A DNA stretch of 42,266 nucleotides from a virus: IMG/VR virus record IMGVR_UViG_3300047408_000085, positions 1 through 42,266 of that record. One strand, given 5' to 3'. The translations under genes and the position numbers were made by a program. The notes beneath the pieces are model-generated. The model had not been told where the DNA came from and did no database searches. It saw only the letters and a program-made list of their open reading frames with translations. Shown here piece by piece: positions 1-42,266 of this stretch (its first letter is position 1; the number at the start of each line of letters is the position of its first letter).

Positions 1-127
1 AGCCCGAGCGTGTTGCGGGTTTTCTTCGCGCGGTCGAGCTGCCACAGATTCGAGCCGATCACCGGGTTGTCGTCGTAATAGCTCGCCCACCAGCCGCGGG
101 TGTCGCTGGTGCCATCGGTCGGCGTGA
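1..127. repeat. Terminal direct repeat (copy 1), circular-contig overlap
   Basis: These 127 bases are identical to 42140-42266. The gp46-like reading frame continues without a break when the two copies are merged, so the repeat most likely marks the closure point of a circular or circularly permuted molecule. An overlap of exactly 127 nt fits an assembler k-mer and is probably not a biological terminal repeat. Confidence 0.9.
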
Positions 128-341
128 AATCGGGCGTCGCGAGGCGATCGGAAAACAGCGACACCAAGCAGGCGGTTTCGAGATCCTGGCCGGTTTCGAG
201 ATCGCCCTCGGCGAGCGCCCAATCGCCGAGCGTGTTGACGTTATCCCAAACGATCCGGATATCGCCGTCGCAGGCGGCGGCAGGCAATGGCGCCTCGGCG
301 ATCGGCACGGGGAGCCCGTCAGCCTCGATCCAGCCGGTCAT
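1..341 (-). CDS. Mu gp46-like baseplate protein, N-terminal part (continues at 42139 across the junction)
   Basis: Baseplate component of Mu-type contractile tails. The ATG at 341-339 overlaps the stop of the upstream spike gene as ATGA. The frame runs off the window start and resumes at 42139, ending at 41926. Joined, it is 555 nt, coding for 184 residues, close to the usual size of the GP46 family. The N-terminal part contains the acidic '[10 protein letters not shown]' segment and '[12 protein letters not shown]' typical of that family, followed by '[13 protein letters not shown]'. Its neighbours are gp45-like and gp47-like genes, in the order seen in Mu. Confidence 0.85.
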
Positions 342-2389
342 GCCGCGCCTTCGAGCGCATCGAGCCGCGCCGCGAGCTCTTTGACGGAATTGATCAACGC
401 ATAAACCAGATTCCCCGGCGCAAGCGTTGCGACGGTGCCGCCTTTGTCATCGGTGAATTCGCTGACGAGCTCGGGCATATGCGGCTCGACCTCATCGGCG
501 ATCAGCCCGATATACAGGTCACTCGGCTCGTCGCGATGAAACGGGGATCCAGCCCGATAACGATAGCTGACTGGTTTAAGCGCGAGGATTGCGTCGAGGC
601 CGCGGGTGTAAGGAGAGATGTCCTGTTTAATATCGCGATTAGAAAAAACGTTCCAGACGCCACTGTTGTTGTAAGTATTAGTGCCATTAAAAGCCGCATA
701 GCTCACGGATGCAGCCGCGTTTTGCCAATAATATATCCCGCCCGAGCCGCCGCGCGTATAAAATGCGCCGGGGGAGGCGTCAATAAAGCTTGTGCCGCCG
801 ATGGCGATAACGGGGTTCGCTGCGCCGGTCACGGTTAAGTTGCCGGGACCTATTGTCACCGCTCCGGTGGCGCGGTTGATCGTCAGCGGATAGTCGATGC
901 CAGTGCCCGCATCGTTGTAACGCGCGATCCCAAAGTTCGAGCCCGCGTTGCCAGTGCTTTCCGCTGCACCGTCACCAAGGTCGATTTCCCAACGCAGATT
1001 CGCGCCTTGGTAGCCCAGCAATTGGTTGCGGTTCCCCGCGGCACTTCGCACAGCTAACGCAGACCAACCGGAAGCGAGGGCAATCGTCAAATTTCCGGTC
1101 AGCGTGCCGCCGGTCAGCGGCAAATAAGGCACCGCAGTCGAGATCGTCGCGGGCGTCGTGCCGGTGTTGATCGCGATGCCCGCCCCGGCTTGGTATGTCG
1201 TCCCGGCGGTTCCCGCCGGGCCTTGCGGCCCGGTGGCGCCCTGCGGTCCTGCGGGTCCGGTGTTGCCCGTCGCGCCTTGCGGCCCGGTGGCGCCGGTCGG
1301 GCCCGTCAAGCCGATCGGGCCTTGCGGGCCCGTCGCTCCGGTCGGCCCCGCGGGCCCGGGAACGGTCGAGTCGGCGCCCGTCGCGCCTGTCGGCCCGGTG
1401 GCGCCGGTCGGGCCCGTCAAGCCGATCGGGCCTTGCGGGCCCGTCGCTCCGGTCGGCCCCGCGGGCCCGGGAACGGTCGAGTCGGCGCCCGTCGCGCCTG
1501 TCGGCCCGGTGGCGCCCGTGTCGCCTTTCGCCCCTTGCGGCCCGGTGGCGCCCTGCGGCCCGGTGTTGCCGATCGGCCCCGTCGCGCCGGTCGGCCCCGG
1601 CGGCCCCGTCGCCCCGGTCAAGCCGATCGGGCCTTGCGGTCCGGTCGGGCCGATCAGCGAGGTTCCGGGAGTCGGCCAGCCGCCATTTTTCGGCCCGTAA
1701 ATGTTATGCGGCACGGTGTCGATGTAGAAATCGCCCGCCTGTCCGACGGTTCCCGGCGGCGCGCCGGTTCCGTGCAACACCGTGTTACCCGCGGGTCCGG
1801 TCGCCCCGGTCGGCCCCGGCGGGCCTTGCGGTCCTGGCGGGCCCGCGGAGCCGCTGCCCCCGATCGGGTTGCCGTTCTGAAAAAATCCGCCGCTCGCGTC
1901 GATCTTGCCGAGCGCCTTGATGTCTTTCGTCGCGGTCGTGATCGGCGAGTCGAGCGTGACGGTATCGGTCCCCTTGATCGTCGCCGCCTTGCTGTTGATC
2001 GACGCGCTATTGCCCGCATTGAGCGCGACCGCCTTTTCGCGGCTGAATTTGAGATTGTCGCCCTCGTCCGTGTAGAGCCCGACCTCGCCCGGCTTGTATT
2101 GCCGCGGGCGCGATTTCTGCTGGCCGGTTGCGACGATGATCGGGTTTGCCCGCTGTCCGGCGATGAAAAGCGCGGTCGCGTCGGTTCCCGGCGGCGGGTG
2201 CGAGTGAATCCCGTAGATGTTTTGCACCGCGACGTTATCGATCCGCTCGGGCGAGCCGTTGACCTCGATCTGCGCCTTCAAGACCGAGCCGGTGTCGTCC
2301 GTCGTGGCGATCCGCACGGGCGCGACGGACATCAGGATCCGGCGATAGAGGCGATCGACCTGCGATTGCAGGGATTGCGGCGTTATCAT
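338..2389 (-). CDS. Mu gp45-like baseplate spike fused to a collagen-like stalk and S74 chaperone
   Basis: 683 residues when started at the ATG at 2389, which overlaps the gp44 stop as ATGA; a longer open frame to 2707 only shadows gp44. Residues 1-180 match the gp45/gpV-type spike (OB-like start '[17 protein letters not shown]', then '[12 protein letters not shown]' and '[11 protein letters not shown]'). Residues about 183-398 are Gly-X-Y repeats ([11 protein letters not shown]), including a duplicated 37-residue unit. After a beta-rich region, residues 583-683 form a peptidase S74 intramolecular chaperone beginning 'SNRDIKQDI', with Ser583 and Lys588 as the expected self-cleavage dyad. In most Mu-like phages gp45 is a short spike, so this is a spike and fibre in one polypeptide. 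The domain reading is firm; the function in adsorption is inferred. Confidence 0.85.
1285..1506. repeat. Tandem 111-bp repeat in collagen-like segment
   Basis: Two nearly identical 111-bp units in tandem, seen for example as the same decamer at 1291 and 1402. Each encodes a 37-residue Gly-X-Y stretch interrupted by 'ADSTVPGPA'. Such coding repeats can change copy number by slippage or recombination, which would change fibre length. Confidence 0.8.
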
Positions 2390-3567
2390 GGGCTGTTGCC
2401 GCTCGCGTCGGGCTTGGTAGGGTTGTTCCCCTGGACATTTTCGAGGAGCGGCGGAAGCGGCTGGAAAACCGTCGGCTCCGGCTCGAACGCCGATTGCGGC
2501 ATCAGCATAACGATCGCGTGTTGCCCCATCTCGTCGCGGGTGTAGGAGAGCTGTCCGATCAACCAATTCGCCGACGGCAATTTGAGCGCGGGGAGGCGGA
2601 TCGGGGCGAGATGGTTGACATCCCATAGCGTGCCCGCGGTATCGCGCCAGGAATCGGCGGTGACGGTGACGGCTTGCGAGTGTCCGGCGCGCCGGTTCGC
2701 CTCCCATTTCACGCGGGCTTCGAGGATCGGCCCGGTGTTGTCGACCTGTTCGGAGATGATGATCCGGCGCCGGAAGCGAGGGACTTGATCATCCTTGACG
2801 ATAACGCCCCGCGGGACATGCCCGCCGCTCTCGGTCGTGAGCCCGAGCGCCGAGGTGTAGAAGCCCTCATATTCCGAGAATCGCTCGTCCATCGTGAACG
2901 TCACTTCGGCTTGCTCGACGTTGGCGCCTTGCACAAAGCCGCTCGCCATCTTTTGCGATCCGGCTTTCGCGAGCTGCAGCGTCCCATCGGGCAGATCGTA
3001 GGCGACGAGGGATGAATAGCGGGTGATCCGATCGATGATCTCCCAAGGCGTCTCGCCCAAATTGATGTTGAATTGCGGGATCTCTTTGCCGGGCCCGTCG
3101 AGGCTCGACACCGTGACCCCGTAGGGCTTGGCGAGCTGCTGCGCGATCGCCAGCGTCGTCCCGCCGAGGATCTGATAGGTCGGATTCTCCTTGTCGCCGA
3201 CGAAGGCGGCGCAGTCGACTAGATCGGAGCTCTTGCTGCGCCCGGTGATTTTGACGGTATGGGCCCGCGAGCTGACGATCGCCGTGTAGCGGTCGATCCA
3301 GCCGGTAATGACGAGATCGCCGCCGATTTTGACCTGACAGGCATCGCCCGGCTTGATCGCGATATCGGTCGACGGGCTCGGATAGTGCTCCGTCACCTGT
3401 ACCTCGAAATTCGCCGGGATCGTCCCCATCGTGCGGTTGACGGCGGCGCGTTGCCAGCCGCCCCATTCCTTGCCGCCGATGATCAATGTGAGCGTGTCCG
3501 GGCCCGTCGCCTTTGGTTTGGGCGCCGCGGCTGTTACCTCGAGATCGTCGAGAACGGCGTCGACCAT
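2386..3567 (-). CDS. Mu gp44-like baseplate hub protein
   Basis: 393 residues, starting at ATG 3567 and overlapping the upstream gene as TGATG. It reads as the gp44/gpD-type hub family: an N-terminal '[21 protein letters not shown]' start, '[19 protein letters not shown]' and 'TIKITGR'-like barrel strands, and a later '[19 protein letters not shown]' segment typical of phage late-control/hub proteins. It should form the trimeric central hub that carries the gp45 spike. The C-terminus (Pro-rich '[14 protein letters not shown]') is probably unstructured. Gene order gp43-gp44-gp45-gp46-gp47-gp48 supports the call. Confidence 0.85.
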
Positions 3568-4127
3568 CAGCGGGACAGCGCCGGGAATTCGAGCGGCATA
3601 AAGAGCGGATGCGGCGGATCAGCCGAGGCGACGAGCTCGGGCTCGCGGCTGGTGTCCTGATAGAGAGTCCATGCCTCCGCGAGCGATGGCATCGAGACGC
3701 GCGTCGTGACGTCGACGAGGGCGGCGAGATTGGCGCCGCGGACGGCCAGATCGAGGGCGACGGCGGCGCGCAGCGTGCGAAGCGCCTGATAGGTTGCATC
3801 GCGCATCGCGTCGGCGGCGCGGATCGCCTCGGCGTCGAGCGCGTCGCAGACCAAGAGGCGCAGCGATTGCGCGTCCTGATACGAGATCGGCTGGTAAAGC
3901 TTGGCGGCGCGTCCGAGCGCGGAACAAGCGGCACAACGTAGCGTCGAGGCGAGCGCCTGTTGCACCTTCCTGGCTCGATCGGCGAGCGGACCCTTTCCGG
4001 GGAGCGGCGGCGGCATCCAGCCCGCCAGCGGCAGCAGCAGGCGGATCGCGTCCGCCGGATCCGCCGTCGCGTCGGACAATGCCGTCGCGAGATCGACGGC
4101 GGCGGCCCCGAATGCTTCAGCCGTCAC
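3567..4127 (-). CDS. Mu gp43-like (DNA circularisation family) protein, C-terminal fragment
   Basis: About 186 residues from a GTG at 4127. The sequence 'SYQDAQSLRLLVCDALDAEA' through 'VALDLAVRGANLAALV' and 'EAWTLYQDTSREPELVASA' corresponds to the C-terminal half of DNA_circ/gp43 proteins, whose N-terminal half lies upstream at 4210-5022. The frame differs from that of the N-terminal half and is closed by a TAG at 4154-4152. No clear Shine-Dalgarno sequence precedes the GTG. It may be a separately translated subunit, the end of a frameshifted gene, or the product of recoding across the hairpin at 4151-4180. Confidence 0.65.
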   Translation of the reverse strand: MTAEAFGAAAVDLATALSDATADPADAIRLLLPLAGWMPPPLPGKGPLADRARKVQQALASTLRCAACSALGRAAKLYQPISYQDAQSLRLLVCDALDAEAIRAADAMRDATYQALRTLRAAVALDLAVRGANLAALVDVTTRVSMPSLAEAWTLYQDTSREPELVASADPPHPLFMPLEFPALSR

Positions 4128-4150
4128 CGCTGGCGCACCGCTGCTAACCG

Positions 4151-4180
4151 CCTACGGGGCGGAACGGGTCCGCCGGTAGG
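4151..4180 (-). other. Imperfect 30-bp hairpin between the two gp43 fragments
   Basis: Read on the minus strand: outer stem CCTAC/GTAGG, a small internal loop, inner stem GGCGGA/TCCGCC, and a CCCGT loop. It lies in the 82-base gap between the stop of the N-terminal gp43 fragment and the GTG of the C-terminal fragment. A GGGGATCCCC palindrome lies just 5' of it on the same strand. It could be an inserted palindromic element, an attenuator, or a structure affecting translation. No T-tract follows, so it is not a classical terminator. Confidence 0.6.
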
Positions 4181-4209
4181 GTAGTGGCGGGGATCCCCTT
4201 CCATGCGCC

Positions 4210-5022
4210 CTACAGCGCCCCAGCGGCGCCGTTGAGCGTGTCGGCGGCATCGAGCACGGCTTGCCGCGTCGTGATCGAGGCGGACAGCGCCGAGGCGACG
4301 GTCGAGCCGATCGGGAGGAGCGTCCCGCGGCGCCCGCTGGAATAGCGCCCATAGTAGCCCGACAGCCCGGCGACGGCATTCAACGAGCGCGTCGCATCGT
4401 CGACCAGATTGACCGCTGTCGTCGCATAGCCCGAGATCGAGCTCACAGAGACGGCGGGAACAATCGAGACATCGGCGAGCGAGCGCCCGAGATCCGATGT
4501 CGAGGCGGCGTCGAGCCCGCTCGCGGCGGCGTCGACAGCCTCGCCGGTTGCCGTCTGCGATTGCGGAAAGGTGAGCTCGCCCGCGACGATGAATTGAAAG
4601 GCGATCTCGACGAGGCGCCCGCGCTCGCGGCGATCGGTCGTCGAGAAATCGACGAGCACGCACTCGACCGAGCCGAATGTCGGATGCACCAGCGTCCCGG
4701 CGCCCGCTGTTTCGCAAGCCCGGATCATCGCGTTGCGTTGCTGGTACACGTCATCGCCGACGAGGAAAGCTTGAAAGGCGAAGCGCCGCGGCAGGCGGCC
4801 GAGATCCTCGATCCATACGGTGTCGCGGTAGGGATATTCATGCGGCACGGTGCGGCGCCCCGCGTGCGTCTCGGCGGCATCCATGACAAAGCCGACGCCG
4901 CGCCAGGATCCGGGCTGCAGTTGCTCCCACCACGACGAGTCGAGCCAGGACGCGCCGCTCTGATCGGTTTGGAGCCGAGAGCCTGCGGTCTGAACAAGCG
5001 GGCCGATCCCTAAGTCGCTCAT
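4210..5022 (-). CDS. Mu gp43-like DNA circularisation family protein, N-terminal fragment
   Basis: 270 residues. The start at 5022 overlaps the tape-measure stop (ATGA). Residues 30-130 match the DNA_circ_N domain: 'LQPGSWRGVGFVMDAAETHAG', 'RTVPHEYPYRDTVWIEDLGR', 'FQAFLVGDDVYQQRNAMI' and 'AGTLVHPTFGSVECVL'. Family members are usually 400-490 residues long; here the frame stops at TAG 4212-4210, and the rest of the family sequence is in another frame downstream. Despite the family name the protein is a baseplate/tail component in Mu-type phages, binding near the hub. Confidence 0.8.
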   Translation of the reverse strand: MSDLGIGPLVQTAGSRLQTDQSGASWLDSSWWEQLQPGSWRGVGFVMDAAETHAGRRTVPHEYPYRDTVWIEDLGRLPRRFAFQAFLVGDDVYQQRNAMIRACETAGAGTLVHPTFGSVECVLVDFSTTDRRERGRLVEIAFQFIVAGELTFPQSQTATGEAVDAAASGLDAASTSDLGRSLADVSIVPAVSVSSISGYATTAVNLVDDATRSLNAVAGLSGYYGRYSSGRRGTLLPIGSTVASALSASITTRQAVLDAADTLNGAAGAL

Positions 5023-7331
5023 ACGTTCTGCAATTGCTGCTGTTCGACGCGGGGCGGGTTGAGGTTGATTCCGGCGCCCGCCGCGGAGGCGGTGACGCTC
5101 GCCCCCGGCGGCGGGTTGCGATGCGTGATGTTCACGTCGACCGAGCCCGAGACGGGCGGGCCTCCGGTGACTTGCGCCGGGGCGCCGCTCGCCTGCGGCG
5201 GCATTTGGGCGGCAGGCGCGGCGGCTTGCGGCGGCGCGGCGGCTTGCTGCGGCATCCGGGCGGCAGGCGCGGCGGCTTGCTGCGGCGTGGCGGCGGCAAG
5301 CCCGGCGGCTTGGCGCGCATATTTCAGCCGATCCGGCCCGGTCATGTACGGCGTTACGACCCGGCTACCGATGCGCGTGCCAAAGTATTTCGGGATGACA
5401 TCGGCGGGCGTCTCGAATTCCTTGTGCGTGACGCGGCTCGCCGCCTCGATCCCCTGCGTTTCCTTCAAGTGAGCGAGGAAACCGGCGTATTTGCCGGTTA
5501 GCTCATGCTTCAGAAAGCCGACATTCGCCGCATGAGAATGCGGGTCGAGCCCCTGTTCTGCCGACCACTTTTCAAAGTCGACGCGGCGCGAGCCGGTCCA
5601 TTGCCCATAGCCGAGCCCGCCGCGCCCCGAGATCGGGCGCCCTTCCTGCAGGCTCTTAAATCCGGCGCTCTCATATCCGAGGTTGCCGACAAGGCCCGCG
5701 GCTTGATCGCGGGTGAGGCCCAGCGAGGTTTCCAGATCCGCGACGATACCGCCCGCGCGTTGCTGATAGAGCGATCCGGCTTTCGCGGGCCCGGCGACGT
5801 TCGCCGTGCTCGTCGGCGTCGCCTCCCCGGCGCCGCCTTCCGCGGGCGTTGCCGCGGCGGGCGTCGGCCCGGCGGGCGGCGTGTAGGAGGCGGGCGTCGG
5901 CGCCGCGGCGGTCGCGGGCGCGGGCGCTCGCATCCCGCCCATGCGCCCCGGCCCGCGTGCGGACGGCGGAGCTGGTGCGGTCGTGCCAGCGGGCGGCGCA
6001 GCCGTTGCGGGCGCCGGGTTGCCGCCGAGATCCAGCACCGGGCCCGCCGGGGAGGGCGCAGCAGGCGCCCCAGGCGCCCCCGCCGGGGAGGGCGCAGGCG
6101 TGCCGCCGAGCACCGGGCCAGCGTTGGGCGTCCCCGCGGCTGGCGGCGGCGCCAGTGGATTCTTATCGGTCGGGAAATAGCCCTCGGCCCAAGGCGCTTT
6201 GCCTTTCATGATGTTCTGAAATGATTTCCACAAACCCGCGCCGGGCGCGAGGTTGCCCGGATCGGCGATGACCGACTTAGCCCCTTCGTAGGCGGCGAAC
6301 AGGGCGGCGAGCGGCGCGAGCGCGCGCGTAATCGTCAGGCCAAGGGTTGCAACGCTGGTTGTCAGCGATGCCACGGCACCGACCGCCTTGATCCCGATCT
6401 GCAGAGCGAACAGTCCGCCGAGCGCGGTCACGGCGATGCCGATCGCGTCGAGCGCGACGATCACCGCCGGTTTGTGATTCCGGACAAGCTCCGACATCCA
6501 GTTGAGAACCGGCGTGAAGTACGGCGCCAGCATCGCGCCCATATCCTCGCCGAGACGGCTAAACGCGACGTTGACCTCGCTCAGAGCGTCGTGGAATTGA
6601 TGCAGACCGTCGATCTGTTCTTTCGTCAGCGCGCCGTATTTCGCCGCCTCCGCCTCCGCCTCTTGCCTCGTTTTTCCGGCGAGGCGGTATTGTTCCACGA
6701 CATCGAACAGCGCGCGCCCGCCGAGCTCGGTCGCCACAGTCTCGCGGTCGCGGGCATCCGTGATCTTGCTGATCCGGTCGATCTCGTCGCCTTCAAGATC
6801 GACAGCGTTGCGTAAGTTGCCGTTGTTGTCGCGGAGCGCGATCCCGAGATTTCTCAACCGCTGCGCCGCGACGGCATTGCGCCCGAGAAAGGCGTCGTAA
6901 CTCGTTTTCGCGACGTTTTTCAGCGACTCCGTCATCGTGTCGGCGGATCCGCCTGCGATGCGGAACCCGTTTTGCATCGTCTGCAGGCGTTGCGTCGTCG
7001 TGTTGACGTAGGTCGAATCGAGCTGCAGAGCCCGAGCAAAATTCGCGGTCGATTCGGCGAGCTTTGCCATCCCGGCGAGCGAGGCCGCTCCGGTGATCGT
7101 GCCGAGCACCGGGACGATGCGCGCCAGCGAACTGAACGCGGTCCCCGCCGCGCTCCCGATCTCGCCAAAGCCCTCCGCAACCTTTTTTAGCCCGCTGGAA
7201 TCGATGATGCGCGCGAGCTGCCGCTGTTGCCGCTCGATCGGCGCGCGCATCTGCTGAATGCGGCGCGTGATCGCTTCGAGGGTTTTCGTCGCCTCGTCGA
7301 CAACGGAAAAGGTGACGCTGTAACCAGCCAC
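5019..7331 (-). CDS. Tail tape-measure protein with phage tail lysozyme domain
   Basis: 770 residues starting at GTG 7331. The N-terminal 200 residues are helical and coiled-coil rich, as in Mu gp42-type tape measures ('ATKTLEAITRRIQQMRAPIE'). A hydrophobic segment lies around residues 270-320 ('AIGIAVTALGGLFALQIGI'). A long Pro/Ala-rich linker spans about 385-520. Residues about 525-645 look like the Phage_lysozyme2 family ('GIVADLETSLGLTRDQAAG', 'NLGYESAGFKSLQEG', 'GRGGLGYGQWTGSRR'), with the Glu in 'GYESAGF' as the likely catalytic acid. The protein sets tail length and probably cuts peptidoglycan during entry. It is the only clear cell-wall hydrolase found in the genome. Confidence 0.9.
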   Translation of the reverse strand: MAGYSVTFSVVDEATKTLEAITRRIQQMRAPIERQQRQLARIIDSSGLKKVAEGFGEIGSAAGTAFSSLARIVPVLGTITGAASLAGMAKLAESTANFARALQLDSTYVNTTTQRLQTMQNGFRIAGGSADTMTESLKNVAKTSYDAFLGRNAVAAQRLRNLGIALRDNNGNLRNAVDLEGDEIDRISKITDARDRETVATELGGRALFDVVEQYRLAGKTRQEAEAEAAKYGALTKEQIDGLHQFHDALSEVNVAFSRLGEDMGAMLAPYFTPVLNWMSELVRNHKPAVIVALDAIGIAVTALGGLFALQIGIKAVGAVASLTTSVATLGLTITRALAPLAALFAAYEGAKSVIADPGNLAPGAGLWKSFQNIMKGKAPWAEGYFPTDKNPLAPPPAAGTPNAGPVLGGTPAPSPAGAPGAPAAPSPAGPVLDLGGNPAPATAAPPAGTTAPAPPSARGPGRMGGMRAPAPATAAAPTPASYTPPAGPTPAAATPAEGGAGEATPTSTANVAGPAKAGSLYQQRAGGIVADLETSLGLTRDQAAGLVGNLGYESAGFKSLQEGRPISGRGGLGYGQWTGSRRVDFEKWSAEQGLDPHSHAANVGFLKHELTGKYAGFLAHLKETQGIEAASRVTHKEFETPADVIPKYFGTRIGSRVVTPYMTGPDRLKYARQAAGLAAATPQQAAAPAARMPQQAAAPPQAAAPAAQMPPQASGAPAQVTGGPPVSGSVDVNITHRNPPPGASVTASAAGAGINLNPPRVEQQQLQNV

Positions 7332-7364
7332 CTAGCTAATCATCCCGAGCAAGGGAGATAGGAA

Positions 7365-7840
7365 TCATCCGTCGCTGCGTCGGCTGGCGATGATCCGGTT
7401 TGTCTGTTCGAGCCACCAGAGGAGCTCCGTCCCGGTCAGCTCGAAACCCGCGCGCGGCCCCCATCCCCAAAACCGGCTCAGGTCGGCGATCAGCTCTCGA
7501 TAATTGACGGGCCACCGCTCAAAAATCGCGCTAAAAAATCGGAGCCCTCCCGGACCTGTGAAATCCGCATCCGCTCGACGATGGCAACGTTCACCTTCGC
7601 GGCGCCCGCGACGAGCGCGATCTGATATTTGCGGACGGCGCTCGGGTGCATCCCGTTCGCGAGCTCGCGCTCGGCAATCTCGACCGCTTTTGCGGATGGT
7701 TCTTCGAGATGCAGCGTCGAATAGCGGTTGTCGTTGATCACGATCGCCGGTTCGATCTCGATGTCGAGGGTCTGCGGCTCCGTCGTCATGAGCACGTTGT
7801 CGGGATTGAGCGTGCCGCCGTTGAGGCGAAGGTCGCTCAT
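7365..7840 (-). CDS. Tail assembly chaperone, -1 frameshift fusion product (Mu gp41/E+E' type)
   Basis: The chaperone frame starting at 7840 shifts -1 at the T TTT TTA heptamer (7538-7532) and continues to the TGA at 7367-7365, giving a product of 158 residues. The extension reads 'FERWPVNYRELIADLSRFW' and 'LTGTELLWWLEQTNRII', which resembles the P2 gpE / GpE'-type C-terminus. The extension has no start codon or ribosome site of its own, which supports recoding. As in P2 and lambda, the long form is expected to deliver tape measure to the tube subunits. The next gene downstream is the tape measure, as expected. Confidence 0.8.
7490..7840 (-). CDS. Tail assembly chaperone, short form (Phage_TAC_7 / Mu gp41 family)
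   Basis: 116 residues from ATG 7840. The core reads 'YSTLHLEEPSAKAVEIAER' followed by 'PSAVRKYQIALVAGAAKVNV', the pattern of the E/gp41/gp14 chaperone family. It is the unshifted product; its last codons overlap the -1 frame extension. A divergent paralogue sits at 23944-24291 in the early region, which is unusual. It follows the tube gene by 3 nt, matching the tail operon order sheath-tube-chaperone-tape measure. Confidence 0.85.
   Translation of the reverse strand: MSDLRLNGGTLNPDNVLMTTEPQTLDIEIEPAIVINDNRYSTLHLEEPSAKAVEIAERELANGMHPSAVRKYQIALVAGAAKVNVAIVERMRISQVREGSDFLARFLSGGPSIIES
7532..7538 (-). promoter_or_regulatory. -1 ribosomal frameshift site (T TTT TTA)
   Basis: On the minus strand the zero-frame codons are gaT TTT TTA, a canonical X XXY YYZ slippery heptamer (all-U P-site and A-site codons). 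Slipping back by one nucleotide joins the chaperone to the downstream GpE'-like frame. The site lies 15 codons before the zero-frame stop. Confidence 0.8.
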
Positions 7841-7843
7841 TGG

Positions 7844-8209
7844 TTATTGCTCCGCGACGGAGACGCCATCGAAGCGGACTTCGAACGTCCCCTCGGCGGC
7901 TTTGACCTCGAGCGCGGCGGTGTTCCACATATTGCTGCCGCCGACGATCTTGCCGTTGGCGAGCGAGACGAGAACCTCGACGCACCGCATGTCATTAAAA
8001 TCGCCGACGCTGATCGATCCGGAGTCCCGCAGCGTCGCTTGGATATAGCCTTGTATCGGGACTTCACTGAAACCGTGAACGGTGTCGAGCCCGACGAGCG
8101 TCTCGCGTTTCCAGCGCGCCGGGCTCCAAGTGACATCTGACACCACCATGTAGGCGGTGCCATCAATGCTAATCCCGGTTATGCCAGCGAGGCGTTCACA
8201 AGCGGCCAT
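7844..8209 (-). CDS. Tail tube protein (Mu gpM-like)
   Basis: 121 residues. The start is ATG 8209, chosen because a strong AAAGGAGG site lies at 8225-8218; a longer open frame to 8431 shadows the sheath gene. The protein begins 'RLAGITGISIDGTAYMVVSD' and contains 'TVHGFSEVPIQGYIQATLRD' and 'VLVSLANGKIVGGSNMW', matching the Mu/P2-type tail tube family. It polymerises as hexamer rings inside the sheath. It sits between the sheath gene and the chaperone. Confidence 0.9.
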   Translation of the reverse strand: MAACERLAGITGISIDGTAYMVVSDVTWSPARWKRETLVGLDTVHGFSEVPIQGYIQATLRDSGSISVGDFNDMRCVEVLVSLANGKIVGGSNMWNTAALEVKAAEGTFEVRFDGVSVAEQ

Positions 8210-8223
8210 TTTCGGAGCCTCCT

Positions 8224-9696
8224 TTAGCTCTTGCGGAATTGCAGCAAGATCGCGATCTGCCGCAATTGGTTGACGAGATCGACCGGCGCCAGGATCTTCA
8301 CCAGCCCGTTTCCGGCGTCCTCGGCGACGATGTTTTTCGCGAACGTTGTCGAGTTTTGGACATAGCCCGCGATTTCCAGCGCGCGATATTCGCTGATCAC
8401 GGACGCGCGGATCATCCCCGCGGTGACGCAATTAGAGCCCGCGGTGACGAGCGTCGCATCGGTGACGAGCTTTTTCCGGGCGTAGCGGGCGAGGAGGTAG
8501 TTCGCCAGATCGCGCGCGACGAACATCAGCCCGTACATGGTTTCGACATCGAGGTATGAGTTGTCCGTCGCGCCCGCGGCGTTCTTTTGGTAGGTCGTCG
8601 CCATCCTCTCGATGATCACGGTCCCGTCGTCGCCGACGCGATAGGTGCTCAACCCGTCATAAAGGAGCGTGTTGCGCTCGCCGATCGACCAGCGCGAGGC
8701 GACGGGCGGCGCTTTGAGATCGGTCGAGATGTATTGCAGCGGCAAGCCGGGATCGACGCGCAGGGATGCCGCGCAATGCGCCCCGACATGCGCCGCCCAG
8801 GCCCAGGCGGGATCCGGCGAGTCGTTAAAGGCGATGATCGACATATGCTGATCGTTGCGCCCGGTGCCGAAAGCGGTGCATTCGCCGAGCGTGCCGCGGT
8901 AGGCGGAGAACGCCCCGCCATACAGCATTTGCTCCCAGCTCCACCGACCTTGCGCGTCGTCGAGGAATGATTGCATCGCGACAAGGTTCGCCGTGTCCGT
9001 GTACGGCTCGATGATGAAATCGTAAGTCTGATCACTGAGGTTCGCGAGCCCGAGCGAGATGTCCGGGTTTGCGGTGCCGCCGCTCATCGCCGTGATCGCG
9101 ACGGTGACGCCCGCGGGCGTGGACTCGCCGCCCGCATTGCCGCGGTAATTCATCCGCAGATCGATATCGTTGCCCGCCTCGCCCTTGTTGTTGGCGGTGA
9201 GCGTGATCACGCCCAGGGCGGCGACGCCCGTCACGACGAGATCGGGATTCGCGGCGATCGCGGTTTCGAGGGATGCGGCGATCACCGTCTCGCTATCGCC
9301 CGCATAGACCGGCGCCTGAACCCGATCGCCTGCGATGTAGAGGTTGAGCGTCCCGGGCGCGGTGGCGGGCCCGGTGATCGTGATCGTTCCGGTCGCGTGG
9401 ATCGCGGCGGCATTGTCGACGAGCGGCAAGAGCCACAGATCCCCGAAATTATCCCCAGCGAGATATTCCGTCGCCATGTCGGCGAGCATCGAGCCGCGCC
9501 CGCAAAGGTTTTGGACTTGGACCATCGACTCGACCTCGACCGGGATGTCCGGTGTCGCCGTGCCAGTCGCGACGATCTGCCCGATCAACAGCGAGCGTTG
9601 CAGCGTTTGCGCCGTGTTCGCTTGCGACGGGTCCATCTCGACAAAGACACCGGGGACCCGGTTCGATGTCGGGTAGTAGGTGAAATTGATCGCCAT
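8224..9696 (-). CDS. Contractile tail sheath protein (Mu gpL-like)
   Basis: 490 residues from ATG 9696, with GGGAGG seven bases upstream. 'NRVPGVFVEMDPSQANTAQ' at the N-terminus and 'SLLIGQIVATGTATPDIPV' are typical of Mu gpL-type sheaths. The middle contains the immunoglobulin-like insert ('NPDLVVTGVAALGVITLTA'), and the C-terminal part ('ITDATLVTAGSNCVTAGMIR'-type, then 'VDLVNQLRQIAILLQF') fits the sheath C-terminal domain. Its presence makes this a myovirus-type particle. Confidence 0.93.
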   Translation of the reverse strand: MAINFTYYPTSNRVPGVFVEMDPSQANTAQTLQRSLLIGQIVATGTATPDIPVEVESMVQVQNLCGRGSMLADMATEYLAGDNFGDLWLLPLVDNAAAIHATGTITITGPATAPGTLNLYIAGDRVQAPVYAGDSETVIAASLETAIAANPDLVVTGVAALGVITLTANNKGEAGNDIDLRMNYRGNAGGESTPAGVTVAITAMSGGTANPDISLGLANLSDQTYDFIIEPYTDTANLVAMQSFLDDAQGRWSWEQMLYGGAFSAYRGTLGECTAFGTGRNDQHMSIIAFNDSPDPAWAWAAHVGAHCAASLRVDPGLPLQYISTDLKAPPVASRWSIGERNTLLYDGLSTYRVGDDGTVIIERMATTYQKNAAGATDNSYLDVETMYGLMFVARDLANYLLARYARKKLVTDATLVTAGSNCVTAGMIRASVISEYRALEIAGYVQNSTTFAKNIVAEDAGNGLVKILAPVDLVNQLRQIAILLQFRKS

Positions 9697-9708
9697 CAGC
9701 GGGCCTCC

Positions 9709-9882
9709 CTATTCTTCGCGGCGGCTGCGCGTCGCGCGCGGCTCCGCGGCCTCGATCACATCGCCGTCGCGCAGGCGGCGTTGCCAAAATTGATTGTTCG
9801 GCACCTCGCGCCCGTCCTCGGGCAAGAGCTGCATATTCGACGGATCGCGGACGGCGCGGCCCGGCGCAGGCTTCACTTTCAT
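9709..9882 (-). CDS. Small DUF2635-type tail protein
   Basis: 57 residues from ATG 9882, overlapping the gp37-like stop (ATGA). The 'MKVKPAPGRAVRDPSNMQLL' start, then 'PEDGREVPNNQFWQRRLRDGD', is the signature of the small DUF2635 proteins encoded just upstream of Mu-type sheath genes (Mu gp38 position). Its molecular role is unknown; the conserved location suggests a function in sheath or terminator assembly. Confidence 0.8.
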   Translation of the reverse strand: MKVKPAPGRAVRDPSNMQLLPEDGREVPNNQFWQRRLRDGDVIEAAEPRATRSRREE

Positions 9883-10478
9883 GGCGGTGTCTCCGTTGGT
9901 TGCATGTTGAGCTTTTCCACGATGGCGGGATCGCGCCCGTCGGGCGGCGGCATGTCGAACGGCGGCGCGGTGTATTCGTCGAGCTCGATCGTGTTGAGAT
10001 TGAGCGGCGGGTCGGGCTTGTGCCAGCCGTCCTCCTCGGTGATCTGGTAATCGATCGAGAAGTCCCAGCGATAAAACAGCCGCTTGCGGTCGAGATCGAG
10101 AAAGCGCCCGGCGGCGAACCAATAGCCCTGCGAATTTGGGACACGGCATTCGACGGGACGCCAATTGAGGATTGCGGCAAACAGCGCCGCCTCGATGTCG
10201 TCGTATGTCATCGCCGGAGCTTGTCCGCGGAGGTCCGGTTCCGCGTTGAGCTCGACCACGATCCCGACCGTCTTGCGAATAAATTGGAAAAGCCCGGTCA
10301 TGTTCCGGTTGCCGTCGCTGTCCTGATCGAGCGGCACGACATAGGCCGCGGGCGGTCGCATGTTCGCGTTGTAATTTTCGAGCCCTTGGGTGAAATCCGC
10401 GGCGCCCGCCACGCGCCCGCCAAATGGCGGACAGTAGGCGCGGAGCTGCGAGATCGTGGCGTCGAGGATCCCGGTCAT
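9879..10478 (-). CDS. Tail terminator-like protein (Mu gp37 family)
   Basis: 199 residues from ATG 10478, which overlaps the upstream stop as ATGA; an in-frame alternative at 10496 would overlap further. The sequence 'DATISQLRAYCPPFGGRVAG', 'RPPAAYVVPLDQDSDGN' and 'TVGIVVELNAEPDLRG' fits the gp37/tail-terminator group found between neck and sheath genes. Expected to cap the tube and sheath and to join the tail to the head. Confidence 0.75.
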   Translation of the reverse strand: MTGILDATISQLRAYCPPFGGRVAGAADFTQGLENYNANMRPPAAYVVPLDQDSDGNRNMTGLFQFIRKTVGIVVELNAEPDLRGQAPAMTYDDIEAALFAAILNWRPVECRVPNSQGYWFAAGRFLDLDRKRLFYRWDFSIDYQITEEDGWHKPDPPLNLNTIELDEYTAPPFDMPPPDGRDPAIVEKLNMQPTETPP

Positions 10479-11023
10479 TTCTTCGTCTCGCGCCACTTCA
10501 AGCCCTCGGCGAGCGCCTTGCGGACGCGCCGATCGAGCTCGGGCGCTTCGCGTTCCATGACCCGATCCAGATGCGGGCGCGGCGACAAGATGCGCGCGGT
10601 AAAGCTCCGGACCCGACGGCGCCGGGCGAGGTTGCGGCGAGCGCGGACACCGTATCGGCTCCCCGGATTACCCCCCCCTCGCGCCCCGGCTTCGAGGAAC
10701 AGCGAATAGAATTGCCGCTCGCGGACGGCGAAGCCCTCGCCGCTCGGGTAGGTGTAGACGCGCAGCGAATTCCGCAGGGAGCCGGACACGCGGACGGGCG
10801 GCTGTCCCGGCGCCGAGGCGCGATAGCGCCCCGCCTTGTAGCTGCCGCGGTAGGCGGAGCCGCCGCCGCCGTAATACAGGCGCCCGGATCCGGAGGATTG
10901 ATTGATCAGGCGCGCCGTCTGCGTCTTGATGCTGTTGCCCGCCGAGCGCATCAGCGAACGGAGCTCTTTCTTATCGAGCTCGACGTCGCCCCAATGGTTG
11001 ATTTTGAGCTTTAGCTGCGTCAT
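10475..11023 (-). CDS. HK97 gp10/Mu gpG-type neck (virion morphogenesis) protein
   Basis: 182 residues from ATG 11023 (ATGA overlap with the upstream stop); the longer frame to 11050 lacks support. Features seen: a basic, Gly/Arg-rich body with 'ELRSLMRSAGNSIKTQTARL', 'PPVRVSGSLRNSLRVYTYPS' and 'RPHLDRVMEREAPELDRRVR', the pattern of neck proteins that connect head and tail. Position between the Acb2-like small gene and the tail terminator supports a head-tail joining role. Confidence 0.65.
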   Translation of the reverse strand: MTQLKLKINHWGDVELDKKELRSLMRSAGNSIKTQTARLINQSSGSGRLYYGGGGSAYRGSYKAGRYRASAPGQPPVRVSGSLRNSLRVYTYPSGEGFAVRERQFYSLFLEAGARGGGNPGSRYGVRARRNLARRRRVRSFTARILSPRPHLDRVMEREAPELDRRVRKALAEGLKWRETKK

Positions 11024-11262
11024 CGGTACAGCGCCGCCCGCACGGCGCAATCCTTGGCTTCGAGCAATTTCCGCAGCGCGACGGTACGCTCGGGATTGCG
11101 CGGCAGGGTGTCGACGAGCTGCGCCGCGAGATCGTGAAACGGGCGGCTGATCTGCTGCAGCTCCGGGCGGAGATGCTCGAACTCGAAGAATTGCATCATC
11201 GGCTCCACGCGATCGCCGGGAGGGTCCGGCGGGCGGCGGGCGTCGTGGTGAGCGTTTTTCAT
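11020..11262 (-). CDS. Small helical protein resembling the Acb2/Tad1 hairpin family
   Basis: 80 residues from ATG 11262, overlapping its neighbour as TGATG. The conserved part is 'QFFEFEHLRPELQQISRPF' followed by 'LPRNPERTVALRKLLEAKD' and 'CAVRAALYR'. This pattern is common in small phage proteins that I associate with the Acb2/Tad1 hairpin domain (cyclic-oligonucleotide sponges against CBASS or Thoeris). The family assignment is from memory and the anti-defence role is inference. Initiation might instead occur at one of the two internal ATGs before 'QFFEF'. Being embedded among neck genes would give late rather than early expression. Confidence 0.5.
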   Translation of the reverse strand: MKNAHHDARRPPDPPGDRVEPMMQFFEFEHLRPELQQISRPFHDLAAQLVDTLPRNPERTVALRKLLEAKDCAVRAALYR

Positions 11263-11726
11263 CAGTGAAACGGCGTCACGGTGGCGTAGCCCTCGGCGAA
11301 CATTTGCTCGAATTCGGCGTCGCTGTCGGTTGCCGTCGTCTTGACGCGCTCGAATTCGACCTCGATCTCGACAAACCGCTTCCGGCCCGCGAGCTCTTTG
11401 ATCCGCCGGACGCGAAACAGCTCGGTCCGAAAGGTGCCGTCGTTCGGGCGGATCGTCGTGCGCCCGATGATATGCGTCCCGTCGAGGTAATCGGTCCAGC
11501 GCATCCGGATCAGGTGCGTGACCGGCGTGTCGATCTGCGCCGAGGCGTAAAAGGTCGAGGGATAGATCGGCTGGATGTCGGCTCGCACGGTCCCGAGCTT
11601 CACAAAGTTATCGGAGAGGGCGTTGTTCGGGCCCGGTGACTGATCGCGGCGATACAGCCTCACTTGCCAGCGCAGGGCGCCGATGCCGCTCGATCCGGGG
11701 ATCGCGCCGGTCGGGTTATCGGGCAT
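11262..11726 (-). CDS. Head-tail joining / head closure protein
   Basis: 154 residues from ATG 11726. 'IGALRWQVRLYRRDQSPGPN', 'LGTVRADIQPIYPSTFYAS', 'QIDTPVTHLIRMRWTDYLDG' and 'RTELFRVRRIKELAGRKRF' match the Phage_H_T_join (SPP1 gp16/HK97 gp7) pattern. It should bind the connector ring and close the head after packaging. It lies directly after two tiny membrane-protein genes in the connector operon. Confidence 0.8.
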   Translation of the reverse strand: MPDNPTGAIPGSSGIGALRWQVRLYRRDQSPGPNNALSDNFVKLGTVRADIQPIYPSTFYASAQIDTPVTHLIRMRWTDYLDGTHIIGRTTIRPNDGTFRTELFRVRRIKELAGRKRFVEIEVEFERVKTTATDSDAEFEQMFAEGYATVTPFH

Positions 11727-11729
11727 CGA

Positions 11730-11885
11730 TCACGGCACCCAGCCGATCAGCAAGGCGACGAGGGCGATCGTCATCAATGCCTCGCGGAGATCCATGTTCG
11801 GCAGCACCATCCCGAGGATGACGGCGCTCGCGAGCACGATCGCCAGCGTCAAAAATCCCTCTTGCCGCAGCCGCCCCCATTTCAC
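11730..11885 (-). CDS. Tiny two-span membrane protein
   Basis: 51 residues from GTG 11885, which overlaps the stop of the preceding micro-gene as GTGA. Translation starts 'MKWGRLRQEGFLTLAIVLAS' and shows two hydrophobic helices (about residues 12-31 and 36-50) with a positive N-terminus. Codon use and coupling support a real gene. Function unknown; a holin-like or other membrane role is possible but unproven. Confidence 0.6.
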   Translation of the reverse strand: MKWGRLRQEGFLTLAIVLASAVILGMVLPNMDLREALMTIALVALLIGWVP

Positions 11886-11977
11886 GCACCGAACACCAGC
11901 ACCGCGATAACGGCGAGGATGGCGGCGCCGATCATTACCAAACTCAGGATCATTGCCACGCGCTCGCCTCGGCTCAT
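11882..11977 (-). CDS. Micro-membrane protein
   Basis: 31 residues: 'MSRGERVAMILSLVMIGAA' and a hydrophobic tail, a single membrane helix behind a short charged N-terminus. The ATG at 11977-11975 overlaps the stop of the connector gene (ATGA), and its own stop overlaps the start of the next membrane gene (GTGA). This chain of overlaps is the main support. Function unknown. Confidence 0.5.
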   Translation of the reverse strand: MSRGERVAMILSLVMIGAAILAVIAVLVFGA

Positions 11978-12606
11978 CCCGCGAATGACCAAAGGCGGTA
12001 CGGGTCCATGAGACGCGCGGCGGCGTCGGGCAGCTCCGCCGCGGCGTCGCCTCGTTGCTCGTAAAGGAATGCCGTCAGCAACAGGATTGCGTGGCGGATC
12101 GGCGTCGGGACAGCCTCCGGATCGGCGTCGTCATATCCGGCGGTGTAATCGATGATCATCGATTGCTGCGGGATTTGCGGGAGGAGCTGCGGCTTGACCG
12201 CGACATAGCCGGGCTCGACGCCGAGATTGAGCTGATAGTCGTCCGGATCGGCGGTCTGCATGTTGTCGAGCGGCCCCCAGGTGATTTGCTCGACAGATTG
12301 CGCGGGGGCGCGCGGCAGCTCGATCGGTCGCTTGACGAGCGGAGGCCAATTGAGCGGGAACACGATCAAACTCTGCGGCACCAGCGGAGTCGCGGTCGGC
12401 GGCGGCGCCCAGGTGACGTTGTACTGCAGCTTTTGAGTGAACAGCGCGCGATTGAGGTATGCCTCGGCCCATAGCCGCGCGCTTGTGACATACATCGCGA
12501 GAAGCGCGTCGTCATAGTCCGAATCGATGCGGCAATGCTGGCGCGCGAGATCGGTCGTGACCGGCTCGCTCGCGGGCGGCGTGATGACCCGCAAAGCGGC
12601 GTACAT
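11974..12606 (-). CDS. Head-tail connector protein (gp6/Phage_connect family)
   Basis: 210 residues from ATG 12606. 'LRVITPPASEPVTTDLARQH', 'RIDSDYDDALLAMYVTSARL' and 'AEAYLNRALFTQKLQYNVTW' are the typical start of HK97 gp6-like connectors; the C-terminal part 'TPIRHAILLLTAFLYEQRGD' also fits. The protein forms a ring under the portal. Its order after capsid and decoration genes is conventional. Confidence 0.88.
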   Translation of the reverse strand: MYAALRVITPPASEPVTTDLARQHCRIDSDYDDALLAMYVTSARLWAEAYLNRALFTQKLQYNVTWAPPPTATPLVPQSLIVFPLNWPPLVKRPIELPRAPAQSVEQITWGPLDNMQTADPDDYQLNLGVEPGYVAVKPQLLPQIPQQSMIIDYTAGYDDADPEAVPTPIRHAILLLTAFLYEQRGDAAAELPDAAARLMDPYRLWSFAG

Positions 12607-12828
12607 CTATTTCCGCACGGTCCCGATCGGCTGGCGCGGCGTCGGCGCCGCCGGTTCCGCGGCGGCAACTTGCGGCGGGACAAGGATCTGAATCGGCTGC
12701 GCCAGCCGCTTGCGGGCGAGATCCTGCGCCGCCTCCATCGGGACGGCGATCATTTCGCCCGCGTTGTAATGCGAGAAGCGGCGCAACGTCCGCATCTGCA
12801 CCAAGCTGCCCGGAATAAGATCCGTCAT
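12607..12828 (-). CDS. Small decoration-type protein with YNAGE motif
   Basis: 73 residues from ATG 12828 (ATGA with the upstream stop). The centre 'LRRFSHYNAGEMIAVPMEAA' resembles the N-terminal segments of the next two upstream genes, which suggests gene duplication. The C-terminal half is Pro/Ala-rich. It may be a minimal capsid-binding module lacking the exposed domain of its relatives. Function inferred from location only. Confidence 0.6.
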   Translation of the reverse strand: MTDLIPGSLVQMRTLRRFSHYNAGEMIAVPMEAAQDLARKRLAQPIQILVPPQVAAAEPAAPTPRQPIGTVRK

Positions 12829-13352
12829 CGTGTTCTCCGTCCGGTTGTGGCGTGCCGCGCAGCGTGGGCGGGGGCGTGCCGCGCGGCGGCGGGGGCGGCG
12901 TCGCCCGCCGGTTCGACGATCACGACGCCATTCGAGGGCGGCGCCGCGGTCGTCCCGAAATCGTTTGTCGCCGAGACGATGCAAGTGATCGTGTGACCGA
13001 CATCGGCAGCGGTGACGGTATAGGACGCCGATCCGCCGCCGACATCCGCGCCGTCGTTTTTCCATTGGTAGTCGTATGCGGTCGGCGTCCCGGTCCAGTT
13101 CCCCATTGTGCAATTGACGGTGTTGCCGTCCTGGCTGGCAAAGGGAACATCGATGTTGATCGGCGGGTCGCTTGGCCCGCCGCCGAGGACGCCGACCCCG
13201 TCGTCGACGAGCTTTTGCGCCTCGTCCGGGGTGAAAGCCGCCGACTCCCCGGCGTTATAGCTGGCGAAGTGCTCCCTGAAGGTGACCACGGTTTCGCGTG
13301 GCGGGATGCCCTCGATCGAGGTCGTGGTCGGTGTCGGTGCGTCCTCTGCCAT
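12825..13352 (-). CDS. Decoration-type protein with Ig-like domain
   Basis: 175 residues from ATG 13352. Residues 20-50 ('FREHFASYNAGESAAFTPDE') carry the same YxAGE motif as the flanking genes. Residues about 65-150 look like an immunoglobulin-like beta sandwich ('GNTVNCTMGNWTGTPTAY', 'YQWKNDGADVGGGSASYTV', 'GHTITCIVSATNDFG'), with the two Cys expected to face each other. The C-terminal tail is low complexity (Ala/His/Arg). Ig-like domains are common on phage capsid surfaces; here the N-terminal motif probably anchors to capsid. The role is inferred. Confidence 0.65.
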   Translation of the reverse strand: MAEDAPTPTTTSIEGIPPRETVVTFREHFASYNAGESAAFTPDEAQKLVDDGVGVLGGGPSDPPINIDVPFASQDGNTVNCTMGNWTGTPTAYDYQWKNDGADVGGGSASYTVTAADVGHTITCIVSATNDFGTTAAPPSNGVVIVEPAGDAAPAAARHAPAHAARHATTGRRTR

Positions 13353-13354
13353 AA

Positions 13355-13858
13355 TTAGGTTCCTTGTGTAAGCGCGGCGCCCGCCGCCGAGGTCAGCGCG
13401 CAGGTTGTCGCAATGTTGGTTCCGGACGCGGGCGGCGTAGCAAAACCGATCGTTGCCGCCGGTCCCGTCGCGGCGCCCGTAATCAGGAAATGATTACCGC
13501 CGGTCCAGGCGCAAATTGCGGCGGTTCCCATCGCGGCATCTATCAGCGCAGCGGCGTCCGGCGCGGCGGCGATCGCGGCGAAATTGATCGGCCCGACTTG
13601 CCGGGCGGTCCCGTGAATAGTGATCGCGAACCCGCCATCGGCGATCGCCTTCAGCGCGGCGACGAGCGCAACGGCGTCCGCGATCGCGCCGCCAGTCAAT
13701 TTTGCGGTCGTGCCCGTCGAAGTGCCGACTCCTCTTGCCACGATAGCTTGCGCTTGCTCGGGCAGAAAAGCCGCCTTCTCGCCTGCAAAATAGCTGGCGA
13801 ATTGCTTCGCGACGGTGATCTGAACCATTTCGTCGTCGCGGCCAATAACGGGCATCAT
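13355..13858 (-). CDS. Decoration-type protein with YFAGE motif
   Basis: 167 residues from ATG 13858 or the adjacent 13855; a CCGGAG sequence precedes both. Residues about 13-45 ('ITVAKQFASYFAGEKAAFLP') share the N-terminal motif of the two downstream genes. The remainder is Ala/Thr/Gly-rich and resembles a DUF3383-like beta domain ('GGFAITIHGTARQVGPINF', 'GNHFLITGAATGPAATIGF'). It follows the capsid gene directly, which fits a head-surface protein. Confidence 0.6.
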   Translation of the reverse strand: MMPVIGRDDEMVQITVAKQFASYFAGEKAAFLPEQAQAIVARGVGTSTGTTAKLTGGAIADAVALVAALKAIADGGFAITIHGTARQVGPINFAAIAAAPDAAALIDAAMGTAAICAWTGGNHFLITGAATGPAATIGFATPPASGTNIATTCALTSAAGAALTQGT

Positions 13859-13870
13859 TCCGGCTCCGGT

Positions 13871-15418
13871 TTAGATCGGATCGGTGAGCGTCGGCGGCGC
13901 GTTCGCCCCGGTCGCGAGCGCGGGCCGGATGGCGGCGGCTTGCGACCACGTTGGGTTGAGCGGCTGCGTTGAGTACGGCGCGCCCGGCGCACCTGGAACG
14001 CCCGAGAAAGCCCAATCCTGCGTCAGCAGGACGACGAGCGACTGAAGGTGTCGCATGTTGACGTCGTGCTCGGCGATCACCCGGAACAAGGATTGATCCC
14101 GCTGGAAAGCCGAGACCATGGAGACGCCATCGTTATAGGCGGCGACATCGGAAGCATCGACGACGACGTTGTAAGTATCGGCGATCACAAAATCCGCCAT
14201 GTCGACGAAATAGATTTCCGAGGCTTTGGTGTACGTCGTCATGACGAGGTTTGTCGGGATCTGCTGCGTGAGGCGGATCGGGTAGCCCTCGAACATCCCG
14301 CGCTCGACTTCATCCTTGAAGTAGAACCCGCCGATCTGATCCCTCGCCGTCGCGATAAAGCGGGCGATCGTCGGCGCCATGATCCACGTCGGGCGGATCA
14401 TGCGCGACATGCCATTTTGCAAGGCGAGGATCGCCGCCGACGCCCCCGCGAGGATCGCGGTCAATTGATCCCCCGCCGCGGGCGTCGCGGGCATGGCGGT
14501 AACGGTGATCAGGTTCGCCGGGAGTACGAGATGCCGCATCCCGATCGGACCCTTGTCGGTTCCGTCGCCGCGCAGGAAAGCAAGATCCTCCCGGCGGGCG
14601 ATCGTTTGCACAAGGTCATCTCGGACGATCTCCTCGACGCCGATCGGCGCGCGGCGGATCAAATCATTCGAGACGGGAACCATCGCGGTGAGCTTTTTCG
14701 CGACAAAGTTCACGTCGTCGAACCGCTCTTGCGAGATCGCGATGTCGTCGGTTTCGTTCTGATAGGCGGCGGTCGCGCCCCCGGCGAGACGCGGGATCGT
14801 GAGGTTGCCCATCGGCATCCCGACTTCCATCGGGTTTGCCCCGCGCACGGCGGTCGAGGCGCGCAGCAGCTCGATTAGGTCCGCCATAAAATCTTGCGGG
14901 ATCAGCGCGCCGCCCTCCCCGGTGATATTGCTCACCAGCGCACGGGCGACGACATCATCGCCAAAGCGGGTTGACACCCATTCTGCGGCTTTCTCGATCG
15001 GTACATGATGAAAGCGCGCGTGCAACACGCCCAGGACCCAGCGCGACGCCCTGATCCCGCGCTTGTCCTTCACTCCCTTGAACGGGTCCGGTTTTGCCTT
15101 GGCGGGGACACCGTTGCCGTTGACCCGGAAACTGCCGTTACGCCGCACGGTGCCGGACGCCGCGGCCTCCTCCGTCGTGTCCTCCTCCTCGTCGTCGTTT
15201 GCGGTTGCGATCGCCGCCTCGGCGCGCATCGCCTCCTCACAGCGTCCGATCCTGGCGTCGAGATCAGCCAGGGCGGCTCGCAACGCGCCCATCGCTGTTT
15301 CCTGATCGTCGTTCGAGGGCGGGTTCTCCTCCTCGTCCTGGCGCACGATCGCGCCCATTTTCGCCACGATATCGGCGCGCTGGTGCTTCAGTTGCCGGTG
15401 TCGTTCGGATAGCGTCAT
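13871..15418 (-). CDS. HK97-fold major capsid protein
   Basis: 515 residues from ATG 15418, overlapping the protease stop (ATGA). Residues 1-85 form a charged helical delta-like region likely removed by the S78 protease. The mature part shows HK97-family hallmarks: 'GEGGALIPQDFMADLIELL', 'MPMGNLTIPRLAGGATAAY', 'DDVNFVAKKLTAMVPVSND', 'AFLRGDGTDKGPIGM' and a P-domain end 'SLFRVIAEHDVNMRH'. The Pro-rich C-terminal tail is an extension of unclear role. Confidence 0.93.
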   Translation of the reverse strand: MTLSERHRQLKHQRADIVAKMGAIVRQDEEENPPSNDDQETAMGALRAALADLDARIGRCEEAMRAEAAIATANDDEEEDTTEEAAASGTVRRNGSFRVNGNGVPAKAKPDPFKGVKDKRGIRASRWVLGVLHARFHHVPIEKAAEWVSTRFGDDVVARALVSNITGEGGALIPQDFMADLIELLRASTAVRGANPMEVGMPMGNLTIPRLAGGATAAYQNETDDIAISQERFDDVNFVAKKLTAMVPVSNDLIRRAPIGVEEIVRDDLVQTIARREDLAFLRGDGTDKGPIGMRHLVLPANLITVTAMPATPAAGDQLTAILAGASAAILALQNGMSRMIRPTWIMAPTIARFIATARDQIGGFYFKDEVERGMFEGYPIRLTQQIPTNLVMTTYTKASEIYFVDMADFVIADTYNVVVDASDVAAYNDGVSMVSAFQRDQSLFRVIAEHDVNMRHLQSLVVLLTQDWAFSGVPGAPGAPYSTQPLNPTWSQAAAIRPALATGANAPPTLTDPI

Positions 15419-16116
15419 CTCACTTTCCCTTGTCTCGGCACATGCCCGCCCGCTTGTGCAAAGAGAAAAACGCGGCGGCGGCGCGCTCTAAAATCGTTGA
15501 GGCTGGTGATCTCCTCGCCGGTTTCCGGCGGGGTATCGCTGGCGATCGCGGTTCCCTCGCCGGGACCGGGCGCCTCGATCAACGCCTCGGGATTGGCGGG
15601 AACGGTGACGACGGAGAGCTCGACGAGCTCTTGCTGTTCAAAGTCTATTCCCGGGAACCAATCATCGGCGCCGCGCCCCTGGTCGCGCGTGTATGCCCAT
15701 TTGATCGGGCGAAAGCCGACACTGGTCGCGGCGATGAAACCGGTTCGGGCGAGGCGATAGACCGCCTCGGCGAGCTGCCCGCCCTCGGGCGTGTCGCTCG
15801 GGATGAACTCGATCGAGGCTTTGAGCGCGGCGTCCTCGATCCGCAGATCGTAGGCGCGCCCGATCGGCAGGCGCCCCGCATCGTGAGCCCAGAGCACGAC
15901 GGGGTTGCGCTGAAAATTCGCCAGCTCCCATCCGGCCAATGCAATGCGATCCTGTTCGCGGTCGACGACTCCGGTCGAGATGGTGAAGCGCAGCGCACGA
16001 TCGTCGGCGCCCATCGGCTCGGCTGGCGCGATCATCTGTTTGTAGACGCCGACGCCCTTCGAGCGGGTTTTGCCGCGGTTGAGGCTCTTAAAGGCGGCGG
16101 CACTAACGAGCTGCAT
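15415..16116 (-). CDS. Prohead protease, peptidase S78 (HK97) family
   Basis: 233 residues if started at ATG 16116, which has GGGGA six bases upstream and overlaps the portal by only 14 nt; an ATG at 16161 is possible. 'DREQDRIALAGWELANFQR' and 'PVVLWAHDAGRLPIGRAYD' contain the expected catalytic His, 'AATSVGFRPIKWAY' the Ser, and 'QQELVELSVVTVPANPEAL' the conserved C-terminal strand. It matures the capsid by cutting the delta domain. The gene lies in the standard portal-protease-capsid order. Confidence 0.9.
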   Translation of the reverse strand: MQLVSAAAFKSLNRGKTRSKGVGVYKQMIAPAEPMGADDRALRFTISTGVVDREQDRIALAGWELANFQRNPVVLWAHDAGRLPIGRAYDLRIEDAALKASIEFIPSDTPEGGQLAEAVYRLARTGFIAATSVGFRPIKWAYTRDQGRGADDWFPGIDFEQQELVELSVVTVPANPEALIEAPGPGEGTAIASDTPPETGEEITSLNDFRARRRRVFLFAQAGGHVPRQGKVR

Positions 16117-17488
16117 CGACTGTCCCCGGTTCGGCTTTCGGCGGGTCTGCCGAGGGCGCATTCGGCGTGTCCGTCGGCGGCGTCGTTTTCGGTGCGAGAT
16201 CGGCGCCAGGAAGCGCGGTGTTGAGCGGCACGCGGTATTCGTCGCCGTGTCCGTCCTCGATCGGGTCCATGTTTTCGCGGGCCCGGACTTCGTTGCGACT
16301 CAGCCAGCCGTTGAGCGTGCCGATCTGATAGGCTTGCGAGCGCGTCAACAGATCGCCGCGCGTCATCTCGTCGTAATCGAATCTGCATTGCAGCGTCGAG
16401 CGTTCCTCCTCGAACAGCAGATGATGATTCATCAGTTGCTCGATCGAGGTCGTCGTCGGCTTTAGCGCGCTGTCGACGTATTGCTGATTCTGTTGCTCGA
16501 TGTTGTTGAGCGTCGCCTTGTCGAGCTCGCCCAGGCGATGCGGCGGGACGCCATAGAGGCGGCAAATATCGATGACTTGGAACCGCCGGGTTTCGAGGAA
16601 CTGGCTGTCCTCGTTGGTCATCGCGATTTTCTCAAAGCTCATGCCTTCTTCGAGGATCGCGACTTTGTGGGCGCTCTGAACGCCCGCATGGGTTTCGCGC
16701 CAGGAATTTGCGACGCGATCCCCCGCGTCTTTCGAGAGCTTGCCGGGATACTTCAACACGCCGCCGATCTGCCCGCCCTGGCGGAACAAGACGCCGCCAT
16801 GCTGCTGCGTCGCCAGCGCGAGGCCGATCACGTCCTGCGCGATCGCGATCGGCGACACGCCGACGTAGCCGTCGAGCGAGATATTTTTGACATGCATCAT
16901 GTCGTCGGGCGGGACCAAAATCCCAAAGCCGAGACGCCGCGAATTGATGCGATACCAGAGCTCGCCGTCCTCGGTGAGCATGATCGAACAGCGATCGGGC
17001 GCGATCGGCACCAGCTCGATCGGATTTGCGTCCTGATCGCGTTCGATCACAACAAAGGCGTTGCCGCGCAGCGCGATCGACGAGATGACGTAGCCGATGA
17101 ACTCGAACCAGGTTTGCCAGCGGTTCGGGCGCTGGAAAAGCTTCGTCAGCGGGTGATTGGTGACCCGCCGAAAGCCGCCGCCCGCCAGCCGCCGCCGCAC
17201 GAACGGAGCAAGCATCGCAATGTCCTGGCTGATCGCGCGGATGCAGGCGTAAACCGCGGCGGCTTGCAGGGCTGTAAATGGCGTGACGGGAACGCCCGTG
17301 TTGCTCGCATAGCCGCCGAGCGCCGCATAAAGCATCGGCTGCGGCCAGCCCAAGCCGCCGAGCGTCGCGGTGATCGCCGAGTCGGCTTTGGTTTCCGCTG
17401 GCGGCGATGCGAGCGGCGGCGGGTCTGCGGGCGGCGGCTGCTGCGGACCCAGTAACCAGTGACCGACGCGCTCGCGCAGGGTTGCCAT
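16103..17488 (-). CDS. HK97-type portal protein
   Basis: 461 residues from ATG 17488. Core motifs include 'ALQAAAVYACIRAISQDIAM', 'WFEFIGYVISSIALRGNAF', 'PDDMMHVKNISLDGYVGVSP', 'VLFRQGGQIGGVLKYPG' and 'ICRLYGVPPHRLGELDKAT', all characteristic of the phage_portal (PF04860) group. The dodecameric ring is the DNA gate. The C-terminus is Pro/Ala-rich and overlaps the protease start. Confidence 0.95.
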   Translation of the reverse strand: MATLRERVGHWLLGPQQPPPADPPPLASPPAETKADSAITATLGGLGWPQPMLYAALGGYASNTGVPVTPFTALQAAAVYACIRAISQDIAMLAPFVRRRLAGGGFRRVTNHPLTKLFQRPNRWQTWFEFIGYVISSIALRGNAFVVIERDQDANPIELVPIAPDRCSIMLTEDGELWYRINSRRLGFGILVPPDDMMHVKNISLDGYVGVSPIAIAQDVIGLALATQQHGGVLFRQGGQIGGVLKYPGKLSKDAGDRVANSWRETHAGVQSAHKVAILEEGMSFEKIAMTNEDSQFLETRRFQVIDICRLYGVPPHRLGELDKATLNNIEQQNQQYVDSALKPTTTSIEQLMNHHLLFEEERSTLQCRFDYDEMTRGDLLTRSQAYQIGTLNGWLSRNEVRARENMDPIEDGHGDEYRVPLNTALPGADLAPKTTPPTDTPNAPSADPPKAEPGTVDAAR

Positions 17489-17490
17489 TG

Positions 17491-19167
17491 TCAGCCGAGG
17501 AGAAGGAGCCCGCGGGTTTCATAAACGGACGGCCCCTCGTCCGTCATCGCGCGGGCGATCGCCATGATCAGCGCGATCGCCGCATCGATCTTGTTCTCCG
17601 GGCGCGCCTTGCGCGGGTAGACATTCCCGCGGGCGTCGTAATGCCCGACGACATTGCCGATGCACCAGCCGAGCGGGCCCGAGCCGTCATGCTGCAGGCG
17701 CCCGCTTCGCATCGCCGCGTCGAGCTCTTTCGTCGGCTCGGAGAAATTTTGCGTGTTCGAGCGGAATTCGACCATCGGCGCGCCCTGTTCGGTGAGGCGT
17801 TGCGCGAGCTGCGTCGAGCCCCAAGGATCATAGGCGACGGATTGCACGCTGAATCGCTGGCATAATTCCCGGATGTCGTCCTCGATCATCGAAAAGTCCG
17901 TCTCGTTGCCCGGTGTCACAACGAGCTCGCCCTCCGCGGCCCATCCGGGATAGCTCGGGTTTCGGGCTTCGAGCACCGCGGACTCGTTGAGGTAGCACCT
18001 CGAGAACGCGACATAGCCCTCCTCGTCAGGAAACACGATCGCCAGCGCGGCGAGATCGGTTTTCGAGGCGAGATCGAGCGCGAGATGACACGGGCGCCCC
18101 TCGAACTGGTCGAGCGCCAGCTCGGGCCGCGCGCAGGCATTCCAGGCGCGGGTTGAGAACAGCGCCTCGTCGGCGCCGATCCAGACATTGAGATGACGGG
18201 TCCGCGCCGCCGCCTCTTGCGCCGGGTTATTGCGCGCCTGTCGCATGATCGCGCGGATGGCGTCCGGTTGAACGGAGACGCCCCAGCCGGGATTCGCCTT
18301 TATCCAGGTGTCCTCGGACCAGGGATCGTCGGTGTCGTCGATCGAATAGATGAGCGCAAAGAGGCGATCGTCTTTCTGACCTTGTTGCAGAACGCGCAGC
18401 CCGTAATCCCAGACCTGTTTGCCGATCCCGGAGGCGTTGCCGGTTGCGGTGCTGATCGAGAGGAGAAACGGCTGTCGCCGCTTGGGCATTGCCGTGAGAA
18501 GCGCATCGTAGACCTCGCTCGTCCGGTGACTGCCGATCTCGTCGCAGACGGCAACAGCGATGTTGAGCCCGTCGAGCGCCTTGGCGTCCGAGCTGATCGG
18601 GACAAAGCGGCTCGCGGTGTGCTGCTGATAGATCGCATTCGCCGAGACGCCGACGCCCCATTCCTCGCGCATCTGCGCCGAGCGCCGAGCCATGTTCTGC
18701 GCCGTGTCGAACAGGATTCGCGCCTGATCGCGGGTCACGGCGGCAGCGTAGCCCTCGGCTCCGCCCTCGCCCTCGCCGAATGTGATATAGAGCGCCAGCG
18801 GCGCCGAAATCGTCGTCTTGCCGTTCCCTTTCGGCACAAAGACGACCCCCTGTCGAAAACGGCGTGTTTCGGTGCCGCGCTCGACAAATCCGAAAATGTT
18901 CGCATAGGCGAGCTTTTGCCACGCCATCAGCTCGATCGGCTTGTCGGCGTCCGGGCCTTTGATGTTCCGCATCCGGCTCGCGAAATACATCGCGCGCCAT
19001 GCCAGCTCGTCGCGGAATTGCCATTGCGAGCCGGGATGCTTCGCCTCGTCGAGATCGCGGAGGAATCGCTCGCACGACAGCCGGGCGTGGATGCTGACGA
19101 GCTCCGTCCCGGCGACGACTCGCTCGGCGTATCCGATCGCGTCGAGGACGAATTCGTCCGCGCTAAT
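17491..19167 (-). CDS. terL: Terminase large subunit, probably starting at AUU
   Basis: Terminase_1/HK97 family. No ATG, GTG or TTG gives the full N-terminus: the first ATG (18990) would drop 59 residues that look genuine ('EFVLDAIGYAERVVAGTELV', 'HARLSCERFLRDLDEAKH'). The frame opens just after an upstream TGA. An ATT at 19167-19165 lies seven bases after GGAGGG (19180-19175), giving 558 residues. Walker A 'VPKGNGKTT' is at about 111-119, Walker B 'VAVCDEIG' follows, and the nuclease Asp lies in 'HLALDLASKTDL'. TerS ends with an overlapping TAG, so +1 frameshift fusion to TerS is the alternative. The enzyme is certain; the start is inferred. Confidence 0.9.
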   Translation of the reverse strand: MSADEFVLDAIGYAERVVAGTELVSIHARLSCERFLRDLDEAKHPGSQWQFRDELAWRAMYFASRMRNIKGPDADKPIELMAWQKLAYANIFGFVERGTETRRFRQGVVFVPKGNGKTTISAPLALYITFGEGEGGAEGYAAAVTRDQARILFDTAQNMARRSAQMREEWGVGVSANAIYQQHTASRFVPISSDAKALDGLNIAVAVCDEIGSHRTSEVYDALLTAMPKRRQPFLLSISTATGNASGIGKQVWDYGLRVLQQGQKDDRLFALIYSIDDTDDPWSEDTWIKANPGWGVSVQPDAIRAIMRQARNNPAQEAAARTRHLNVWIGADEALFSTRAWNACARPELALDQFEGRPCHLALDLASKTDLAALAIVFPDEEGYVAFSRCYLNESAVLEARNPSYPGWAAEGELVVTPGNETDFSMIEDDIRELCQRFSVQSVAYDPWGSTQLAQRLTEQGAPMVEFRSNTQNFSEPTKELDAAMRSGRLQHDGSGPLGWCIGNVVGHYDARGNVYPRKARPENKIDAAIALIMAIARAMTDEGPSVYETRGLLLLG

Positions 19168-19675
19168 CGGTGCGCCCTCCGGGGAGCACTTTCAGCCGCA
19201 GCGGCGCCCAGGCGTCGAGCTTGTCATTCCCCGCGGGATCGTCGAGCTTGATCCGCGGGCGAGCGGTCGGGCAAAAGCCGAGCCGGTCGGCGCATTTCAA
19301 GATCATGTCGCCGGTTTCTTTCATGATCGCGTTATACGGGCTCGGAACCAGCGTCCCGTTCGGGCCTTTGGCGAGGAGCTTCAAGCCCGGATCGCTGTCG
19401 AGGATCGCTTGCATATTGCGCGCGATGTTGTGGCGATCCGCGGCCTCGACAAAGACGGCGAGCACTTTCTTATCGATCCGCTTCAACACGCCCGGCGGCA
19501 TGTTCGCGAGACATTCCCGCCATAGCTCGGCTTGGCTGTCCGTCAGGTCGATCGGCGGCTCCTCGATGTCGCCCTCGGCGATCGGCTCTCGGGCCCGGTC
19601 GCGCCCGTGCCGGGTCGGGTTGTGCGTCCCCTGCAGGCGATGCAGAGCGGTCGGTTTCGGTTTGCGTCCGCGCAT
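19163..19675 (-). CDS. terS: Terminase small subunit, P27 family
   Basis: 170 residues from ATG 19675; longer frames shadow the glycosyltransferase. It begins 'MRGRKPKPTALHRLQGTHN', the classical opening of P27-type small terminases, followed by 'EPPIDLTDSQAELWRECLA', 'VEAADRHNIARNMQAIL' and 'GPNGTLVPSPYNAIMKETG'. It recognises the packaging site. The start overlaps the glycosyltransferase stop as TGATG, and its TAG overlaps the apparent TerL start. Confidence 0.9.
   Translation of the reverse strand: MRGRKPKPTALHRLQGTHNPTRHGRDRAREPIAEGDIEEPPIDLTDSQAELWRECLANMPPGVLKRIDKKVLAVFVEAADRHNIARNMQAILDSDPGLKLLAKGPNGTLVPSPYNAIMKETGDMILKCADRLGFCPTARPRIKLDDPAGNDKLDAWAPLRLKVLPGGRTD
19175..19180 (-). promoter_or_regulatory. 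Strong Shine-Dalgarno site deciding the TerL start
   Basis: GGAGGG on the minus strand inside the last codons of terS, seven bases before ATT at 19167. No conventional start codon lies at an appropriate distance in the TerL frame, so this site is the main evidence for AUU initiation. Confidence 0.6.
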
Positions 19676-20397
19676 CAGGCGGCGATCTCCACGCTGTAGG
19701 CGTGCCCGGCGCGGGTCGAGGCGCGGACAATGCCGGGATAGGCGGACAACAGGCGCCGGATGCAATCGCGCTCCATGCCTTGCGTCCGGTAATCGAAACA
19801 GCCGCCTTTGGTGTCCCAATGCTCGGAGAGCCAAAAGAGATATTGCGCCGACACGACGCCGCCATCCTCTTTGATACAGCGGGCGCAGAGCTCGTAATCC
19901 TCTTTCACGGGAAAGCTCTCGTCGAAATAGGTCCGCCCGTCGTTCACGATCCCCATGCATGAGCCGGTCACATAGGAGCGCAGACGGAACGGGTAATAGG
20001 TGAAACAAGCCCGCGTCGCCCCATCGGTCGCGACGCCCCAAATCCGGAACTGCAATTGCTCGGTGACTTCGAAAATCTTGCGGAATTCGGCGATCCATGT
20101 CGCCTCGTCGAGCCGGATGTTCTCCGCGTTGCGCGGGTGAAGCTTTATGTAACCCTGAGATGCGACGTCATCGTCCAGCATGACGACGCGGCGGGCCTTG
20201 GTGTTCCGCAGGATCCAATTGCGGGTTGCGGTGATCCCGCGGATCTCGTTCGGCACGGCGACGACATGGCGGGCCCCGGCGCGGCGGTACGCGGGCGCTT
20301 CGAGCTGCGGCACATACACGCTGCAGCTCGGGAGGATCTTTTGCGTCCGGACGCGGCCCGCGCGCCCCTTCGAGGGGACGGCGATCAGGATGTCCAT
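19675..20397 (-). CDS. TET-associated-type glycosyltransferase (TAGT-like)
   Basis: 240 residues from ATG 20397 (TGATG with the ParB-fold gene). It has a GT-A-like layout: 'MDILIAVPSKGRAGRVRTQK' at the N-terminus, 'VVAVPNEIRGITATRNWIL' (residues 46-63), a metal-binding triple Asp in 'VVMLDDDVAS' (D75-D77), and 'GSCMGIVNDGRTYFDE' plus 'VKEDYELCARCIKEDGG' further on. This resembles TAGT/GREB1-related glycosyltransferases, described from computational work as partners of TET/JBP base oxidases in phages. No oxidase was recognised here. The likely role is sugar addition to modified DNA bases or another acceptor; the acceptor is unknown. Confidence 0.7.
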   Translation of the reverse strand: MDILIAVPSKGRAGRVRTQKILPSCSVYVPQLEAPAYRRAGARHVVAVPNEIRGITATRNWILRNTKARRVVMLDDDVASQGYIKLHPRNAENIRLDEATWIAEFRKIFEVTEQLQFRIWGVATDGATRACFTYYPFRLRSYVTGSCMGIVNDGRTYFDESFPVKEDYELCARCIKEDGGVVSAQYLFWLSEHWDTKGGCFDYRTQGMERDCIRRLLSAYPGIVRASTRAGHAYSVEIAA

Positions 20398-21116
20398 CAC
20401 GCGGCGGCATCCTTCCGCAGCAGGCGGAGCACGTCCGCGGCCCGGACGACACGTTGCGTCCCGATGAAATCGAGCGGCGAGCCCTTTTTGTAGCCGCCGC
20501 GGCGGACAGGTGTCAGTCCGAGCGCGATCTTGAGGCGATCCCATTCGTCGGCGTCGGCGCACATAACGACGCAATACTCGCGAGCCGGTTCGAGCTGCAG
20601 GGCTTGCGGCAGCTCGCCCGCGGTCGGATCGATCGTCGCGATGTCGGCGGCATCAAAGCCGATCAGCGACAGGTCGACGGCTTGCGCGGCAAGGTCGACG
20701 AGCTCGACGCGGAGCAATTTCTTATCCCAGCTCGAATGCGCGGCGATCTCATTGTCGGCGAGGGCGTAAGCGCGCTTTTGCGCCTCCGTCCAGCCGCGCG
20801 CGACGATCACGGGGATCTCGGGGATCGCGAGCTGCTGCGCCGCCATGACGCGGCCATGTCCGGCGATGATCCGTCCGCCGTCGTCGACGAGCACGGGCGC
20901 GGTCCAACCCCATTCGACGATCGCCGCGGCGATCTCGGCAATCTGCCGCGCGTCGTGTTTCCGGGCGTTGCGCGCATAGGGAATCAATTTCGCGACGGCG
21001 CGGCGCTCGATCTTGTCGGCGGGCCATTGCGTAAATTCCGCAGCCGCGGCGCGGCGTGGCTTCGCGGGTTTTTTCGCGGCGCGCCTCGGCTTCGCCGCAG
21101 CCGCGGGATCAGTCAC
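20397..21116 (-). CDS. ParB/sulfiredoxin-fold protein
   Basis: 239 residues. A basic Ala/Lys/Arg N-terminal tail (1-25) precedes a ParB-N-like domain: 'VAKLIPYARNARKHDARQIA', 'WGWTAPVLVDDGGRIIAGHG' with G86-H87-G88-R89, and 'RAYALADNEIAAHSSWD'. The ParB central HTH needed for parS recognition is not visible. The C-terminal part ends 'GGYKKGSPLDFIGTQRVVRA'. Phage ParB-fold proteins near modification or terminase genes may be nucleases, ATP/CTP-dependent switches or modification accessories. Coupling to the TAGT-like gene suggests a shared role; this is inference. Confidence 0.75.
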   Translation of the reverse strand: MTDPAAAAKPRRAAKKPAKPRRAAAAEFTQWPADKIERRAVAKLIPYARNARKHDARQIAEIAAAIVEWGWTAPVLVDDGGRIIAGHGRVMAAQQLAIPEIPVIVARGWTEAQKRAYALADNEIAAHSSWDKKLLRVELVDLAAQAVDLSLIGFDAADIATIDPTAGELPQALQLEPAREYCVVMCADADEWDRLKIALGLTPVRRGGYKKGSPLDFIGTQRVVRAADVLRLLRKDAAA

Positions 21117-21200
21117 GGGAATTTCGCAACCATGAAATATCGGTTGGGGGGCGGTCGTCAGTCGACCGGGTTTTTAGTTTGTGACCCCCTATCCCCTCGA

Positions 21201-21353
21201 TCATGGGCTTTCCTCGACGGTGACTTCAGCCGCCGCGGCTTGCCGCTGCAGCGCGCTCGCGACGGCAAGCTCGCGGGCTTGCTCCTCGCTCTCGGCGGCG
21301 AGCGTCACGTCCTCGTTGATCGGCGGAGCCTTGATGGTGACCTTGTAGATCAT
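21201..21353 (-). CDS. Small hypothetical protein
   Basis: 50 residues from ATG 21353, overlapping the HNH stop (ATGA). 'MIYKVTIKAPPINEDVTLAA' then 'ESEEQARELAVASALQRQ' looks like a small beta-strand plus helix domain. Family not recognised. It is coupled to the HNH gene and is followed by an 84-base gap (21117-21200) in which I see no gene. Confidence 0.6.
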   Translation of the reverse strand: MIYKVTIKAPPINEDVTLAAESEEQARELAVASALQRQAAAAEVTVEESP

Positions 21354-21667
21354 CGGCGGGAGCCTCGTTGTGCAAAGCCGCTGTCCTGCGTCGCCGTCTT
21401 GCGGTCGTGGCAAGGCTTCGTCATCGCCTGCAGATTGTCCCAATCGAACATGAGCTCGCGATCGCCCTGGTGCGGGATCTTGTGATCGACGACGGTCGCA
21501 GCGTAGCCGCAGCCGCACTCACACAAGGGATGTTGTGCGAGGTACGCGATCCGGATCCGGCGCCACAGACGGAGGTTATAGAGGCGTGTCGTCGAGCCGT
21601 AGGCAGCACGACGCGCGTCGCGATCCTGATATCCGGCGGGGCGGTGAACAGCGGGGCGATGCGGCAT
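21350..21667 (-). CDS. HNH endonuclease of the packaging module
   Basis: 105 residues from ATG 21667. Zn-binding Cys 'PLCECGCGYAATVVDH' leads into the HNH core 'VDHKIPHQGDRELMFDWDN' with the Asn in 'LQAMTKPCHDRKTA' and a second Cys/His pair. HNH proteins adjacent to HK97-type terminases (HK97 gp74-like) stimulate cos cleavage and morphogenesis. That is the expected role here and suggests cos packaging, though no cos site was identified. Confidence 0.85.
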   Translation of the reverse strand: MPHRPAVHRPAGYQDRDARRAAYGSTTRLYNLRLWRRIRIAYLAQHPLCECGCGYAATVVDHKIPHQGDRELMFDWDNLQAMTKPCHDRKTATQDSGFAQRGSRR

Positions 21668-21720
21668 TTTGCGAGGTCAACAGACGGGATCGAGAGGCAA
21701 TCCTCGTATGTTGCGCGCAG

Positions 21721-21749
21721 CGATAACCAAATCGGGAATTAGGAGTCAA
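21721..21749 (-). promoter_or_regulatory. Candidate leftward late promoter
   Basis: On the minus strand, TTGACT (21749-21744) is followed after 17 bases by TTATCG (21726-21721), with TGG just ahead giving an extended -10 look. It lies about 55 bases upstream of the HNH start, in the 154-base gap 21668-21821, at the head of the packaging/structural operon. The -10 match is poor. Confidence 0.35.
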
Positions 21750-21821
21750 GCACGATCTTGCGAGCGGGCGGGCGAGTGACTATGATTTAGCGGCGCCTTG
21801 ACGGGTGTCCTCATCGACCCC

Positions 21822-22143
21822 TCATAGGTCCGCAATGGGCCCGACGAGTGATCCACCATCGCTCGCCGGGTCTTTTGTTTCCCGTGAAACAGTTGGCGCC
21901 GCAGCCCCTCCGGACACCGGCAAGCGGCCTTTGTCTCGCAGGCGGCAGTAGTGGCGCCATAGCTCATCGAGGCCCATAGCGGCCCATCGCTCGCCGTCCG
22001 GCAGGGTATCGAGGCGCAGCATGTAGACGAGGCCGCGCGCCGCGGCGTGCTTGCCGTGGATCCATCCCGGCAATATGGTCGTGATAGAGCGAGGGCGTTT
22101 CCGCCCCCGCCCTGCGCCATACGACGAAGTATAGCGGCGACAC
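21822..22143 (-). CDS. Small conserved-looking phage protein, apparently frameshifted
   Basis: From GTG 22143 one frame reads 'SPLYFVVWRRAGAETPSLY' then 'HDHIAG', after which it loses protein character. The +1 frame continues 'WIHGKHAAARGLVYMLRLD' and 'GLDELWRHYCRLRDKGRL' to the stop at 21822. Joined at about 22065, the two make one plausible protein of roughly 106 residues. A TTG start at 22073 giving 83 residues is the alternative. Function unknown. The 3' end contains the parS-like site (21876-21891). A sequencing error, a real frameshift mutation or recoding are all possible. Confidence 0.45.
21876..21891. promoter_or_regulatory. Near-perfect parS-like site
   Basis: The minus strand reads TGTTTCACGGGAAACA, differing from the bacterial chromosomal parS consensus TGTTTCACGTGAAACA at one central base. 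It lies inside the 3' end of a small gene, encoding 'TVSRETK'. By chance one such site (at most one mismatch) is expected about 5 times in 10,000 random sequences of this length. It could bind host ParB. Confidence 0.55.
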
Positions 22144-22146
22144 GAT

Positions 22147-22758
22147 TTAGCCGCGTCGAGGCGGCGCGGGAGGCTGGTTCGGCCCGCCGGGGACCGGCTG
22201 GTGCGAGGGATGCTCGCCGCCGGGTAACGGATGATGCGACGGATAAAGCGGCGGCTGCGCGATCGGGTGCTCGGGCTGCAGCGCCGTATCGATCACGGTC
22301 CAGCGGTAGCCCGCGCCGACAATCCAGACCAGACACATAATCTCGCCCGTGATCGAGGGCGGCAACGGAGGCCAAACGCTGCCCGGCGGCAAGGGTAGAT
22401 CGTTATTCGGGCCGACCGGCGGCATGTAAATCGGATGCGTCGGCGCGATCGGGATCGGGATGCCATAGCTCGGATCAACCGGCTGCGGCGGGCGCGGCCA
22501 GACGGTCGGCGGCACGGGCAGACCATAGTCCGGATCGACCGGATAGGTCGGCGGCATCGCAATCGGGTGCTCCGGTGTCGGCGGAAGCGGATGCGAGGCG
22601 ACCGGCGGGAGCTCGATCCCATAGCCCGGATCGATCGGGCCGCTCGGCGGCACCGGCTGGTGACTAGGGTGCTCGCCGCCGACGCCATAGCCGGGATCGA
22701 CGGGCCCCGAGGTTTCGCGAACGTGGATCGGTGAGTGACTGACTGCGACGTACGGCAT
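22147..22758 (-). CDS. Proline-rich repeat protein
   Basis: 203 residues from ATG 22758, with AGGA shortly upstream. It contains repeated 'PVDPGYG', 'PIDPGYG', 'PVDPDYG' and 'PVDPSYG' units spaced by Pro-rich linkers. 'GEHPSHQPVP' occurs near both ends, and a single hydrophobic stretch 'GEIMCLVWIVGAGYRWTVI' lies around residues 138-160. No signal peptide. Extended Pro-rich phage proteins of this appearance are often found near structural genes, but no function is established. The repeats imply internal duplication. Confidence 0.7.
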   Translation of the reverse strand: MPYVAVSHSPIHVRETSGPVDPGYGVGGEHPSHQPVPPSGPIDPGYGIELPPVASHPLPPTPEHPIAMPPTYPVDPDYGLPVPPTVWPRPPQPVDPSYGIPIPIAPTHPIYMPPVGPNNDLPLPPGSVWPPLPPSITGEIMCLVWIVGAGYRWTVIDTALQPEHPIAQPPLYPSHHPLPGGEHPSHQPVPGGPNQPPAPPRRG

Positions 22759-22794
22759 TGCTAGTTCCTCCGTTGGTTTAGGTGCGTGGTGACA

Positions 22795-22998
22795 TTAACC
22801 GGCTCGTCGTGACGGAATTGCGGCCTCGCGCAGATGCTCGGCGATCGCCTGCATCAACGCGATCTCGCGCTCGGCGCGCCGCTGCGTCATCCGCCCGTTG
22901 GCGATCATCCGCGGATAAACGCTCTCGCGATAGCGGACCTCGCGCTCGGCGCAGCGGATCAGCTCGTCGAGAGTCGGCGGGAATAGGTCCGGCATCAT
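22795..22998 (-). CDS. Small helical hypothetical protein
   Basis: 67 residues from ATG 22998, overlapping the upstream stop (ATGA). 'FPPTLDELIRCAEREVRYRE' and 'MIANGRMTQRRAEREIALM' predict two long amphipathic helices. This pattern is frequent in small prophage early proteins of alphaproteobacteria. No enzymatic motif is visible. Confidence 0.65.
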   Translation of the reverse strand: MMPDLFPPTLDELIRCAEREVRYRESVYPRMIANGRMTQRRAEREIALMQAIAEHLREAAIPSRRAG

Positions 22999-23444
22999 TG
23001 CCTCCCCAGCATTGCGAGCGCGCGCAGCGACTCGACGGTCCAGTGTCGAGCGGTTTTCGGATCGACGCCGAGGCGGCGCCCGAGATCCGCCCAGCTCTCA
23101 TTGTCGACGAGGGTGATCTCGATCAGCCCGGCGGCGAATGTCCCGAGCGTCGCGCGGACGCGCCGCAGCCGGGCCAGCGCGTCGAGACGTACCTCGAGCA
23201 CGCGGCCCGGCAAGCCGCAACCCGTTCCCCCGTCGAGGCGGCGCGGCGGCCAGGACGCGGCGAGCGCGATCATCAACGAGCTGCGGAACGATACCGCGGC
23301 CCGCCATTCGCGCTCCGTGATCGCCCCGTCGGCTCTCAGACGGTCGATCCGCGTCCGGACGGTCCAGTAAGGCCGGAAGGCGCCGCCATCGAGCTGCGGC
23401 GCCTCGACGCCAAGGTGTTGCGTGTAGAAAATGCTCGGCTCCAT
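22995..23444 (-). CDS. HTH-containing putative regulator
   Basis: 149 residues from ATG 23444. The C-terminal third contains a helix-turn-helix: 'WADLGRRLGVDPKTARHWTV' (about residues 118-137). The N-terminal 'RTRIDRLRADGAITEREWRA' looks helical. The arrangement resembles small prophage proteins with a C-terminal sigma-region-4-like HTH and could regulate late transcription, since it lies between replication genes and the packaging operon. Target unknown. Confidence 0.6.
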   Translation of the reverse strand: MEPSIFYTQHLGVEAPQLDGGAFRPYWTVRTRIDRLRADGAITEREWRAAVSFRSSLMIALAASWPPRRLDGGTGCGLPGRVLEVRLDALARLRRVRATLGTFAAGLIEITLVDNESWADLGRRLGVDPKTARHWTVESLRALAMLGRQ

Positions 23445-23447
23445 CCG

Positions 23448-23684
23448 TCACGTCCCGAGCGTCATCGAGACGTCGATCAGCATCGCCGCGACGCTCTCGG
23501 CTTCCTCGCGAGTGTCATAGCGCCGCGTCACCGGCAAGCGGTCGTGACACGGACAGGTCCGGATGACGTACCAGCCGGAATTGCCGCCTCGATAGGCGCG
23601 TCCGCGGCCCCGCGCAAACCGGACGCCCGTCTGATCGATGATCGCGAGATATTGCCCCGAATTGTGGTTGTCGATCATCATCAT
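23448..23684 (-). CDS. Small hypothetical protein
   Basis: 78 residues; three consecutive Met codons at the start, ATG 23684 overlapping the upstream stop (ATGA). Visible features: 'SGQYLAIIDQTGVRFARGRG', then 'SGWYVIRTCPCHDRLPVTRR' with a CPCH motif, and an acidic helix 'YDTREEAESVAAMLIDVS'. Probably a small beta-alpha protein. Not recognised. Confidence 0.6.
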   Translation of the reverse strand: MMMIDNHNSGQYLAIIDQTGVRFARGRGRAYRGGNSGWYVIRTCPCHDRLPVTRRYDTREEAESVAAMLIDVSMTLGT

Positions 23685-23947
23685 CGGGCCTCGGCGAACA
23701 TGCTGCGCCAGACCGCGGCGGCGAGGTTGCGTTCGTAGGCGGCGCCATTGCTTGGCGGGGCGATAGCGTGCGCCAGCTCCCGGCGCCCGGCTTCGAGCAT
23801 GGGACGATCCGGTTCCCGCAACACGTCGAGCACGATCGCGACGAGATCGCGCGGATTCGCGCCGACGAGCGTCGGATCGATGTCGCGGAGGTATGCCGCG
23901 ACGCGCGCCTCGGCGATATCGCGCAGCACCTTCGCCGTGGTTTTCAT
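23681..23947 (-). CDS. Small helical hypothetical protein
   Basis: 88 residues from ATG 23947, coupled by ATGA to the chaperone paralogue upstream and to the next gene downstream. 'KVLRDIAEARVAAYLRDIDP' and 'DLVAIVLDVLREPDRPML' predict mainly helices. No motif recognised. Confidence 0.6.
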   Translation of the reverse strand: MKTTAKVLRDIAEARVAAYLRDIDPTLVGANPRDLVAIVLDVLREPDRPMLEAGRRELAHAIAPPSNGAAYERNLAAAVWRSMFAEAR

Positions 23948-24291
23948 GGCGCGCCGCCCTCGCGCCGCCGCCTCTTGCCCTTGCGGTGTTGTTTCGTTTT
24001 GGCGGGCTGCGCTGATTCAGGCGGCGCCATAAAGGCGCTGAGGAAATTATACGCCTCGGTTAGATGACTGATCGGCATTGCGCGGACGACCTTCCGCGGG
24101 ACACCGGAAGCGACCGAGACCAACGAAATCTGATACCGGCGCAGGGCGTAAATAGTCGTGCCGCCATTGAATTCCCTTTCTGCTATTTCCAGCATTCGCG
24201 CGGTCGGTTCCGCAAGGTGCAAGCGGTCGTAAGCTTTGCCTCCAACCTTTACCGGTGAATCGAGCACAAGGTCGAGTGTCGGCGCACTCAC
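23944..24291 (-). CDS. Second tail-assembly-chaperone-like protein (Phage_TAC_7 paralogue) in the early region
   Basis: 115 residues from GTG 24291, overlapping the VRR-NUC stop (GTGA). 'YDRLHLAEPTARMLEIAER' and 'IYALRRYQISLVSVASGVP' align with 'YSTLHLEEPSAKAVEIAER' and 'PSAVRKYQIALVAGAAKV' of the chaperone at 7490-7840. The C-terminus is a basic tail ('KTKQHRKGKRRRREGG') instead of a frameshift extension, and no slippery heptamer was seen. It sits among replication genes some 16 kb from the tail operon. It may be a decoy, a regulator or a repurposed chaperone; the homology is solid, the role unknown. Confidence 0.7.
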   Translation of the reverse strand: MSAPTLDLVLDSPVKVGGKAYDRLHLAEPTARMLEIAEREFNGGTTIYALRRYQISLVSVASGVPRKVVRAMPISHLTEAYNFLSAFMAPPESAQPAKTKQHRKGKRRRREGGAP

Positions 24292-24728
24292 GCTGCGACC
24301 CTCCCGCGCAACGGAATTCCCCAGCGGTGAAGCGTGGCGAGCATCTCCTCGGGCGAGTGACAGATCCCGATCCCTTGCACGCCCGCCGCCAAGAGCTGCG
24401 GGAACACGTCCTCTTGCCCCGCCAGGATCCGAGGCGAGCCGTGGCGCGTGTAGACCTTGCGGGTTTTCGACAACGTGCCACCGTGCCGCTTCAGCTCGAT
24501 ACACCAAGCGCCGTCGTAAATGATCCAGATGTCCGGAAGCCCGCGCTTCAGTCCGAGCCGGGAATACCGCGCCGCCTGCTGCGGTGTCAGTTGCACGGCG
24601 CCCGCGGGATAGGTGAACCACATAGCGGGCGGCATCAGCAGGCGATCGAGCGCGTCGGCGCAAGCCGCGTGCGTGTCGAGCTCCAACGGCTCGGGCGCGG
24701 TGAGACGGAAGCGGGCGGCGGCGGACAT
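24288..24728 (-). CDS. VRR-NUC domain nuclease
   Basis: 146 residues from ATG 24728 (TGATG with the upstream gene). The VRR-NUC core is 'LKRGLPDIWIIYDGAWCIEL' with D66, E78 and K80 as the PD-(D/E)XK residues, then 'GGTLSKTRKVYTRHGSPRI' and 'LLAAGVQGIGICHSPEEML'. Phage VRR-NUC proteins of this size are stand-alone structure-specific nucleases acting in replication or recombination, perhaps on Holliday-type junctions. Context among replication genes agrees. Confidence 0.85.
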   Translation of the reverse strand: MSAAARFRLTAPEPLELDTHAACADALDRLLMPPAMWFTYPAGAVQLTPQQAARYSRLGLKRGLPDIWIIYDGAWCIELKRHGGTLSKTRKVYTRHGSPRILAGQEDVFPQLLAAGVQGIGICHSPEEMLATLHRWGIPLRGRVAA

Positions 24729-25297
24729 CAGTCACCGAACAGCCGATCTTGCGAGGCGGCGCCGCGCGTCTCCCGGTCGACGCGGGCGACGTCGCCGATC
24801 GCCGGGCGCGGCGCCTTGCCGACGATGGTCGAGCGGTTGAGCGTCTCGGCAATGTGCTCGCGGTAGATCAGCGACCAGTGGACCCCGCGCGCCGCCGCCA
24901 TCGCGTCGACGTCGGCGAACCCCTTTGCCCGCGCCCAGCGGTTGATGAGATCGCGCCCCTCGCGGGCGTCATCCTCGCCGCGGCGGCGCCGCGCCGCCTC
25001 CCGTTCGGCACGGTGCGGATCCTCGATTGCCGCCGCGGATGGCGCCGACATGCTCTCGATGCAGAGGCGGCGGATATCCCCCGGCAACGGTCGGCGCGGC
25101 TCGGGCTGGCGGCGCCATTCCTGGCAAGCGCGCTCAACAGTTGCCAAGGGAAACTCCCGCAGATCCTCGATCCAATCCTCGATCTGTGTCCGGCGCGACG
25201 CGCTCGTCTCGTTCGCTGTCCAGTAGTGTTGCAACAGGCGCATCACCATCGCCGAGAGCGCGTGCAGCGTCTCTCGCGAGGATTGCCTCGACGGCAT
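24728..25297 (-). CDS. Putative replication accessory (helicase-loader-like) protein
   Basis: 189 residues from ATG 25297; a later Met (before 'RLLQHYW') could also start it. 'QIEDWIEDLREFPLATVERA' and 'CQEWRRQPEPRRPLPGDIRR' form a pattern common in phage replication proteins encoded after an O-like initiator. The second half is basic and helical, ending 'GAASQDRLFGD'. It overlaps the initiator gene by 164 bases in another frame. A loader role is inferred from position. Confidence 0.6.
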   Translation of the reverse strand: MPSRQSSRETLHALSAMVMRLLQHYWTANETSASRRTQIEDWIEDLREFPLATVERACQEWRRQPEPRRPLPGDIRRLCIESMSAPSAAAIEDPHRAEREAARRRRGEDDAREGRDLINRWARAKGFADVDAMAAARGVHWSLIYREHIAETLNRSTIVGKAPRPAIGDVARVDRETRGAASQDRLFGD

Positions 25298-25892
25298 CGG
25301 CGCCTCCCTTCCAAAGATTATCGATTGCAGTCATCCGGCGGCGCCTCCCTCCGTTTCGCACGGAGGGAGAATCTCCCGTTAGGGAGATAGGGTGGTGGTT
25401 AGAGTCTTGGTTTAAGACTCTGTTCACCGAACGCGGCTTAATTGTTCTGTTTAATGTTCCGCAGTCGGAGGCGTCGCGCTGAAAATCGCCGTAATTACAA
25501 ATCGTTATGAGCGTTGAATTTGTTCTCCCAACGTGTCCGCGAAAATCGATTAATTGTTCTGCGCGTAAATTTCGCAGGAATTTCAAGACCGTACTCGGGT
25601 GCCATTTCCAGGCGTCGCCGAGCGTGCGGATCGAGGCCCGGAGCTGCCCGCGTTCGAGGTGATCTTGCGGCGTATACCGGGCTTGCTCGACGAGCCACGC
25701 GAACGCCTCAGCGCGGCTGTAGACCGACGCGCGAAATCGAAACACGGGATGATCGAGCCAGCCGCGCGGCAGTGCGACGAAGCCCCGGCGCCAGCGCGGC
25801 AACGGCACGACGTCGGCGGCTGTGGTGCTTAAAGTTTGGGCGGCGTCCCGGTCGGCGCCGTTGGAATTGCTGTCATGCGGGCTATCCACCAT
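25134..25892 (-). CDS. Replication initiator-like winged-helix protein
   Basis: 252 residues from ATG 25892, with AGGG upstream. 'GFVALPRGWLDHPVFRFRAS' and 'SRAEAFAWLVEQARYTP' lead into a winged helix 'RASIRTLGDAWKWHPSTVLK' and 'LRNLRAEQLIDFRGHVGRTN', 'LITICNYGDFQRD', as in O-like phage replication proteins. The last 55 residues overlap the next gene and may be a poorly conserved tail. It is the first gene of the leftward arm, and an origin may lie inside or beside it. Confidence 0.75.
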   Translation of the reverse strand: MVDSPHDSNSNGADRDAAQTLSTTAADVVPLPRWRRGFVALPRGWLDHPVFRFRASVYSRAEAFAWLVEQARYTPQDHLERGQLRASIRTLGDAWKWHPSTVLKFLRNLRAEQLIDFRGHVGRTNSTLITICNYGDFQRDASDCGTLNRTIKPRSVNRVLNQDSNHHPISLTGDSPSVRNGGRRRRMTAIDNLWKGGADAVEAILARDAARALGDGDAPVATLLDSERDERVAPDTDRGLDRGSAGVSLGNC

Positions 25893-26100
25893 CTGCCCTG
25901 GCTTCCGGGATCGAGGGAAAACCCGAGCCCGGGGATCAGGAAAAACCCTCGGTTCGGGCCGCGGAAAGGACTAGGCTGCGCCCAAGAATTGATCCCTGTC
26001 AATATGCGGTCCCGGAGCAACGGCGCGATCCGCGCCAAGTAACTGCTTGATCTTTCTCAGGTGTCGTCGAGCGCCGAGTGATATTATTAAAATTTGAACA

Positions 26101-26116
26101 TTCGCCAGGAGGCGAA
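26101..26116. promoter_or_regulatory. Operator-like inverted repeat O1
   Basis: TTCGCC-AGGA-GGCGAA, a perfect 6-bp inverted repeat with a 4-bp spacer. It matches the architecture of the second copy at 26167-26182. It overlaps the presumed -35 region of the leftward promoter. Confidence 0.55.
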
Positions 26117-26166
26117 TTTTTAACCCTTAAAGTCAGGTTTTTAATGCATCTTCCAAAAAGGCTATA

Positions 26167-26182
26167 TTTGCCATCTGGCGAA
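26167..26182. promoter_or_regulatory. Operator-like inverted repeat O2
   Basis: TTTGCC-ATCT-GGCGAA, one base different from the O1 half sites, centred 66 bp from O1. An additional TTCGCC half site at 26201-26206 touches the -35 of the rightward promoter. The likely ligand is one of the phage HTH proteins. Confidence 0.55.
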
Positions 26183-26208
26183 AGTCATTAAAAAGTGATC
26201 TTCGCCGG

Positions 26209-26237
26209 TTGACAAGCCCCCAACCGGGGAACCTAAT
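26209..26237 (+). promoter_or_regulatory. Rightward early promoter
   Basis: A perfect -35 TTGACA (26209-26214), 17-bp spacer and -10 CCTAAT (26232-26237). It is about 110 bases upstream of the first rightward gene, and the TTCGCC half site abuts the -35, consistent with repression. Confidence 0.6.
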
Positions 26238-26349
26238 CGTCGGGACGGCAGCGTGATCCCATAGGTGGGGGGACACCTCCCCCAAAAGCCGCAAATCGTG
26301 TTAACGCCCCGGAAATCAACCGGGTCTGCGAACGGGAGAATTTTGTCCC

Positions 26350-26550
26350 ATGCAGCTTCTTCGATGGATTGAAAAGACGGGCCGGACCTTAACCGGCTTT
26401 GCTCACGAAAGCGGCTTTCATGTCAGCACAGTTTACCGATGGGCGCACGGCGAGCGCGTCCCCAGCGCGGAGGCTCTCGTCGAGATCGAGCGGATCAGCA
26501 ACAGCGCCGTTACGGCGAAAGATTTTGTGAACGGGCGGCGGCGGCGATGA
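26350..26550 (+). CDS. Small HTH regulator (Cro/CI-like)
   Basis: 66 residues from ATG 26350, with GGGAGA eleven bases upstream. HTH: 'LTGFAHESGFHVSTVYRWAH' followed by 'GERVPSAEALVEIERIS', a typical Cro/C1-type helix-turn-helix covering most of the protein. It has no dimerisation or protease-sensitive domain, so it resembles Cro more than a full CI repressor. It is the first gene of the rightward arm and the obvious candidate ligand for the inverted repeats upstream. Confidence 0.8.
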   Translation: MQLLRWIEKTGRTLTGFAHESGFHVSTVYRWAHGERVPSAEALVEIERISNSAVTAKDFVNGRRRR

Positions 26551-26702
26551 TCGACGGACGCCCCTATCTGCGCCCCGCCGGACGCCCGCGGCGCCTGCGA
26601 TGGCTCCATTTCTGGCGGCTGGCGGTCGCTGGCGGGCTTGTCGTCGCGTCGTGGGGATTGATCGTCCTCCTCGTCGTCCTCGTCCTGCGGGCCGCGGCAT
26701 GA
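26547..26702 (+). CDS. Small single-span membrane protein
   Basis: 51 residues, ATGA overlap at both ends. A basic N-terminus ('RPYLRPAGRPRRLRWLHFW') precedes one strong hydrophobic helix ('LAVAGGLVVASWGLIVLLVV'). Early location in the operon. Function unknown; superinfection exclusion or a similar membrane role would be a guess. Confidence 0.6.
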   Translation: MIDGRPYLRPAGRPRRLRWLHFWRLAVAGGLVVASWGLIVLLVVLVLRAAA

Positions 26703-27565
26703 CGCCGACGATCATCCGCGTGTCGGCGCTCTCGGGTTATCCCGATTGCGAGCGGCGCGGCGCAACGCGGCTGTTCTGGCGCGAGATCACGGCGGCGGGC
26801 TTCAAGCTCCGCCGGACGATGCGCGGGATCGGTGCCGCCGTCGGCAACGCGGTGCACAAGGCGGCGGCGGGGACGCTCGACGAAAAGGCGCGCTCGGGCC
26901 GACTCCCTCCGGTGACGGTCGCGACGGACATCGCGCGGGACTGGTTGCGCGAGGAGCTGGCGGCGGGCGAGGTCCGGTTCGACACACCACAAGGCGCGAC
27001 GCACAATCCGCGCGAGGCGGAGCTGCAGACGCTCGGCATGACCCGCGGTTATCACGGGATCATTGCGCCAACGGTCGAGCCGATCATCGTCGAGGAGCGG
27101 CTCGAAGCGGAGATCGAGCCAGGGCTGATCCTATCGGGTCAACCCGATGTCGTGGCGCGCGAGCCGAATGCGGTGCGGGATCTCAAAACCGGCGCCCGTC
27201 CGCCGTCGAGCTTTGCGCCGCAGCTCGGCGGCTATTCGCTGTTGTCGCGCTCGCATGATCTCGACATCGAGCGCGCGTCGATCGATTTCATCCAGCGGGC
27301 GCGGGTGAACAAGCCGCAGCCCGATCCGGTGTCGAAAACGGTGTCGGTTGTGACAGCCGAGACGGCGGCGTCGAACATTCTCAGGCACATAGCCGGTGAC
27401 ATTTCGACATTCCGCAACGGCGATCCGGCGCGGCGCATCCTGCCCGGTGATCCGTGGGCGTTCACCGCGAATCCGTCGTCGATCTTGTGCTCCCCGAAAT
27501 ACTGCCCCGCGTTCGGGACGGATTTTTGTCACGAAGGCGATCCCGCAAAAGAGGAGGCGAAATGA
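26699..27565 (+). CDS. PD-(D/E)XK nuclease with Fe-S type cysteines (Cas4/RecB-like)
   Basis: 288 residues from ATG 26699 (ATGA). Nuclease motifs: 'LSGQPDVVAREPNAVRDLKT' with D150, D161 and K163, and Q175 in 'APQLGGYS'. Four cysteines fit a Cas4/AddB-type 4Fe-4S cluster: C17 ('YPDCERR') and C264, C269, C277 ('SSILCSPKYCPAFGTDFC'). Such enzymes are 5'-3' or 3'-5' exonucleases that make ssDNA for recombination. An annealing-type protein and an SbcC-like ATPase lie downstream in the same operon. Confidence 0.85.
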   Translation: MTPTIIRVSALSGYPDCERRGATRLFWREITAAGFKLRRTMRGIGAAVGNAVHKAAAGTLDEKARSGRLPPVTVATDIARDWLREELAAGEVRFDTPQGATHNPREAELQTLGMTRGYHGIIAPTVEPIIVEERLEAEIEPGLILSGQPDVVAREPNAVRDLKTGARPPSSFAPQLGGYSLLSRSHDLDIERASIDFIQRARVNKPQPDPVSKTVSVVTAETAASNILRHIAGDISTFRNGDPARRILPGDPWAFTANPSSILCSPKYCPAFGTDFCHEGDPAKEEAK

Positions 27566-28128
27566 TGACGCTGATCGACGTTGGTTCCGCGCCAAAGGTG
27601 CGCCGCCGCCGCAAGCGCAAACAGGTTATGTCACCGGAGGAAAAGCTCGCCGGTTTCCGCAGCCCGACAGCGAGCGCGGCGGAGGTTCGCGAGCTCGTTC
27701 AAAATCACATTCTCTCAGTCTCCGAATTCGAGAATGAGGAGGAACGCGCTTTCGTTATGTGGTTTGTCGCCAGTGATCTCGCCCGCAAGGTGAAAGATCC
27801 CAAACCCGAGCCCGATCGCCGCGCGGCGAAGGCGGAAGCGGAAGCGGCGAAACAGGGCGTCGTCGAGATATTGGGGCGCCGCGACGAGGAACGGATCGAG
27901 ACGGAGGCGACGGCACGGTTACTCGAATGGGTAACGCCATACAACAGGCCATTGAAGGATTGCACGGGCGCGGAGTGCGCGCGATTAGGCCGCCGCCTCG
28001 GAGGTTTTTTCGCCGAGCTTGCCAAGCGCCTTACACCCGGCGAGACGGTCGGCGCGCATTTCTCCGAGTTCGCCCTGCAAGAGTTCGCGAAGCCATATCG
28101 GCTGATCGGGCCGAGGGCGACGCGATGA
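27562..28128 (+). CDS. Hypothetical protein with basic N-terminus
   Basis: 188 residues from ATG 27562 (or 27565), with GAGGAGG upstream. It contains a basic stretch 'KVRRRRKRKQVMSPEEKLAG', a helical middle 'VRELVQNHILSVSEFENEEE', and a C-terminal helical part 'CARLGRRLGGFFAELAKRL'. It is not clearly related to a known family. It sits between the nuclease and an HTH protein, so a DNA-linked role is possible. Confidence 0.65.
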   Translation: MMTLIDVGSAPKVRRRRKRKQVMSPEEKLAGFRSPTASAAEVRELVQNHILSVSEFENEEERAFVMWFVASDLARKVKDPKPEPDRRAAKAEAEAAKQGVVEILGRRDEERIETEATARLLEWVTPYNRPLKDCTGAECARLGRRLGGFFAELAKRLTPGETVGAHFSEFALQEFAKPYRLIGPRATR

Positions 28129-28784
28129 CTGCGGCGAGAATCCTCAAAGACGCAGCGGTCGATTTCCTGCGTTCAAAGGGTTTGCTTGAGCCGTTAACGC
28201 CGCGCGCCTTGGCGTCAACGCGCATGTGGAAACGCCCGGAACATCGCACCAAAATCCTCGCTACCAACGCAAAGCGGCGCGTCGATCCGGAAGCCCTTGC
28301 GGCGATGCGCGAGCGGTTAGATCGCAATCGGATGACATCATCGACTGAGATGTCGAAAGCGATCTCGCTCGCGTATTTTCGCAAATTTGGTTGGGGCGGT
28401 TTTGTATCGAATGAAGCGTTGGACGATTGGATCGTGACGCAGTATCGGCAGGGAGCGAGCGCGCGTGAAATCCGCGACGTCATCGGCATGAGTCACAACG
28501 CGATCGTGCATCGGCTTCGCCTCCGCGGAATTGCCGTCGCGGTTCGCGGACGCGGGCGGCGTTGTCCAAAATTAAGCGCGAGACATTTAGCGAGACATGG
28601 CATCGCCGACCTTCCCGGTTTCGATGCCGAAATTGCCGCGCTTTATCGTGAGCGAGCGAACGTCGCGGCGATCGCAAGAGTCTATGGCGTTAACGATCAG
28701 GCGATCAGAACTTCACTACACCGTAGCGGCGTGCCGATCCTCGGTAAGGGGGGACGCCCATCCAAAATTCCAGCTTTCGGCTAA
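28125..28784 (+). CDS. DNA-binding protein with two HTH-like segments
   Basis: 219 residues, ATGA-coupled. Segment one: 'GASAREIRDVIGMSHNAIVH' followed by 'RLRLRGIAVAVRGRGRR' (about residues 105-145). Segment two: 'ERANVAAIARVYGVNDQAIR' followed by 'TSLHRSGVPILGKGGRPSK' (about 180-217). Both look like resolvase/GcrA-type HTH units that read DNA in the major groove. The N-terminus is basic. It could regulate early or middle genes. Confidence 0.65.
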   Translation: MTAARILKDAAVDFLRSKGLLEPLTPRALASTRMWKRPEHRTKILATNAKRRVDPEALAAMRERLDRNRMTSSTEMSKAISLAYFRKFGWGGFVSNEALDDWIVTQYRQGASAREIRDVIGMSHNAIVHRLRLRGIAVAVRGRGRRCPKLSARHLARHGIADLPGFDAEIAALYRERANVAAIARVYGVNDQAIRTSLHRSGVPILGKGGRPSKIPAFG

Positions 28785-28883
28785 CCCATGAGCGACGCCG
28801 AGAAGCGCGGCCTTTGGCGCCGGGTTTTGTGGCCCCGGGTTATGTCGCAAGAGCAACAGCGGCGACGCCGCATAGGAGGAATG

Positions 28884-29891
28884 ATGCAGAGCGCAGCCCG
28901 CCCCCAGCTCGTTAGCCCGCGCGCGGCGCAGACGCTCGAAGCGGTGCGCTCCGTCGCGGGCGGCTTCGACGTTGATGCGTGGCATGTGATGGACGCGAGG
29001 GATAACGCCCTCGTCGCCGACGAGGCGTTGCACGGCTCGGCGAGCGATAAATTCGTTTATCACTTCAAGATCAACGGGACCGAGGTTTCGGGGATCTCTG
29101 TTGTCGGCGCGCGGCATCTCGCGAATCTTTATCGCGGGTTGAAGCATCGCCTCGTCGGGAGCGTGCAAAAGACCGGCGCCTTGTTTGAATATCGCGCTTT
29201 CCCCCATGAGAATTTTGCGGGCGACACGCGATGCAGCATCGTTCCGGAGCTCGAAAGCGAGCCCGATTTTTATTCCTGTCTTTGCGAGATCACGGATCTA
29301 AAGACGGGCAACACGATTCAAGTCGAGGCGCGCGAGGAAAAGATCGGCCACAGCCGGGAATCGGGCGATTACGAGAAGCCCCATTATCAGAAAATCGCGC
29401 AGTCGAAGGCGTACCGAAACGCGATCCTCTCGCTGATCCCGCAGGATATCGCGATCCGCTGGAAAGCCGAGATGCTGAAATTAGGCAAAGGCGAGACGAT
29501 CACGGGCGGCGTGATCGAGGAGAAGCGGTCGAGCGTGTTGCGGTTCGCCGCGCAGCGGGCGATTGCGATCGATCGGCATGCGGTCGAGGCGTTGACCCTC
29601 GATCAGATCGCGGGCCTCGGCGATGCGGCGCGCGACGGAAAGCTCCCCGCCTTCGTCGCCGCGGCGCAGGCTCTCGGGCTGGCGGTGTCGCAGGGCGAGG
29701 CGGCGCCCGCGGGCGAGGCGCAGCAGCAGCAAGAGCCCACCCGGCGCCAGCGCGGACGCCCCCGCAACGAGGCGCCGCCCAAGCCGGACGCCCAAACGCC
29801 CGAGCCGGACGCGCAACGCGCAGGCGAAACGCGCAACGCGCAGCTTGACACGGACGCGCCGCCGCCGCGCGGGCGCGTGTCGTTCGATTAG
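28884..29891 (+). CDS. Putative single-strand annealing (recombination) protein
   Basis: 335 residues from ATG 28884, chosen because AGGAGG lies at 28874-28879; the frame is open to 28788, but that start lacks a ribosome site. 'EVSGISVVGARHLANLYRGL', 'EITDLKTGNTIQVEAREEKI' and 'YQKIAQSKAYRNAILSLIPQ' fit Rad52/RecT-like annealing proteins that remodel ssDNA. The C-terminal 90 residues are Gln/Pro-rich and disordered, as often in such proteins. A nuclease lies upstream and an ATPase downstream. The exact family is uncertain. Confidence 0.6.
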   Translation: MQSAARPQLVSPRAAQTLEAVRSVAGGFDVDAWHVMDARDNALVADEALHGSASDKFVYHFKINGTEVSGISVVGARHLANLYRGLKHRLVGSVQKTGALFEYRAFPHENFAGDTRCSIVPELESEPDFYSCLCEITDLKTGNTIQVEAREEKIGHSRESGDYEKPHYQKIAQSKAYRNAILSLIPQDIAIRWKAEMLKLGKGETITGGVIEEKRSSVLRFAAQRAIAIDRHAVEALTLDQIAGLGDAARDGKLPAFVAAAQALGLAVSQGEAAPAGEAQQQQEPTRRQRGRPRNEAPPKPDAQTPEPDAQRAGETRNAQLDTDAPPPRGRVSFD

Positions 29892-29901
29892 GTGTCGCGC
29901 G

Positions 29902-30102
29902 ATGACTCAGGATCAGGCGATCGCCGTTTTGGTGCGCGCCCAAACCGCGAGTTACTCGCTGCAAGCGGCAGTCGATCAGATCGACGATCCGGTCGACGCC
30001 CGGATTCTCGGACACTTACGCAATGCCTTTCGGCATGCCCGCCACGTCGAGACTCTGTGCCGTCAACAGCTATTGAAAGCGATCGAGCGGGGGGCGGCAT
30101 GA
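29902..30102 (+). CDS. Small helical hypothetical protein
   Basis: 66 residues from ATG 29902. 'QAIAVLVRAQTASYSLQAAV' and 'ARILGHLRNAFRHARHVETL' predict a two-helix bundle. Its stop overlaps the next ATG (ATGA). Not recognised. Confidence 0.55.
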   Translation: MTQDQAIAVLVRAQTASYSLQAAVDQIDDPVDARILGHLRNAFRHARHVETLCRQQLLKAIERGAA

Positions 30103-30527
30103 AAGGCGATCGTCAGCGGCGCGCGGGCGAACACATGGCGCGGATCAACGCGCAATGGGCGGAGGCCAGCAAGCGCAAGCGCGAGCTCGCCGAGATTATC
30201 GCCGAGCGCATTGTCGGCATGGAACGGCGCGACATAATCGATGCGATTCAAGCGGCGCTCGGCGGCGTCGGTTGGAACAACATGGCTTGGGAAAACAATT
30301 TCGTCCGGCCCGAAACGCTCCGGTTAATCCGCGAGCTTCATGCGCGGCTGATCGCCCCGGCGGATCTCGAAGCGGCCCCGATCCGTCTCATCGTGGCCGC
30401 GCGCGAGTTGCTCGATGCGATCCCGCCGTTTGCCCTAAGCGACGATCGAAAACACGCTTGGCCTTGCGTCAAACAGGCGGCGCAAGCCGTCGTCGAGGCT
30501 CTCGACGAATTGGAGCTCGAAGCATGA
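30099..30527 (+). CDS. Hypothetical protein
   Basis: 142 residues from ATG 30099 (ATGA). Helical, with 'AEIIAERIVGMERRDIIDAI' and 'RPETLRLIRELHARLIAPAD', and a C-terminal helix ending 'VVEALDELELEA'. Coupled to the SbcC-like ATPase downstream, so a partner in the recombination module is possible but unproven. Confidence 0.6.
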   Translation: MKGDRQRRAGEHMARINAQWAEASKRKRELAEIIAERIVGMERRDIIDAIQAALGGVGWNNMAWENNFVRPETLRLIRELHARLIAPADLEAAPIRLIVAARELLDAIPPFALSDDRKHAWPCVKQAAQAVVEALDELELEA

Positions 30528-32215
30528 TCAGCGTCCGGATCCGCGATTTCCGCGGCTGCGAGCGGGCCGACCTCGAGCTCCCGCCCATCGCGCTCCTCGG
30601 CGGGAGGAATGGCGCGGGCAAGACTTCGATCGCGCAAGCCGCTGGCGCCGCCGCTTATGGCAACGCCCTCCCGGTCGCGGGACTGTCCCGCGGTTCCGCG
30701 GGCGTTCTGGTCCGCGTCGGGCAATCCGCGGCATTTGTCGAGTTGCGGGGCGAATCGGGAACGGCCCGGATCGATTGGCCCGCGGCGCAGGCGACAACCA
30801 ACGGCACGCCGCCCAGGTCGAGCGAGTATGCCGCCGGGCTGACGAGCATCGCCGCCCTCGACGTCAAGGATCGCGGGCGAGTCCTGGCGGTGTATCTCAA
30901 AGCCGATCCGACAAAGGACGATCTTGCCGCCGCCCTCCGCGACCTCGATGCGGGCCCGGTGATCGATCGGGTCTGGCAATTGATCGAGCAACATGGCTGG
31001 GATGGCGCCCATCAGCTCCGCCGCGAGACGGGCGCCGAGCTGAAAGGCCGATGGCGGCAGATCACGGGCGCCCATTACGGCTCGCGGGTTGCCGCATCCT
31101 GGCGCCCGGAGACGATCGTCGAGGACGGCGCCGTCGAGACGGATCTCCTCGCCGTGGTGAATGATGCGACGGCGGCGCACAATCGCGCGGTCGGCGCCGC
31201 GGCGGTCGCCGCGGTCGATCTCGATCGTCTGCGCCAGGAAGCGGCGACGATCGAGGAGCGCACGGCAGGGCTCGCCGAGGCGGAGTCGGCGATCGAGCGG
31301 CAACAGCAAGCCCTCGAAGCGGCGCAGCAAGCCCGCATCGCCCTCCCGCCGGACACCAGCGATCGAGGCGCCGAGATGCCGTGCCCGCATTGCGGCGGGC
31401 TTCTCATCCTCCGGCGGGTGTCGCTCGTCGAGACGCGGCTCGAACAGGCGCCGCTCGCCGTCGATCCCGGCGAATTGAAGCGGCGGCGGCTCGCGATCGC
31501 CGACGCGGACGGCGCGATCGCCCATGAGACGGACACGCTCAACGCGGCGCGACGGGCGGCAGCTCGGGCGCGAGAGCTGCTGCAGACCGCCACTGACGCC
31601 CGCCAGAGGCTCGACAGCGCACCCCAGGCGTCCGGCGCCAGTGGTAGCGTCGAGGCGGCGAGAGACGCCCTGGCGACCGCCGAGCGCCGCCTGCAGGCGT
31701 TCCGCCAGCGCGCCGAGGCGGACAACATTGCCGCGAACATCCGCGGAAACGAATTGCTTCTCGAACAGCTCGCGCCGGATGGCTTGCGGGGACGCAAGCT
31801 CGCCCGGGTGCTCGATGTCTTTAACGGCTCGCAGCTCGCCCCGCTTTGCGAGGCGGCGGGCTGGAAAGCCGTCGCGATCGATCCGGCGATGTCGCTCGCC
31901 TATGGCGGGCGCCCCTATGCGCTGTTGTCCTCGTCCGAGCAATATCGGGTCCGGATCATCCTGCAGCTCGCGATGGCGCGGCTCGACGGATCCGAGCTCG
32001 TCGTGATCGACGCGGCGGACATCCTCGACGCGCAGATGCGCTCGGGCTTGTTCGATCTCCTCGCCGACCCGCAGATCCCCCCGGCGCTCGTCTGCATGAC
32101 GCTATCGCGGCGGGAACAGCTCCCCGATCTCGCCGCCGCGGGCCTCGGCGCGTCCTATTGGATCGAGGCGGGGATCGCCGAGCCGATCGCCCAGCGGCGG
32201 GAGGTTGCCGCATGA
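30524..32215 (+). CDS. Rad50/SbcC-like AAA ATPase with zinc-hook motif
   Basis: 563 residues from ATG 30524 (ATGA). The N-terminus 'MISVRIRDFRGCERADLEL' carries Walker A in 'LLGGRNGAGKTSIAQAAG'. Two coiled-coil stretches (about 230-280 and 300-400) flank a CPHC hook (C287, C290 in 'EMPCPHCGGLL'). Late motifs include 'ALLSSSEQYRVRIILQLAMA' (signature-like) and Walker B in 'SELVVIDAADILDA'. It is shorter than SbcC (about 1000 residues), and no Mre11/SbcD partner was recognised. It may work with the Fe-S nuclease or VRR-NUC in recombination. Confidence 0.8.
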   Translation: MISVRIRDFRGCERADLELPPIALLGGRNGAGKTSIAQAAGAAAYGNALPVAGLSRGSAGVLVRVGQSAAFVELRGESGTARIDWPAAQATTNGTPPRSSEYAAGLTSIAALDVKDRGRVLAVYLKADPTKDDLAAALRDLDAGPVIDRVWQLIEQHGWDGAHQLRRETGAELKGRWRQITGAHYGSRVAASWRPETIVEDGAVETDLLAVVNDATAAHNRAVGAAAVAAVDLDRLRQEAATIEERTAGLAEAESAIERQQQALEAAQQARIALPPDTSDRGAEMPCPHCGGLLILRRVSLVETRLEQAPLAVDPGELKRRRLAIADADGAIAHETDTLNAARRAAARARELLQTATDARQRLDSAPQASGASGSVEAARDALATAERRLQAFRQRAEADNIAANIRGNELLLEQLAPDGLRGRKLARVLDVFNGSQLAPLCEAAGWKAVAIDPAMSLAYGGRPYALLSSSEQYRVRIILQLAMARLDGSELVVIDAADILDAQMRSGLFDLLADPQIPPALVCMTLSRREQLPDLAAAGLGASYWIEAGIAEPIAQRREVAA

Positions 32216-32481
32216 GCACGCGCGAGACGGTAAAGGGACTCGAACAGGGAATGATCGTGGCGGCGTTGATCGAGGAGGTCGAGCCGCTCGTCCGGTTGCT
32301 GCGGGCCGATATGATGAAGAATGCTCGACAATCGATGGTCATCGCGATGGCGGTTTTCATCGGTGAGGTTGTCGCGGCGCATCCGAGGATCAGGGAGAGC
32401 GAGCGCGACGATCAGTTAGACCGACTGATCGGGCTCATCGAAGCTTCTTATGCGAGGCGGCGGCGGGGGGCGGCGGCATGA
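32212..32481 (+). CDS. Small helical hypothetical protein
   Basis: 89 residues from ATG 32212 (ATGA at both ends). 'GLEQGMIVAALIEEVEPLVR' and 'DDQLDRLIGLIEASYARRRR' predict helices with a basic C-terminus. No family recognised. Part of the coupled operon from the ATPase to the integrase. Confidence 0.55.
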   Translation: MSTRETVKGLEQGMIVAALIEEVEPLVRLLRADMMKNARQSMVIAMAVFIGEVVAAHPRIRESERDDQLDRLIGLIEASYARRRRGAAA

Positions 32482-32690
32482 ATCCGGCGCGCGTTTATGT
32501 CGGCTTCCGCGCCCCTCCCGCGCTAAAATCTCAGCTTGAAGCGGCGGCCAGAGCTAACGGACGGTCGCTTTCCACCGAGGCGCAAGTCAGGTTGGAACGT
32601 AGCTTTTTGGGACCGCCCGAATGGGTCACCAACGAGGCGTTGGCTAGCATCCTCGAATCCCGCGGTTACCGCGTCGAGCGCCCCCTATGA
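32478..32690 (+). CDS. Arc-like ribbon-helix-helix protein
   Basis: 70 residues. 'RVYVGFRAPPALKSQLEAAA' supplies the beta strand and first helix, and 'ANGRSLSTEAQVRLERSFLG' the second helix with the Arc-type 'SLSTEAQVRLE' pattern. RHH dimers bind operators. It is a candidate regulator of the integrase segment. Confidence 0.75.
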   Translation: MNPARVYVGFRAPPALKSQLEAAARANGRSLSTEAQVRLERSFLGPPEWVTNEALASILESRGYRVERPL

Positions 32691-33001
32691 AACTCTCTTA
32701 CGACGCCGAGCGCCGCGCCGATGATCTGTCGGCGGAGCTGGTGCGCGCGATCGCCCGCGAGCTCGTCGAGGATCCCGCCAGCCCTTGTCACACCTACATC
32801 GTCCTGCGCGCCCTGGCGCGATGCCTCGGCCCGACGCTCGCCGACGCCGATCGCGCCGTCCGCTGGTACTGGACCGAGGAGCTGCAGCGGGAGCTTCGCC
32901 GCGCCCAAAGGACCGGCGTATCGGTGAAATCCGGACAGAGAATTGATAATCGCGGCGGTCGGGCGCCTCGCCAACTGGCAAACGGGAAAGCCGGGGCGTA
33001 G
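32687..33001 (+). CDS. Hypothetical protein
   Basis: 104 residues, ATGA-coupled to the RHH gene. 'YDAERRADDLSAELVRAIAR' and 'CHTYIVLRALARCLGPTLAD' are helical; the basic tail 'RRAQRTGVSVKSGQRIDNRG' may bind nucleic acid. Not recognised. Confidence 0.55.
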   Translation: MKLSYDAERRADDLSAELVRAIARELVEDPASPCHTYIVLRALARCLGPTLADADRAVRWYWTEELQRELRRAQRTGVSVKSGQRIDNRGGRAPRQLANGKAGA

Positions 33002-33005
33002 TTTA

Positions 33006-33212
33006 ATGGCCCGCGTCCGCCTTACGTTCCGCGAGCGAGATGTTACAGCCGCTATTCGAGCGGTCAAGCGAGCGGGCGGAACGGTGGCGCGGGTCGAGAT
33101 CCGGGATGGTGGCGTAAGCATAGTGCTTACGGAAAAGCCGGGCCTCGATGCGGACAACACGACAATCGATGAGGATCAAATCAATGCCTTCGTTGAGAAT
33201 AAAATACGTTAA
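33006..33212 (+). CDS. Small hypothetical protein upstream of integrase
   Basis: 68 residues from ATG 33006. 'VRLTFRERDVTAAIRAVKRA' then 'GGTVARVEIRDGGVSIVLTE' predict a compact beta-alpha-beta fold. It overlaps the integrase start by 29 bases, and this type of small gene often precedes integrases in alphaproteobacterial prophages. Possibly an excisionase-like or regulatory partner, but no HTH is visible. Confidence 0.6.
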   Translation: MARVRLTFRERDVTAAIRAVKRAGGTVARVEIRDGGVSIVLTEKPGLDADNTTIDEDQINAFVENKIR

Positions 33213-34257
33213 TCTGTTCGAGACGCGATGGGGAAAGCCCATCTGCTATTTCCGGCGCGGCGGCGTCCGGATCCCTCTCACGGCGAAGTTTGGCTCGGCG
33301 ACATGGTGGGCGCAGTACACCGCCGCGCTCAACGGCCAGCCTTTGCCGCCGGATGGTCCGGGCGTCGGCGCCGAGCGCACGATCCCGCGCTCCCTCGATG
33401 CGGTCGTCGTCTCGTTGATGCAGACGGCGGATTATCAGGGCTTGGCGCATCACTCGAAGCGGTCCTATCAGGCGGGCTTCAAACAGCTCCGCGAGCATTT
33501 CGGCAAAAAGGATATTCGCGTGTTCGAGCACGCGGCGCTCGCGAAAATCTTCAACGGCGTCGCGAAGAAAAAGCCCGGCTCCGCGAACGAATTGCTCCGC
33601 GTCATGCGGGCGATCTTCAAGCACGCGCGGACCCTCGGCTATCGCAATGATGATCCGACGACGGGCTTGAAAAAGCGCGGCCTTGTCAACGAGGAGGGGC
33701 ATTATTCCTGGCTAGACGAGGATATCGAGCGGTATCGCGCGCATCATCCCCTCGGCACGGCGGCGCGGCTCGCGTTGGAGATCGCGCTCAACACGGGCTT
33801 GCGGCGCAGCGATCTCGTGCTCCTCGGGCGCCAGCATGTCCGCGACGGGAAGATCCGCATCAAGCCGGTAAAGACGGCCAAGAAAAACATTTGGGTTTCG
33901 ATCCCGGTAACGCCCGCGCTTCGCGCCGCGATCGATGCGATGCCGCCGCGGGATAGTGGACTCGCGCTCCTCGGCAATCCGGCGAACGGCGGCAGGGATT
34001 ACAGCGCGGACACATTCGGCAAGGCGTTCGCCGGATGGTGCAACGAGGCGGGCCTCCCGCCGCAAGCTCGGGCGCATGGTCTGCGAAAGGCGATTGTCCG
34101 GATCCTCGTCGATCTCGGTGTCGAGTTCCTCGACATCATGGCGATCACCGGCCACCGCGATCCGAAAACGCTCATGATCTATGCGCGGGATCGTAATCAA
34201 GCAAAGCTCGCCGAGCGCGCGATGGGCAAGATGATCGCGGCGGGAGGGGCGGCATGA
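33184..34257 (+). CDS. int: Tyrosine-family site-specific integrase
   Basis: 357 residues from ATG 33184 (GAGGA about eight bases upstream); a longer frame to 33148 overlaps the previous gene. N-terminal domain: 'LRIKYVNLFETRWGKPICYF' through 'YTAALNGQPLPP' (1-56). Core-binding domain about 65-165. Catalytic residues: R207 ('NTGLRRSDL'), K230, H298 and R301 ('AHGLRKA'), H324 ('TGHRD') and nucleophile Y333 ('MIYARD'). It integrates the phage DNA. attP was not located. Its N-terminal domain reappears in the GIY-YIG protein at 36127-36669. Confidence 0.93.
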   Translation: MPSLRIKYVNLFETRWGKPICYFRRGGVRIPLTAKFGSATWWAQYTAALNGQPLPPDGPGVGAERTIPRSLDAVVVSLMQTADYQGLAHHSKRSYQAGFKQLREHFGKKDIRVFEHAALAKIFNGVAKKKPGSANELLRVMRAIFKHARTLGYRNDDPTTGLKKRGLVNEEGHYSWLDEDIERYRAHHPLGTAARLALEIALNTGLRRSDLVLLGRQHVRDGKIRIKPVKTAKKNIWVSIPVTPALRAAIDAMPPRDSGLALLGNPANGGRDYSADTFGKAFAGWCNEAGLPPQARAHGLRKAIVRILVDLGVEFLDIMAITGHRDPKTLMIYARDRNQAKLAERAMGKMIAAGGAA

Positions 34258-34652
34258 ATCAGGTTGATAAGGAAAAATGGCGGCGCCTTGTTCCGATCCT
34301 AATCGTCGGCGCCTTGTTGATCGGCGGGTATGAAGTCCTGAGTAACAAAAGCCCGCCGCCGGTCTTATCGGAGCCGCAGCCGCCGCCCAGCGGCTCAGCG
34401 GCGAAGCTCGGCGATGTCGATCCGCGGCTGCTCGCCGAGGCAGCCGCGGGCCTCGATGCCAAGATGCATGAGGTTGCGGCATGGTGCGAGGCGCATCCCG
34501 GCGCCGACGGCCCGAGTCCGTTGTGGCATTGCGATCCACTCATGATCGTGACGTCGTTCAATATGCAATTGCAATGGTGCGACGCGCATCCCGGGCAGAA
34601 AACCGAGCTTTGCGACATCGCGCGCCGAGAGTTGCTGCGGGGCGCCAAATGA
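34254..34652 (+). CDS. Membrane-anchored hypothetical protein
   Basis: 132 residues, ATGA-coupled to the integrase. One hydrophobic helix at about residues 12-29 ('LVPILIVGALLIGGYEVL') after a short cytoplasmic N-terminus, then a Pro-rich linker and a soluble domain with paired Cys: 'VAAWCEAHPG' and 'LQWCDAHPG' (an internal repeat), plus 'LWHCDP' and 'TELCD'. Likely periplasmic with disulfides. It is not a recognised lysis protein, but a spanin-like or exclusion role can be considered. Confidence 0.6.
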   Translation: MNQVDKEKWRRLVPILIVGALLIGGYEVLSNKSPPPVLSEPQPPPSGSAAKLGDVDPRLLAEAAAGLDAKMHEVAAWCEAHPGADGPSPLWHCDPLMIVTSFNMQLQWCDAHPGQKTELCDIARRELLRGAK

Positions 34653-34690
34653 TCGTGACGGGCGACGCGGAATTTATGGAGGAGCTATGA
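34649..34690 (+). CDS. Possible 13-codon leader ORF
   Basis: Encodes MIVTGDAEFMEEL. The ATG overlaps the previous stop (ATGA), and the stop overlaps the next ATG; it contains GGAGGAG for the next gene. It may only keep ribosomes moving between two genes (translational coupling). Confidence 0.25.
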   Translation: MIVTGDAEFMEEL

Positions 34691-34935
34691 CAGCCTCGTA
34701 TCGGCCCGGCACCGGGCAAAGCATCGAGGCGATCTATGCATGGGTTGCGACGGAGCCGGACGGCGGCGAGGGGGTTTGTTCGGCACAGATCGGCGGCACG
34801 CATATGCCGCTCGTCGGCGCCGACATGGACCGCATGAAAAGCTTACGCCCCCATGCCGAATTCATTCACAAAATGGGCGGGTACCCGGTGCGCCTCGTCC
34901 GGTTCGGATCACGCGAGGATTTGGAGATCCTATGA
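34687..34935 (+). CDS. Small hypothetical protein
   Basis: 82 residues from ATG 34687, preceded by GGAGGAG. 'IEAIYAWVATEPDGGEGVCS', 'GTHMPLVGADMDRMKSLRPH' and 'GGYPVRLVRFGSREDLEIL' look like a small beta-rich protein. Common in prophages of alphaproteobacteria as I read it; function unknown. Confidence 0.65.
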   Translation: MTASYRPGTGQSIEAIYAWVATEPDGGEGVCSAQIGGTHMPLVGADMDRMKSLRPHAEFIHKMGGYPVRLVRFGSREDLEIL

Positions 34936-35534
34936 GCATCGAGCCGCTCGCCCGCGGGATCTCCCGCATCGTCCCGCCCATCAAGCGGAGCTGCGGCGGC
35001 TGCACCCTCTGTTGCCAGCTTATCGGCGTGGCGGAGCTCAACAAAAAATCATTCGAGGATTGCGTCCACCGTCACGGCGTCTTGCACGCCAGCGGGCCCG
35101 GCTGCGGCATCTATGCCAGCCGCCCCCGATCGTGCGCCGCATGGGCTTGTATGTGGCTCCGCAGCGATCCTACGGACTGGCCCGAGGCGGAGCGGCCCGA
35201 TCGCGTCGGCTTCGTCGTCGACGAGCTCGTCGATCTGATCCGCCTAAACGGTGTCGAGACGCCCGCGGCGCAGATTTGGGTATCGCAGGGCTTCGATGAT
35301 GCATGGCGGCAGGATCCGGGGACGGCGATCATCGCCGCCCTGATCAACAAAGGGCTTGCCGTGCTTTGGCGCCTCTATGGCGGCAAGGAGTCGATCGCCT
35401 TCGCGCGCAACAAGGATGGCGAGATCGAGCGATCGCTCCCGACGCCGATCATCCGCGACGATCGCCTCGGCGACGAGGCGGAACGCTCGCGCCGGGTTGC
35501 CGAGATCGCCGCGCGCCGGGGAGCGAAGCTATGA
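34932..35534 (+). CDS. YkgJ-family metal/Fe-S cysteine-cluster protein
   Basis: 200 residues, ATGA-coupled. The cluster 'SCGGCTLCCQLIGVAEL' (C21, C24, C27, C28), then C44, C58 ('GPGCGIYASRP'), C68 and C73, matches the YkgJ/CxxCxxCC zinc- or iron-chelating domain. The long C-terminal half ('LINKGLAVLWRLYGGKE') is not assigned. YkgJ proteins are poorly understood; in phages they are sometimes found near base-modification or nuclease genes. Function not determined. Confidence 0.8.
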   Translation: MSIEPLARGISRIVPPIKRSCGGCTLCCQLIGVAELNKKSFEDCVHRHGVLHASGPGCGIYASRPRSCAAWACMWLRSDPTDWPEAERPDRVGFVVDELVDLIRLNGVETPAAQIWVSQGFDDAWRQDPGTAIIAALINKGLAVLWRLYGGKESIAFARNKDGEIERSLPTPIIRDDRLGDEAERSRRVAEIAARRGAKL

Positions 35535-35797
35535 TTTTCCGCGGCCCGATCGACTGGCTCTGGCGCAGCCGCGAGCCTGCGAGAAGCCCGCCCGATCCGA
35601 GATATCCCCGCGGCATCGCGGTTGATCTCACACAAGGCGCGAGCGTCCGCTGTTTGGTTCACGTGCCATATCCCGCGCAGGGCGTCGGGACATGGTTGAT
35701 CCGCTGCGAGGCTTGCGGATGGCAAGGCGCCGTGACAGCCGCCGGTCGCGACGACGATCCGATGATCGTTTTGATCCCGTGCAAATCCGATGCGTGA
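35531..35797 (+). CDS. Small protein with CxxC element
   Basis: 88 residues from ATG 35531 (ATGA). 'WLIRCEACGWQGAVTAAGRD' contains a CxxC zinc-ribbon half, with other Cys in 'SVRCLVHV' and 'VLIPCKSDA'. Possibly a small zinc ribbon. Neighbour of another CxxC protein. Confidence 0.55.
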   Translation: MIFRGPIDWLWRSREPARSPPDPRYPRGIAVDLTQGASVRCLVHVPYPAQGVGTWLIRCEACGWQGAVTAAGRDDDPMIVLIPCKSDA

Positions 35798-35800
35798 GCC

Positions 35801-36004
35801 ATGAGCCGCCGCTACACGATCACGCTCGACGGTCGCGCGATCACCTGCGAGACATGCGGCTTGACGAGCCATAACCGGCACGATGTCGAGGAGCGGTATT
35901 GCGGGAATTGTCATGTATTCCACGACGATCCCGCCGATCCCGCGGGAAAGCACATTAGCAAACCAACCGCGCCAGGTTTGCTCAATCGAGGGAAAAATCG
36001 TTGA
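35801..36004 (+). CDS. Small zinc-ribbon-like protein
   Basis: 67 residues from ATG 35801. Two CxxC knuckles: 'AITCETCGLTSHN' and 'RYCGNCHVF', spaced for a zinc ribbon, followed by a basic tail. The 3' end of the gene contains the inverted pair of AGCAAACC repeats. Function unknown. Confidence 0.7.
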   Translation: MSRRYTITLDGRAITCETCGLTSHNRHDVEERYCGNCHVFHDDPADPAGKHISKPTAPGLLNRGKNR

Positions 36005-36150
36005 GTTTCAATGCCAAAAAATTCGCGTCTGATATCCCGGCGAAATGCGGCGATCTCGCCATATCAGACACATAGCACTAGCAAACCACCCTCAACGGAC
36101 CCAAACAGCATCAATAGGTTGGCCGGATGCCCCGAAAAACTGGCAAACCA
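35957..36150. repeat. Cluster of AGCAAACC repeats
   Basis: AGCAAACC (35957-35964) is followed after 10 bases by its inverse GGTTTGCT (35975-35982); a direct copy lies at 36080-36087 and GGCAAACC at 36142-36149. Four copies in 194 bp, on both sides of a hairpin and running into the start of the GIY-YIG gene, are more than expected by chance. They are candidate binding sites for the integrase-like domain or for the integrase itself. Confidence 0.55.
36027..36069. other. Long hairpin/cruciform in the 36005-36126 gap
   Basis: GTCTGATAT (36027-36035) pairs with ATATCAGAC (36061-36069), and GGCGA (36039-36043) pairs with TCGCC (36056-36060), leaving a CCC bulge and a 12-base loop. No T-tract follows, so it is not a classical terminator. 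It lies between AGCAAACC copies in a 122-base noncoding gap. Confidence 0.6.
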
Positions 36151-36669
36151 GATAATGCCGATCAACGTCCCGTCCCGCAACGGCGAGACGGTAAGCTGAG
36201 ATATCTAAAGAGCTTCACTGACCGGCACGGCAAGCGCCGAAATTATTTCAGGCGTCGCGGGCTTTTGATCGCCCTACCGGGCCGACCAGGGAGCGCCAAA
36301 TTCATCGAGGCATATCGCGCAGCTCTTGCCGGAACGCCGCTGCCCCCGGCGAGAAAGGAAGCGGCTATTACATCATTGGAGCGAGCCAGCAACGGGCATC
36401 GCCCGGCGATTGGTGTCTATCTCTTGATGCTCGGCGGGGAGATTGTTTACGTCGGCTCTAGTTTGAACATGCATCATCGGGTTGCCGGTCACAGGATCGC
36501 CGGTCGTCCCTTCGATCAGGTTTTTTATATTGGCACCAAACTAACGGAGCGCATCCGGTTAGAACGCGCATTGATCGCCGCGCTCGCGCCTCGACAGAAC
36601 CGGATCGGCGTCAAGGTCCGGCGAGATCGCGAATTACCGGCTCACGAATCCGGTTGGGCAAAGGGATGA
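36127..36669 (+). CDS. GIY-YIG nuclease fused to an integrase-type N-terminal domain
   Basis: 180 residues from ATG 36127. Residues about 24-74 ('LRYLKSFTDRHGKRRNYF' to 'YRAALAGTPLPP') match the N-terminal domain of the phage integrase, position by position ('LRIKYVNLFETRWGK..CYFRR' to 'YTAALNGQPLPP'). Residues 94-162 form a GIY-YIG core: G96-V97-Y98, Y108-V109-G110, R118, H122, catalytic E146 ('RIRLERALIA') and N158 ('PRQNR'). It could be a nuclease targeted by the integrase DNA-binding module to att-like or operator sites. The fusion is seen directly; the function is inferred. Confidence 0.75.
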   Translation: MPRKTGKPDNADQRPVPQRRDGKLRYLKSFTDRHGKRRNYFRRRGLLIALPGRPGSAKFIEAYRAALAGTPLPPARKEAAITSLERASNGHRPAIGVYLLMLGGEIVYVGSSLNMHHRVAGHRIAGRPFDQVFYIGTKLTERIRLERALIAALAPRQNRIGVKVRRDRELPAHESGWAKG

Positions 36670-36723
36670 GGCGGGCCTCGTCGAGCTCAATCTTGCGATC
36701 GAGCAAGCCCGCAAGCGGGGCTG

Positions 36724-36852
36724 ATGTATTCGCGAGATTCTGAGCTTCAAATAATCGCGGATTTTCTGGCTCGCGGGTTGCGGCGCGTTCAATCCCCATC
36801 GGGCCCGCGTCGATTATTTCGCCAGGATCTTGCCGCACGCCCCGACGCATAG
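36724..36852 (+). CDS. Possible 42-residue protein
   Basis: ATG 36724 to TAG 36852, 'MYSRDSELQIIADFLARGL' then a basic Pro/Arg-rich end. No clear ribosome site. The gap 36670-36937 otherwise holds only an unconvincing minus-strand frame and the inverted repeat described below. Confidence 0.25.
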   Translation: MYSRDSELQIIADFLARGLRRVQSPSGPRRLFRQDLAARPDA

Positions 36853-36895
36853 CTGATCAGCCCAGCCCTCGCTTAGGCACTTTCCCCGATATTTC

Positions 36896-36915
36896 CTAAA
36901 GGATGTATTCTTTAG
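36896..36915. promoter_or_regulatory. Operator-like inverted repeat before the terminal HTH gene
   Basis: CTAAAG (36896-36901), 8-base spacer, CTTTAG (36910-36915): a perfect inverted repeat in a short AT-rich stretch 22 bases upstream of the HTH start. TATTCT within it could be a -10. Candidate autoregulatory site. Confidence 0.4.
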
Positions 36916-36937
36916 ACCCAGGCGCGTAAGGGCGCCG

Positions 36938-37183
36938 ATGGAGTCTGAGGAGCTATTAACGCGGGCGGGCCGCTTGCTTTACGGGCAGCGGTGGATCCCG
37001 CAACTCTCAAAGGCGCTCGGTTTGCCTAACGGCGAGGTGCGGCTATGGCACTCGGGGCGCCGGAAGATCCCGGCGGTCCTGTGGCTCGATCTGCGCCGGT
37101 TGCTCCGGATCCGGCAACGCGAGCTGTCCGCCTTGCAGCGGGAGATCAGGGCGGAGATCGAGCGCGACGACGAGGCGCCCTAG
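36938..37183 (+). CDS. Small HTH protein at the end of the rightward arm
   Basis: 81 residues from ATG 36938. 'RWIPQLSKALGLPNGEVRLW' then 'HSGRRKIPAVLWLDLRRLLR' resembles an HTH with a basic second helix, similar to small prophage Cro-like proteins. The C-terminus is a charged helix. It is preceded by its own inverted repeat, so it may be transcribed separately from the upstream operon. Confidence 0.65.
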   Translation: MESEELLTRAGRLLYGQRWIPQLSKALGLPNGEVRLWHSGRRKIPAVLWLDLRRLLRIRQRELSALQREIRAEIERDDEAP

Positions 37184-37186
37184 CTG

Positions 37187-37354
37187 TTATCGGATCGGCG
37201 ATCCGAAAGCGCCGATCCCGAGCAAGCCGATCAGGATAAAAAAGATCAGGGAGAACGGCCCAAACGGTTGCGCGGCGGGATTGCGCCAGTACCAGCCGCC
37301 CGAGAATACGAGCGAGACGACGTAAAGGATCCAGAACCAGATGCCCGTGGTCAT
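37187..37354 (-). CDS. Small two-span membrane protein
   Basis: 55 residues from ATG 37354, with GGGAGGAGG six bases upstream on the minus strand. Sequence starts 'MTTGIWFWILYVVSLVFSGG', then 'WYWRNPAAQ' and a second helix 'FSLIFFILIGLLGIGAF'. Last gene of the leftward structural arm, after the fibre genes, where some phages put holins or superinfection genes. It is a reasonable holin candidate, but only by size, topology and position. Confidence 0.7.
   Translation of the reverse strand: MTTGIWFWILYVVSLVFSGGWYWRNPAAQPFGPFSLIFFILIGLLGIGAFGSPIR
37191..37205. terminator. Weak hairpin between convergent genes
   Basis: CGGATC-GGC-GATCCG, a perfect 6-bp stem. It lies inside the 3' end of the leftward membrane gene and just past the stop of the rightward HTH gene. 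No T-tract is present on either strand, so termination would be inefficient or Rho-dependent. Confidence 0.3.
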
Positions 37355-37372
37355 GGTGAGTCCTCCTCCCTC

Positions 37373-38407
37373 TTACGGCACATAGACGCCGCCGGTCGAG
37401 ACGGCCCCGGCGATCGAGCCGGGGAAATAGTTCTGTCCGTAGCCGTCGCAGCGGATGACCGCGTTTGTCGTCGCCGAGTAGCGTTGCCCGGTCGCGGCGC
37501 CGACCCAGGTGTAGCCCGGACGCTGAAAGCCGAGCGTTCCGTTTTGCAACGCCATCGCAAAGGCCCCGGTAAAATTTGGCGTGCCGGTCAAGGTGAAATT
37601 GAAATTCGGCAGTCCGCCGCCCACGGTGATGATCCCGGTCGAGGCAACGCCCAGGTGATTATAGGCGCCGCCGCTGATCGAGTAGGGCCCGGCGATTTGC
37701 ACGATCGAACCCATGTCGGCGAAAATGTGCGTGCCCGCGGTGGGCCCGAAATTCATGTTTTGGAGCTGCAGTTGCGCGCCGCCTTGCACATTAAAGCCGC
37801 TGGCGTTTTGCGCTGTCCCGGTCGCCTCGATGGTCACGCCATCGAAATCGACGATCATCGCGCCGTACATATCCACGGCGTTGTTGTTGTTGCCCGCGAT
37901 CACCACCGCGGCGGGCGTCGTCGGATCGCCGCGGAAGATGATCCCGGCTTGCGATCCGACCGGCGTCCCGAGGAAATTCGTATGTCCATACGTGCCATGC
38001 GCGAGATGCACGGTAATCGTCTGCGCCCCGACATCGAGCTTCGACATGATGTAATTCCACGCCGCTTGCGGCGTGGCGAACGCGGTGCCGGGCGTCAGCC
38101 CGTCGTTGGTATCGAAGCCCGAGGGCGAGACGTAGAGATCGAGCGGCCCGGTTAGACGGCGGCGGGTGTTGTTCGCGATCAGCGCCAGGATCGCGGTGAT
38201 CACCTGGTTATTCGTCGTTTTGCTCGGCACCAGCGCATCGGCGGCGATGATCGCCATCAATTCCTCTTGCACGGTGTTGAGCCAATCGGCTTCGACGATC
38301 GTCGCCGCCTGTCCTCCGACGGTGCCCGCGGTAAAAAAGCCGGGATTGCCGACCGGCTTGACCGTCGGCAGAGTCGTTGAGGCGGTAGGGTTATCAATTC
38401 GGAACAT
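37373..38407 (-). CDS. Tail fibre/tailspike-like protein with beta-helix
   Basis: 344 residues from ATG 38407, preceded by GGGAG (a GTG at 38416 is the alternative). The N-terminus 'FRIDNPTASTTLPTVKPVGN' and 'VEADWLNTVQEELMAIIAA' is a conserved phage fibre start. The body 'LYVSPSGFDTNDGLTPGTAF' followed by 'HLAHGTYGHTNFLGTPVG' and Asn/Gly-rich turns predicts a pectin-lyase-like right-handed beta-helix. It probably binds or cleaves surface polysaccharide. No catalytic residues can be assigned by eye. Confidence 0.75.
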   Translation of the reverse strand: MFRIDNPTASTTLPTVKPVGNPGFFTAGTVGGQAATIVEADWLNTVQEELMAIIAADALVPSKTTNNQVITAILALIANNTRRRLTGPLDLYVSPSGFDTNDGLTPGTAFATPQAAWNYIMSKLDVGAQTITVHLAHGTYGHTNFLGTPVGSQAGIIFRGDPTTPAAVVIAGNNNNAVDMYGAMIVDFDGVTIEATGTAQNASGFNVQGGAQLQLQNMNFGPTAGTHIFADMGSIVQIAGPYSISGGAYNHLGVASTGIITVGGGLPNFNFTLTGTPNFTGAFAMALQNGTLGFQRPGYTWVGAATGQRYSATTNAVIRCDGYGQNYFPGSIAGAVSTGGVYVP

Positions 38408-38588
38408 GCACGGCACTCCCGTTTGGCACCGGCGGCGGCGCGGCGGCGGCGCTCGCTTGCTCGGTGATCTTTCCGATGATCGTTGCGACGACGCGGTAAG
38501 GCGCCTCGCTCAAAATCGCTAGAGCTTGATTCCACTCCGCCGCGGTGAGCGTCACGGCGAGCGGCATCTCAGGATTGATCGGTGTCAT
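38394..38588 (-). CDS. Small protein between fibre genes
   Basis: 64 residues from ATG 38588 (ATGA with the fibre stop). 'TPINPEMPLAVTLTAAEWNQ' and 'ALAILSEAPYRVVATIIGKI' predict one helix hairpin, then a disordered Pro/Ala tail. Short proteins of this look follow fibre genes in several Mu-like phages; a fibre chaperone is possible. Confidence 0.6.
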   Translation of the reverse strand: MTPINPEMPLAVTLTAAEWNQALAILSEAPYRVVATIIGKITEQASAAAAPPPVPNGSAVHVPN

Positions 38589-40141
38589 AGGCGGGCCTCG
38601 ATCGCTTCGATGCGCGCCGCTAGGTCTTTGACGAGCGCCGCCAGCTCTTTGACAGCATTCACCAGCGCATAGACCAGATTCCCCGGTGCGAGCGTTGCGA
38701 CGGTGCGCCCATCATCGGTGAATTCGCCGACGAGCTCGGGCAAGTGCGGCGCTACCTCGTCGGCGATCAGCCCGATATGCTGATCGGCGCTCGCAAACGT
38801 CGTTCCCTCCTTGTACCGAAACGAGATCGGTCGAAGCGCGAGGATTGCATCGAGGCCGCGCATGTAGGGCGCGATGTCCTCTTTCAGCTCGCGGTCGGAT
38901 TGGACCAGCCACGCGCCCGATGCATTGTAGGTTCCGACGCTATTGAACACGGCATATTGAAACGATGCGTCAAGGCTCTGCCAGATGAATTGCCCGCCGC
39001 TGACCGGCACTCTTTGGTAGATCGCCCCGCCGCTCGAAAAAATCGAGACGGTGTTGTTGTTCCATAGAAGCTGATAGCCGTCGTTTAAATGGATTCCCCC
39101 ACCGTCGATCACCGCGAAATTTGTCGATGCCGCCCGATCTTGGAAAATGTGTTGGGTTTGCCGCTGGTAGTTGGCTGGCGAACCGCTGTTGCCCAGGACC
39201 AGCGTGGGAAGACCGCCGTTGTCATAGACGTTAGTCCAGCCGGTGTTTGCCGCCGCACCCGAGAGCGCCTCGCCGCCTGCGATAAAGATGGCACCATTCG
39301 ACAGCGAAAGATTCCCGCTCGTCAGCGTGACGCCGCCGCTCGATACCGTCAGCGGGCCGCTCAAAGTGACGATCCCGGTCTGATCAATCCGTAAAAACGG
39401 CGTCCCGTTGGCGTTGCCGGTTGAGAGGCTGGCGAGGCCGATCCCGAAAAGCGCGCCGCTGTTGAACAGGCCAAAAACCGGGCGCCCGAGTGTCGTGTCG
39501 TTGAGCACCAGCGACGGCGCGCCCGAGGCGGCGAAGATATGCCCCGACCCGCCTGCGGTGACGGTGCCGGTAAAGGTCGGATTGTTGATCGGCGCGAGTA
39601 ATGCCGCCGCCGAGTCTACATAGAGCTTCGTCGCGGCGTGTAGGTTCGCGGTCGGCGGGCCGGAGAGCGTAAGGAGTCCGGTCATCGTGTCGCCAGCCTT
39701 TTGCACGGCGCCAGCCGCCGCGGCGCCCATCGTGTCGACATAGGCTTTCGTCGCGGCGTGTAGGTTCGCGGTCGGCGGGCCCGACAGCGTGAGAAGCCCG
39801 GTCATCGTGTCGCCCGCAAGCGGCACGGCGGCGACCCAGGCGCCGGAATCGCGCCCGTAGGTTTTGCCATCGGCGGGCGCCTCGGGGATGCCGCCGCCGC
39901 CGCCGCTCCCCGCGTGCGCGTCGACATAGCCCTTCGTCGCGGGCATCATGACATCGGTCGGATCGTTCCACAGGTACACCGGACCCGTCAGACGGCCCCC
40001 GGCGAGCGGTAGAAATGGCCCGCCCGTCGTCGCGGCTTGCAATGCGGTGATCTCTTGCTTCGCCGTGGTGAAATTGGCCCGCACCGACTGCGTTTCCGGT
40101 TTGCCGGTGACGGGAAAGGTGTCGTCAATTTGGCTGGACAT
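38585..40141 (-). CDS. Tail fibre protein with S74 intramolecular chaperone
   Basis: 518 residues from ATG 40141. It has two copies of the phage-fibre repeat 'AGDTMTGLLTLSGPPTANL' followed by 'HAATKAYVD' or 'HAATKLYVD', a Gly-rich hinge, beta-rich middle, and an S74 domain from about Ser415 ('SDRELKEDI', Lys420) to the end. The S74 domain is clearly related to that of the spike protein (338-2389), with shared blocks such as 'RGLDAILAL', 'IGLIADEV' and '[11 protein letters not shown]'. The chaperone domain should trimerise the fibre and then cleave itself off. Confidence 0.88.
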   Translation of the reverse strand: MSSQIDDTFPVTGKPETQSVRANFTTAKQEITALQAATTGGPFLPLAGGRLTGPVYLWNDPTDVMMPATKGYVDAHAGSGGGGGIPEAPADGKTYGRDSGAWVAAVPLAGDTMTGLLTLSGPPTANLHAATKAYVDTMGAAAAGAVQKAGDTMTGLLTLSGPPTANLHAATKLYVDSAAALLAPINNPTFTGTVTAGGSGHIFAASGAPSLVLNDTTLGRPVFGLFNSGALFGIGLASLSTGNANGTPFLRIDQTGIVTLSGPLTVSSGGVTLTSGNLSLSNGAIFIAGGEALSGAAANTGWTNVYDNGGLPTLVLGNSGSPANYQRQTQHIFQDRAASTNFAVIDGGGIHLNDGYQLLWNNNTVSIFSSGGAIYQRVPVSGGQFIWQSLDASFQYAVFNSVGTYNASGAWLVQSDRELKEDIAPYMRGLDAILALRPISFRYKEGTTFASADQHIGLIADEVAPHLPELVGEFTDDGRTVATLAPGNLVYALVNAVKELAALVKDLAARIEAIEARL

Positions 40142-40814
40142 CGATCACCAACCCTTCATCCCAGATCGAGAATCCCTCGTCCCAAATCGAGAACCCGTCA
40201 TCCCAGCGCGACGAATTGAGCGTGTAGCTAAAGACGATCTCGGTGTGCGCGGGCTTCAGCGCCTCGAACATGCATTCGAGCACCTTATTGCCCCAGGTCG
40301 CGAGCGGATCGCCCGCGGTCGAGATCGATGCATGGAAGTAGATCACCTGAACCGGATTGGCGATCACGCGCCATGCATAGGCCCATTTCTCGTCATAGAC
40401 CGGATCGCCCGCGCGCCCGCGGCTGGCATAGAACGGGACATATTCCTCGATCTCGATCTCGAACCCGAGCGAGGCGGCAAGGCGGATAAAGTATTCGCGG
40501 CTCTGTCCGCCGCGGGCCGCGAATTTTCCGCAGACGGCGGCGACTCGTTGCTGTTGCGTCGGGAGCGGCCCGGTGCACGGGTCCGGCAGTCCGAGGGTTG
40601 CCTCCCATTCGGGGAGGAGGCCCGACGTCGAACACGGGAAAATGTCATAGATCAGCTCGCCGAGGCGCGTGTTCAGCCGCGCCCATAGCGGCATCAGCGT
40701 CAACAGGTCGGCGTCTTGCAACCAGCCCCATCCGCGGTGCCAGATTCGGCCCCGCGGCAACAGCCGTTGGAATTGCCCGAGATAATCCTCGGCGGTGTAG
40801 ACCGGCGGCGGCAT
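40125..40814 (-). CDS. Mu gp48-like baseplate protein (DUF2313)
   Basis: 229 residues from ATG 40814. 'YTAEDYLGQFQRLLPRGRIW', 'FPCSTSGLLPEWEATLGLPD' and 'QSREYFIRLAASLGFEIEIE' are typical DUF2313/gp48 motifs. It acts as the baseplate wedge/fibre-linking protein. The C-terminus carries three tandem 7-residue units (WDDGFSI, WDEGFSI, WDEGLVI; about 40143-40205), probably a variable linker to the fibre. Confidence 0.88.
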   Translation of the reverse strand: MPPPVYTAEDYLGQFQRLLPRGRIWHRGWGWLQDADLLTLMPLWARLNTRLGELIYDIFPCSTSGLLPEWEATLGLPDPCTGPLPTQQQRVAAVCGKFAARGGQSREYFIRLAASLGFEIEIEEYVPFYASRGRAGDPVYDEKWAYAWRVIANPVQVIYFHASISTAGDPLATWGNKVLECMFEALKPAHTEIVFSYTLNSSRWDDGFSIWDEGFSIWDEGLVIDVQPN

Positions 40815-41926
40815 TAGATGACCGTCAGCGTCCCCATGACGGGGAGGGCGCCATCGGGCGCCTGCAGCGCATCATCCGGCGCGGTCATCGTAAAATGGTT
40901 GACGCCCGGCGTCGCGAGGATCGCCTCGTAAAGATCGGACGGCCAAACGACGCCCGCGACCTCGCCGATGATCAGAAAGGCGTCGACGAGGCTCGCGGTG
41001 ATCTGATCCCGCATGTCGGCGGTGTTCGGGTCGAGCCCTTCGAGGGTGACGTCGACAGAGAACGGCACGGGCGCCGCGACATAGACGAGGGATGTCACCG
41101 GCTGGACCGGGTAAATGTGCTCGGCGACGAGCAATTGATCGCCCGTCGCGGTCGGGCCGCGAGACTCTTCCGTCGCGCATCCGTCCGCGCCCTGCGGGAA
41201 CCCGCCAAAGGCCGACTCCGCGTCGTCGAACATCGGGAACACGACGACGGATCCGGGCCCGTAGCCGCCGCCGACAATCCACGCCCGGGTGCATCCCGAT
41301 ACCTCGAGCGCCCATTCGGTGTAGTCGGCGACGGCGCCGCCCTGCGGCGGGGCGCGGTATTTGGCGAGCATCCGCGTCCGGAGAGCCTCGTCGGTTTCCT
41401 GATCGGCGCCGCCCGTCGTCGCGCCGATCGTGACGCCCGCGGAGTTGATGCCGCTGATCGGCGAGCCGATGTTGATCACGGTCCCCGGATCGCAGTTTGT
41501 CGCGGCGCCGAGCTCGTCGGCGAGCATCGGCACGATCACCGAGCCCGTCCCGTCGATCACGCCATCGGCGGTCGTGACATAGGTCGTCCCATCGATGCGG
41601 CGCAGCGGCGTCCCGGACGGGATCACGTTCGAGGGGTTGCCCGTGAATTGCGCCGAGCCGCTCGCCGCCGTCGCCTCTTTCGGGTAGATCCCGATCAGCG
41701 CCGCCCAGGCGTAAAGATATTCGCTCGCCGCGGTGAACGGGACGCCCATCCGGGCGATCCAATCGGCGTAACCATAGACCGAATAAGCGAGGCCCGCCAT
41801 GCACCACGCGAGCACGCGCAGGACGGCATTTCTTAGCAGCCCGGTAAGCCCGGGGACGCCCGATGTCGTGACATCCTCGATCGATTGATTGCGAAGATCG
41901 GTGAGCGTCGGGCGGGCGAACGGCAT
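40814..41926 (-). CDS. Mu gp47-like baseplate J protein
   Basis: 370 residues from ATG 41926 (TGATG with the gp46-like stop); a longer frame to 42073 shadows gp46. 'MPFARPTLTDLRNQSIEDVT', 'GVPFTAASEYLYAWAALIGI', 'GGADQETDEALRTRMLAKYR' and 'YTEWALEVSGCTRAWIVGGG' are hallmarks of the Baseplate_J family. It forms the wedge that surrounds the hub. Its position between gp46 and gp48 agrees with Mu order. Confidence 0.92.
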   Translation of the reverse strand: MPFARPTLTDLRNQSIEDVTTSGVPGLTGLLRNAVLRVLAWCMAGLAYSVYGYADWIARMGVPFTAASEYLYAWAALIGIYPKEATAASGSAQFTGNPSNVIPSGTPLRRIDGTTYVTTADGVIDGTGSVIVPMLADELGAATNCDPGTVINIGSPISGINSAGVTIGATTGGADQETDEALRTRMLAKYRAPPQGGAVADYTEWALEVSGCTRAWIVGGGYGPGSVVVFPMFDDAESAFGGFPQGADGCATEESRGPTATGDQLLVAEHIYPVQPVTSLVYVAAPVPFSVDVTLEGLDPNTADMRDQITASLVDAFLIIGEVAGVVWPSDLYEAILATPGVNHFTMTAPDDALQAPDGALPVMGTLTVI

Positions 41927-42266
41927 CAGATCCTCGGGACGGCGATCGGGGATTGCAGGACGGCGAGCCCGGTCCAGGCCCAGCCGTACATAAAGCGCGT
42001 TGCGGTCCCGTCCGGCTTGGTGATCGCGACGGCGATCGCGAGATGACCCGAGGCGAGCCAGGACGTGTTGCACTGGATGTCGCGGGCGATCCCGTCATCG
42101 ATCAGCCATTGCAGCGCATCGAGAGTCCATCGGCGGGCGAGCCCGAGCGTGTTGCGGGTTTTCTTCGCGCGGTCGAGCTGCCACAGATTCGAGCCGATCA
42201 CCGGGTTGTCGTCGTAATAGCTCGCCCACCAGCCGCGGGTGTCGCTGGTGCCATCGGTCGGCGTGA
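41926..42266 (-). CDS. Mu gp46-like baseplate protein, C-terminal part (N-terminus at 1-341)
   Basis: The C-terminal half of the gene that begins at 341 and crosses the circle junction. Visible: '[20 protein letters not shown]', 'LDALQWLIDDGIARDI' and 'SGHLAIAVAITKPDGTATRF', typical of the GP46 family. The internal Met at 42201 is not the start. It ends at TGA 41928-41926, overlapping the gp47 start. Confidence 0.88.
   Translation of the reverse strand, partial: TPTDGTSDTRGWWASYYDDNPVIGSNLWQLDRAKKTRNTLGLARRWTLDALQWLIDDGIARDIQCNTSWLASGHLAIAVAITKPDGTATRFMYGWAWTGLAVLQSPIAVPRI
42140..42266. repeat. Terminal direct repeat (copy 2)
   Basis: Identical to 1-127. It should be counted once in the genome, giving 42139 bp. 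Confidence 0.9.

Follow-up and report, generated by a model that had tools for sequence, protein, structure and literature searches.

The window, by which we mean the whole 42,266 nt stretch of viral DNA that was analysed (IMG/VR record IMGVR_UViG_3300047408_000085), encodes a chimeric protein of 180 aa in which the arm-type DNA-binding domain of tyrosine integrases is joined to a GIY-YIG nuclease (36127..36669, + strand). We suggest that the chimera is an attachment-site-directed nuclease, similar in action to the origin-directed nuclease Odn of phage ICP1, that would cut the att sites of competing elements. We give this reading a probability of roughly 0.45. The domain identity, the catalytic residues, purifying selection, recurrence with other nuclease folds and the position at attachment sites are directly supported.

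Domain architecture and predicted fold of the chimera

The co-resident tyrosine integrase is encoded at 33148..34257 (Pfam Phage_integrase 3e-15, phrog_1 4e-36), and alignment to the chimera places its arm domain at about 33196-33351, both on the + strand. A pairwise BLASTP comparison gives an ungapped alignment between residues 23-74 of the chimera (36193..36348, + strand) and residues 17-68 of the integrase, with 24 of 52 positions identical (46%, E 5e-11). With the chimera as query, the integrase arm was also recovered from the window's own record at E 1e-8. An earlier note on this DNA had proposed the arm alignment from the motifs YFRR, GSA, AAL and G-x-PLPP, and it is borne out, with all four motifs inside the BLASTP alignment. 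The chimera does not contain the tyrosine recombinase catalytic domain, R...HxxR...Y, within its 180 aa, and gave no Phage_integrase match in Pfam.

The GIY-YIG domain covers residues 94-162 (36406..36612, + strand) and was assigned from its motifs, a fold match and weak matches to PHROG endonucleases. Reading of the sequence places the core at residues 94-160, with G96-V-Y98, Y108-V-G110, R118, H122, E146 and N158, and the GIY...YIG motifs, the catalytic Arg and Glu and the C-terminal Asn of the superfamily are all present. It should be noted that profiles miss divergent members. The chimera had no match in Pfam at E up to 1 and matched PHROG endonuclease families at E 0.02, while no informative name was obtained from Pfam, NCBIfam or PADLOC, and PDB sequence searches found nothing for it. 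The PADLOC matches to UzuA and PDC are weak and restricted to the nuclease half, and were rejected.

AlphaFold2 predicts a beta-beta-beta-alpha unit at residues 27-68 of the chimera (strands 27-31, 37-43 and 46-50, helix 57-68) and equivalent elements at near-equal spacing in the integrase N-terminus (strands 14-18, 24-30 and 33-37, helix 44-54). The kinship that the earlier note saw between the two N-terminal domains is thus matched by a common βββα unit in the predicted models, that of the chimera being as a whole of moderate confidence (mean pLDDT 64). In structure searches the N-terminal half of the chimera matched a viral 'Integrase family protein' with an rmsd of 1.1 Å over 45 columns and a probability of 1.00, at an E-value of only 0.16. 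For the C-terminal half, the best matches among solved structures were UvrC GIY-YIG domains (VIA Z 6.3, 73 residues, rmsd 3.6), and GIY-YIG proteins made up most of the best 12 rows, so the predicted model of this half has the GIY-YIG fold. The integrase model matches lambda Int (VIA Z 19.9) in rows that span integrase residues 71-361, with the N-terminal domain outside them.

Conservation in related phages

IMG/VR contains a near-identical phage (L003), on whose contig the integrase is 99% identical, and a clearly different phage (L004) that encodes the chimera at 73% identity. A further contig (L005) is nearly identical to L004. All the GIY-YIG motif residues listed above are invariant in the L004 orthologue. 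The nuclease core with R118, E146 and N158, as originally proposed, therefore stands on these invariant motifs together with the structural match to UvrC, and conservation among homologues extends to Sinorhizobium phage NV1.1.1, with R, H, E and N kept both there and in L004.

The chimera genes of the window and L004 differ by a dS of about 1.1, and their dN/dS is 0.18 over the full length, with the arm domain at 0.20 and the GIY-YIG domain at 0.12. With ratios of about 0.2 and 0.12, both halves of the chimera are under purifying selection. Beside the chimera, in the window as in L004, lies a gene for a small protein of 81 aa that belongs to the phrog_12690 family of unknown function (36938..37183, + strand).

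A repeat array at the start of the chimera gene

The AGCAAACC-type DNA to which the earlier note pointed is present, and the heptamer GCAAACC has four copies within 193 bp at the start of the chimera gene. From a repeat search and the layout in L004 we identified four putative arm-type sites, namely site 1 (AGCAAACC, 35957..35964, + strand), site 2, the inverted partner of site 1 (35975..35982, - strand), site 3 (AGCAAACC, 36080..36087, + strand) and site 4 (GGCAAACC, 36142..36149, + strand), the last of which lies in codons 6-8 of the chimera. GCAAACC alone weighs little because many GC-rich 7-mers cluster in the window; the weight comes from the layout, which is kept in L004. There, CAAACC-type sites are found at 671, 686, 811 and 879, in the same order and orientation as in the window (+, -, +, +). 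The spacings are 16/107/62 in the window and 15/125/68 in L004, the intervening DNA is hardly alignable, and the array overlaps the start of the chimera gene in both phages.

No att core and no attB were identified for the window phage, and we thus infer from the layout that the CAAACC-type sites are the arm array of a putative attP. The candidate core region lies between the inner arm-type sites (35983..36079) and was placed by position only. A perfect 9-bp inverted repeat, GTCTGATAT/ATATCAGAC, with its halves 25 nt apart, is found at 36027-36069, in the middle of the putative attP, and is absent from L004.

Chimeras in three unrelated prophages

We searched 397 genomes from the order to which a Variibacter MAG belongs, first with the fusion as query and afterwards with the arm profile. 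These genomes hold about 150 arm-domain places, two of which are chimeras (G228 and G314), and 187 genomes from the order of a Phaeobacter genome gave one more (G958). No chimera was found among frames shorter than 330 aa in 178 genomes of the Novosphingobium order and 385 genomes drawn from the class, a search that chimeras in longer frames would escape. Relatives of P0004 and of the G958 chimera (P0008) were not found among viral contigs. Apparent two-domain matches in seven genomes (G015, G062, G149, G192, G263, G327 and G370) turned out on translation to be unrelated frames or an internally deleted integrase. Short arm frames in sixteen genomes (G200, G369, G392, G142, G649, G080, G515, G076, G622, G838, G899, G917, G799, G854, G955 and G971) were truncated integrases or noise.

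The chimeras of G228 (P0006, L107) and G314 (P0007, L109) combine the arm domain with a T5orf172/MUG113 nuclease (Pfam 1e-8 to 6e-10), which is a domain of the GIY-YIG superfamily. That of G958 (L159) combines it with an HNH/endonuclease-VII domain (phrog_3322, E 7e-21). The survey of genomes that the earlier note had proposed turned up fusions beside tyrosine integrases, with other nucleases. The three prophages are unrelated, and in each of them the chimera is the last gene, comes directly after int and ends within about 35 bp of the attachment core. The G228 and G314 elements are also present as IMG/VR proviruses (L142 and L140, respectively).

The G228 chimera begins at the stop of int. 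Its end lies 30 bp from a perfect att repeat of 27 bp, which spans the 5' end of a tRNA-Gly and has a second copy 46.2 kb away. In G314, where int is interrupted, the chimera overlaps the end of int, and 14 bp separate its own end from the 3' end of a tRNA-Glu. A 16-bp att repeat is located there, whose second copy is 41.6 kb away. The integrase of this prophage (L109:5034-6154) is split into two frames, and the chimera downstream of it is intact.

The prophage in G958 is about 38 kb long and encodes the integrase followed by the chimera at L159:1888-3591. A gap of 10 bp separates int from the chimera, whose end is about 21 bp from a 9-bp core, TTGGTTTTT. A second copy of the core is 38.4 kb away, and the prophage sits in a nirB-like gene. 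BLAST gave no long att repeat for this element, and the core was located by inspecting the sequence between the arm-type repeats. Joining the two flanks restores one continuous nirB-like frame, to which one flank contributes pyridine-nucleotide oxidoreductase domains and the other Fer2_BFD.

All three chimera frames contain a short repeat pair 4-51 bp from the stop codon. The pairs are AGTCCAAC, inverted, in G228; TGGGACA, direct, in G314; and TGCGGGACAC, direct, in G958. Further copies are found near the far att end of each prophage, and G228 and G958 each have three exact copies and no others in about 60 kb. These repeats look like putative arm-type sites of an attP that was split by integration. 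Simulation of the G228 att regions yields a comparable repeat in about 20% of cases, so the repeat of a single element is not significant and the argument lies in its recurrence in three elements. The link to attachment sites made in the earlier note is supported by arrays that overlap the gene in the window and L004, and by terminal genes in three prophages with mapped cores.

Origin of the arm domain

Scans with the arm domain gave 41 loci in bacterial genomes and, in two separate searches, 36 and 17 other viral loci. Leaving aside the chimeras themselves and two frames that are truncated or lie at a contig edge (L060 and L078), all of these are N-termini of tyrosine integrases, and the N-terminus of the chimera is therefore an integrase arm domain. 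Judged by sequence, it belongs to a large tyrosine-integrase family centred on alphaproteobacteria. Integrase arm domains resemble AP2 domains.

According to the earlier note, the chimera carries the N-terminal domain of its own integrase. This fits G228, where the own integrase ranks first or second among the matches to the chimera arm, and G958, where the two are 60% identical. It fits the window less well, where other integrases are closer and the co-resident one ranks 25th of 89 over the whole domain and 69th of 89 over the sheet only; in G314 other integrases are likewise closer than its own. A tree of 55 columns with long branches does not reject a clade of the window chimera and its own integrase, and a copying of the window arm from that integrase is neither supported nor rejected by it.

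Relation to known systems

A full-text literature search, with subscription papers mostly outside its scope, found no description of the arm-nuclease architecture. The earlier note knew of no described system with this architecture, which holds to that extent and has to be qualified by a close functional precedent, Odn (Gp88) of phage ICP1 (PMC8263062). At its N-terminus Odn shares 42% identity with the RepA_N domain of PLE1, and it cuts the origin of the PLE satellite through its T5orf172 domain (PMC8263062). RepA_N-T5orf172 proteins have also been proposed in coliphages (PMC10448857). Both Odn and the chimera join a domain shared with a DNA-binding protein of a mobile element (42% identical to RepA_N in Odn, 46% identical to the integrase in the chimera) to a C-terminal nuclease of the GIY-YIG superfamily. 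They differ in the targeting module, which is a replication initiator domain in Odn and a tyrosine-integrase arm in the chimera, and in the target, which is an origin for Odn and is expected to be an attachment site for the chimera. Furthermore, the GIY-YIG domain of the window is of a type that Pfam does not recognise, whereas T5orf172 is found only in G228 and G314. Since an arm domain takes the place of RepA_N, the chimera may work like Odn and is not an Odn orthologue.

Alphaproteobacterial tyrosine integrases with a D-R-H-G-K...FRR...LPG...GS arm, such as that of Agrobacterium phage Rivra, share the N-terminal domain of the chimera in sequence and predicted fold, but the chimera has a nuclease in place of their core-binding and catalytic recombinase domains. 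With the UvrC N-terminal domain, I-TevI and Eco29kI the chimera shares the predicted GIY-YIG fold and the catalytic Arg/Glu/Asn pattern; unlike in these, its nuclease is C-terminal and is partnered by an integrase arm for DNA binding. HNH homing endonucleases make use of AP2 domains (PMC10448857) and, like the chimera, join a nuclease to a small beta-sheet DNA-binding module, but the chimera has a different module and sits at a putative attP.

A related arrangement is found in Sinorhizobium phage NV1.1.1 (L008:1448-3333, OP484858.1), where a protein with an excisionase-like HTH and a GIY-YIG domain is encoded directly after a tyrosine integrase, with overlapping ends. Its GIY-YIG domain is related to that of the window, with G, V, Y, Y, G, R, H, E and N kept, and its N-terminus is HTH_17/excisionase-like by weak profile matches (E 0.03-0.06). 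From these matches, the protein may be a fifth case, with the DNA-binding module of an excisionase in place of that of an integrase.

Proposed function and alternatives

In brief, we propose that the arm module would bring the GIY-YIG nuclease to the arm-type repeats that flank the core of attP, or of attL and attR, and that the nuclease would then cut or nick at the attachment site. The most likely benefit would be interference with other integrating elements whose arm sites are the same or related. Such an incomer, a phage or a satellite, would present an intact attP, while that of a resident prophage is split into attL and attR about 40 kb apart, and the resident might be spared for this reason. 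DNA binding to the repeats, cleavage, the target and the benefit are what we infer from the features described above. There is also a risk that a nuclease binding its own arm sites would cut its own attP, and we identified no device that would protect it. Moreover, the prophage chimeras are coupled to int, and may therefore be expressed with integration rather than against it.

This coupling leads to an alternative that we consider unlikely, though worth weighing, in which the chimera regulates the integration or excision of its own phage. It would compete for arm sites, or nick attP or attL to set topology or direction, and the nuclease would be accessory or act in cis. The genes in G228 and G958 start at or just after the int stop and have their own integrase among the closest arm matches, the repeats of the window overlap the chimera's own start codon, a possible place for autorepression, and in NV1.1.1 the integrase is directly followed by an excisionase-like HTH joined to GIY-YIG. 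A pure competitor would, however, have no need to keep the catalytic residues of different nuclease families, and in the window and G314 other integrases are the closer matches to the arm domain.

We find it rather improbable that the chimera is a free-standing homing endonuclease that happens to bind DNA through an arm-type domain and spreads into attP regions, where it interrupts no essential gene. A modular build of nuclease and DNA-binding domain is typical of the free-standing homing endonucleases of phages (PMC10448857), their genes often adjoin their target, and the patchy distribution, with two chimeras in about 150 arm-domain places of one order, is as such a gene would have it. On the other hand, the nuclease type varies between loci while the arm domain and the place are constant, which fits repeated recruitment of nucleases to an arm domain better than the spread of a single selfish gene. 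For the window locus, no empty allele was found. That a duplicated or truncated integrase gene was fused to a neighbouring nuclease gene without a selected function is very improbable and already disfavoured. Truncated arm-domain frames without a nuclease do occur, but dN/dS of about 0.2 and 0.12, intact frames in four lineages, conserved catalytic residues and the recurrent place all speak against it.

The att-site nuclease reading can be extended, in a tentative and on the whole doubtful form, to a class of att-directed nucleases. Phages would repeatedly join an arm to whichever nuclease is available (GIY-YIG, T5orf172 or HNH) and keep the gene at attP, where the split attP of the resident and the intact attP of the incomer would serve as a distinction between self and non-self. 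Odn targets a parasite with a nuclease by means of a domain borrowed from the parasite's own origin-binding protein, and the chimeras suggest that this trick arose several times with the DNA-binding arm of a recombinase, directed at integration. Temperate phages would then, if this is true, have a sequence-specific system of conflict among themselves, and otherwise nameless small genes at prophage ends would be explained.

Neighbouring genes

Between int and the chimera, the window encodes a cysteine-rich protein of unknown function (phrog_9155, 34917-35534). The neighbours downstream of this gene (35531-36004) also have CxxC pairs. In Pseudanabaena phage Pam5 (L006:4160-6044) an unfused MUG113/T5orf172 gene is located one small gene upstream of an integrase with an arm domain.
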